DNA of 64,000 nucleotides, from NCBI GenBank assembly GCA_948567375.1, contig OX419756.1, positions 50,110,333-50,174,332 of the forward strand. The letters run 5' to 3'. Under the pieces are notes generated by a model, which worked only from the letters and a program-made list of their open reading frames with translations, did not search any database and was not told where the DNA came from. Both the position numbers and the translations under genes were made by a program. Origin of the DNA: Lunularia cruciata. Lineage: Eukaryota > Streptophyta > Marchantiopsida > Lunulariales > Lunulariaceae. Each line of letters opens with the position of its first letter. Positions within the stretch are counted from its first letter, which is position 1. Below, one piece after another: positions 1 to 64,000 of the stretch.

Positions 1-1403
1 CACATACTTAGAGTAGATGGCATCTAGAGTTAGAGGGACCTAACCACCAGCTAGGGGAGCAATTGTGGCACTTTAGAGTTCATGTATGACTTATGTGTGA
101 GTTTTGCTTCTATAGTGTATGATGTTGATAGTGATGTATATTGTGTAGCATGGTATAGACGCACAATAACTATAGAAGACCAATGTGTTGTATTTCTTAC
201 AAATAAGCAAAAAATAAAAAGAGTTACATGAAAATTTAAATCAATCTTGCTTTTAGCTATCATAAACTTTAAACTTTACTAAGGACTTGTGCATTATCTT
301 TTGTAGTAGTTTTAAGGCATATTTGGAGAGAAGTCTTGTTAAGGTAGCTTGAAAGGATTGTAAATATAACCCCTTAAATAATTAGGGCTAATTTTTCACT
401 TGAAGTGAAAATTTGTAATAAAATAACTTTTTTCATTAATAGTAAACTAAATCATTATTAAGTTGTCCAACTCTTAGATAAAGGTGGTTTTTTCTAGAAT
501 ATACTATCTTTCAAGTATTTTTAAGACCTATTAGAGATGATTAAGCATTTTTTTAATATTAAAGTTGAAATGGTTACAATCAAAAAATTTGTTATTCTTA
601 TAGGATATTTCTTTGTCTTTTATTAAAGTTAATTTTACTTGGATTCAACAATTTAGAGAAAATAAAATATTAAATGTATATGCTTAAGAAACTCTAAGAT
701 ACTAAAATTGAGAATACTAAAATTGAAAATGTGTGCAATAAGGTAATACGCTTTCTTCTTAATATCAAATACCACGTGATTCATATTACCAAAGGAAACC
801 AATTGGAGATTCTAAATTATAGAGAAGGTACTTGTTACTTCATATTTTCAAGACAATACTTTTTTATTAGGAAAAATAATAAATACAATCTTGCAGAGTA
901 AAGAAGATCATCCAAGAGTTTGAAGAAGTATCTAATGCTAAATCACATATAACCTAAGTCATTCATTGTTGCTTGAGATGTTTACTCACCAACTGTTATT
1001 GTTGCAACATAATCAAAAGATTGAGGATTTCAAAGGATTATATCTCATATTTTTTATTCTATTGAATATAATTAATTATAATTAAAATATTAATTCAAAA
1101 AGATCATCTAGAATTCCAAGAATCAATCTGATAAGGCTATAACATTTATGAGTTTTAATATTTATGTTATACTTGATAATGTTTCAATGTATCTCTTATA
1201 GTTCTTTTGATTGTCAATAATCTCATGCGAGCCAGTCTACACATGACACTTAATTGCTTTGAATACCTTTGAAGTTGAATAAACTAATGCTTGAAGAATA
1301 TTGATATATAATCTAGATTTTAATTGCTTGAATGTGTAAAATTCTAGTGCACTTATCTAATAGATTTATATATATACTATAGAAAATTTATTTTTAAGCA
1401 TAA
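1..1403. other. AT-rich intergenic, no gene seen
   Basis: Very AT-rich sequence with stop codons in every frame. The only open frames are short (70 codons or fewer) and have no recognisable motif. I see no RNA gene or ordered repeat here. It is probably old decayed transposon sequence leading up to the LTR that starts near 1404. Confidence 0.5.
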
Positions 1404-1998
1404 TGTATCAATGTAAAACCATTAGCTAGACATATTATCTAGACGTGTAAATTGGCTAGTAATATCTTGAAATATGTTATAGATGATGGTCTAAATAGAT
1501 CAAATAGAGGTGGCATCAAAAAATATATCCACTAATGTGGCAAAGGCCAAAAACACCATGAAAACTTTTGAGTAAATTTTGAAGGTCCGAATAGATGAAT
1601 AAGGCCTTGAAAAAAAATCTCACTCCTTTAAGAGAATATGTGTGACCTTTGCTCTCTTCCCCCTCCCTTATTCATCTTGTCGAGAGCTTTCCAATGGTAC
1701 TTGACCAATGTTGTTCTAAACTTACTCCAAGAAGATTCTATAAATGTTACCTCTAATTAAACTTGTTTGACCATCCAAATACGAAAAAGATCAACATATC
1801 ACCAATCTATACATCTAATCTAAGGGTGGAGCTTGCTGACATGTCACTAATCCATGTATTTGATCCAAAGTTGTAGCTCTCTTTGAGTGGTTTCTCTTTG
1901 TTATATAATAAAGACAAGGTGCTCCTTTGAAGCATCCAAGTATTGAGTGATGAAGTCTTATGTTTCTCTTGTATTTCTCCTGTTCTCAAAATATTACA
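1404..1998 (+). mobile_element. LTR of a gypsy-type retrotransposon (about 595 bp)
   Basis: This block is clearly homologous along its length to 62096-62677. Its 5' part is also homologous to the inverted block 62678-63022. It starts TG and ends CA. It contains a TATA-like stretch followed by AATAAAGACAAGGTGCTCCT near 1897-1926, which is also present in the right copy and is typical of the U3/R part of a plant LTR. No primer-binding site is obvious just after 1998 and no polypurine tract just before 1404, so it may be a solo LTR or a damaged terminal repeat. The ends are inferred from alignment of the three copies. Confidence 0.7.
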
Positions 1999-3220
1999 AT
2001 GAGCAATTTCTATTGATTAAGTATATCCATCAGTTTCATTAAAAGATATAAAAAAATATACAAAATATTTCTTTAGAAATCACCTTGAAAGGGAAATAAA
2101 ATCAGCCAATGGTGTATTGGGTAATATTTATAGGCTGAAATTTCAGGGTAATTTAAGTTGAATAAATCTTAAAACCAGTTTGCTCTATTTAAACTTAAAC
2201 TATTAGAAGTTGCTTGAACGGATTAAATTTATGATCAAATTCATAAATGATGTCAAAACAAGGAGATAGATCAACATGGAGCTAAAATATTGGATGGTTA
2301 GTAAAAATCTTTGGAGAAAAAAACCTAAATTTAAATAATCTCAATTGGTAAAAGGCTCCCTTTGTAAGCTAATCAATAGTTTAATTAGTGGAGATATAAT
2401 TAAGATGTGATATTATTGTATCTCGATGTCAAAGAATGCGGTCTAACAAATTACTGTACCAAGTAGTTAGAGAAGTTTTTAATCAACCTTGGTGAAATAA
2501 GTAGTCCTGCTAACGGATGTGTCTTCATACCAATTTTTAATAAAAGATCATAATTCTATTTCTTGGTTTTTAAGAGATTGGGAATATTTTTATGATCCAG
2601 TAACTTGCAAAGACCATGGAAATTAGAAATCAAGGTAAAAATAAACTTAAACATTAAATAATAATAAACCTAAAATAAATGGCTAATAATTTAATACATC
2701 ACCTATAAGAACTCTAAGGTATATAGTGATATTTATGAACGAGAAGAAAAATATGAGATATGCTTGGAGCCTAGAATGGAATCAGACATAAAATCTGACA
2801 CATCTATAGGATGATATATCTGACAAAGATCATGATAACTCATAAAGTACTAACTATCAGTCGGAACCCCTTATATCCACGAATATGTCTAATACCCTAC
2901 TCAACTCTCCATAGATGCTGCAGTTCATAGCCGTCGATAGCTCTTGTACTTGTCATTTGGAAAGTAGCATATAGATGTAAATATCTACCAACATGCCTGT
3001 AGTCTAAATTGACGAATTTAAGTTCACAACCAGATGTACAGTATATAACTTGTCATTATCTTATAGAACGTAGAAGTAACATGTCGGTATCAACATTGAC
3101 AAATATTCCTTGAGTTGAAGGTGAAAAGTTTGAGACACTCAACTAAACTATCCACATATACTGCAGTTGATGGCACTTGTGTTTGTCCCATAGTAAGTAG
3201 CACATCCTTATCAACTCGAG
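1999..3220. other. AT-rich spacer with a diverged direct repeat
   Basis: No coding region is recognised. A segment near 2898-2970 (CTCAACTC... CTGCAGTT... CTTGT... AGTAGCA) returns in diverged form near 3138-3206, so there is an old direct duplication with about 240 bp spacing. The rest shows nothing. Confidence 0.45.
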
Positions 3221-3566
3221 GGGAGGTTTCAGATTTAAAGTTGAAGAATATCTAATGGCATTTAGTGACATCCATAAAATATTTTATGGGTAGCCATAGA
3301 GAAGAATTGGATAAGTAATGGAATAGTCCCGTAAAAATTAGAGTTTACAAAATTTTGGGCAAATTCAAGTTTTCAAATTTACTGCAAACTATCTTATGGG
3401 TAATTCCCATAACCCATAAAACACATGTGTTACATTTTAGATTATCCATAAAATTCTCTAAGATTCCAGAATTTGAATTTGAATAGCTAAATGCCCTTTT
3501 GCTCCCATACATGTAAAATCTTTTAAGAATATTTACAGAACCATAAAAGCTAAATCTGAAACCCCC
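3221..3566. mobile_element. MITE-like element with about 13-16 bp terminal inverted repeats
   Basis: The left end has GGTTTCAGATTTA (3225-3237) preceded by GGGGA. The right end has TAAATCTGAAACC (3551-3563) followed by CCCC, so 13 bp are perfectly inverted and the flanks are G-run/C-run. Internally there is an 18 bp perfect palindrome, CCATAAAATATTTTATGG, at 3272-3289, and a hairpin with TTATGGG and CCCATAA arms near 3393-3411. It is about 345 bp long and non-coding, as a MITE would be. The target-site duplication was not resolved. The ends resemble those of 7920-8315. Confidence 0.55.
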
Positions 3567-5241
3567 CAATACATCACATAGAGAACCGGATGACTCACAA
3601 AGCTTTGGTCGCCAGTATCATAGCAGGAAATTTATAGAATTAATTTGAAACCATATCTCATATTTAAGCAGGAGTTACTAGTAGTTTCTAGTCCTCAAAG
3701 CGATTTCAGGAACTACTGTGGATATGAAGAAGATATGAGAAGATGTCATGTAAAGTACGATAAGTGAGTAGTAACTGATATTGGGACTCGCACAAAGCCT
3801 TACTGTATCCTGTTTACGGTTATGGGTAATCGTGATAATTTAATGATAAAAATTTTCTCACCTATCACAAATTTTGATATCATTTACTGGATGATTATGT
3901 GATTTCTTTTCTACGGGTACCCACAAAAGTTTTACCACTATCACTATTTTGCCCGTAGAAACACGTCATTCTCCTAATTTGAAACCCCTGATGTTGAGGG
4001 GAAACTCAGCACGTCGTAAGAGAAGATCCAACTAAGGGTAGGATGATATTCGTTGGCGACAGCTTTCTTGCTGTCGCAACCATAGAGATAGAAAATTAGA
4101 TTCAAAGATTGTTGGTTGGTTATTTTGCAAAAGGTCTAGAAAAATGCGGAAAAGTATTTGAAATGGCCATATGTGACCGTATTAAAGGTCTTTTCTAGAG
4201 TTTTTTATGACTCTGGCAAGACATCTAGAAAGTGGACAGATATGTTTCTTTTCTTGTAAAGATCTCTCTTATCAATGCCTGCAAGCTTGGGAAGATATTT
4301 CATACCTACTTTATGGGATATTCTTGCAGATTTCAATATCTCATAGGAATTGACTGTAAGCGTGGAATTGGATATTTAGGTGGATGGTTTGCTCTTAAAA
4401 GTGATGAATACTTCTAAATAAAGATCAAGTAATAATTTTGATCATTATCTATAATTTAGTTGAAGTCTATAATCTTGAGGAAGAAAAATCCTCCAATCAT
4501 ATTTGAGAAAATGATGAAATCCATAGGATGTTCTCTCCACGTGGATCAATTTTATAAAAGTCAAGAGTTATAAGCACAAGGAATATTTCAGACAAGGTTA
4601 AAGCTTTAACAACAAAGGAAATTTGTAAATAATTTTTGATCTACTTAGGACTTTACTTGGAAGGCCAATATGTTAAAGAATAAGAATATAGAGTATGGAA
4701 GATAAGGAGGAATTTGAGGACATCTAAGTAAGATAGAGACTTTTAAATGTGTGACAAGTGACCAAGGACAAAATTCTCATATGGGAACCAAAGGTCAAGA
4801 ATGTAATGAGGTTGACTTGATTTATTCATTGCATTCTACTACAAACAAGAGAATTTTAGGAATCTATGGTTTAATAGTTGGTTGAAAAATTGTAGATTGA
4901 CTTTAAACTATTGCTTAGCAATTGGACTTAAAGACAAAGACACAACAATGGGAAGATATAGATTTGTGTTTCAAGTTATCTTTCTATTTTAACAAATCTA
5001 TTGATTTCAACAATGTTTGGTTTAGACTTGGAAGCCTCATCAATCAGAGGCAAGTGATGCATTTAGGTATGTAATCAATAATAAACATGCCATTGTTGTA
5101 GCTTGTAGCCCAGATCTTAAGGATAAGAATTTCTTACTTGGAGTTGGGATATCCTTCAAAAATTCATGTATCCTTTTGAGGAAAAATGCAACTACCCTAC
5201 CTTTGTATAACATTACAGGATAACCTCAAGAGTAGATCAAA
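3567..5241. other. AT-rich spacer, one short inverted repeat
   Basis: No gene is recognised. TTTCTACGGG at 3908-3917 and CCCGTAGAAA at 3952-3961 form a perfect 10 bp inverted repeat with a 34 bp loop, perhaps the core of another MITE whose ends I cannot place. Downstream, 4230-5190 has fragmented open frames without recognisable domains. Confidence 0.4.
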
Positions 5242-5400
5242 TCAACCATACTTTATTATATGTATAATACTTAGAGAGATAAGATATCAAACGAGAAGGT
5301 TCTCATTAAAGGATAGCATCAATAATGGATTGAGTCAACCATACTTTACTATTTGTATAGTACTTATAGAGATGTGACACCAAAAGAAACGGTTCTCATT
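5242..5400. repeat. Direct repeat, 66 bp units with 93 bp period
   Basis: The unit starting TCAACCATACTTTA at 5242 recurs at 5335. In both copies it continues through a TGTATA...TACTTA...AGAGAT stretch and ends GGTTCTCATT (5307 and 5400). The copies differ at several positions, so the duplication is not recent. Neighbouring open frames are weak and may be decayed retrotransposon coding sequence. Confidence 0.6.
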
Positions 5401-6328
5401 GACATTACTTGCATAAGCCATCAGGTAAGAGAAATTCCAAAGAAGAAGAATGTATCAATTCTTATGCCAAGACCAAAGAGGATGGAAAGTAAGATAACTT
5501 AACAAGAAGTGCTTTCAAATAGAGCTATGGAGAGTGAGATGAAAGAGAAAGAAGAGCTAAAGTTCAAGGATACATCCTTTACAATCTTTTACAACTTTTA
5601 GTACAATCTTTGTCTAATGATCCACTGACCAAGTCAAATGAGGAAGTATTAATCCAAATTTGATTTTGAGGATAGCTCCTTAAGAGAAATAAGAGCTAGA
5701 TGAATGGAACCTTGAATCAAAGGTAGACCATGATCATGTTCGACTTGTAGATCCAAACCATTAGCTTTCTTCCCAAGTAGAAATGATGACCTCATTCTTG
5801 TATGCGGATACTCTATCCATTGTGGTATTCTTTGAGCATGACTTGAAGTGGAAATTTGTACATTGAAATCTTGTGTATGGAATAAGCCAGTTTGATAAAT
5901 CATGAAGAAGTCTCATTTTTGTAAAAATAAAGATGTAACTAGATCTCCGTATGCTACGTATGCTTACTAAAATGCTCTAGCTAGAGAATTGTTTTGTTAA
6001 ATATGAGTAAATTTTATAAAATTGCAATAAAATATCATTAGTTTATTACATATAAGTAAAATTTTAAAGCTAGTACCCTAAACTTTGCTCATCCAACTAT
6101 CACTTGGGAGATAATGTGAGGACAAGAGAGGAATGAACAAAGTGGTAGGCTTTTGAAGTAGACTATTCCGCATGGTTGCAAGAGAAGAAGTTGGCAAAGA
6201 GAAGAGAATTCACTTATCCTTTTAGTAAAACTCGAAAGGGTAAAGCAATACAATATAAAAATTAAAAATACTTTTCTTGATGTTCTGGAGCCTGGTGAGA
6301 ACTGAAGTTTGCAATATTTATCAAGCAC
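5401..6328. other. Decayed, possibly gag-related, spacer
   Basis: A short + strand frame near 5527-5590 reads MESEMKEKEELKFKD. A very similar KEELKFKD/REELKFKD charged motif is found on the - strand near 63250, in gypsy-rich DNA. This suggests, weakly, that the stretch is a gag-type remnant. No intact gene is visible. Confidence 0.3.
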
Positions 6329-6706
6329 CTTAGGTATGCAAAAGTTTGGCCACTATATTTCAAGTTAATTCTAGATATATGTGACTCCTCTATAAGTTAA
6401 TTTAAGAAATATACGAACTCCTTCTTAAATTGGATAAAAGCATCAATGCAAAATTAAAGATCATTAGAACTACAAAAGGAACACAAAAGAACTTGTCAAA
6501 ATAACATGAATGATCAAGATCAATACAACTAGAAAATATCTTTATAACTTTAGTTGCATGGACAAGTTCCCTCACTTTCCTTTCTAGCTTTCCGTAGTTC
6601 TTCAATTTTGCATTAATACCTGCATACCTGCATCCTATTCAAAAGATAGAGTGGCATATGTCTCAAATTGACTTGGAATATAGTGGCAGAACTTTTATGC
6701 ACCTAA
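6329..6706. mobile_element. Inverted-repeat element with about 60 bp arms
   Basis: The segment from CTTAGGTATGCAAAAGTTTGG near 6329 to about 6391 is repeated in reverse complement at about 6645-6706 with roughly three quarters of bases identical. The loop is about 250 bp. Shared blocks include ACTATATT, AAAGTT and CTTAGGT. The size (about 375 bp) and lack of coding fit an aged MITE or foldback element. Confidence 0.5.
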
Positions 6707-7079
6707 GATATGTGAAATTTGTTGTCCAAGTTTGGGAACATAAGGATGTTTTTTCTTTGATGTGCTAGATTATAAATTCCAACTTCATACTACCTTTCTA
6801 ACTACCTACAACAAAAACCTTATATTTCTTCTTCTTCTTGATTAACTAACAATGTTTTCTACTTTAAAGCTGCACTACTTAGTAGATCTTAGAACTGCCT
6901 TTTTTTTCTTAGAAGTAATAGATCTTTTATTAGTTACTCTTCAAGTTTATCGTTTTAGGGCTATTTAAGTTGCTTAGAGTTGCTTTATTGTAGTTATCTG
7001 GATTCTCGCTCTAGTGTAGATACAATCCCTGTAATCATTGTCATGCGGTCCATTTCCTCTTACCTTTCGGAGTTCAGTA
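6707..7079. other. AT-rich spacer, no gene seen
   Basis: I see no coding motif, RNA gene or ordered repeat. The composition becomes less AT-rich towards 7030, at the edge of the next element. Confidence 0.45.
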
Positions 7080-7392
7080 ACGTTGCCCGCAAAGTCCCTA
7101 AACACACCTTAAACTCGCGCCAAGGGGTGAATATTCCACGCGTGTAGTAGTAGTCAGACAAATCTCGCGGACACTACGAAATGAGCCTCTTGCGAGTTTC
7201 TGGCGAGTTTGCACAGTAAACTCATTAGCACCGTCTGTACTTTATAATCTACCATTAAACTATCTATCAGCATTTTACCTTAAATATACCCATCGCAGTA
7301 GCGAGTTTGACGTCCATTCAATTCTCTCATTTCACTTTGTGTCACGTCAATTCTTAGCGAGTATGGGAAAATCTCGCTGTTACTTTGCGGAC
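7080..7392. mobile_element. MITE family 'CCGCAAAG', copy A
   Basis: The left end reads AACGTTGCCCGCAAAGTC and the right end ACTTTGCGGAC (7382-7392), so the termini are inverted repeats of about 10-16 bp. Close inside each end are AAACTCGCG-type and GCGAGTTTG-type blocks, also inverted. The same ends and internal order occur in the element at 53519-53906. It is non-coding, about 310 bp, and more GC-rich than its AT-rich surroundings. A target duplication could not be defined by eye. Confidence 0.6.
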
Positions 7393-7919
7393 ATATCCTT
7401 CATTCATTTACGTTTCAAATATTGTTGTCAAAATCTATTGCGCCTTTGCACTTTCCGTGCACCATCTAGTTCATTTTACCACTGTAATAATATATTTCCA
7501 CTCTCATGCATTGCGAGTGTTACAAAGAATTAGTATATATTTTCATTTGTTGCATCGTGGAATCTTAGTTAGTTAGCAGAGAAGAAGGAATTTTGACGGT
7601 TTACCAGAAACTTGATAAAGGAAACTTGTTCTTAATAAATTTTTATCTTTCTCAATCCTTCAATTGTAACCAGTGCAACGTAGAGAGAGTGTATTATCGT
7701 TTATTATCTAATGGTCACCTATTTGAATATTCTTAGTTTAGCTCTATACATACATAAGCTCATACTTACATATAGCTAGCTCTTTGATGTCCCCGTGTCT
7801 AGAGTTTGATTTCTCTTAAACTGAATTTATAAGTGATTATCTTAATCCTAATACACTTTTAGGCCGTATCTATCAGGAACGTGATTCCTGTGAAGTCCAC
7901 AATTCAAGAGATCCTGCTA
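7393..7919. other. Spacer, no gene seen
   Basis: Two overlapping short open frames (about 60 codons) run into this stretch but have no recognisable motif. No repeat or RNA structure was noticed. Confidence 0.4.
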
Positions 7920-8315
7920 CACTGGGGGTTTTCAAAAATCCGTTTTCAGCTTCTGTAAATTACCTTTAGGGAGGTCTGACCCTAAACCTGTAAACGGTGT
8001 GTGAGAAGAGAATCCATTAGTGAGGGGTGTGAGAGGAGAATCCATTAGAGAGAGAAGAGTCCATTCTTTCGGGAAGAACTCCAGTAGTCTCTTGAATCTT
8101 TACGGGTTTTGAGAAACATGACCTGTAAATTTACAGGTGGTCCATACAATTTAACTCCCGAAAAATAAGCCCGAAAGAAAACCATCTGAACCCCTAAATT
8201 TTTATGGAAGGTTTCATTAATATAACTGTTTTGATTTACGAGGACCCCGTAAATAAACTTACGGGTCCCTCCGGGAATGTGCAAATTCCGGTCAATTCAT
8301 TTCCGAAACCCCCAC
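7920..8315. mobile_element. MITE-like element with GGGGGTTT ends
   Basis: The left end has CTGGGGGTTTTC (7922 on) and the right end GAAACCCCCAC (8305-8315). Inside is an 18 bp perfect palindrome, ACCTGTAAATTTACAGGT, at 8121-8138, and a short direct repeat of GAGAATCCATTAG near 8010 and 8036. It has no convincing coding region. The G-run termini and palindromic interior resemble the element at 3221-3566, so both may belong to one family. Confidence 0.5.
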
Positions 8316-8679
8316 TATTGCACAAATTTAGATATCGTGGTGATTGGGTTTATTGAGAAAAGCTTGAAGCACATTTTCCCTCACCACTTGTAAATATATC
8401 TCCGGTCATATCACTCTAGAGATTTCGACCAAATAGAAGATTCAGATGTTTGAGATGAGACTCCCTCTCATTTCATAGTCATCTTTATAGAATCCAACAA
8501 ATAACTTATATTTAAACCTGTATAATTTAGGTTCATTGTTGTGCTCAACTTCTCTCTTGTTTGGATCCGTTCATGGTATTAGCTCTTTGTTGGAGATTTT
8601 GACTGAAAAATCATTGAGAAGTATGAGGAATCTAAATCTTTTCATATTTGAAGTTGGATCATGCTACAAATTTAGTAAA

Positions 8680-8733
8680 CTTTGTAATTTCTTGGGCTTG
8701 ATAGGCTATTATGGATGCTTTATTCAAAACTAT
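8680..8733 (+). pseudogene. Ty3/gypsy pol fragment (RT-RNase H connection)
   Basis: The frame reads FLGLIGYYGCFIQNY. This matches the well-known F-LGL-GYYRRFI-NY block between reverse transcriptase and RNase H in plant gypsy elements. Upstream and downstream residues do not continue the family alignment, so only a short piece survives. A clear second example of this block is on the - strand near 60,210. Confidence 0.55.
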
Positions 8734-9637
8734 ATGTTTATTGATACCCTCTGCTAATATTTTTGGAGAAGGGATTGGATTTGGGGTGTACTCACATACA
8801 TCAACGGACAAATGTTACTCTAAAAGGTAAGTCTGTAAAAATAACAATATTGAGACTTCCAAATTGTAACCTATATTTTTATACTTTTGCTTATCCCAGA
8901 AGATTGTTTTAAGATAGGAGGGAATCATACCTTTCTAATTTATTGTGGGAGGTACTATTAATGAATAGCTAAAAAAATTTATTCTACTAAAATGGAGAAT
9001 CCTTGTGAATCTGTTGTAAAAGGTTTTCTCATGATTTTTCAGGATAAAATTTTTTATTTCATGTTGATTACTTTTCACTTACGTATTTTGTAAAGAAGGT
9101 AGTACTCTTGAATTCTTTTGATGTGTAAAGCAACATGCTCTATCGAAATACATCAAGCTTATTCCTCAAATAATAATAAAATTTAAGACCAATCATGCAA
9201 GCATAACCACATCTATAAAAGATGGAAGATGCATGATTTGATGTTATTACTTTGTATTAGAGAAATATATCGATCATTATCCAAGTCCACACTATATCTT
9301 ATATCTTCTCATCATTATATAAGTATCTAAGATGAAATAAGTACATGTTAAAAAAAACCTCTACCTTCAAAGATACATGCTTTATAAGCATCTAAGATGG
9401 AATAACTACATGTTAAAAACAAGAAAACATAGAGAAGCATTTATATAAAAATATATATGATTACTTATCGCATAAAGAAACTCAAGCATAGAATTTGTGT
9501 AAAGAATAATTGCTTTACTACCTACTAATAATAAACTGAATATAGCTCTAAGAAAAGCCTACTTCCACCAGGACAATGAGACTAGGAACTTGTTCCTCCT
9601 TGTGGATATCCAAATGGAAAATGGAAAGGAGAAGAAG
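8734..9637. other. AT-rich spacer with a short direct repeat
   Basis: TCTAAGATG-AATAA-TACATGTTAAAAA occurs near 9324-9353 and again near 9389-9418, a 65 bp-spaced direct repeat. No gene is seen. Confidence 0.45.
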
Positions 9638-10360
9638 TTCACTTTATAAGGTAATAATATTTTATTGTGTAGAAAAGCTTTTGAAAGAGCCTATGTAATA
9701 AGAAAGCTTGGTAATATTAAAATTTAGAGAGGATAATTCTGATGGATATTTGGATCAACTCTAAAAGTCATTAAGCTTATAGTTAATAGAGACTAGACAA
9801 TTTCTTCAAAGTATATTAAGACAAAATAAAATAGTATCCCAGGTGTACAATCTACTTGATAGATTTACCAATTATTACAAATCAGATGATGGTGTTGAGG
9901 ATCTTGATGGTGTTTTGTGGTTAATGATATTTTTCAAAATAATTTAATTTTTTCAAATCTACTACAAGGGATAAGATTTTGCAAATTTGATGCACAAAGT
10001 TTAGAAATGTGACGATTCCTTGCAAACATCAAATTATTTTGAATTAAACATTAAATTATTTTGAAAAATATCATTAACCACAAAACACCATCAAGATCCT
10101 CAACACCATCATCTGATTTGTAATAATTGGTAAATCTATCAAGTAGATTGTACACCTGGGATACTATTTTATTTTGTCTTAATATACTTTGAAGAAATTG
10201 TCTAGTCTCTATTAACTATAAGCTTAATGACTTTTAGAGTTGATCCAAATATCCATCAGAATTATCCTCTCTAAATTTTAATATTACCAAGCTTTCTTAT
10301 TACATAGGCTCTTTCAAAAGCTTTTCTACACAATAAAATATTATTACCTTATAAAGTGAA
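9638..10360. repeat. Long inverted repeat, two 311 bp arms, 101 bp spacer
   Basis: The left arm (9638-9948) is the reverse complement of the right arm (10050-10360). I followed the pairing across the arms and found no mismatch. The outer ends are TTCACTTTATAAGG and its complement, and the inner ends are AATAATTTAAT and ATTAAATTATT. The arms have no open frame of interest. Perfect identity implies a very recent inverted duplication, gene conversion, or an assembly or cloning artefact. If transcribed, it would form a 311 bp double-stranded RNA stem. It lies 8 bp from a second inverted repeat. Confidence 0.9.
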
Positions 10361-10368
10361 TAATTTAA

Positions 10369-10876
10369 TTTCTTCTATCTATGTGTCTCAATATATGTGA
10401 AGCTTATCGTTTAGAGCTTATGGTTACAATTTTACAAACTAAACATACAAATTTTACAATTTTATTTTTTTAAATCTTAAAAAAAACAACTATTGTATGT
10501 ACTAAGGACCAAGAACTAACAATATAATACAACATGATATTTGTAAAACTGTAACTATAAGTTGTAAATCGTTGACTTTTAATACAAAGGAAAATATGAT
10601 TCAATTTTTCCTTCAATTCAACACGATACTCACCTTCAATTCAACACGATACTTCCTTTGTATTAAAAGTCAACGATTTACAACTTATAGTTACAGTTTT
10701 ACAAATATCATGTTGTATTATATTGTTAGTTCTTGGTCCTTAGTACATACAATAGTTGTTTTTTTTAAGATTTAAAAAAATAAAATTGTAAAATTTGTAT
10801 GTTTAGTTTGTAAAACTGTAACCATAAGCTCTAAACGATAAGCTTCACATATATTGAGACACATAGATAGAAGAAA
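10369..10876. repeat. Second inverted repeat, 224 bp arms, 60 bp spacer
   Basis: The left arm 10369-10592 pairs with the right arm 10653-10876. I noticed a single mismatch (A versus G near 10431/10814) and no net length change. The spacer carries a 21 bp direct repeat, CCTTCAATTCAACACGATACT, at 10610-10630 and 10633-10653. No coding function is evident, and the short open frame crossing the loop is an effect of the symmetry. It is separated from the first inverted repeat only by TAATTTAA (10361-10368). Confidence 0.9.
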
Positions 10877-12972
10877 GAGAAAATTTTAAGTAAGCATAAG
10901 GAATGTATTTTGCAAGTAGTGATAAACATTTATAAATCTATTTTTTTAATTGCATATATAAAGCTTAATTTTCTATTTTTATTGGCCATTACATTCAGAA
11001 AATGTAGACAAAATTTATCAAGATGGAAGGCATATGGTTGATGTCTTGATCTTTATTGGATAGAAAGATTCTCATATACTTTCTAAAAAGCACCGTCTTT
11101 GTCAGAATTCTCTTTTGTTAGCATAAATATTTCCTCTAAACTCAGCCTTAGTAGAAGTGGGTTGGAGCTCCCGCTTTGGCTAAGCACCCCAAACTAATAC
11201 AAATTTTGCGACTCAAAAACAAAGTGAAAGCAATGAAACTTATAGAGAAATATCATTATTTCCATGATGTAATCAATTATCTTTAGAGTGGTAAGTGAAA
11301 TAATGTTAAGTCTTATATTCAAATTTAGTTACACATATGAGAGAATAAAATCCTGTATCATATTTATTCATTTATGATAATTTATTATTTTAGTTCTATT
11401 TTAGTTTTAGTTCTAAATAGGATTCTTCCATAAATTCAAAGTTAGATATTTGCTAACGTAACACTTTATATGGTATGTAAATCAAACGTTTAGTTTTAGA
11501 TAGCTCAATAATCCATTATATAGTTCCAAACCAAAAGTAGATGAGTACATCAAATGATTAGTTTAAGATAGCTGAACAAAGACATTATATAGTTCAAAAT
11601 CAACTTTATATACTGATAGAAACATGGATATTCAATTGTATTGGAAATTATTCTTTGGTTCTAAGAAGAGAGAGTTCATTGGGAGAGTTTATTTCCAATT
11701 AATATAAGATGTTGAAATTTGATTTTTCTTTCAAAAAATATGATGAGGCTGAAAATGTGTTTACCTATCAAGGAATATTGATGTTGGTAAAAGATATATT
11801 CATATTTTTGGAGAGAGGTAATAACTTTATTTTGTGACTTTAATGAATACGTCTATTAATTTGGTAAGTGTGAAAAAGTGATCAGATGGAGAGTTCATTT
11901 TAAATCACTAAGATCGTGGGACTCATGATACTAATCTGAATTATTCACTTACTCAATTGCTCTCTCTCTTGTTTCAGTGAATAGCAAAAACAGTGCAGTT
12001 TAAGTATTGGCTCGGGAGCAGCTGTAAATACTATCAAATTTAGCACAATAATCTATACGGAGATTTCAATTAGGACAGTTCATCGTGATGTTGTCCCAGC
12101 GATATGAATAGTCTCTCTCCGGGCTCGTTCCCATGTCGTTGTGCTTTCTTATTTTCTATCCGACTCTTCTAAATTATTTTATTTCTCTTCTTCGTTTTTT
12201 CAAAATATATAATTAATATCATAGAATCAAAACAAGCTATTGCAGAAATCCATGCCAAAACTTCAGCTTTAAGGAAGAAGTTCAAAAATATATTTATTCA
12301 AATTCAGTGGAGTACAAATGAGTACAAATGGATGGTTATACAACGATGGTCCTAAGTTAGCAAAATTCCTTGTTGGGTACGTCCGACCCGCACGAAAGGT
12401 ATAATGATCTAAGCACTTTCACGGAGACACTCGGTGAAATAAGCTTAAATCTATGGAAATATATTTTCTTTTCAAAATATATATTGATCCCTTTTGGAGA
12501 ATTTTCAATAACTAAGTACCATTTAGATCAAATAAATCTCCACTTTTGGGTTTGTGAGGTTACGTTACCTTTAATACCGGTACTTGGAGATATGAGAAAG
12601 CGAATGGATATCAGAGTACCTTCGATGACTTCGATCATCATCATCATCGATAGCTCATCCGACAATATAACTAAAAGCAATCCTCCTATAGACAAGTCCT
12701 TTTTCTTGCCAACATCCTCCAATAAATAAGTGGTCTTCTTAGCCAGCTTGTTCCTTGGAGAGTGCATGTGAACTTTAATGATGATTGGAGTGTTTTGTTG
12801 TTCGACAGGGAAAAGAAGAATCAGGCAAGATGATTAAAAGATATCAGATATCAGATTTGATATTGATGATTGGTAGACTATCTCATCAAGACATTCATCC
12901 ACTGATCTGAAACATGATTTTGAGGGGCTTGGGTTGGAAAGTATTTTCTCAGAAAACGTTATAATGTTCAAT
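10877..12972. other. AT-rich spacer, no supported gene
   Basis: The longest open frame (12370-12729, + strand, 119 codons) has no recognisable domain and opens in unremarkable sequence. A small tandem duplication of GAGTACAAATG is seen near 12311-12330. Nothing else is evident. Confidence 0.4.
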
Positions 12973-13025
12973 GAAAGGAGAAGGGCGACCGCGTAGAAGG
13001 ATGGGAAGACCCCATCAAGTATTCA
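12973..13025 (-). repeat. Dispersed repeat family 'GATGGGGTCTTCCCATC' (reverse copy)
   Basis: Read on the - strand this is CTTGATGGGGTCTTCCCATC, then CTTCTACGCGGTCGCCCTTC. The same string, with small changes, occurs at 28563-28671, 58978-59068 and in part at 16886-17115 and 58136-58156. It contains a GATGGG/CCCATC hairpin. Confidence 0.65.
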
Positions 13026-14079
13026 AAGAAAGGAACATGAATAGATTAAGCCCTGCTTATATCAAATCTGATTCCAATGGCTTTTGATAATTTTCAAGTT
13101 AAAGGACAACAAATTAGAGATAGCTGAGGTAAGTTTATCAAGAGAAATTTTTATAAACTCGTCAAATGAAGACGATCATTTTCATTCAATTAGAGGAGGG
13201 AAGCTTTTCAAAATATACTTTCTAATTTAGGAGATTTAGGAGGAAATATTTAAATAACTTAGAATTGGAAAATTATTAACTCAGTTACTACCTCATAACT
13301 AATTCAATTGGAGGAGTGAAGTTTTTCAAACAATACTTTTTAAATTTAGGAGACTTATGAGGTACTAGTAAAGAGTGAATGGACAACAATTTTAAGCATG
13401 ATAGCTTTGAAACCACATCTTATATGAGTTTGTTGTTTGTTGGATATTCTTGATGAAATCCTTTCTCTAATAAATTTCGCTAGTAATTGTGAAATTTCTG
13501 TACATATATAATTTTTAATAATTTGTATTTAGTGTGGCTTATTCTTATGATTTTTTTTTTAAATTTTAGTAAATTGTAGTAATTTCCACATACATAATCC
13601 TCTTTTATAATTAAAATTTGCTCCCAACATGATAATGATTAGTATTAAGTTGAAAAAATCTTAATAAACCATCTAATTAATTCTAGCCTGCACTTTTTCA
13701 TAGAATATAATATATTACATGTAAGCCCTTTCATCATGTAGATAATGCACAAGTTACAATCTTAGAATTAAAATTATGGTATGTAAGAAGGGTATAATTG
13801 ATCCTTGAAAGAATGCATAAAAAGGAAATTTATTTAAATATATAATATAAAATAATAATATAGATTATAAGAGCTTCCAAGAGATAATAAAAAATGTATA
13901 TTAAATGTTCCATAGAGTAATACATAAGAGGTTAATAGGAATCTTCTTCAAGACCAATTTATTTTGAACAATTTTATGTACTTGATTTGTAAGATTTTTA
14001 TGATCCTCTTTGGAAGTTGAGTAAATCGGTTAAGAAACTAGAAACTAATTTATCTAGGAAAGTCTGTATCCATCTAAAA

Positions 14080-14082
<3 letters not shown>
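13026..14082. other. AT-rich spacer, no gene seen
   Basis: A motif of the type TTTTCAAA.ATACTTT.TAATTTAGGAGA.TTA is repeated near 13207-13235 and 13325-13352, each followed by an AGGA or GAGG block, so a diverged duplication is likely. No coding region is recognised. Confidence 0.4.

Positions 14083-14154
<72 letters not shown>
14083..14154. repeat. (TA)36 microsatellite
   Basis: Uninterrupted TA dinucleotides over 72 bp. It is likely to be length-variable and to extrude as a cruciform. Confidence 0.95.
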
Positions 14155-14155
<1 letters not shown>

Positions 14156-16885
14156 CATTGTGCTAGTATGAGTGAAAAAACTTTACGTCATTTCAGTTTC
14201 ATAACCCATAATTAAAATAGGAAATTTTGCTATAATGATACTCAACAACTTTGAAAGATAGATTTCTAGCTCGTTGACAATGTTTCTAACATGCTTAATA
14301 ATTTTTAAAATTTTAATATTTTTATTTCTATATTGAAATTCCTTAAATGGAAAAATAATAAATTTAGAATAGATAGTTCCAGATAGAAAACAAGAAATGA
14401 ATATTGCTATGTAAGAATCATAAAGAAGATTATAATTAAATTATACTTAACATGATATTTTTAACTTAAATACCATATTAGGAGTAAAACAAGCATAAGG
14501 CAGAATACATCATATGTTGAGAAGTATATATTAAAATAAAATATTTTAGATATATTAAAACCTTTCTATAAAGTTTAGAATCTAGGTTTTACAATCTATC
14601 AAAATTTGATTAACTGCTTAAATTTTCACCTAATATTTTTTATGAATTAAATAAAAATTTAAGATAAAATATTATAAATACTATTTGAAAGTGAGCTAGA
14701 ATAGGATTTTCTACATCCAATTTTTTTAAGACACATAATCTTACACTCATAAAAGTATTTTATCTTATAATGAACAGTCTGATTTATTATAAGTTTGAAG
14801 GAGTGAATATTATAAGTTAAGAAAATATACAAAATTTTAAATATAATATATAAATAGAATAAAAATATCTCATAAAAATTTCAGATAATTAGGTAGAAAT
14901 CATGCATCTTTATATTTCTTAAATTTTTCTTTATATAATCATAATAAATTTTTTATGCATTTTGGATAATATCAAAAGAAAAATATTTATTTGATTATCT
15001 TGATATTTTCTAAGGAAAAAATTAGAAAAAATTGAAAACTTAGGTTTAATTTTACTTATATTTGAATGGTTACCTTAAAATGAAAATTTACTATACTTCA
15101 CTAAAATAAAATTTAAATCTTCTTGTTTGAAATTGATCTTTCATGCATAAGATATATTGGATTAAGGAAATTGGATACTAACAAAAAGAAAATATACCTT
15201 TAGAAAGGATTAAGGAAGTTGGATTAAGCAGAAGAAAACATACTAGTGTTTTACCTTTAGAAAGGATTTGATTTGCAAAGTCTGAAGCTGTAACGATCTT
15301 TATCATTGGAGGTCTATAGCTATCATTTATAGTGTAAAAATTTGGTTGTATGAGTCAAAGTCATACTAGTTTTAGACAATCTATATAAATTGGTCAATTT
15401 GCAGTAAGTAAACAATCGCGTAAAAGGAGGTAAGACAACAAGAAGTATAGGAAGACCCATCGAGTCAAACTGTATAATGATTAAATATAAGATTAAAATG
15501 GGACTCAGCTTTCTGGGTATATGACAAATTTGCAATTAGTCACCTGGATATCAATACGAATCTGAAAATGTTTATAATCTACACATCATACACACTTACA
15601 AATGTTTGCTGACTCCAAGTTGTGGTTTCCGCTTGTATAGGGTTCGTAGTCCTTCTAAACAAGTCTGTCTACTAAATTTCAGTGGTTAAACTTCAATTCT
15701 TTGTTGTGTTACAAATGCCTACTGAGGTTGCCTTGTACTTCTGTCCGGACGCATTATATTCAGTAGTCCACTGGATATTTTCTCTAATCTACTCAGTTCC
15801 TCCGTCCTGGTGATTCATCTAATTTTGTTCCAAGAAACAAGATGACAATATTTGGGAACTGATATTTACACATCATTTTTTCTATTTCTACAAATTTTAT
15901 CAAGTTTTGAGAATTTTATTGTACATCTCCCCCAAGTTAGAGAATTTTAAATGAACATATATTCAATTATATATTTTATATTTCCACGTCCTTCCTAAAT
16001 CTTTAAATTGATTCCCAAGTATCGAGGCCGAAGCAGGTATCTAACTGAAACAAATACGGGGTGGGGTAAGGGAAAAAACGACCGTAGTAGCTAAAGCTGC
16101 ATTTCGGAAAGTGTAGAAATATCAAAATCGTTTCTGAATTCATACTAATCAAGGACTCCTAAAACTCGAGAGGTGTTGTCATATCAAACGCTGGATATGG
16201 AAATATCAATTTATTAATATTTAATTATAATAAATCAAAGTATAATAAGGTAAATCAGATCTCTTAAATTTCATATATAGGATAAGAAGTTATTAATCTT
16301 GTTTGTTGTATCTCGTTTGGATAAAGTATAATTGATTTTATGCAAAAAAGGTAAAATATAAAATTTGATTTTATAAACTTTTTATGTTTTGAACTTATAT
16401 ATCTAAATATAATAAAATATTAATAATTTATTTATTATAAATAAAATAATGAAAATATTAATATAAATTAAGGAAACCTTAGAAAAAGACTAGTCGGTGT
16501 AATTATAAGTTGACGATAAAGTGCTGCAATTACTTTGTCGAGAATGGAATGTTATTTATTCCCAAACATGTCATGTCATATACTTAATGTAGGTCATGCG
16601 TATTGGATTGTCTTATCATTATGATCATGTTTCTCGTATCTCACGTCAACTGAACAGTAATCTCCATGTTCTTCTAGTGCCAAATGTACATGTCAATCAA
16701 TGATAACAACGTTATAAGTTACATTATAATGATTTTAGCACCATTAAATATATGAGAAAGAGTGTCAATAATGAAACTTCTATTAATGTGTAAAAACTCT
16801 TCTCCACTTTACTTAGTGCATATAATCGAGGGAGCGTTTAGGGAACATCTTTTTGTTATCTTGACATCCCTTTCCATCTTTGTTA
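14155..16885. other. AT-rich desert
   Basis: Very AT-rich, dense in stops, with only short open frames (about 70 codons) and no recognisable motif. Nothing is supported beyond scattered homopolymer-like tracts. Confidence 0.5.
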
Positions 16886-17115
16886 TCTTGAGAAAAGGGC
16901 GGTCGCGTAGAAAACAAAATTTCAAATTAGACCCATTAATTATAAAAATATTAAGTAATAAAGAGAGTGGGTACAAACGTGGGTGATAACGAACATAAAT
17001 GAATACTATCTTATATATTTTTGTCTCCCGCTTGGATGGCTTTCTGGGATTTTCCTATCCTCCTTGTGTTCTATGTGTCATAAATTGTCTCTCGCTACGT
17101 GGTTGCCTTCTCTCT
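16886..17115. repeat. Two partial copies of the dispersed repeat, opposite orientations
   Basis: Near 16893-16912 the string GGGCGGTCGCGTAG is the reverse-strand form of CTACGCG(A/G)CCGCCC. At 17020-17113 the + strand reads TTTTGTCTCCCGCTTGGATGG, then CCTATCCTCCTTGTGTTC, then GCTACGTGGTTGCCTTCTC. It matches 58995-59065 in order, with an extra 30 bp or so inside. The pair sits at the border between AT-rich DNA and the GC-richer island. Confidence 0.55.
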
Positions 17116-20100
17116 CTCTTATAGTAATCAAGTTTTAAACATCTAAAAAAACAGCTAGAAAATTAAGTTATATCAATATAAATTTATATTTTCTTTTTAA
17201 AGCAAATATAACTGATAATTTTTTTATGAATCTTCAAAATCTGAAATAGATTTATAGAAAAGAAAAAGTATAGGAACCAAATCACAACAGTATCTACCTA
17301 ACTACTTTCTTTCGAATAGATGCTATACTCTGGAGGAAGAATCTATTGTAGCTAGCTTATCCTCCATACGCATCCAATGTGTAGGTACTGTAGGGTATTG
17401 AAAGTTGAAAGTATTTTTGGCAGATTTGCTCTGCTCCGGAGATAGTCTGTAACTTATCTCGCCGAAGGTCACTGAGGGACAAATATCTGCGCAAGAAGTT
17501 ACATCGCAGAGAGATTCCGCGCATGTGAGAAGTAAAAGAGTTTGGTCTCTCATTCTCTTGGATGAGGTCCGTGGCATTGCGCCTTCTGTGACCTTAGCTC
17601 CTAATCGTAGAGGTGACCCCAGTCTGGACGTGATTCAAGGCTGTCGTTGTCACACAAGATACGTGGTCCACCGGTACCGTATGTGGTCGCGATCTAGACG
17701 ACCTATCCTGGGCTGCTGAGCTGGGGAACGGAGTGATACATGACGCTTGCGACAAGAATTTAACCTTGCGGAACGGAGTGACATATGACGCTATCTTTCC
17801 TTGTCATCCTCTGCATGACGCCAAATACGCAATTACACACAACTTTTCTTTCAAACCCGTTGCCCGTATCTCAATTTCGTACGCAGTTGTGGAAATTCAA
17901 TCGACGGGAAAGTGCCCTGACACGCAAAGCATCGACCGAAGGAAAGCTTACGGAAAGCAGTTCTGTTGCCTTAACCACTTGCCGGTGTCTAATTCGGAAA
18001 ACTGTCAGCACGTGTCATGTGCAACGTGAGTACCCTTTAAAGCGTACTTCATTACCAGGTGAAGTTGAACTTACGAATTTCAGTATGTTTGTCCTCGTTG
18101 AGGTCAGAAGCGACAAGAAAAGGGAGCAGCCTATTGGCCCTCCAGCAGATGGTAGAAGAAAGTCCATCTGCCGTTAAATGGTTGCTATGGAAAGAAGGGG
18201 TTTGGTTACCGTAATGAGGAGAAAAAGGGAGAGATGTTCGTGCCGAGAGAAGCGTAAACGGTCGCCCCAAGAGAAGGGAAGGGAAAGAAAGAACGTCGTC
18301 GTTGTCAGTGGAAGGAGAAGCAGCCGGTCATACGGAGGGGAACAAAGCATACAGTTCGGAGGAGGGATGTTTACTTCCTCCCGGCTTTCGGGAGGGGATA
18401 CTCAATGGCTGCCTTGCGGAGGAATCGAGACACAAGGTAGGAAGCGAGAATGTAGCCACCTCCTCGCTGGCTGGTTCCCTTTGCCGGATTTCACGCATAC
18501 TAACTTAACTGGCGAGATGCTTGCTTGACACAGCCCTAGGTCAGTCGGTTCCTAGGATCTGACGTTTGGACGTAGATTCCACAACAAGGTCCATTCAAAT
18601 AAGGGGTTCAATTGGGGTTTGTTCAAGTAAATATCTTACTAGCTCACATAAAACAGTGTCTAGGTTCTGTGGACCAGATTTAATGGGAGTGAGATCTTGC
18701 GGCTTCAGATAACGACAAGGTTGGCTCCAGACCATGGAGGTAACCCCGTTCACACCAACTCGGTGGACGGCCGGCGGAAGAATCGAGAAAGGGAGGAAGC
18801 GAACATGGAGCAGGGCAGGGTGGGGGAGGTTAAGAATACCATCGGCTAGTCGGGAAGGAGATCATTTCTCTCAAACCAGTGGGTCCGTGGTTTCTGGCGT
18901 TGGGTTGTCGCCGGCCCGTAATAAACAACTCTCCCCTGGACGATGGGTGAAGCAACAGTAGCACATGGACTTTACTCCTTGTATCTCGACCGTATCGCAT
19001 TAGGTGAAGGAGGTCATGACCGTCGCGAACTGAGATCATGCTCTCTCTAACTGCGGGCGTCGAGGCGGATTTACTGGACCTCCTCGATTTCCTAGATGAC
19101 TGCGCTCGTCAAAGGTATCTGGGGGATTGCGCGCAAGTCAATCCGCGCACACTAACCAGGGTTAATTGATTCAGAACAGGGTCTGCGCTTTGGATAAGAT
19201 CGCACATACATCTGTGATCGTACGGCTGTCCCGTTTGGAAGTAACCGAGCGACCTTGCGTGGGATCCGCCATCGATCCTCCCCAACCCACGTTCGTTCTT
19301 ATCCCTCGTCCTCGTCCCAACTCCTGCTCTTCCTTTACTCCTTCCCCCTCCACTTCTGCACGCTCTCCCCTCCTGCCCTGACGACTTCTACCCACAGACA
19401 CAGACAGGCAAGTACTCTTCTGGGAATTTGCAGGAGATGGCGAGGGCCGGTCCTTCTCTTCCTTAGCAGCCGACTTTGCTTCTACGGTAATCTAGAAACA
19501 TAATCCTATTATCCGAGCCGCCAGAGTAGTCTAAAGCAAGGTTCGGAGAGGTCCGGGATCTACTGTAAACAGTAGTCTCCAAACTACCGGTCGAAACCGG
19601 AAAGTCCGTTGCGTAGTCAAAATCTGCAAAGAAAGGACCATTGGTTCACAAATTCACGAAAGGTCCATTTCGGGTATATGCCAAGAAGATTCTCGATTGC
19701 GACATTACCAGGGACTCTTCACTGAAACGAATTACTGTGCCCGAGCGCATGGCCAAAACACGAGGCACGGAGTCGAACCAAGCAACCAACGGATGGATTG
19801 ATTAGCAAGATGGTTCTCCGTCAACCTGGATCGAACCGCGCGCACGCCGACACAACCACCACTTTCCGTCTACCACTCTCGTCGTCTCTACCGCCTTGCC
19901 TGGGCCCATAAGACTCTTGCAGTAGAGAACAGCATGCAGTAAATTTCTCAGGGTACATGTTCACGATTCTTCCCCATCGTTGGAACGGAGGTCTGTTGGT
20001 TGGGTCGGGGATCGGAAGAAACTGAAGTGAAGAACTACAGCAGCAGAAGAATAGATACAATTGCTTGCCCGTGCGCACGCGCTAAGCTCTTTATGTACGA

Positions 20101-20293
20101 CGACCGAGAAAGAGGAAGTGTGTATTTGACGACTCATAGAGTAGCGAGTCTGAGATTTTATTCCTTCGTCGTCGTCGCTTCAACAGCAGCTGTGTGGTTG
20201 GTTGATTGAGTAGGTGGTTAATTCCGAGCTTTTTTTCACTCCCCTCTCGTCCTCTTCTTCTTCGCGTGCACACGGACGTGCACGCCGTCCTCG
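17116..20293. other. GC-richer gene-free stretch upstream of the KRP gene
   Basis: From about 17,320 composition rises sharply. Several overlapping open frames of 60 to 130 codons exist on both strands, the longest at 17785-18177, but they have no recognisable domain and look like chance frames in GC-rich DNA. A short inverted repeat, CCTAGG...CCTAGG, lies near 18535-18556. No tRNA or rRNA was recognised. It may include unrecognised exons or distal promoter of the gene at 21540. Confidence 0.35.
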
Positions 20294-20300
20294 TATAAAT
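20294..20300 (+). promoter_or_regulatory. Candidate TATA box of the KRP-like gene
   Basis: TATAAAT sits in a GC-rich context, followed by T and C runs and then CACT about 30 bases on, a reasonable plant transcription start. The start codon is 1.2 kb downstream, implying a long or spliced leader. A TTCAG tandem (about four units) lies near 20400-20419 in the presumed leader. Confidence 0.4.
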
Positions 20301-20324
20301 TTTTTCCCCCTTTTAGCGTGACAC

Positions 20325-21539
20325 TGGTTTGAGCATTCACTCCCCTGAGATTGTCGTGGCTTGAGAGCAGACATTAAGTAAGAGCCCGAATTGGGTTCTG
20401 TTCAGTTCAGTTCAGTTCACCACGTGGTTCCCGGGCATTGTCTGGAGGAGCAGCAAGAGGAGGAAGAAGAACCGAAGATAGTTCTTTTTCTTCGCTGCCT
20501 TCGTGAATGAGAGTTCTTTTAGGTCAGGTCCAGATCAAATCGGTTTGCTTTTAACGCCCCCGGAGGTTGTCTTCTGGATAGCTGAATAGCTTCTATAGCT
20601 CGTAGCTTTGCTGCTGCTGTGCTGAGTGTCTTCTGGGTCCACAAGCTGTGCCAAGAATTTGCTTTCTTCGATCCAAAAAATCTCTGAGGCAATTCTTATC
20701 TCTGCAGATACATTCTCTGAAAGCTCCTCTTCTCTCTTGTCTCAAACGGCAATTGGGTCTCGGTTTCTTTAACTGGAGGGCGTGATCCTGCGAAGTCTTG
20801 TTCAGGGAAGTGGCGGGGCTCACAAGTTATCTGTGCTTTTCGTAGCTGTCTTCAATCATAAGTGTTGAAATTGGTGCTGCAAATCCAACTGTCTCACCCA
20901 AGGGAACAACATCTCACATTTGACGAGATACAGATTCCTTTATTATTCGGTTCCTGCGATTGGCTTCGACGAAAAAAATTTGTGTGGCGCAGTAAGTATC
21001 GTCCTAGTGGAAGAAGTGAGGATACTTACTGAACCGGGTTAATTGAACGCGCAATCAGTGCAGATTCCATGGCTGATGAGAGCAGATTCTAGAGGAGAGA
21101 AACATCTTGCTGTAAGCCGGTCTGATAGATATATCCGATTTAACTCTGACTTACCTTTGAACAGTGACACAGCCGTTGTTACCGACTCTCATCTGTAAGG
21201 AAACGAGTTACGACCAAATTTGTGCTCTCGGATAACCAAGGAAGCCCACTCACAAGGAAATCTGATTTTCTGGGATTCTACTTCGCTACTTGCTGCTGAA
21301 CGTTGTCGAACGAACTATCCATCTATCTATCATACATTGCGGGGTCCGGTCCCAAAGAGTTCTCGCTGGGCAGGTGAGCCTGTAAAACACGTGAAATAAG
21401 ATAGTGTCCAAACGGGAAGGAAGGAAGGAGCTCGGTGGCAGTTCGGGACTACTTCTACTATCACCGACTGTAGCATCTCAGTATTTCTTGTTATGTGTAC
21501 CGTGGACCACCCGGTTTCACCAAGGACACTCAGAACTTA
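20325..21539 (+). promoter_or_regulatory. Presumed 5' leader of the KRP-like gene, with upstream ORFs
   Basis: No coding frame is supported in this stretch. Several upstream ATGs open very short frames, for example ATGGCTGATGAG near 21070, which stops after seven codons. CAG|GTGAGC at 21371-21372 and an acceptor-like CATCTCAG at 21480 would permit a leader intron of about 108 nt. This is only a possibility. Confidence 0.35.
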
Positions 21540-21540
21540 A
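21493..21540 (+). promoter_or_regulatory. 15-codon uORF whose stop overlaps the main start codon
   Basis: ATG at 21493 opens a frame of 15 codons that ends in TAA at 21538-21540. The last A of this stop is the first base of the main ATG at 21540 (TAATG). Such overlap is a known arrangement for reinitiation control. The next in-frame ATG at 21570 has a better context (AAAATGG) and could be the true start. An in-frame stop at 21471-21473 rules out extension of the main frame in unspliced sequence. Confidence 0.45.
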
Positions 21541-24500
21541 TGGGTAGACACATACAGTCGGGTACAAAAATGGATGCACGGGATGTGAGCTCGACCAATG
21601 AGAACTTGATCCTTGAACAGGACCCAGCTGTTACCGGACTGGAACAACAACAACAACAACAGCAACAAAATCAGCTGACGAACGTGATCGCTCTGAGAGA
21701 AGGACAGAATTCTGAAGGGAGAAGTACGAACCTCGAAATTTCTTTGTCTGAACTAGAACCAGTGCAGCAAGCTCCGGCTGACGCTCATGCTTTCGCTGAG
21801 CCAGTGGGAGAAGAGCTAAAGCTTGAGAGAGATGAAATAGAAGCAGTAGCGGCGGCATCTTCTTCCCACCCGCTAATTGTTTGGGTGATAGACGCAAATG
21901 AGGGACCTGCCATTCTCTCCCCACCAGAAGTAGCAGCAGCAGCAGGAGGAGACTTAAGCTTGGCTATGCCCTCTCTAGTTTCTGAAGAGTCGCCCACGGC
22001 GGCACAGAGCAGATTCCCAAGCGCAAGTGTTGTTTATGGAGGAGATGAAGCAGCGGCTCCCAGTACTGCCGGAGATGTCAAGGTCGAAGCCAAGGCTCGA
22101 GACGATGAACAATTGAGGGTATCTGCTAACAATAAGCGCCTCGCAGACAATGCTGCAGCATCCCCGATGCGGTGGGACGCTGCTGGACTAGCAGACCCGC
22201 GTGAGACAAAGGTGCGCTCGGTGGACGCCATGAACAGAAATCGGATGGGAGCAAATTTCTCCAGCTCCCGCTGGGACCGAAGTTCCTGCGAGAGTCGGGC
22301 CCAAGGGCCTTCTAGTGCACGGTGCTCTCAGGTGAGATTTCTTTCCCTTTAAGAAATTGCCCACAAGTGGTCGGCGTGTATTGACTTGCACTCACCACCA
22401 GCTTAAAGCGGAAACAAGATTTTTGTTTAGTTCTTATCAATCACGTGTAGATATTACCGTGTGAATCTAATACACCCACATGAAAAGTCTTGTCTATAAA
22501 ATTGCAATCAGTTTCGTGACGCTAGGCTTAATCCCAGTTTCTTCTGGCTGAACGCGATCTGTCCTTGAAATTGCACTTCTGAAGTCCTCCACGCCACTCG
22601 GCTCGAGTGACATTATTGTTGTGGGGATTTCTCTCCTAAAGTTTGTGCACTACGTGCTGTCTGTGACTTGGATTGCAATCTGTGACTTGAAGTGATCTGT
22701 CGGTATCTGTTGAAATTATTCTCGAGGCTCGAGCGACGGGTTTGTTGAACCCAATGATTCTCTTTCCCCACATTTGCCGTCATGAACTTGCTGGAGACGA
22801 AATGGCAACTAACATTGATGGCTATCCGCCAATTTCGTACCATATGGTTTCCAGTCTTTGTAGCTTCCCATGCAGTGGATCCTCGAGTATCAATCACGTC
22901 AAGTCCTTCACTAGCAACACTAGGGTCATGATCGCTCATTCCTGTGAGCGTTTGCTGAGACCATGATTGAGGATTAGCCGGGTGTCTGTCTCCCGTCTTT
23001 AGAAATTGGAAACCTCCTACGGTCATGCTGCTATTGACGTATCGATGCTCCCATCGACATTTTTGCTTGATGCTCGGTCGACGGTCGAAAATGAATATCG
23101 ACGGAGTCGAGTATATACTGGCAAACTACTGTGAGCTCGACTCTTGTCTGAGTTTCGCGAGGTCAGTCCTTTATCAGCAAATGTGTCTCGGGACCCCATA
23201 TTCTAGACAAACCTGCATGAACGAACTTCTATGAGGACAGGAGAAGAGTCGAAGGTGAGTTTCCCACCTCACTTTTGGCAGTTTTTCAAGTTGTCCTTTG
23301 AAGCTTTATGATTTTCACGTTGTTTCGTACTCTGTTCTGTACACATGTGGGTTTTTCCTTGCATCTGTATATCACTAGAGGTAACGGATTGAGGCATCTA
23401 TTTCTGACAGTCGGAAGCAGAATCAGGTCCAGTGCCGTTAAGGTTAATATATGTGATCCCGGAGTCAAACAGAGCCCATCTATCTCAAGTGCATTTGCCG
23501 CCACGGTAGTTCAAACATGATTGCTATCGATAGTTCGTCTCCAGCAGAGGTCTCCCTCGCATTGTATTCCTACCAAAATTCTACGATGCATTGGCCTCGA
23601 CATTCGAAATCGAAGTGGAGAAACCTTTACTACATAAATGCATCAGTGGGCATCAAATTCCCTCTCTAATTATTCTTCTACTCCGAGCCTTTTGAGCCTT
23701 ATAGCTACAGGCTGGCCGCGCGGTGCTGATAGTATTTCAAACCGGCAAAGTTTTTGCTCTGCTTTCTTTCATGTCTTCGCACTAAGTCAAATTTAGATCA
23801 AACGTTGTTCCGGAAAACATTTTCCTTGCTTTCGAACCCATTTCGTGCACCTTCCACGAGTAAGCGCCTAGTGTCAAGCACCTAAAGTCTCAATTTTTCC
23901 GCCTTGTTGCATATCAGATCTCGGTATCAGATGCATGGTTTAGAAAGGGGCCTCAAATTTTGTTTCGAGTATTGGGAGGAATTTTGTGCTATTTAGATGT
24001 GAAAGAGGCGTGGGATGGGCGTTTCAAGTTGAGGCGGCGGCAGGCCTCGAGGAGGTCACCTTTGAATGAGTCCTTAGAGAGGAGAGCATGAGAATGGGAT
24101 TCTGTCGTTTTATCCAGGCTCTTGCCGAGGACTGAGTCATTTGACTCTTGATAATCTGCATTCCCCACCCCTGCTCCTTTTTGTAGCCTTGCATTTATGG
24201 CGAGAACACGGGTAATTAATGGGTCCAGATCCTCAATGTCTGCCTACGAGCTCAACCGTACGACCTAGAACTTGTTGTGCTTCAGATCAGGTGCTATGCT
24301 AAATTTCTCTTCGCCATTGGGAAGAAAGGATTATCTCTACTAGACGAATTACTTCTTTCCTTTCCGTTACAGTCTCAAGCATCGCATCTACGGAAACAAG
24401 CAACCAAACGCACTACAGTAGGCACCTGATTGCTGGAAAGTACTCCGCGATTGAATAGTGTATTAGAGTCTCCAGTGAAATAAGTTCGTAATTCATTTCT

Positions 24501-26518
24501 GAACTCCAGAAGATACGCTTGTGTGAGTCTGGATGCTATGGGGCACCATCCTCACCTTCGTGATGGATGAGATTAAAGCTCAATAACGTGGTATATGGTT
24601 GTAGGTATCCTAAATGGTCTTTCGACAGCAGATGTATATTCCGCCGGCAATCTGAAATGAGAATTTCAGATTCATCCAACTCAAAAGCTTTATCCTTCTT
24701 TCGGTTATTCCACGAACTGAGAGATGGTTCAATTTCGCAGTTACTTTCTGGGAACGGAGTTTTGTTTGTGTTAGTTTCTGGAAAATTGGGGTGATGTTCC
24801 GTTCCTCCAGGGCCTCGACACGTCATGATTATTCTCGGAAAAACCGTGAATTCTAGCAACATTACGTTTCCTTCGTACTTCTTAGGCTTGCAGTGGAATT
24901 CCATTCTCATCTCAAATGAGCTGTCGATTCAATCCTCCACTAAAGCGCCTCAAAGAAGTCTTCGTAATTTGTCACTTTCGATCGCGGATCGGATTGGTAT
25001 GGCTTTCGGTCACTACAAATTCTTTCCTCTGTCTTCTAATCCGGCTCGTCTCTTGTTTCTTGTTTTTCTGAGAGCGCTACTGTTGATCAATCGGCTTTCT
25101 TCTTCGTCCGCTCGTCCAATAAACTTTGTCCTCTTTAGGGCATGAGAGAAATCATCATGGGCTCTCTGTTCTTTAATGTTTCTCCCTGTCAGACTGTCCT
25201 CTACTCTGGTCCGTCCCCCGTTTCTTGTCTCTCGAGAGGTGAGAAAAGAGATATCGTCTTGAGCTCTCAATTTGTTGTTGTTTCCCTTTGAACACAAACT
25301 GTCCAGAAGAAGAAAGCACAGTCCACCGAAGGACTGAGAAGTGTCCTTGTTGTTCAAATAGCGAAGTAAACTTGATACTTTGGTATTCATGTACTTCACC
25401 GGAAGAACACGGAGTTTGACCTTCAATTCACGTAAAGAACATGGACTTGCCGGGACCAGTCAATTCTACTTTGCAATTGAAATAATTCTTGAAGTTCATG
25501 GGAAAAACATGGAGATTTTACGTTTGAAATTTTACTGTGCTATTGAAATAGTTCTTGCACATCACGAGATGAACATGTAGACTGTCCTTGAACTTCACAG
25601 AAAGAACAGACGATTGCCTTTGAAATTCACGTAAAACAGGACATGTCCAGGGATTTTCCAATACCAGTTTTGGGTTGTTATGGACATTGCCCTTCAACTT
25701 CAAGAACTCTACACTAAGGGATTCCTGAATCTCCTCTCATGAGTTATGATCCTGTTTGGCTTTGTATCTCGCTTAAGGGAATCTCCGTGTTCTTGTGGTG
25801 GGCCATGTAATTCAATGAACAGAATTGTATCATGTCCCAAAATTTAAAACCTGGTAAAAATTAATTCAAAGTGGCATTTCTAACAAAAGTTTGCTTTTCT
25901 TTGTCGCAGGGTGATCCAGAAATCGACAGTGTCATGTCTGATGCCGCTAGCTCGATGCAAATCGATGCTGTGAGGATTTCACCTTCTCGAGAATCAAGCC
26001 CGGAACCCACAGTTGTTGACCTCGAAGAAAGGCAAGAGTGGCTCCGTAAGCAGTCCATTGAGATGCGGTTTAAGCCTGGTCGAAGCCGTCCCCAAGGACC
26101 CCCATTAAGGCCGATCAATAACATGCCCACGGTTCCTCATAACGAGTGTCAGGACTGGTTCAGTCAAGTGGAGCGCAAGAACAACGACAAGAGAAATAGC
26201 CCTGAAGCCCCGTCTTTAAGCGAAAGGTTTGTCCCACGATGAGAATGTTAGAAGAGAAGGATTTTCGACTATTTGCAAGGTTAGTATTAGAAACTGGCTA
26301 AATCATATTTCACTTATCATCCGTTCAGCTTTCTAGTTGTTGCTTGTTCATGAGTCACTCGTGTCTTCGAAGCTCTGAGCGTGTTTGAAGACGATCAGAT
26401 GAAGATGCTATGCGTTCTAAATTCTGTCTATGTTTTGTTCTCCAGGTATAATTGTGACATTCACAGAGAGACACCTTTGAAGCGAGGACGCTGGAAGAAG
26501 AGTTTGCAGCAGCCTTGA
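21540..26518 (+). CDS. KRP/ICK-type cyclin-dependent kinase inhibitor (CDI domain at C terminus)
   Basis: Model: join(21540..22331, 25910..26226, 26446..26518), about 393 residues, start at ATG 21540 (or 21570). All junctions are GT-AG (CAG|GTGAGA, CGCAG|G, AAG|GTTTGT, CCAG|G) and keep frame. KRP proteins bind cyclin D/CDKA complexes in the nucleus and restrain the cell cycle. The C-terminal 58 residues give MPT......DWF, then SERYNCDIHRETPLKRGRW. This compares with the family MPT-x-EIEEFF and KYNFD-(I/V)-x-x-x-x-PL-x-GRYEW, and a VDLEE block precedes it, as in KRPs. The N-terminal part is low-complexity, with polyglutamine at about 36-43 and alanine-rich tracts. Oddities: Cys replaces the usual Phe in YNFD, the end is basic (RWKK) instead of YEW, and the protein is longer than most KRPs. 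If intron 2 is retained the protein ends RFVPR and lacks the CDI core. Confidence 0.65.
25395..25645 (+). repeat. Six-copy motif cluster in intron 1 of the KRP-like gene
   Basis: Variants of TTCACGTAAAGAACATGGA begin near 25395, 25427, 25495, 25561, 25594 and 25626, each followed by unrelated sequence. The common core is TTCAC-x-x-(A)AA-GAACA. The cluster lies 260-510 bp before exon 2. It may be a degenerate tandem array or a set of protein-binding sites; the TTC..GAA spacing recalls heat-shock elements only loosely. Confidence 0.5.
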
Positions 26519-27643
26519 ATGATGACATCAGTACACTCTACAACTGTAGACAAGGACAAAGAAGAAGAAGAAGAAGAAGAAGAAGAGAGCTCCGAATAGA
26601 TCGTTCTATTAGAGAGCAGAAGATAAGTCCCTCTTAAACGTGGGGAGAATTTTAGGCAGAACAATCATCATAGCAGAGCAGAACAATAACAACGACCAAA
26701 AAGATTCTCGGGTTTAGGCTCCCTGAGCTTCTACTGCACACGTACAATAGAAACAGTCGTAGGAAATGTGGGAGAAACACATTACATACCTTACCCTTAT
26801 ACAATACATACATCCATTCCATTGATAGAAGTTAGATGATAGCCGACTGAGGGTGCCGTAGCTCTCTGTATATATCTCTCCTGTTCATAAGACACATCCA
26901 TCTCAATGTAAAAGGTTACAGGCACCCAACAATACCAGCAAAAGAATTCCAACTGTCATTCTCGCCCACTGTTCACTGCTACTGTATTGAGTATTGACTT
27001 TATGGTGTATGATTGATTGAAATCTTCTCCAATCGTTCTGTAGAGATAGCGTCCAGCCACCATGGAGGTGCTGCTACAGGTAGACAGGCAAGGAAGGGGC
27101 TCGGTCGTTAAATTGATTCTCATGTAAGGGCAACAAAAACGTGCCTGGCCCCAATTTAAGTGCTGTTGTTCTACACAGTGGAGTAATATTGTATATCAAT
27201 AGAGGAAAGAGAGGGAGTAGTAGTCGTCAGTAAGGGGAGTGGATACAGTAGAATCACTCGTGGGAAAGTTCATTAGTTCAAGTCGAGCACTTAATTTTTC
27301 TCCAGGAACTTGAAAAGATTGCCTAAAAGGGCTCTGATTTTGAACAGATCCGCAGAATGTTCTCTAAGCGTTGCTACGTCGCAGCCAGGCAGGGCCTAAA
27401 TCTTTGGCGCAATGAATGATCTCTATTCCGACACATTGCTAGCAAGCAGAAGTGGAGTGACAGAATCGCTCTTCTTTTGACTTGACGGGTGCAGCAGTCT
27501 GGGCCATAGTGAGACTGACAGTACACGAGCTAGTGAATTAAGAAGGCAGAGCTGGGGCATCATGCATGGGGCATCCATCAGGTAGGGACGCGCGCGAGAG
27601 ATCCAGCATGTGCCGCCGGTTGTTGGTGGCGCTAATTGCGATG

Positions 27644-27648
<5 letters not shown>
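26519..27648 (+). other. 3' untranslated region and downstream flank of the KRP-like gene
   Basis: No further coding is seen. A (GAA)n run lies at about 26565-26588. The nearest clear AATAAA-type signal is far downstream (near 27709), so the polyadenylation site was not placed. Confidence 0.4.

Positions 27649-27700
<52 letters not shown>
27649..27700. repeat. (GA)26 microsatellite
   Basis: An uninterrupted GA dinucleotide tract. The long - strand open frame across it (serine-leucine repeats) is produced by the tract and is not a gene. Confidence 0.95.
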
Positions 27701-27707
<7 letters not shown>

Positions 27708-28562
27708 GAAAATAAAACATTATGCTTCTGGATTCACTGTGATATTTTTCTCTCTCGCATCCATTCCCAACGCCAAACACCTCAGAGAGGAAGGAAGGGA
27801 AGAAGGCAGGCAAGGAGGCAGAGCGTCCACTTTCCGGTACGTACAGACACTGTGTTTGCACTTTCTCTCCTTGGGCTACTGCTCTTGCTTTACTTAAATA
27901 TCGTCCCTGTACCTCGGTGAACAGAGAGAAATTCTCTCCGTTAACCGAGGACGTTTTGCATTTACGTGGAGAATTTACTACTGGCAACTAAGGCTGTCGC
28001 AAAACAAAGAGAAAGAGGGAGAGAGAAATAGAGGAACTCCAGCAGGAGAAGGCCACCTGTAAGTCCGAGCTGTAGACGTACGCCCAGGATTGGCATATCG
28101 TTCGCAGCATCATTAGCTGGATCAATTCTCGCCTGCATCATACCCTGCAAGAACTTTGAATGAATGAACTTTTTCCTCGTTTCGCTAGAACGGCTCCTTG
28201 AGGCGCCATACGCACAGACAGATACTTTTTGGCCGAAGGAAACTGAAGTTTGCTCGTGTGGACCCAAACGCCTTTATGATGTCAGAAATCAGCCTATGGC
28301 AAAAGGACGTGGACACATCGACCAGAATCTAGAAGCAGGCGAGCAAAGCAACAACACCGCTTGCCTGTCCACTATACACAGCAGCTGCCATTAGCTGGCC
28401 AGAGGTCTCCAGATAACTCTGACACGGTCAACTATGACAGGCCAGTGCAGCCAACCACAGTGAATCAGCTTTCGGGCATTCCGGAAAAGAATGAATCAAT
28501 CGAAATTTGGAAAAGGCGACCACGATGAATCAATCTCCATTCCTGTTTAACAATTTCTCGTA
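27701..28562. other. Intergenic, no gene seen
   Basis: GC-moderate sequence with purine-rich stretches (27787-27825, 28005-28050). The open frames lack recognisable motifs and no RNA gene is seen. Confidence 0.4.
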
Positions 28563-28671
28563 TAGACTCTATTGGGGCTTAGCCCCATGTAACCTTTTTT
28601 GTCTCTCCCTTGTACGGCTTGATGGGGTCTTCCCATCCTTCGTTTTTCCTACGCGGTCGCCTTCTTCGATT
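28563..28671 (+). repeat. Dispersed repeat family, most complete copy
   Basis: The order is TTGGGGCTTAGCCCCATG (a near-palindrome), then ACCTTTTTTGTCTCTCCCTTG, then TACGGCTTGATGGGGTCTTC with CCCATCCTTC, then CTACGCGGTCGCCTTCTTC. Parts of this order recur at 57967-58156, 58978-59068, 16886-17115 and, reversed, 12973-13025. It is probably the end of a transposable element, perhaps part of an LTR. Confidence 0.6.
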
Positions 28672-29473
28672 TTATCAAGATAAGGGTTACAAGAAGTAAT
28701 GGGCTATAGCCACCACGGGAGGAAGGACATGCTTTCAGTTTCGCTAACTCAAGTGTGCAGAATGGGTGGGCGGTGTTCCTGTTTTCTATTGCTGAAGAGG
28801 AAAGTAGAGGAAAACGACACCGTGCACGTTGGTGGAAAGAGTAGGAGGAGTTAGCTAGCTGATGCTGGTCACTTTGGTGGAGATTGCCCACATATGTCAG
28901 ATTCCATCTATTCAGTCTCACGCTTCTCTTCTTTATACAGCTACGTTTCCTCTCCGATATGGTATGATACAGAAGAAAACCCACGAGTGAGGTGAAATCT
29001 ACAGTGTCCACTTCTTAGATTAGCCGTGGCTGTTGGACTGGACAAAACTATCGTCATGTGCAGAAGCAGCAGGGACAGAACCATAAAGGCCGACCTCAAC
29101 CTGGCAGGGGCGACCTCAGACTAAGCAAAAATGTGCACGACTAGAGGTCAGATGCTAGCGCTAATACTCACTTTGTCAGTGCCCTGATAGTGGTACTCAA
29201 GTAGGTTTGCTCAGGCACATGACAAGTGACCCATTCTGAATTTCGCTCAAGATAGCTTTCCTAGGTTGGGTACCAAATGTCAATCACGGAGATTGCATAT
29301 CCCTGCCCTACTTTATGGACCGTGGGGAGTCCGGTTTATTGGAAATGGGAGTATGGAGTATGGGAGATGTCGAAGTTTTATTTCGTCTGTACATTTCGAA
29401 CAAAATCACTCCGGCTCATGCAATGCAGGTTACCTGCGTCAAAAGCACCTGACCACATATGCGAATCCAATGT
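28672..29473. other. Intergenic, no gene seen
   Basis: A - strand open frame of 120 codons (28649-29011) begins in the dispersed repeat and shows no domain. The rest has only short frames. Confidence 0.4.
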
Positions 29474-29726
29474 CTCAACTCAGTAGTATATCTATAGTGG
29501 AATACAGAACCCGTTGTAGATAACCCGGTTCCATGCAGGCTCAATATATTGGTATACGAGAACAGAAGCCGTTCTGGGAACGGGTTATCCAGAACTCATG
29601 AAGTGCAAATGATCAATATATATACAGGGCCCGTTATAAATACCCGGTTCCATACCAGCTCAGTATAATACAGAACCCGTAGTAAATCCCCGGTTCCATA
29701 CCCACGTCCGACCGGACTGACTCTGA
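29474..29726 (+). repeat. Imperfect tandem repeat with ACAGAACCCGTTGTA / CCCGGTTCCATAC units
   Basis: Blocks of the type ACAG(A/G)(A/G)CCCGT..TA.AT..CCCGGTTCCAT..C occur at about 29504, 29625 and 29672, with an inverted AACGGGTTATCC piece near 29578. The end, GGTTCCATACCCACGTCCGACCGGACTGA, is found in reverse complement in the BEACH gene intron at about 45222-45290. It is therefore a dispersed repeat, not a local one. Confidence 0.6.
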
Positions 29727-30533
29727 CAAACGATGGTAAAAAATCGTGTTACATAGAGATAACTATCAATTACATAGAGAGGCAAGCATGGGAAGTTTTA
29801 TATATATGTTATAATATCCCGGACTCTGGTCACACTGATGTAAATGCTCACACACGTAAGGAAAGGCCAAACACTTCCGTTTATACATACACCCACAAGA
29901 ACCCATGTAAAGGAGGGACACGCAGTAGCAGGAGGACATGGGAAAGTGTCACTTTCCAGCCACTCTCGGCACATAAATGAGAAAATCATGGACTTATTGC
30001 GTGTTGCAAAGGTAATAACCAACAATGACTGGCCAATAACACAGCAATTAGCTCCGGTTCCCAGGGGACAGTATGCAAGAAAGGTCCGACCGAAAATTTT
30101 GGCTTCTTGATGAAGCCACCTACTGGTTCATATTTATATCGAACCTCACGCGATAAACTTGATCTATCTGATACGAAGTGGCCTGGTCAGTCCTCAGCCT
30201 TTGCAGTGGTGAATTACTGGAGGATTAGATTTAGCTAAAATTCAAGATTACACATGCCACAAGCCCTTGTAACTACAAGTACTTTCTAATATCACTAGAA
30301 TGCCTTTCTAAACTCCCAGGGGGCATCCTGCAAGTTGTCAACGACCTCGTAAGTTGCAGAGCAATTGTAGAGTGCAATTGTCAACGGCTGCGGATGGATC
30401 ACATCCTTGGCGCTGCATTCACCACAGAAAAGATTTCGTTCGCTGTCAAACATGATAAAACTTATGTTGAAGGGCTCGTCCTGTCCTTCAGGCACACACT
30501 AGCATACAATTACATGCGAGGAAATTCGAGCTG
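29727..30533. other. 3' flank of FCF1, with one open - strand stretch
   Basis: A - strand frame at 30295-30495 (66 codons, FNISFIMFDSERN... EFRKAF) is open from an AG acceptor-like site. It could be joined in phase to the FCF1 donor at 30574, but it resembles no part of FCF1 that I know. It may be 3' untranslated sequence or an alternative terminal exon. Confidence 0.3.
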
Positions 30534-33500
30534 TCAGCTTCTTAAGTAAAACACAACGACACTGAGAAACTTACCACCACCAAGAGTAGCTTCTGGTAAT
30601 CTTTCGATTGAGTATTTGTGTTGGGTAATATACATGATAGGCACACCAGGTATCTGCCCAGGCAGAGTATATGAGTTCAAAATCGAAACTCGAGGTAATG
30701 TCGTCAGTACATTGAGAGTACTAAGTACAAAGGCAGCAGGAGTACAATTTTCAAAAGCCTTCACGTACTTCACAGTTCAAGGAGTGCAGGTTCATCACCA
30801 CCACGTTAAGACTGCACAAATTTACTCAGGACATTGAAAGTGGAGTCTGACGACATGGCTTGGAAGGGTTTCTTCGGGCTTCATGCATATATCAATGACT
30901 CTTTAGGTCAATTTATTAGCCTCCCATCTTCATGCTTATCAGAATCAAGCACATCAATCTTGTGTTCACAAGAGAAGAATAACAAACCTTCCGTATGCGC
31001 CGCTTCAGGTCTCTATCACAAGTTGCAACGATATAGCATTTGTGCTGTAAACAAGCCATCACATATAAACCGTTAGCAACTTACTGCAATTCCTTGCAAA
31101 ATAAACTTCGATTTCAAGGTGATAAGACAAATCCTGTCTGAAAGGTCATCAAGTTGTTACAGTTTGCTTATCCTGGAAGTAGTCACAACTTAAAAATACA
31201 AAATACGATCCTGAAACCACTAACTTAGACCAGCATATCTATGCATATGTCTATACAGACAATGTCAAACTCAGCCCTCTTCAAAATTTTTGGACATCAA
31301 TCACATCGATCAGGTCATTACGTCTACGTCCTGGCACTTGTCCATGTTAGTACCTATAGAGTATCTGCGTTTCTATACTTACCATTGTAAATGAGTCCTA
31401 AGACAACATTCACGTGGAAGGTGGAAGTGCAGCAAACCACTCGAGTATGTGCGTAAGAGATAAACTACCTGAGTAACACGCTGAACAAGACAGTCGTCAG
31501 CGTATGTGCCTTTGTGCGTACATGGCAACCTATCGAATTTGGGGTCCTTCGCAATCCTGTGGGAGCGTAACTGATCAGTCACAAGGATAACAGGTAGCAC
31601 CAAAAGGTTTCCCAATATGTACAAATACATTCTGGTTGGTTACTGGATGCTTCAGCTCATCTCATATAAAAGGGGAACACGTGTAGTGAAGTTTGTAGTT
31701 TGCTAAGAGGACGTCGTATTTGAAACAGTCTGTGCTGTCACCGCCATAGATCTGCGAATGATATGGAACTGAAATCATGAACGTCAGTTGAACGTCGACG
31801 TCAAGAAAAGATAACTTCTGGTGAAGTACTTACCTTAGCGCAACTCGATACTTCTCACCAAGCTTTTCCAGCTCTGCCATGACACAGTCAGTAATACAAG
31901 GAGTACCTGCACAGGATACAGAGACAGTTCAGAACGTACAGGGCTGAAATACAAGTCATAAGCAGGGTACAGTCACGAGGTCACCCTACTTATCCGCTAA
32001 CTATGACCACTATTCTCGTCGAATGACGAGCAGGACGGGAAATACAGAAAGAAAGAGGCGTTCTATTCATATATATGGGGTACAAAATAGACTTGTACTA
32101 GGAAACAGTAACCAGCAACAGAATCATAGAAATAGATTTTTACGAGATGGCGCAGTTCCTATTACAGAACCTTACATTTAGCGTAGAGGCAGTCCATCAT
32201 AGATTTCTCCAGATCCAGCTGCAGTCGACAATCAAAGTTAGACGGAATGTAAACCGACTCTGAGTGTTAAGGTATGCAAATTTAGAGTGTTGCTCGACCA
32301 AATGGTGAATGCCTCCCAAAGAACAGAAGAACATGGCAGGCGGGAACATGTTTACGCGTCCTCTGGCTGCCATGTTCAAGAAAATACTAGGCTTCTCTTC
32401 ATCCTTCCTTCGGGCCTATTTTCAGACCTTCAATGTAAACCTAGAAGAAGTACAAATAAGCCACTTGCGTAACCTCCGGAAAGCATATATTGCTGGCAAT
32501 GATATTTCGATAGTTCTTCAGAAACAGCCAACATAAACTTGTCTGTCTGCAGTTTGAAATTTAAGGCAAATCCAAATTTGTAACTGTAATCTGACAGGAT
32601 AAGATAACTCCATAATTGACCAAGGGAAACAGTTTACGCGTGAAGAATATGGAACGATAGCACGGAAGTACTAGTATAACGAATAATCGAGAAAGGTCCA
32701 ATTATAGATTTATATCAAATCTTAGAACACATAGAGTACAAAGCTGCAGTCAAAGGTCAAAACGGGGAATGCTGCTTGTGCTGCCGCAAAGCTTGTAACA
32801 ATGTAAGGGGGATTGCCCTTGCCTTATTTTGAATGGAGAAGTTGATGAAATTGGTATCGATTAAAACTTGGTAAGGAGGCCCCAAAGCAGAGTTGTACTT
32901 GAAAAATAAGGCAGAAGAAACATTTGGACTGCACCGACAACAAGCAACAGATGTAAGATGTGATTCATTGACCTCCCGTCTACGCAAGCTAGTGGAAACC
33001 AGTTCCTGCCAAATCAGTTCCGAGCCCGTCTTCCTAGCGATCTATCAAGATGATCGACTTGAACGCGTCATTAATTGCACTAAAGCTGGCATAAATACAT
33101 AGCATAAATACTCAGAAAAGCAAAGCCCACGAGTAGCTACTTGTCGATTAAGGACTATGCTAAGCACAACTCATCTGCATTCAAGCATTGGTAACCTGCA
33201 GTGACCTGTTCAACCGATTCTGGATGTGAACTCTTAATGATCACTAACATTTGGCCAATATACAATATATGGGGATGAATACGAGCCATTTGACTCTTCA
33301 TACGCGTGGATCGTTTGGCAAGAGTCGGTAAATGCGAGGAGTAAAGTATCAAGCTTTACAAAGATGTAAACAAGACTTACACATTTCTTGGTAGTTTACT
33401 CTTATCCTCCTTCTTATTTGGATTGAGTACTTCTGCTTTGTACCTGCAGAAACACCCATCCATGCCCGCCTGACTAATCAGAGATAGCTCTCAAGCTAGT

Positions 33501-34220
33501 GGCTGGTCAAGCTGAATGTCTCGGAGCACTCCTAAGTATAATCGCCACAGTCGATACCAGATTTCATGAAAAAGCCTTAATAGTCTTGAAAAACATTCCT
33601 AGCAATTGACTTCTTTAATCCAATCGTGCATAACAAAATGTGATTAAAGAGAATCGCAGTAAGAGAGGACTGATAACCGACATCAATACTGTGGGTACCG
33701 AGTATAAATATGAAAAAATATTGTAGCGTAATTGGTTCTAACAATCTCAACAAGGTGTGGAAGGTCACTCAGAAAATAAGAAAATCGTGACAGCACAGGA
33801 TTACAAGTAGCCACAAGTATCTTCAGTGAACTAACGTTCAGAAGTTAGACTTTATGACACACCAAACAGGAATAAAGTGGAAACATCGACCGTTCAGGAT
33901 ATTCAATGACATCTCCGATCCGGCAACTGTCAATTGTAAAAGTTTAAACCTTGGACATCGATCGAGAGCAAGAACCCTCGTACGTTGACACATATAACTC
34001 ACGAATTCTCCCATGCTCACAAAACTTTGATCCCCGAATTATGAAACAATCAACTCGGTGCAAAAGCAGACAGAATCAACACAGAACCCTCCAACAGCAT
34101 ACTCATCGCTGGAAAACATGAAAATCGGATTGCAGCACATTACGTTTGTACGGCCTTTGGCGTTAGCATGCGCTTAATTTGCGCAAATTTCCGAGTCTTC
34201 TTCGTCTTCGCATTCCCCAT
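30534..34220 (-). CDS. FCF1: FCF1/UTP24 rRNA-processing PIN-domain endonuclease
   Basis: Model: complement(join(30534..30653, 30988..31044, 31469..31556, 31834..31906, 32176..32218, 32823..32928, 33381..33443, 34144..34220)), about 208 residues against about 198 in human. FCF1 is part of the nucleolar small-subunit processome and cuts pre-18S rRNA. Almost the whole family sequence is recognisable: a basic N terminus ([15 protein letters not shown]), [34 protein letters not shown], then [52 protein letters not shown] and PGVPIMYI...[13 protein letters not shown]. The acidic PIN residues are kept: about D71, E108, D141/D142 and D160. Exon phases agree throughout. Intron 3 begins AAG|GCAAGG, a GC-AG intron. 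The usual GGAPR end is absent: the last exon reads on to a stop at 30534 unless GTG|GTAAGT at 30574 is spliced to an exon I could not place. Confidence 0.92.
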
Positions 34221-36068
34221 CTCAAATCCTCGTTCCTCTACCTCCTCTACCTACTTCAGCAACAGTATCGAACACAATTGGTACCACCAGCAGCTGAAAA
34301 AATCTGCGCAAATCTGATACCACAAAACTTCTCTAAACAAAAATTCGAGTGCACTAAGAATTCTGTCGATTCTCCGCTCCGAAAAGTTTCCTCCACACTC
34401 TCTGCTCTCTTTTCGTCCCCTAACTCACTTGCTGCAGTTGAAGTTCAAGAGTGAGGGGAGGGGTTTAGGGTTCTTGGACGGAACCGAAGATCCCGTCCCG
34501 CTCCCGTACATGTCAAGAAACGTCATGCACGAACTCCCGTGGGGCTTGCGGGGTCCACCACAACAAGCGTGTGATTGATCACCGACATCTCCCGTGGACT
34601 CTTGGAGGTCCCGCACGCACGGGGACTGGCGCTGGTTCTCTCCCTTCTCTGCTCTTTGTGGTTGGAGCTGCTGCTACTGATGACGATTCAATTCTTCGTC
34701 CTTTTCCTTCCGCAAGTGCAGTGAGGGAATGCGGGGATTTTTAAGTCCCAATTGTTCGAAAACTTCACCTTACACCGAACAACGAAAGGGAGCTGTCCCA
34801 CTGCTGTGTCGAGGTTTCAGTTCCTCCCGGGAGAAGAAGTTGAGTAGCACGAAGGACTATGTGACGACGACACAGCGGAATTTTGGCTGCATCCCAAACG
34901 AGGGGGGAAGGGGAGACTACAACCAGTGAAGATAAAGAAACTAACGAAGGAAAATGGATTGGTGATGAATTCTGATGGAGGTCGCTTACATTGCGGTGGA
35001 TGCATGAGAAGTGAGAGGATTTTGTGATGATTTTTAGTTCTCTTTAACAGCTGAGAATTTGAAGCGAGTGCTGGTTGACCTTCTTCGACTCCTTGTACGA
35101 ATGCGTTGGTTGATGCATATGCCGCTTGGAGGAGTGAGAGAAGGGTGTCATTAATTGTGATCGGAGGTTCTGGTGTGTGATTACTTCTTAGGGCCGGAAT
35201 TTTGCAGGTCTTTTTCGCTTATTACCAGGGAAGGTCAGTCACGACCTCCACGATTATTTGGCTCTACCAAGATTTGCAAGTGCATTCTCGTTCTTCTATC
35301 GAGCTTAAGTTGAAGGTCTCTGATTCAATTCTTATTGGAATACTTGAGGGAGATGAAATTAGAAAAATGTAAGTGGTACGCGAGAGGTATATGGTAATGC
35401 CCGAATTGTGAGAGACATAATATATTTTAAGACGGTTATTGAAGAGAAAGCGCGAAGGGGTCACGAAACAGTATAAAGTAAAATCTCACCAGGTCTATAA
35501 TCTGTAGGAGTTCGTACTCAAGGCACCTATCAAAAGCTACAGACACTCCTTGGTCTTTCTGTTCCCTTTTTACTAAGCGATAACTTCTTTTGTAGACTGA
35601 AGGATCTCAGGTCCTGCTTGTTATCCTTACTTTACACATCGCTGCATAGCTGAAGGTGCCACGTCCGTTGAAAGATCCCAGTTTGAGTGACATCCCTGCA
35701 CATCTGCATTTTTGTCAGCTTTTAGGAATGAAATTTTGATTGCATCACTAAATTCACTTCATCTGTAGAGCACTATGAGGGTCCAATTCTTAATGATTGC
35801 TGCATTCTGTCCTAAGGAGTTCGAAGCGAGCAAAACCTTTCCCAAGTTCAGTCACCCTTGATTGCTGATGCTGGAATCCTTGTTTCCCGCAGGCATTATC
35901 TGTGGTTCGTGCTGGTTGAAGTTCGAACCCTATGCACCTCTTTGCACTTTATCAGTCGTCCGAACTGGGAGGTCATTAATGTAAAATTCCGGACTCTAAT
36001 TTAGACCAGGAGAAACGGACATTGGTTGATTCTTCGCATGTTCAAGAAAATTATTTTAGCCGGCCATA
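34221..36068. promoter_or_regulatory. Divergent intergenic/promoter region between FCF1 and the BEACH gene
   Basis: It holds no supported coding region. The first 600 bp are GC-richer and must include the FCF1 leader. The remainder supplies the promoter and leader of the BEACH gene. An in-frame TAG at 36057-36059 stands just before the BEACH start. No confident TATA box was placed on either strand. Confidence 0.5.
34464..34472 (-). promoter_or_regulatory. Telo-box-like element upstream of FCF1
   Basis: TTTAGGGTT on the + strand is AACCCTAAA on the FCF1 strand, about 245 bp before its start codon. Telo-boxes are common upstream of plant ribosome-biogenesis and translation genes, so the site suits FCF1. 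No accompanying site II (TGGGCY) was found nearby. Confidence 0.4.
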
Positions 36069-46291
<10,223 letters not shown>

Positions 46292-47381
46292 ACGCGTTAA
46301 GTATACTTGCACCATCTGATTGTAGCTTTACGTTGTAGAGATGTTTTGTACAGCGTTCCCGTCTGGGCCATTTACATTAAAGGTCACTGGCTTGGCTGAG
46401 AAGGAGGGCACATTTCTTAGACCATAGTCATTCTTGTACATCCTTCCTGTTCAGACCTAGTCTTACTTTTACCCATCACCCCCAAGAAAGTACTGCAAGG
46501 TTTCTAGGATTCATTACAATCCTCTAGATCTTTTGTTCTCGGTTTGAGCCAAAAGACGCATTGAGCTATCAACACCGGTGCACATTGTACTCTGCTTTCA
46601 ATATACTTCATTAAGAAGATCAAGAATGTGATCTTCGTTGACTTATCTCTTTCCGGTGAGTAGAAAGCCTGAAAATTAGTTAATCATGATGCCTCTATCT
46701 TCGTATTTTGGTAATTGATTTGCATTGCAGTCCGCTATGAAGCCTCCACCACGTCAGTCGCTCCCGGGGTTGCAGGATATGTTTGCAATATCATTTGGAG
46801 TGAAACGAGAAACTCGTTCTTATCACAAGATAAGAACGTGTTGTTTAGAGCAAACTCTTTGCTCTAGGCTATCTCGAAAAGTTTGTGCCGTATGACCAAG
46901 AGGGATACTCAGTGACGGGCACATGAAGAAGAGCTTAGCATTTCTTCTGAGACGACTCCAGTTGACATTTCTTCACAGTTTCTCTTAAAACAGGAAGACG
47001 AGAAAACGTTTTATTGCTATATTATGTTGAGGAAACCGTTAATTTATTATACATACGCCGGAATTAGCCTTTAATTCCTCCAGCAACCTCACCGTCAATG
47101 AAGGATGTGTCTGCTTCCACACCAGGTACGTTTGAAGCAAATCCAAGTCACCCCACGCCAAGTTCAAACAAGAGAAATCTGTCTGTCAATCATACTTATA
47201 TTTGGCTCTTGAATCAAAATTATTACGTCCAAAAGATCAGATGATTTTAAATATTGCTAACTTACTCTCTAACTTATCTTGTTGAAAGTTCAGGCATGGA
47301 ATTTCCCTGCTTGTGTTTCTCCATCCTGTCTGTGTCTTCTTGTGGGGCCTGAAGGTGTGATCGTGTCAAAATAGTCTACTC
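46292..47381 (+). other. 3' flank of the BEACH gene with two adjacent hairpins
   Basis: No further coding. At 46816-46837 GTTCTTATC-ACAA-GATAAGAAC, and at 46846-46866 TAGAGCAAA-CTC-TTTGCTCTA, form two perfect 9 bp stems within 51 bp. They could be a transcript-end or processing structure. The polyadenylation site was not placed. Confidence 0.45.
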
Positions 47382-47424
47382 AAAAAAGTGTCAAATAATA
47401 CTAGTATTATTTTGACACTTTTTG
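47382..47424. repeat. Near-palindrome of about 43 bp
   Basis: AAAAAGTGTCAA-ATAATA and TATTATTTTGACACTTTTT are complementary apart from one base of length difference, around a CTAG centre. The sequence is AT-rich and may be a tiny MITE or an intergenic terminator-like hairpin. Confidence 0.7.
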
Positions 47425-47511
47425 ATGCTATTTATATTTTAACTAGAATGGCCAAGGGGTTCGTAGAATTCTTTCTTTCGTGTTCAACATTCATTCGATA
47501 CCTCCTGCCCG

Positions 47512-47645
47512 TCAGGTTGATTGCAGGTTTCGATGTACCACACCAAGAAATCAAGGAATCCACGACATACAACCTCCCCATCCTCAGGTTAACTACAGAT
47601 GTCAATGAACCACACCAGCTGAAATTAGAAATTCCACGACATGGT
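47512..47645 (+). repeat. Two-copy tandem repeat of about 70 bp
   Basis: Both units run CAGGTT(G/A)A, then ACCACACCA, then TCCACGACAT. Both lie in one open frame of 96 codons, but that frame has no recognisable domain, so I treat it as a repeat and not a gene. Confidence 0.55.
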
Positions 47646-48404
47646 GATGTCAAAGACTCTGATGAGACAGCACAATAGTTCGTATGTGTCACTGCGGGCA
47701 CCTTCTGTTAGATCTTCTCGTTTCCCCTAGTGCTGTTTCGGAGAATCTGACGATACTAGCTAAGCTATAGGAGTCTCTTTACGTGAGGATACACGCCTTG
47801 TCTCTTCGTGACCCTGTCATATCTTCCCAAGTTCAAGCATGTCGCTTTAGAATAATGCCGTACTCTATATTTCATGTCCATATATGATTTGTGATGTCAT
47901 GCAAATGGAGGAAGACTTTTGTGGGACATTAAGGACTTTTCAGCAAGATTCGATACAAGCAAATATCAATGATAAGTACATCGTTGAGTGGGTACTAGAC
48001 ATTTGATTCTGCTTTTTAAAGCTTTTCAGATGTCTTATTCTGTACTTTTCAGTGCAGGTCTTTCTATCTTTCGGCGGACGTGTTCCTTTAATCTTTGAAC
48101 TCATGTATACTCGTATGTGTATACTTTGAACTCATGTGTACTCATATATGTGTACTTTAATCTTTGAACTCATGTGTACTCATAAGAATGTGAGTCTCTG
48201 GGAGAGTGTGAATGAGTAGTAAATAGCTGTGTCTAGCATAGGCCCTTGATGCTACTGTAGTAAAGTTTTTGAAACGCGTATCTCATTGTGCCAGCAGATG
48301 CCCACCTTTCCCACATGGATTTGACACTTAGACAAACTGCAAGAGCTTCTCAAGTTTATGATAGATTTACTAGTGGTGACACTAACAGAGAAGCTTCCAC
48401 GACA
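47646..48404. other. Intergenic, short ACTCATGTGTACTCAT repeats
   Basis: TTTGAACTCATGTGTACTCAT and relatives occur three times between about 48096 and 48186. No gene is seen. Confidence 0.45.
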
Positions 48405-48817
48405 GTTCATCTAGTTACTTTGATTAGTAGCTGTTCATGCCTAGCAATGTCACAAGCGTACTATCAAGAGAAGACAATTTATCTAACTTACTGGCTTGAC
48501 GATTTGAGTTGATTTTGAAGTATTCAGTTTTATTGAGACTGAAATAACTAAAAACAAACTAGAAGAACCCTTTGAATGTCCCCTCAAATCTCTGTATACG
48601 ATTTACAATGTTCATCTAGTCACTCTGCTTAGTAGCTGTTCCTGCCTAGCAATTTCAAAAGCGTACTCTCCTCAAGAGAAGGCAATCCATCTAACTTTCT
48701 GGCTTGACGATTTGAGTCAATATTGAGGTATTCAATTTTATTGAGACTCAAATAACTAAAAGCAAACTAGAAGAACCCTTTGAATGTCCCCTCGAATCTC
48801 TACATACGATTTACAAT
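48405..48817 (+). repeat. Tandem duplication, 205 bp units
   Basis: 48405-48609 and 48610-48817 lie head to tail. Each starts GTTCATCTAGT and ends TACGATTTACAAT, with high identity (TGGCTTGACGATTTGAGT, AACTAGAAGAACCCTTTGAA are conserved). It is non-coding and clearly younger than the intron repeat at 45020. Confidence 0.85.
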
Positions 48818-49047
48818 TAACCACAATAGCAATCTGATGTCACTGATTTCCAAGTACACAATGTACGTGGCTGGATATCAACTTTGAAATTCTTGTACTG
48901 GCAGTGAACGTCCTGCCTTAGTAGTAGTAGAAGGACGTCACCACTTTCAAGTAAACTTGATTGGACATCAACTTTCTTCTATTTCTAGTGTTTCAGCTCT
49001 AGTGATACAAAGGCCCGTGCTTAGAGTGTAACTACACGTCGCCTTTC

Positions 49048-49891
49048 TCAGGATTGAACCCACCCGCAACTGCTACCGAAACTGTCATGTTCGAAGCTGA
49101 ATCACATGCCAGTTCGTAATTGAAGAGGTTAGACAGCGCGAGAGTCAGCCAAGTAACAAATGAAGACCTCTAAGAAACTGAACATCACAGTGAAGAGCTC
49201 ACATTATACTGTACCTCTGAAAATTTACGATGTTTTGGATATCCATCGTCCTCTTCCCGCAGCTGCATGGATCATCCACACATATATGGTGAATACTTAG
49301 TCAGTCACACAATGGCTCCGAGACTTCATTTAACATATCTAATTATAGTCCCTCACTAAATACACTTTCACGAGGAAGATCGATAAATCCCTACGAAACA
49401 TGGAACTTTAGCATAGCTTTTGTATCGTCCCACCCTACACTCTTTGGTAATATAAATTTGTTCTCACTTCACAATTACTAAAGAGAGACACGGGTGAACA
49501 GCAACACACTACTTCCTTTCTCTTGGATCTCAGACCTTGTAGTCATGACGACGCAGAGGCGTTCATACTCCGACATGTCAAAAGTTTCCGTCTATTCGAG
49601 ATTATATGGAACAGATACGAACGACACAGTCCCGAACAAGAACGAGATGACGATAAGCAATATAACAACTGGCTCTACAGACGTAGAAGATCACATATAC
49701 TCTCCGACATGTAAATAGAGTGCAAAAGCTGTCGAGGATAAGTCATCAGAAGTTAGAGAGGAGAATCAAGAGGCATTCTGAAAAAAGAGTTTCACGTGAC
49801 ATTTTCTCAATACAATAGATGGATACCTGCAGTTGCTGCCACACTTGCAGTCTGCCCCACACGGGCATCCGGTATTACCGCAGCCAGACAT
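49048..49891 (-). CDS. Tentative metallothionein-like small gene
   Basis: Model: complement(join(49048..49096, 49215..49262, 49827..49891)), 53 residues. The first exon begins MSGCGNTGCPCGADCKCGSN and carries six cysteines in Cys-x-Cys and Cys-x-x-Cys spacing, as in metallothioneins, which bind zinc and copper in the cytosol. The ATG context is AACATGT. Exon 1 ends TGCAG|GTATCC. An exon 2 acceptor (CATGCAG|C) restores frame with SCGK, and GAG|GTACAG leads to a last exon ending at TGA 49048. Phases agree, but later exons add only two cysteines, whereas most plant metallothioneins have a second cysteine cluster. The downstream exons may therefore be wrong. Exon 1 is the solid part. Confidence 0.45.
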
Positions 49892-52800
49892 GTTCCCGAT
49901 GATACAATGGATGAACGACCTGCAACTGAACGAGGTTCTCCGTGTGTTTGTTGAGTCTGGTGCAAGGAGAGATCTTCGACTGAACTAGCAATCGATGCTG
50001 GACGAGCTACCTCTATATACTGGTTGGACAACGACCACACTTGAAAACTAGCGACTTCAACGCTGGTTGACTGATTTGTCGCATTGGGATTTGGCATACT
50101 ATCTACGTATTAGATTCCAAGATATGACGGTACTTCTCATCTCCTTGAAGCTTCTGATAAATCCTTCAAGGGGAAGCGAATGGATTGATTTGGTAAAATA
50201 TGATCTTTAGTGGGTCCTGGTTGAAAACCTCATTAAAGTGCCGTTGGTTGATTCCTGATGAGTACAAGCTTGGACAGTTGGAGCTATCAAACTAGTGTGC
50301 AAAACTTCTTAGTACATTCTGGGCCTATATGTACTAGACTTGCACTTAGCATATACTGCTATAATTGTCCAGTACAATTTGTCGTTTATCGTGGCTGTAG
50401 CAGGATTCAGGTACACGAGAATATGTGTGCAGGTGGAACCTTTTCTCACGATTGATGGCTGTCTATTCCCGGCTGTAGGTAGAACTGATGGCATTGCCCA
50501 GCGGTTTTCCGAGTCTGCTGACAAAGTAAGACTGTAAAGATCTGCGATCACCGACTCATCCCGCGCTGATGGCCGATGGGGCTTTTAATGATCTCGCTGG
50601 GAGCATAGACATTTGGGGCCCGCTGGGTATGTTGTATTGGGAGCCGGTTCCCTGGGCCCTACCTTGACGACAGGCAAGTCCTACATCATATCTCCGGTTC
50701 TCTTCTCATCTAGCCTTGCAAGTTCCAGGAGTTGGGGTCCGCATGGTCAAAATTTCCGTGGCAGTGCTTAAAATAGCTGCTTCCGTGGCTGTTCTTTTGA
50801 ACTGGTGCTATCTAAAATATCCACAATGAATTTGTACGCTGTCTGCAAGTTCCGATATTTGTATGAAGTTTACAAATTTCACAAACCTTGTACGTCCCTA
50901 ATTCTTCTCGATAATTAGAGATTTTCATTCTAGGGTTTGGAACATTTAACCGTTTCCCTACCTCCATTGAGGATTGTTTTTCTCTTCATTGATTCAGTGT
51001 CATATTCCCGCGGTGTGCTATCATCTGTTTTGTACTAGTTAAAGAGGATACTCGAACTATCCGTTCGTTAAGATGAATCTGGCACTTGGATGTTACCGGA
51101 TGAAATTCACTTTCGAATCTTTCTTCCCGCTCATGGTTAAAGTAGCGATCGATCTACAGATGCACGCCTTGAATCACTTACCCAAACTCAATCATGATAC
51201 TACTTCCCGATTGAGACTGATAAGGGATTCAAAACGGACACACATGCAGTGAAACACAAGAAATTTGACGGGGTAACGAGGCGCCAGGTCGCACATCCGG
51301 ACAGGCAATTAGAATGAGCGGCAATATATACTTCAGCGGTCAAGATGTATTTAGAACTGACAGAACCTTCAGCGTTTTGACAGTTTTAGCGGCATCATCT
51401 GTCTCTCTTCTAGGGGTTTGGATTTGTGTACCCTACCCGCCTCCTACTTCCACATCGATTGTGAAAGAGATAATACTGGAGAGCAGGAATTTACTCAGAC
51501 ACCATGCTCATACTTCAATGGTATTCCCAAGGACCAAATGAGGTAATTTTATAATGGTGCGCTGTTCCAGCTTACGCTACAGGGGAAAGAAGTTCCGACC
51601 ACATAGCTGGAAGCTGCAGAAAGTTTACGTACTACAAAGGGGTAAAACCAAATCGATTCAAAAGTCAGACCCTGCACATGAATGTACCGTGGGAGCGAAG
51701 CCAGAATTCATGAAGCAGAAATCCGTTATTAGCCCTCGATTTTTCTCAATATGCAAGCGCTTTCTGTCATCTACCACAATCATCTTCATGGCAATGAAAA
51801 GGAGCACTCGCATTCAAGCTATCACCCGTGACGTTCTATACTACACTTCTACGACCGCAACACGAATCCTTCGCATGAAGCAAGTTAACGTAAGGGGGTC
51901 ATGTCGGGACGAACATAATTCCAAAGCAATGTGATTTCGCCGTGGATACTTAGTCCATCACTGTTATTCTTGTGATGTACGTAACCACCGTGGGGTAGGG
52001 TTGCGACCACCGGGCTTTAGACCACCACCAAAAATCTCTGAAAATCATCTCCCGGGCTGACATGAAAACAGGAGAAAAGACCAAAACCAGTTCTACAAAA
52101 AATCAAGAATCAAATGAGGTGACTCCAACAACCACGGCAGATGCCCGTTGATAAGATGATGAATCGGAAGACCTACAACCCTAGCGCAATTCGACAGCAC
52201 TAACCAACTAAATCTGCAAGTATCGACTTGACTCCGACCCAATCGATCACACGGAGGAGACACTGCTCCGGTCGGCGCTTGGACGTCTGAAGAAGTGATT
52301 GAACTATATGCTCAGCAGCAAGAGCTCCACAAGTGATTGCGATGCGATGCTTGGGATTGCGGGTGCTACCGGTAAGCAATTAGGGTTCCGTTAAGGTCAC
52401 CATCCATCCATTCATTCCTTCTGTCTATCCATCCATGCGGTCCCTGCTGGCCCACTGTGCTCGGGGAATTATTTACCAAAACCTCTGGTGGTAACGAAGG
52501 TTTACTCTTCGACAAATATGCGCGCAGAATTTTCTTAACATCTTATTCAAATCTCACTGTATTTGATCGTAATGTGATTTATTGTATAATTAAAGAGAGT
52601 TGAGGAATTGAAAGAAATAAAGTTAAAATGCCCAATGTCATCAACTTGCAATGGGCTCTACCATCATCAATCAATAAGTCACCATATTCCATATTTCTCT
52701 TAACAGCTTGAGGAAAGTAGACTTAACTTAATCTGTTTAGTAGGGATTTAACTTGGTCTGCATGTAGGTTGCTCTTAAAATCATCATAAAGCCTCCTACC

Positions 52801-53518
52801 ATGCAGTTTGGTGCTTCTTCTCTTTTATAGTACGAAGTTCAATTCATAATTAATAGAAGATGGATATAAGAATGACAACGCGGAGTGTAATTGTCTTGAC
52901 AGGATGTTATAAGGTGCAAATTTGCTCAAAGATATCTGGAAGAGGAACATAAAACCATGCTTCAACCATAAAAGTATAGAAGGGCATCTTTGAAGGCAAT
53001 ATATAATGTAAAGGGATTTCGATGGAACGTTCAGACAAAGGATAAAGCATAAGGATAAGTATGTTTGTGTTTATTTGATTAGTCTCATATTATGATGATC
53101 TATTAGATTTGAAGTTTGAATACCATGTATTTCATGTTTTACTCACTGCTGGTGAGAATCTGGGATCCAATGTTGTTACTAGAATAAGTACGAGGAGAAG
53201 AAAACACAGTCTTAGCGATTAACTTCAGATATTTTGTAATGTTTGTATTCTGAAGAGTTCAATGCTTTTGGTGGGAATGTGGAAAATCTATAAATTAATC
53301 TTTTGAAATGAGAGAACGTGAAGGACAAAAAAATGGTGAAAAGATCTCATTCATGAACTCAAAGAGCATTTAACATTCTTTCACCCCATGTAATTCCTTA
53401 GAGTTGGATTCAATACACATATGACATCTATTAACTCGAAAGCCCTTCTTAAGTCCCTGGAACGTCAGAAGTACCGCTTCTCAGATGAAAAAGCATTATT
53501 TTTGTCCGGGCCAGGTTA
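49892..53518. other. Intergenic, no supported gene
   Basis: Open frames such as 51554-51934 (126 codons, basic) and 51314-51541 have no recognisable domain. TAGGGTTT-type and TTAGGGTT-type motifs near 50932 and 52381 could belong to promoters of undetected genes. From about 52,480 composition becomes AT-rich for 1 kb before the next MITE. Short TCCA repeats lie near 52404-52437. Confidence 0.35.
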
Positions 53519-53906
53519 AACGTCGTCCGCAAAGTCAAAAAAACTGACGTTAAACTCGCGGTGAAGGGTAATTAGGGGTAACACACGTGAGTCACGTTCT
53601 GCCAAACTCACAAGCACCTCAAAAACTAGGCTCCCGTGAGTTCACAACGAGTGTTACCCCTAATTACCCTAATTTGCGTAGCCTATAGCAAACTTCTCAT
53701 CCAGACAACGCTTATCGTCGCAGCCCGCACGTTAAAATCTGCCATCAGATATCATCGTATTCTCTTGAACATACATACCCTTCGCAACCGCGAGTTTGGC
53801 CCCAGTTTAATCTCAAAATTTTACTTACCTGTACTTACCGTGACGTCAGTTTTTCGGGAGTTTCAGAAGAATGCATCTCTGCTGCTCTGCTTTGCGGACA
53901 ATGTTA
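53519..53906. mobile_element. MITE family 'CCGCAAAG', copy B
   Basis: The left end is AACGTCGTCCGCAAAG and the right end CTTTGCGGACAATGTT: 14 of 16 bases are inverted-complementary. An internal 20 bp perfect inverted repeat, AGGGTAATTAGGGGTAACAC (53565-53584) against its complement at 53651-53670, and AACTCGCGG/CCGCGAGTTT blocks give extra structure. It matches copy A at 7080-7392 in ends and order. It is about 385 bp and non-coding. Confidence 0.65.
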
Positions 53907-56100
53907 TTCGGTCAAAGAGAAGACAAAAAGAGGCTGTCTTGCACCGTTGATATTACATTGTATTCATCGAGAACGAACAACATGAGTAGATGAAGCTCCA
54001 AAAATTGTAGGAGGACGTTTGTTTACCTCGCAAGAAGAGAGGAATTATCGGTTCTTGCAAATTCAATGCAGTGCAATGAGAGAGCAATCAAAAGGAGGAT
54101 TTTTACCATCATATTACAGTTGGCTCATAAGAAATCGTATGTTGTGTTATATTGTTTAAGTTTGGAAACTCTCGGAATCGAGTTCATGTATCATGTGCAT
54201 GTGCTGCATCATGTGCGAGAAAATGGATATACGAAAGGTTCGTGCTTTGCAAGAATTTTCAAAATAACCAACCGACCAGACGATAGATTATTTACGGCAA
54301 TGTACATTGCTGGTATATTCTCATCGGGCGGCCTCGAATTGATCAGATGAATACAAAGATAAAACACCAAGCATGTAAATTCGAACATGTCAGATTTACA
54401 AATGCGACGGAGTAGACTAGATCAGGATAGTCATGGACTGGAGGGATTTCTCTGATTAAAAAGCTTTCGCAACTGCAGTAGAGACTGCCAATCCCTCGAT
54501 TTAGCACGACCATATGCTCGTGTTATCCATGAACAAATGGAGAATTTTCTACCCTGTTACTGAGAATGTAAACTCTGTAAAGATCCGAATGCACGACGGA
54601 GAGATAACATTGGCGGGTTCCTATTTCCAGATAGCTAGCAGCCCTAAGTAAAGAGATACAGACCTGCCATGGATAATGCAAACAGTACCGCGTGAGAAAC
54701 TCAAGTTTATATCGAATTCCAGGTCAGAACGGTGATCAACTACAAGGAATACAGAGGGTCGTGGAAGACTCCGAGGAGTCGAGTCACGGCGAAGAAACAG
54801 AACAGAATGACTCTCTTCCAAGTCATGCTGTTCCGGAACAGACACCTATTGAGCGGAAGGAGAAAGTCACATGTAAAATATAAACGCTAATCCTACATTC
54901 CATCGTGCATTTGGAACTTGACGGAGATTTAAACCTCCTACGTCTTCAGAGACGTCAATCACACTCCTACATTCCCCAACGAAACGACTTCACCAAATCA
55001 TCACATACATGCACGAGCGAACGGAACACCTATTTCAAGATTCACTCCATTGCTCAACAGTAAGCTCCCCACTCAAACGCCAGGTTATACTCCGATGCAT
55101 GGAACGAACAATACTCACTACCAGCCAAACCATGAGGGGGTATTTATCACCGAAGAAAGAAGACATCAACGGGTGGATTATCAGAGTCTTGAGATCTGCA
55201 CTCTGCTGAGTTGTTGTTACGAGCGTAATTGCTTAACTATCTATGACAGCCAGCGAACCAACTGCAATAGCTTACGTCTCCTGTATCGAAAGAGTCGTCG
55301 AACTACACCACATGCAAGCGTCCCCTCGATAGACTCTTCCCCGCGAGAGGTTCGTCTGTTTCAGACGTCGGTATAGCCGTCCAAGATCAGAATTGCAGTC
55401 CTTGGAATTCTTCTCGTCCTTTCGCACAAAAGTATGACTCAACCGCGCCCAATAAGTTTCACCCACGTTGGATTGTTCCTACAGTTCTCACTATAATACT
55501 GTATATAGATCTTAACCTAAAGTAGTTCCATGCAACAAAACTTAACGGACCCACCGGTCGACTACACGTCGACTACACCTCAAGGATGCCATGTCAGACA
55601 AGTGCACATGTGGTCAGTTTACGTCTTCATCTGTCCTTTCTATCGCAGAAAGGTCACTGGTAGTATAAATGATAAAAGTAGCAATCCCATGACAGAGAAA
55701 TAGTTGGCAAAACCCTTGATGGGGTGAATCAGTCTTACGTGGCAATAGATATTTTATAAATATCAAGTATTTTCTAAAATTGTTACGATATTCCATAGAT
55801 TTAATTGAAACACGGAACACAACACATCGATTAAGTTCTTTTTTCGCCAGTTTGGGAGTCGGTTAAATCGAAGAGCCATATATGGAATCAGTTCAGCCTG
55901 TCTCTGAGCCCATGAAGTGCAAAGTGGACTTTCCACAATAAGAACCTTTGATGAAATTCCCAAACTCCTTGGTCAGTACGTACTCAATTTCAATCCCCGT
56001 ATTTCATCTTGGTCCAGTACGTACCATATTGTCAAAGTAAATTTGGTATCTCCTATGAAGTCTATTTCTATTATGGACGAAATTTTACCAACCAGATCCA
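53907..56100. other. Intergenic edge of the gene island
   Basis: Moderate GC up to about 55,600, then AT-rich. Several open frames of 60 to 108 codons lack recognisable domains. No repeat or RNA gene was recognised. Confidence 0.35.
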
Positions 56101-57909
56101 AATTTTCCCTTCTATTATAATTATTCTATAAAAGTTCTTTTGATTACTTTCTGGAATTTCTTGGAAAGATATTTGGTTCTTGGATTATTATAACGCTTCC
56201 CCATCCTTCATATCCTTGAGTGCAAGTTATACCAGACATACCTCCTTTGACAGGCAAGGCATCCCAAGCATAGAAGTTGCACCTCTTCCTCTATTTATTT
56301 ACATATATTATCACGTGATAAACAATGTTGATAGGTGGTAGAAAACTCTAAACTTTGACCGTGGAGAGTTCTGATAATAATATCATAATCTCTTTTTGTT
56401 TTTGAAAAATCTCTAGAAAATATAAAAGAACTGTTTATGTAGTTGTAATATAAGAAAAAGTGCATCAGCACTTTTATATACATCTCCATATTTATTTGTT
56501 CCATCCAACTTAGTATAAAAATAAAAAAAGTAGTAGATAGTATATTTCTGGAAATCTGAAAAGTTCTTACCTTTATTAAAAAATTTCTTAGATGATTGTA
56601 TTTCCAATCTTACAAAATATACAATGGTATTTTGAGGCAGATATACATTTAGGATTTTTCATAACTTCATGTCAGCAGTGGAAGTTTTATTTCTTATAAT
56701 GACTATAATTTTAGAACTAGTTTTTCCGTATAATTCCTCTAAATTTTTTTCATATTATGATTTATTTACTTACACCTAGATGAAAATAACTTGCACTTAC
56801 ATAAATCCATCATGGTTAAAAAAATTTCATCTAAAAAGGATTCTACAATATTCACAATTAGAAAAGTTTATAATGATTAAATATTAAGTTTAATTAAAAA
56901 TAGAGAAATGTTAAATAAACCTATAAATCTTCTAAAAAGCATATAAGAATAATTATGTTAATATTTTGTTGGCTTGATTTTGTAGACATGTTGTGCGTTG
57001 TGTCCTATCTCTATGTGGTAACAAAGACAACACTTCTTTAAAAAGCACCGTGTAGTTGGATTGATTTCAAATTTCTACGAGGCACTTTGTCAATTGATTC
57101 AATTTGCGATTCCTCTGATTATCCTTATATGTTGTTTTAGGAGATTTTATGTTCATTTAAAATTTCCCTAAAATTATGCATTATTATGGTTTTACAAAGT
57201 AGTCCACAAATATTGTTCATATCTCTTGTATTTAGTAACATTTAGTTATCTAAAATGCTTAATGCGTCTATGGGATTAAGAGTATTGCATGTTTTTGTAC
57301 ATACATGTGTCGATAGAATATGAAGTTAAGTAGAAATGCCTAGTAATACTGTTGTTTTCTTCCTTTGATACTTTAGTAGATAAATCATCTAGATTCTTCC
57401 TCTCTTGAAATGCTCAAAGGCATAATACCCTTTCAGTAATATATATATGTAAAAATAAAATTTATATCTAATGTCTATAATCTGATATTTTATTTTATTT
57501 CAACGTAAAATTCTTTGAATTTGGAGTCTATACAGGGCTCTGCACATCCCTTTATAGTTTCTCTTCATGTAATATGGTTCAAAACTTCTAGTACTAATAT
57601 TTTAAGCTTTGAGTTTTCTTAGCTTTGCATAAATTTACGTTATCTCCATTTAGATGTTGAATTCACTCTCCAAAAGTTAATCTAATTCTTATCAACCAAT
57701 TTACTGAAAGATATCTTGGATGTGATATGCAAAATGTCTATAATTCAGATAATATAAAATTTTCAGATAAGCTCAACAGGTACAATACAACTTCTTTGAG
57801 AAGTTACATATAAAGAGAATCAGCTCAAAAAGAAAATGATAAAATTACAAGGTCATATAAGCTTTTATTGTTCTAATCCACTAGAGTAGGTAGCCGATAC
57901 ATCTCTTAA
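56101..57909. other. AT-rich desert
   Basis: Nothing coding is recognisable. It has a high A+T content and stop-dense frames, like the left flank. Confidence 0.5.
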
Positions 57910-58135
57910 TCAAAATATTACACATTACACTTTGCAAAGATTTTTCATACCAATAAAAAGGTAAAGGGTAAAATGGGGCTAAGCCCCATTTTACCTTTTG
58001 TGTTTTATCCTACTACTCTTACTCAAAATATTACACATTACTCTTTGCAAAGATTTTTCATACCAATAAAAAGGTAAAGGGTAAAAGGTAAACTGGGGCT
58101 AAGCTCCATTTTACCTTTTGTGTTTTATCCTACTA
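57910..58135 (+). repeat. Tandem repeat (about 110 bp) containing a strong hairpin
   Basis: 57910-58016 and 58023-58135 are near-identical (TCAAAATATTACACATTAC ... TTTTATCCTACTAC). Each contains a hairpin. In the first copy GGTAAAATGGGGCT and AGCCCCATTTTACC (57967-57995) form a perfect 14 bp stem around one base. The second copy has an extra AAAGGTA block and an imperfect stem. The hairpin head is shared with 28572-28586. Confidence 0.8.
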
Positions 58136-58259
58136 CGGCTTGGCTTGATGGGGTCTTATATTACTTGATTGCACTTCTCTCTTCTCTCTTTCCAAGGATG
58201 GACTTAATAGTACCCAATTTTGGTCTTTCCACTTAAGAGCTGAAAAACTTTGCACCTGC

Positions 58260-58740
58260 CACTTTCTCTACAGCAATGAGGATCCGCTGAGGTTTGGTCC
58301 ACCCGTATGGATCTTTGTTACTCACTTGTGAATGTGGTTGTACACTAGATGCAACAATGGTCTATATGACACGGTGTCCTTATGGAGGATAGCTACCCAT
58401 CATGCCATCAAAGATATAGTGTTTGCTATGGCTATTCCCTCAAAGCAAGGTATCCACCTTGCTTTGAGGGAATGTTCATATTCTTTGCAGACAACACGTG
58501 TTAGAGTAGACTTATACTTGGTATGAGATAATCAGTTGACAGTGGCAGATGTTGTGGTTATAGACCCTACATGTGATGCAATTTTGGAAGGAGTGATTAC
58601 TCATCCTCCTCAATGGGTGGTGAGCAGAGCAATAGCATGCAAGGTCTCCAAATATAGGGATATGCAACAAAATCATCTCTTTGTTCCTCTAGCCTTGGAG
58701 TTATATGGAGTGGATGGACATGGTGTTTGACACATTTCTC
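58260..58740 (+). pseudogene. Remnant of a reverse-transcriptase element C-terminal region
   Basis: Two adjacent frames read THHAIKDIVFAMA, then RVDLYLV, then NQLTVADVVVIDP, then KVSKYRD....LFVPLALELYG. This matches the order found after the RT domain in some non-LTR-type elements: RH-x-A-x-RD, then R-D-(I/L)-L, VDVTV-x-P, K-x-KY, FVPF-x-E-x-G. A stop at 58524-58526 and the lack of upstream RT motifs mark it as decayed. The assignment rests on motif order only. Confidence 0.4.
58434..58473. repeat. Perfect 17 bp hairpin within the RT remnant
   Basis: ATTCCCTCAAAGCAAGG (58434-58450) and its exact complement (58457-58473) enclose TATCCA. Such symmetry inside old coding sequence suggests a later local inverted duplication. 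Confidence 0.85.
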
Positions 58741-58977
58741 TAGGAGTGCATGAGAGCTTATTATTTTAGATGCCAAGGGGTACCATTCTCAATCTCATAC
58801 TTTAAATAGTGTGTATCCATTGCTTTATAGAAAGCATAGGCTAGTGCAATCTAAAGGAGAGCAATCACTCTAGGTGATGCTTCTTTGGATGCTCTAGTAG
58901 TTTGTAGACCTTATGACTTGCATAGCTTGGATATCTTAGGTGCGGTAGGGCAAATTTCTCACATCAATACCATTGGA

Positions 58978-59068
58978 GCCTAGTCCCATTCTATCTCTCT
59001 TTTGTCTCTTACTTGTATGGCTTGATGGGGTCTTCACATCCTTCTTGTGTTCTATGTGGTTGCCTTTT
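58978..59068 (+). repeat. Dispersed repeat family copy
   Basis: GCCTAGTCCCATTCTATCTC, TTTTGTCTCTTACTTGTATGG, CTTGATGGGGTCTTCACATC, then CTTCTTGTGTTCTATGTGG and TTGCCTTTT follow the order of the 28563-28671 copy. C-to-T changes (GCGGTCGCC to GTGGTTGCC) suggest methylation-driven decay. Confidence 0.65.
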
Positions 59069-60110
59069 ATCTTGAAGGTTGAAACATTTCACAATACTCT
59101 TTGTAGAGATAGATTTAATAGTACCTTGATCTTGGTACTTTGACTTAAAGGCAATTCAAGTTGGGAGATAGACTTAATAATATCCTAGAACTGAGGTGTG
59201 CTTAGTGAGTCCACACTATTACTAAAATTCACGGATAGGTAGAGTTTGCTCTTGTACCTGTTCAATATAATGTCAAGCAATTTTCACATAGCACATTGCA
59301 ATTTTTCTCCTTTGCTTGTATCCTCTTACTTTGGGAGAGGGAATCTTGAATATCAATTTTCCTTGAATTGTCAAAAGCAAGAAATATAAAGAGCTCACCT
59401 ATGGAGTTTACTTTGGAATTGATAACATTAAACTTTTGCAACCTTTTATTGTTCAAAAGTAGCAAACTCTTGAGAGTTTACTGGAGTTAAACAAGATTGT
59501 CCCGTGATGATCCAAGGAGTGCACTAGGAGTAATATTTTTTTGTAATTTTCCTTAAATTATCATTCAGAATTAGTGAATTATGTGCTGCAAACTCATATA
59601 AAGAATATCTTTTAGCACTCTTGATATTAGGTGCATTGGCTCATACTTGTGGAAAGTTGTCTTGAAATTAATATAAATCTGTACATCAATTACAAAACAC
59701 AAAGAAAGCTAAAACATACTCAAAGAAGCTAAGTGAATCTCCTTTTATTATAGATCAAATAATATGAAATGAGAAATGGATTACTTATAGGTCAGTCCTT
59801 AGGTTCTAACCAAGTGTTCCTACAAAACTAATAAATGTGCTGCTTGGCTTTACCTCTCTTGACTATAGTGCTATTTATGCTTAATCCTTCTTGACTATGC
59901 ATCTAGCATCTTGATGAACTAAAGACTTTACACATTGAATCAAATAACAAATTTTGAGAGAAATATAAAACTAGGTGCCATCCATCATTCTATTTATATT
60001 GTAGGATTGCTCTTATTGCAATGCCTAATGCATCTATAACTAGCTTAATTGGATGTTTTGGGTCATACTATTTCAAGATTGGTGCATGTAGTGATACATC
60101 TTTCAATTCC
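59069..60110. other. AT-rich spacer, no gene seen
   Basis: It leads into the gypsy pol remnant. No confident motif. It may hold the decayed RNase H and integrase end of that - strand element. Confidence 0.4.
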
Positions 60111-61530
60111 TAAAAGGTCAATTTTTTTGTGGTTCCTCACATCCACTTTTCCCCCTTGCTAACTAGTGCCATTAGAGGTTTTGTGACCTTGGAGAAATCC
60201 TTGACAAATTGACAATAGAACCCTATCAGTCCTAAGAAACTCTTGAGTTGACTCCAATCATTTGAAGCATCCCATTTCTGAATGATCTCTATTTTATTTG
60301 TTGATACTTAGATACTTTTTTAATTTACTCTATGCCCCAAGTAATCTACTTTAGACTTTCCAAACTTGCATTTTGAGATTTTGGTATACAATTGATTTTT
60401 TCATAAAATCAGGAGGACTTCTTGTAGATGTTGCTTGTGCTCCCTCATCTTCACACTATGGACTAAGATATCATCAAAGAAAATGATAATAAATTTATGC
60501 AAGTATAAATGAACTATGTCATTAATCAAACTCATGAAAATGGCCAATGCATTAGTGAGGCCAAATGGCATCACCAGATACTCAAAGTGACCATACCTTG
60601 TTTGAAAGGTAATTTTGTGCATGTCTTTCTCTATGATCTTGATTTGGTTATAATCGCTCCATAGATCAAGTTTGGTGAAGTGTTTTCTCTACTAAGTTGA
60701 TCAAATAGATTATCCACGTGAAGTAATGGGTGTTCATTCTTAACTATATGTTGATTTAAGCCCCAATAGTCAATGCACATGTGCATTGTAATATCCTTCT
60801 TCTTCATAAACAAGACAAGAGATCCATATGGTGATAAGTTGGATAAACCTTCCTATAGCATATCATTGATTTGAGCCTCACACTCCTCCAATTCATGAGA
60901 TGATAGTCAATATGGGGCTTTAAAAGGAGGTGTCTTCGTAAGGAGTATCTCAATTTTATGATCTACTCTCCTTTTTGGTGATAATCTTGAGAGTAAATCA
61001 TCAAGAAAAACATCTTGAAACTCATTGATTACATCTTTCAAATTCTCAAGAATTTGTCCATTGAGTTGTGCACTTTGGGCTTTTCTTATTAGACCCATGA
61101 AACATCTATCTATCTTACCAATAGCTATTGTCTTTATGACATAGAGAGATAGTTCTTGCCTTTACAATCTTTTTTATCTCTATCTCTAATGACCTTCCAT
61201 TGGCTAGCTCTCACTACTTTCTTTCTCTAATTGATCATGACATTGTAGTGCTCTATCCACAACATGCCTAAGATCACATTGTAACAAGTTAATTGTATCA
61301 CTCTCCACTCAATTTCTTCTTGATACTCTCCTCTAAAGAGTGCTACCTTTTAAGCAACAACTCAATTCTTTTAGTCTAACCATTAAGTGACTATTTCTTC
61401 ATTCTCATCTTTCTATAGTTCCATCTCCAACCTTATTGCAACAGAGTGAGATAAGAAATTCTCTATTGCTCCAAGATCTATCAATACTCTCACTTGACCA
61501 AAAGGAATCTTTAGAGAATCTTCCTATAAG
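60111..61530 (-). pseudogene. Ty3/gypsy pol remnant (protease, reverse transcriptase, RNase H start)
   Basis: Read on the - strand in order: a protease-like VRVLIDLGAIENFLS (usual active site D-S-G-A, here D-L-G-A) and YNVILGMLWIEHYNVM near 61,240-61,500; RT blocks MFMKKKDITMHMCIDYWGLN and KNEHPLLHVDNLFDQL (60631-60813); ITFQTRYGHFEYLVMPFGLT and FFDDILVHS, the catalytic F-x-DD box (60401-60622); then LKSFLGLIGFYCQFVKDFSK and TKPLMALVSKG (about 60,160-60,260). Frameshifts and stops separate the pieces, so it is not autonomous. The family is plant gypsy with no chromodomain seen. Confidence 0.85.
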
Positions 61531-61689
61531 AAGCTAAAAACAACATGAGTGAGGTACCATTGGAAAGCTTTCAATGAGACAAACAAGGATGAGAATAATC
61601 AAGTGCAAGTATTGATAGACAAAGTGATTGAGTATATTCAAAGTTGCTTACTTTGTTAACAAAATCAATTAGGCTCTTGCAAGACTCTT

Positions 61690-62095
61690 TCAACCACTCC
61701 CTACTCCTAGACAACATTGGGAATAGGTCATCATGGATCTAGTTTGTGAATTGCCCAAGACCACCTCAAGGTTTGACTTCCATTGAAGACTTTGTAGACC
61801 GACTCAACAAAATGATTCATGTGTGTCCTAGACCAAGGATGTGATTGCTCCACAATTAGCTCAATTTTACTTGGCTATATTATTTTCTCACCATGACTTG
61901 TCTCAAGTGCACATCACCAATTGGAGCACTCAATTCATTAGTTTGTTTTGGAGAACACTCTTTGGTATGTTCAAAACCAAAGTTGCCATATCCATAACAT
62001 ACCAACCATAAACCAATGGACAAATAGAGTGGGCTAATCACACTATTGAAGACATGCTCTAGGGCTTAATCTTAGAGGAGAAAGAAAGGTGGAAT
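61690..62095 (+). pseudogene. Ty3/gypsy integrase remnant, + strand
   Basis: Recognisable pieces: VIMDLVCELPKTTSRFD, FVDRLNKMIHVCP, then across frame changes NWSTQF.S.FWRTLFGMF, and ANHTIEDML. These follow the S-MDFV-GLP, VVDRLTKMAHF, G-QF-S-FW and T-QTLEDMLR blocks of gypsy integrase. It faces opposite to the pol remnant at 60111-61530, so it comes from a different insertion or a rearranged one. It runs directly into the LTR at 62096. Confidence 0.7.
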
Positions 62096-62677
62096 TGGCT
62101 TGGTAATATTTAGAAAGATGTTATATATGACGGTCTAAGTAGATAAGATAGAGGTGCCACCAAAAGAGTACTTCCACTAATAGGGTAGGGACCCAAAACA
62201 CCATGAAAACTTTAGTCAGTTTTGGAGGCCTAAATGAATGAATTAGGTCTCAAAAAATGAAAAATCATCCCTTCAAAACAAAATATGTTTCCTCTTCTCT
62301 CCCTAATTTTCTAATCAAGAGCTTTCCAACAGTACTCAACCATCTGGTTTTAAGCTTTGTTTAAGTTTTGAGCTTTGTATAGAAAGATTTCCCAAAGATT
62401 TATTTTGGTCAAAACTTGTTTGACCAACTAGATAGGACAAAGATCTACATGTCACCAATACATGCAAATAATTTGAGCTAGGAGCTTGGTGACATGTCAC
62501 CAATCCATGTATGTGATCCAAGGGTGGAGCTCACTTTGAATGGATCCTCTTTGCTATATAATAAAGACAAGGTGCTCCTTTGGAGCATCAAAGTATTGAG
62601 TGATGAAGCCTTGTATTTCTTTTGTGCTTCTTTTCTTGTGTGTCTCTTGGGGGTTTTCTTGTCCTCAGAATATTATA
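62096..62677 (+). mobile_element. LTR, right copy (+ orientation)
   Basis: Homologous to 1404-1998 from GGTGGAATTGGCTTGGTAAT onward, including the TATA/AATAAAGACAAGGTGCTCCT block near 62558-62581 and the end TCAGAATATTATA. It lacks the first 60 bp or so present in the left copy and in the inverted copy. It follows integrase, so it is probably the 3' LTR of the + strand element. Confidence 0.75.
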
Positions 62678-63022
62678 GGTACCATTGGAAAGCTCTTGAC
62701 AAGACAAATAGGGGAGAGAAGGCAACATCTTTTCCCCTGAGGGAGGAAAAAGTATTGATCCTTCCTTGTTTGTCAAAAAATGGAATGAAAGAACTTGCTT
62801 GAAGGGGGGAGGGATCTTTCATTTTTTGAGACCAAATTCATCCATTTAGGCCTCTAAAGTTTTCATGGTATTTTTAGCCACTTCTCTATTAGTGGAAGTA
62901 CTATTTTGGTGACACCTCTATCTTATCTATTTAGACCATCATATATAACATCCTTCTAGGTATTACCAAGCCAATTTCCACCTCTAGATAATATGTCTAG
63001 CTAGTGGTATTACATTGGGCCA
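62678..63022 (-). mobile_element. Partial LTR, inverted, head-to-head with the previous LTR
   Basis: Reverse complement of the 5' half of the same LTR. GGTACCATTGGAAAGCTCTTG at its left is internal LTR sequence, and at its right GCTAGACATATTATCTAGAG mirrors 1433-1462. The far end (TTGGGCCA read on the + strand) corresponds to the TG start of the LTR. Another short piece of the same junction, GGTACCATTGGAAAGCT, is at 61553. Confidence 0.7.
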
Positions 63023-64000
63023 GCTTGTTATTTTCCTTGTAATCGGCTTTCGTTCCTCTCTTTCTATTGTACCATGAAGAGCGGAATGTATAACTCTTAT
63101 TATACTTCCTTGTGAGATGCAACAACTTGTGTTTCTCCCTTTATCTCCTATATACACACTTGGGTAGATTCTTCCTCCTTGGCATTCAACATCTCTACCT
63201 CCTCCTCCTTACCCTTTAGGATGATCTTCTCCTTGTCCTTGAGGATATCTCTCACAAGATCTTTGAACTTGAGTTCCTCTCTCACCTATGGTTTTAATAC
63301 TTCTTTTCCATTCTTTGCTACTTTGTCCACCACTTTGTTACTTGTTCTTGTTAATGACTGTCTAGCCTCATTTTTGTGTTCTCCTTGTATGTGGATGAGA
63401 GAGAGGATGTTTCTCCATCTATTTGAGGAGGTGTTGCTACATGGGAATCATGATTCACCACAAGGACTTTGTCTTGCTCATGGAGGGTCTCCTTCTCCTT
63501 CATGAGTGATTGGCACTTTATTTCTCATTTGGTGAAGTCTCCTTGTGTTGGAGCCAATTGCACACTGTCTTGATTAGAGCTTGCCCTTGCTTTCAAGTCC
63601 AAAGAGAGCTCAATGCAGGTGAAGTATTTTTCCTTTGCTGATCTTTCTTTTGGGTGGTTGTCTTCTTTTGGTCTGGTGTTATTCTTGGAATCTCAACAAT
63701 GACTTCTTTGTCATCCACTCTGTTGTGATCTTCCTCAATCACAACATTATCTCTTGTGATGCCTTGATTGTTTTACTCATGATCTTCTTTGGAGGAATAT
63801 TTGTTTATTCAAAATTTCTTCTTCAAAGTATGTGCCTTCTTTTGTGCTCCCAATTCCTTTTTTTTATAGATATCTTGGGGTGTTGTGTACTTCCTCCACA
63901 TGAGAGTATATGTTCTTTGACTTTGCATACTTCTTTTCAACTAATCTATACTTCTCTTATCTGATTTCCACTTCTAGATGCAAACAAAAATACCCCTTAT
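63023..64000 (-). pseudogene. Charged, coiled-coil-like coding remnant (possibly gag)
   Basis: On the - strand, 63,180-63,300 reads VREELKFKDLVRDILKDKEK and IILKGKEEEVEMLNAKEEE. Around 63,410-63,510 it reads MKEKETLHEQDKVLVVNHDS. Lysine/glutamate-rich helices of this kind occur in retrotransposon gag and in many plant repeats. Frames are interrupted and no zinc knuckle was found. The sequence continues beyond the window. Confidence 0.3.

What the first reader, a model, noticed from the sequence alone, without database searches (positions are those of the whole stretch)
9638..10876. Two long inverted repeats side by side, one apparently perfect
Arms of 311 bp with no mismatch found (9638-9948/10050-10360), then 8 bp later arms of 224 bp with one mismatch noticed (10369-10592/10653-10876). 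Perfect arms of this length in decayed AT-rich DNA point to very recent formation, ongoing gene conversion, or an artefact. If transcribed, they would be a ready source of long double-stranded RNA and small RNAs. The paired arrangement looks like a compound foldback element and is not explained by the LTR or MITE families in the window.
Basis: partly seen in the sequence, partly recalled or inferred. Interest (0 to 1): 0.75.

Follow-up and report, generated by a model that had tools for sequence, protein, structure and literature searches.

The report
Twin near-perfect DNA hairpins, probably young
A plant-type chromosome carries two long, almost flawless mirror-image repeats side by side; they look like the fresh scar of a DNA-copying accident at a single-copy spot, not a mobile element or a known small-RNA gene.

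Summary
Observation confirmed. IR1 has 311-bp arms with no mismatch (315 bp with one); IR2 has 224-bp arms with one mismatch, 8 bp away. The window lies in a 566-Mb photosynthetic-eukaryote assembly. The arms, both loops and the left flank were found nowhere else in it (the search skips very common words); the right flank is local apart from a short dispersed repeat. No target-site duplication in register and no Pfam match over cut-off. A mobile foldback or MITE family is not supported, nor a proto-microRNA copied from another gene.

Each loop carries a short tandem duplication (22- and 23-bp period) at its right-arm edge, and all four outer arm ends fold onto one 8-bp centre. I read this as one fold-back template-switching accident in place (inferred; confidence 0.55). 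The boldest reading not excluded is an opened "dogbone" of nascent strands, as in yeast ODIRA. No outgroup, reads or small-RNA data were available, so polarity, age, artefact and expression remain untested. A 180-kb sample (0.03% of the genome) held no comparable short-spaced repeat.

The parts
9638..9948 (+). IR1 left arm (311 bp perfect; to 9952 with one mismatch)
9949..10049 (.). IR1 loop, 101 nt
   Evidence: 9940-10060 has a single place in the assembly
10024..10065 (.). 22-bp-period tandem duplication straddling the loop/right-arm edge of IR1 (copies 10024-10045 and 10046-10065, one mismatch)
10050..10360 (-). IR1 right arm
10361..10368 (.). 8-bp centre TAATTTAA between IR1 and IR2
10369..10592 (+). 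IR2 left arm (224 bp)
10410..10568 (.). older imperfect inverted repeat nested in the IR2 left arm (29-nt ends, 86%), possible old MITE
   Evidence: half-to-half alignment reached by 3 of 1,000 shuffles
10593..10652 (.). IR2 loop, 60 nt
   Evidence: 10585-10665 has a single place in the assembly
10610..10653 (.). 23-bp-period tandem duplication (21 bp repeated exactly) ending at the right-arm edge of IR2 (copies 10610-10632 and 10633-10653)
10653..10876 (-). IR2 right arm (one mismatch, C at 10816 against A at 10429)

Best explanation
The 1,239-bp structure is the scar of one recent, local DNA-synthesis accident. A nascent or repair strand copied about 300 and 220 nt of unique intergenic DNA, ran on into the loop, slipped back 22-23 nt (the tandem duplication), folded back onto its own arm and copied it in reverse; this happened twice from a shared 8-bp centre, and the product was sealed into the chromosome. 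It was made in place, not brought in by transposition. Its present effect is probably limited to a strong DNA hairpin or cruciform and, if transcribed, a long near-perfect double-stranded RNA that could feed only its own silencing. Shown: arms, loops, tandem duplications, 8-bp centre, no other place in the assembly search, no target-site duplication in register. Inferred: the single event, the order of switches, the enzymes, the recent age and the weak function.
For: Near-perfect arms with edges that stop abruptly: position-by-position identity just outside and just inside the arms is 13/40, 13/40, 9/40 and 8/30. Arms, both loops and left flank have no place elsewhere in the 566-Mb assembly, so the copied sequence is local; the same search did find 83-89% copies of a short repeat in the right flank, so it is not blind to diverged copies. 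Both loops hold a tandem duplication at the right-arm edge. Chance of one in each loop, all figures post hoc: about 6e-6 with the strictest definition (6 others in 244 kb), 3e-5 with another (one search counts, microsatellites included), 2e-4 with Tandem Repeats Finder's looser list (8 other two-copy arrays of period 15-31 in the window). No other short-spaced near-perfect inverted repeat in 244 kb makes two independent events 8 bp apart improbable. Foldback priming with large loops (median 36 nt in strains with intact MRE11 and SAE2), and two cases with sequential hairpins (both in sae2-defective strains), are documented in yeast (PMC7467729, passages).
Against: No ancestor, outgroup or second haplotype was available, so which arms are original and whether it was one event are untested. 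The IR1 outer flanks share slightly more than shuffles (9 of 500 as good), so that edge is not perfectly clean. Interstitial fold-back copying of 224-311 nt is longer than the template-switch patterns in the paper I consulted (largest up to 59 bp, in ribosomal RNA genes; PMC8794818, passages). IR2 shows no special complementarity between loop and inner arm (6 nt; 2,916 of 5,000 shuffles as good), so a possible priming site is seen only for IR1. The genome search skips very common words, so absence of copies is not absolute.
Confidence: 0.55

Rival explanations
1. Two successive events: one inverted repeat formed first, its hairpin made the site fragile, and repair of a break at its base produced the second. 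The tandem duplications are end-joining scars of staggered breaks in the extruded loops.
For: Short tandem duplications are a documented product of fill-in and end-joining at breaks with complementary overhangs (PMC8355091, passages). In IR1 the second copy overlaps the arm by 16 nt, so duplicating an existing arm edge explains the 13-nt complementarity between loop and arm, which chance rarely gives (2 of 5,000 shuffles, 0 of 276 comparable places in the window). The repeated stretch is shorter than the period in both (20 of 22, 21 of 23), so neither junction shows microhomology (read).
Against: Needs two rare events within 8 bp plus two loop breaks. The two IR1 copies differ by a C/T although 311 arm positions do not differ at all.
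Confidence: 0.2
2. Old inverted repeats kept identical by gene conversion or hairpin-templated repair, so near-perfect arms do not mean young arms.
For: Template switching is proposed both to create and to maintain hairpins (PMC8794818, passages). An older, decayed inverted repeat is nested inside the IR2 arm. The IR1 outer flanks are slightly more alike than shuffles (9 of 500).
Against: Homogenised old arms should fade gradually at their edges (expectation, not tested); here position-by-position identity falls at once to about background.
Confidence: 0.1
3. Assembly or library artefact (fold-back chimera).
For: Reads were not available to exclude it.
Against: Library fold-backs normally give near-zero spacers and no unrelated far flank (recalled); here loops are 101 and 60 nt, both loops hold internal duplications, the IR2 arms differ at one base, and both outer flanks have their full-length match only here in the assembly.
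Confidence: 0.08
4. A mobile foldback element or pair of MITE-like elements.
For: Long terminal inverted repeats and an internal MITE-like repeat in the IR2 arm.
Against: No other place for either arm; no target-site duplication in register for the whole element or either half; arms 1 and 2 unrelated.
Confidence: 0.04
5. A young hairpin-RNA or proto-microRNA locus under selection.
For: Both halves would fold into very stable RNA hairpins (-520 and -339 kcal/mol) and the genome has Dicer-type exons.
Against: The arms match no other sequence in the genome search, so no gene source or trans target was found; no Rfam family in the window. Expression unknown.
Confidence: 0.04

Closest known systems
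Template-switch mutation hairpins (PMC8794818, passages seen)
   Same: Adjacent sequence copied in reverse to give a perfect stem in one step.
   Different: Stems here are 224-311 bp (largest pattern reported there up to 59 bp), come as a pair, and carry a tandem duplication at each loop; no ancestor to compare.
Foldback inversions in budding yeast (PMC7467729 and PMC10622511, passages seen, some from the abstracts)
   Same: Single-strand fold-back priming; large loops when Mre11/Sae2 are intact; occasional sequential hairpins.
   Different: The model there extends to the chromosome end and gives dicentrics; here the inverted copies are short and interstitial.
ODIRA dogbone (PMC10766183, passages and section 20 seen)
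   Same: Divergent strands from one centre, each switching back through a loop; preferred repeat spacing 40-80 bp against loops of 101 and 60 nt (79 and 37 if the duplications are subtracted).
   Different: ODIRA amplifies a gene with its origin and leaves inverted triplications; here the stem is about 0.5 kb and there is no third copy.
Small tandem duplications at staggered breaks (PMC8355091, passages seen, some from the abstract)
   Same: Short duplications joined without evident microhomology.
   Different: Here both sit at hairpin loop edges.

Membership tests
Foldback transposon / MITE | several dispersed copies in the genome | tested here: not met
   Each arm found only within this element (the search skips very common words)
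Foldback transposon / MITE | target-site duplication at the outer ends | tested here: not met
   No direct repeat abutting both ends beyond 1 nt for the whole element, IR1 or IR2. Out of register: GAGAA lies 4 nt from the left end and abuts the right end; TTTAA abuts IR2 on the left and lies 8 nt beyond it on the right
De novo template-switch hairpin | second arm is a near-identical inverted copy of the adjacent first arm, edges abrupt | tested here: inconclusive
   Near-perfect arms and abrupt edges, but IR1 outer flanks slightly above shuffles (9 of 500)
De novo template-switch hairpin | ancestral sequence lacks one arm | not testable with these tools
   No relatives held; left flank has a single place in the assembly
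ODIRA dogbone | short pre-existing interrupted inverted repeat (2-14 bp, spacing 40-80 bp preferred) at each switch | tested here: inconclusive
   IR1 loop has a 13-nt complement to its arm edge, IR2 only 6 nt; loops 101 and 60 nt; pre-existing state unknown
ODIRA dogbone | inverted triplication product | tested here: not met
   Two adjacent inverted duplications, no third copy of either arm
ODIRA dogbone | replication origin inside the amplified segment | not testable with these tools
   No replication data
Inverted-duplication microRNA gene | arms derive from a gene elsewhere in the genome | tested here: not met
   No other genomic place for either arm (the search skips very common words)
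Hairpin-derived siRNA locus | 21-24 nt small RNAs from the arms | not testable with these tools
   No RNA data; genome has Dicer_dimer matches

The most novel reading that the evidence does not exclude
The element is an opened DNA dogbone: two divergent nascent strands that began 8 bp apart at one initiation site each slipped back 22-23 nt, snapped back on themselves and copied themselves to their own 5' ends. That produced two full-length hairpins which were joined across the 8-bp centre and sealed into a plant-type chromosome. This one event would explain why all four outer arm ends map to the same centre and why both loop duplications lie on the 3' side of their loop. It would be a natural, sub-kilobase, interstitial relative of yeast ODIRA, a way for eukaryotes to make paired long perfect hairpins at once.
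Probability: 0.2. Interest if true: 0.6.

Novelty: new variant of a known kind. Interest (0 to 1): 0.4.

Why it matters
Long perfect hairpins are unstable and, if transcribed, give double-stranded RNA; how they arise in natural chromosomes is hard to read from decayed examples. A near-perfect pair with visible junction scars would let the order of switches be tested by finding the empty allele in a relative, and would show whether fold-back synthesis of hundreds of bases can end within a chromosome instead of at its tip.

Tried and rejected
Rejected: mobile element (no other place for the arms, no target-site duplication in register); origin from the window's repeat family at 1409-1972, 62093-62625 and 62813-63017 (12 comparisons, none better than its best of 20 shuffles, one tie); known protein fragment. 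For the last, 21 stop-to-stop frames were scanned with Pfam: 5 long frames of the window (one PH_FAN hit far from the element), 10 of the 23 frames of 70 aa or more in the first 18 kb (one sub-cutoff hit at E 0.072) and 6 of the 12 frames of 35 aa or more that overlap the element (one sub-cutoff hit, DUF7951, E 0.065, in 10506-10772; two of the 12 are the same arm-1 frame on the two strands). RNA families and tRNAs: none. Viral source: two exact patterns, 0 hits, which says little about diverged relatives. The sigma-70 promoter scan found nothing beyond shuffles and does not apply to a eukaryote. Self-comparison at low identity listed many AT-rich self-palindromes, which I treat as noise without a test, and a few diverged short-spaced inverted repeats. 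Literature: searches; PMC11226609 (passages) held no parallel. I do not claim that none is in print.

Rows dropped: loci that overlap the element or its flank were left out (L001-L005 throughout, L018 where already fetched). One search returned 12 of 20 stretches asked for, because 8 did not exist.

Full report
The sequence and two scans give arms at 9638-9948/10050-10360 and 10369-10592/10653-10876. There is no mismatch over 311 bp in IR1, one if it is extended to 315 bp, and one mismatch over 224 bp in IR2. The spacers are 101 and 60 nt and the two repeats are 8 bp apart. As RNA both halves fold almost completely (-520 kcal/mol, 0 of 20 shuffles as stable, -339 kcal/mol, 0 of 100), and as one DNA strand the whole element is predicted to make two hairpins.

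The window lies in an assembly of 565.8 Mb in 74 contigs. It has light-harvesting genes (37 matches) and three Dicer-dimerisation matches, so it is a photosynthetic eukaryote with RNA-silencing genes; I think a land plant, perhaps a bryophyte, but that is inference. The element sits in an AT-rich stretch (0.25-0.35 GC) before a step near 18 kb to 0.40-0.51. Of 10 frames tested among the 23 of 70 aa or more in the first 18 kb, and 6 tested among the 12 of 35 aa or more that overlap the element, none has a Pfam match over its cut-off.

It is local. Arm 1 matches only its own two copies, arm 2 only its own two copies plus a 29-nt match inside the arm, and loop 1, loop 2 and the left flank one place each. 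The right flank has one full match and three partial ones of 83-89% to a short repeat at about 11160-11250, which shows that diverged copies can be found. The search skips very common words, so this is strong but not absolute. The ends show no target-site duplication in register; short out-of-register matches (GAGAA, TTTAA) exist. Arms 1 and 2 are not related. This argues against a mobile element and against arms copied from a gene elsewhere.

Two features point to how it was made. First, each loop carries a tandem duplication at the edge of its right arm: 22-bp period with one mismatch at 10024-10065, and 21 bp repeated exactly at a 23-bp period at 10610-10653. By the strictest definition there are six others in 244 kb (one in the rest of the window, five in 180 kb), giving about 6e-6 for one in each loop. 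Looser definitions give about 3e-5 and 2e-4 (from the counts). All are post hoc. Second, the outer ends of both repeats converge on one 8-bp centre: the copying that made the second arm of each repeat stopped within 8 bp of the same point. For a serial process in arms of 224-311 bp this is a few per cent by chance (my estimate), so it is suggestive only.

The best reading is a single recent fold-back template-switching event. Near-perfect arms with abrupt edges suggest youth; one mismatch in 535 pairs would be about 0.13 million years at an assumed 7e-9 per site per year, with a range of roughly 3,000 to 740,000 years from counting error alone (the rate is recalled and may not suit an unnamed species). 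Against it: the IR1 outer flanks are slightly more alike than shuffles (9 of 500), and only IR1 has a good internal complement (13 nt, 2 of 5,000 shuffles; IR2 6 nt, 2,916 of 5,000). The IR1 complement can also be explained if the tandem copy was made from the arm after the hairpin existed, which is the main rival.

What it resembles. Template-switch hairpins (PMC8794818, passages), foldback inversions with large loops and, in two sae2-defective strains, sequential hairpins in yeast (PMC7467729, passages; PMC10622511, passages), tandem duplications at staggered breaks (PMC8355091, passages), and ODIRA, where divergent nascent strands switch at short repeats, 40-80 bp apart by preference, and form a closed dogbone (PMC10766183, passages and section 20). 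A dogbone opened in one strand at its centre, with 8 nt lost there, would read exactly L1-loop1-R1-8bp-L2-loop2-R2, with both loop duplications on the 3' side of their loops, as here. That is my own deduction. The element fails ODIRA's product test (no triplication) and the origin test could not be made, so I do not file it there.

Frequency: none of 18 sampled stretches of 10 kb (three of them within 20 kb of the window) nor the rest of the window has another inverted repeat of at least 50 bp and 90% with a spacer under 700 nt; more diverged short-spaced ones occur (e.g. 56901-56953/57118-57170, 83%).

Verdict: a real (reads permitting), probably young, local double hairpin with informative junctions, most likely inert; a new variant of a known kind of rearrangement.

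Noticed in passing
10410-10438 / 10540-10568: Older imperfect inverted repeat (29 nt, 86%) nested in the IR2 left arm, with TCG on both sides: possibly a decayed MITE.
   Followed up: partly
11160-11250: Dispersed repeat with partial copies of 83-89% at three other places in the assembly.
   Followed up: no
14083-14154: Perfect (TA)36 array.
   Followed up: no
1409-1972, 62093-62625, 62813-63017: Diverged repeat family with direct and inverted members at the two ends of the window.
   Followed up: partly
48405-48817 and 57903-58136: Two-copy tandem duplications of about 208 and 113 bp.
   Followed up: no
36060-36587: Exon with a FAN-type PH domain (PF25400); probably part of a BEACH/WD40 gene (recalled).
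   Followed up: no
about 18000: Sharp step in GC from 0.25-0.35 to 0.40-0.51.
   Followed up: no
L023:3514-9998: Large inverted pair of about 2.75 kb, 92% identical, spacer about 1 kb.
   Followed up: no
56901-56953 / 57118-57170: Diverged short-spaced inverted repeat (54 nt, 83%, spacer 164 nt), possibly an older case of the same kind.
   Followed up: no
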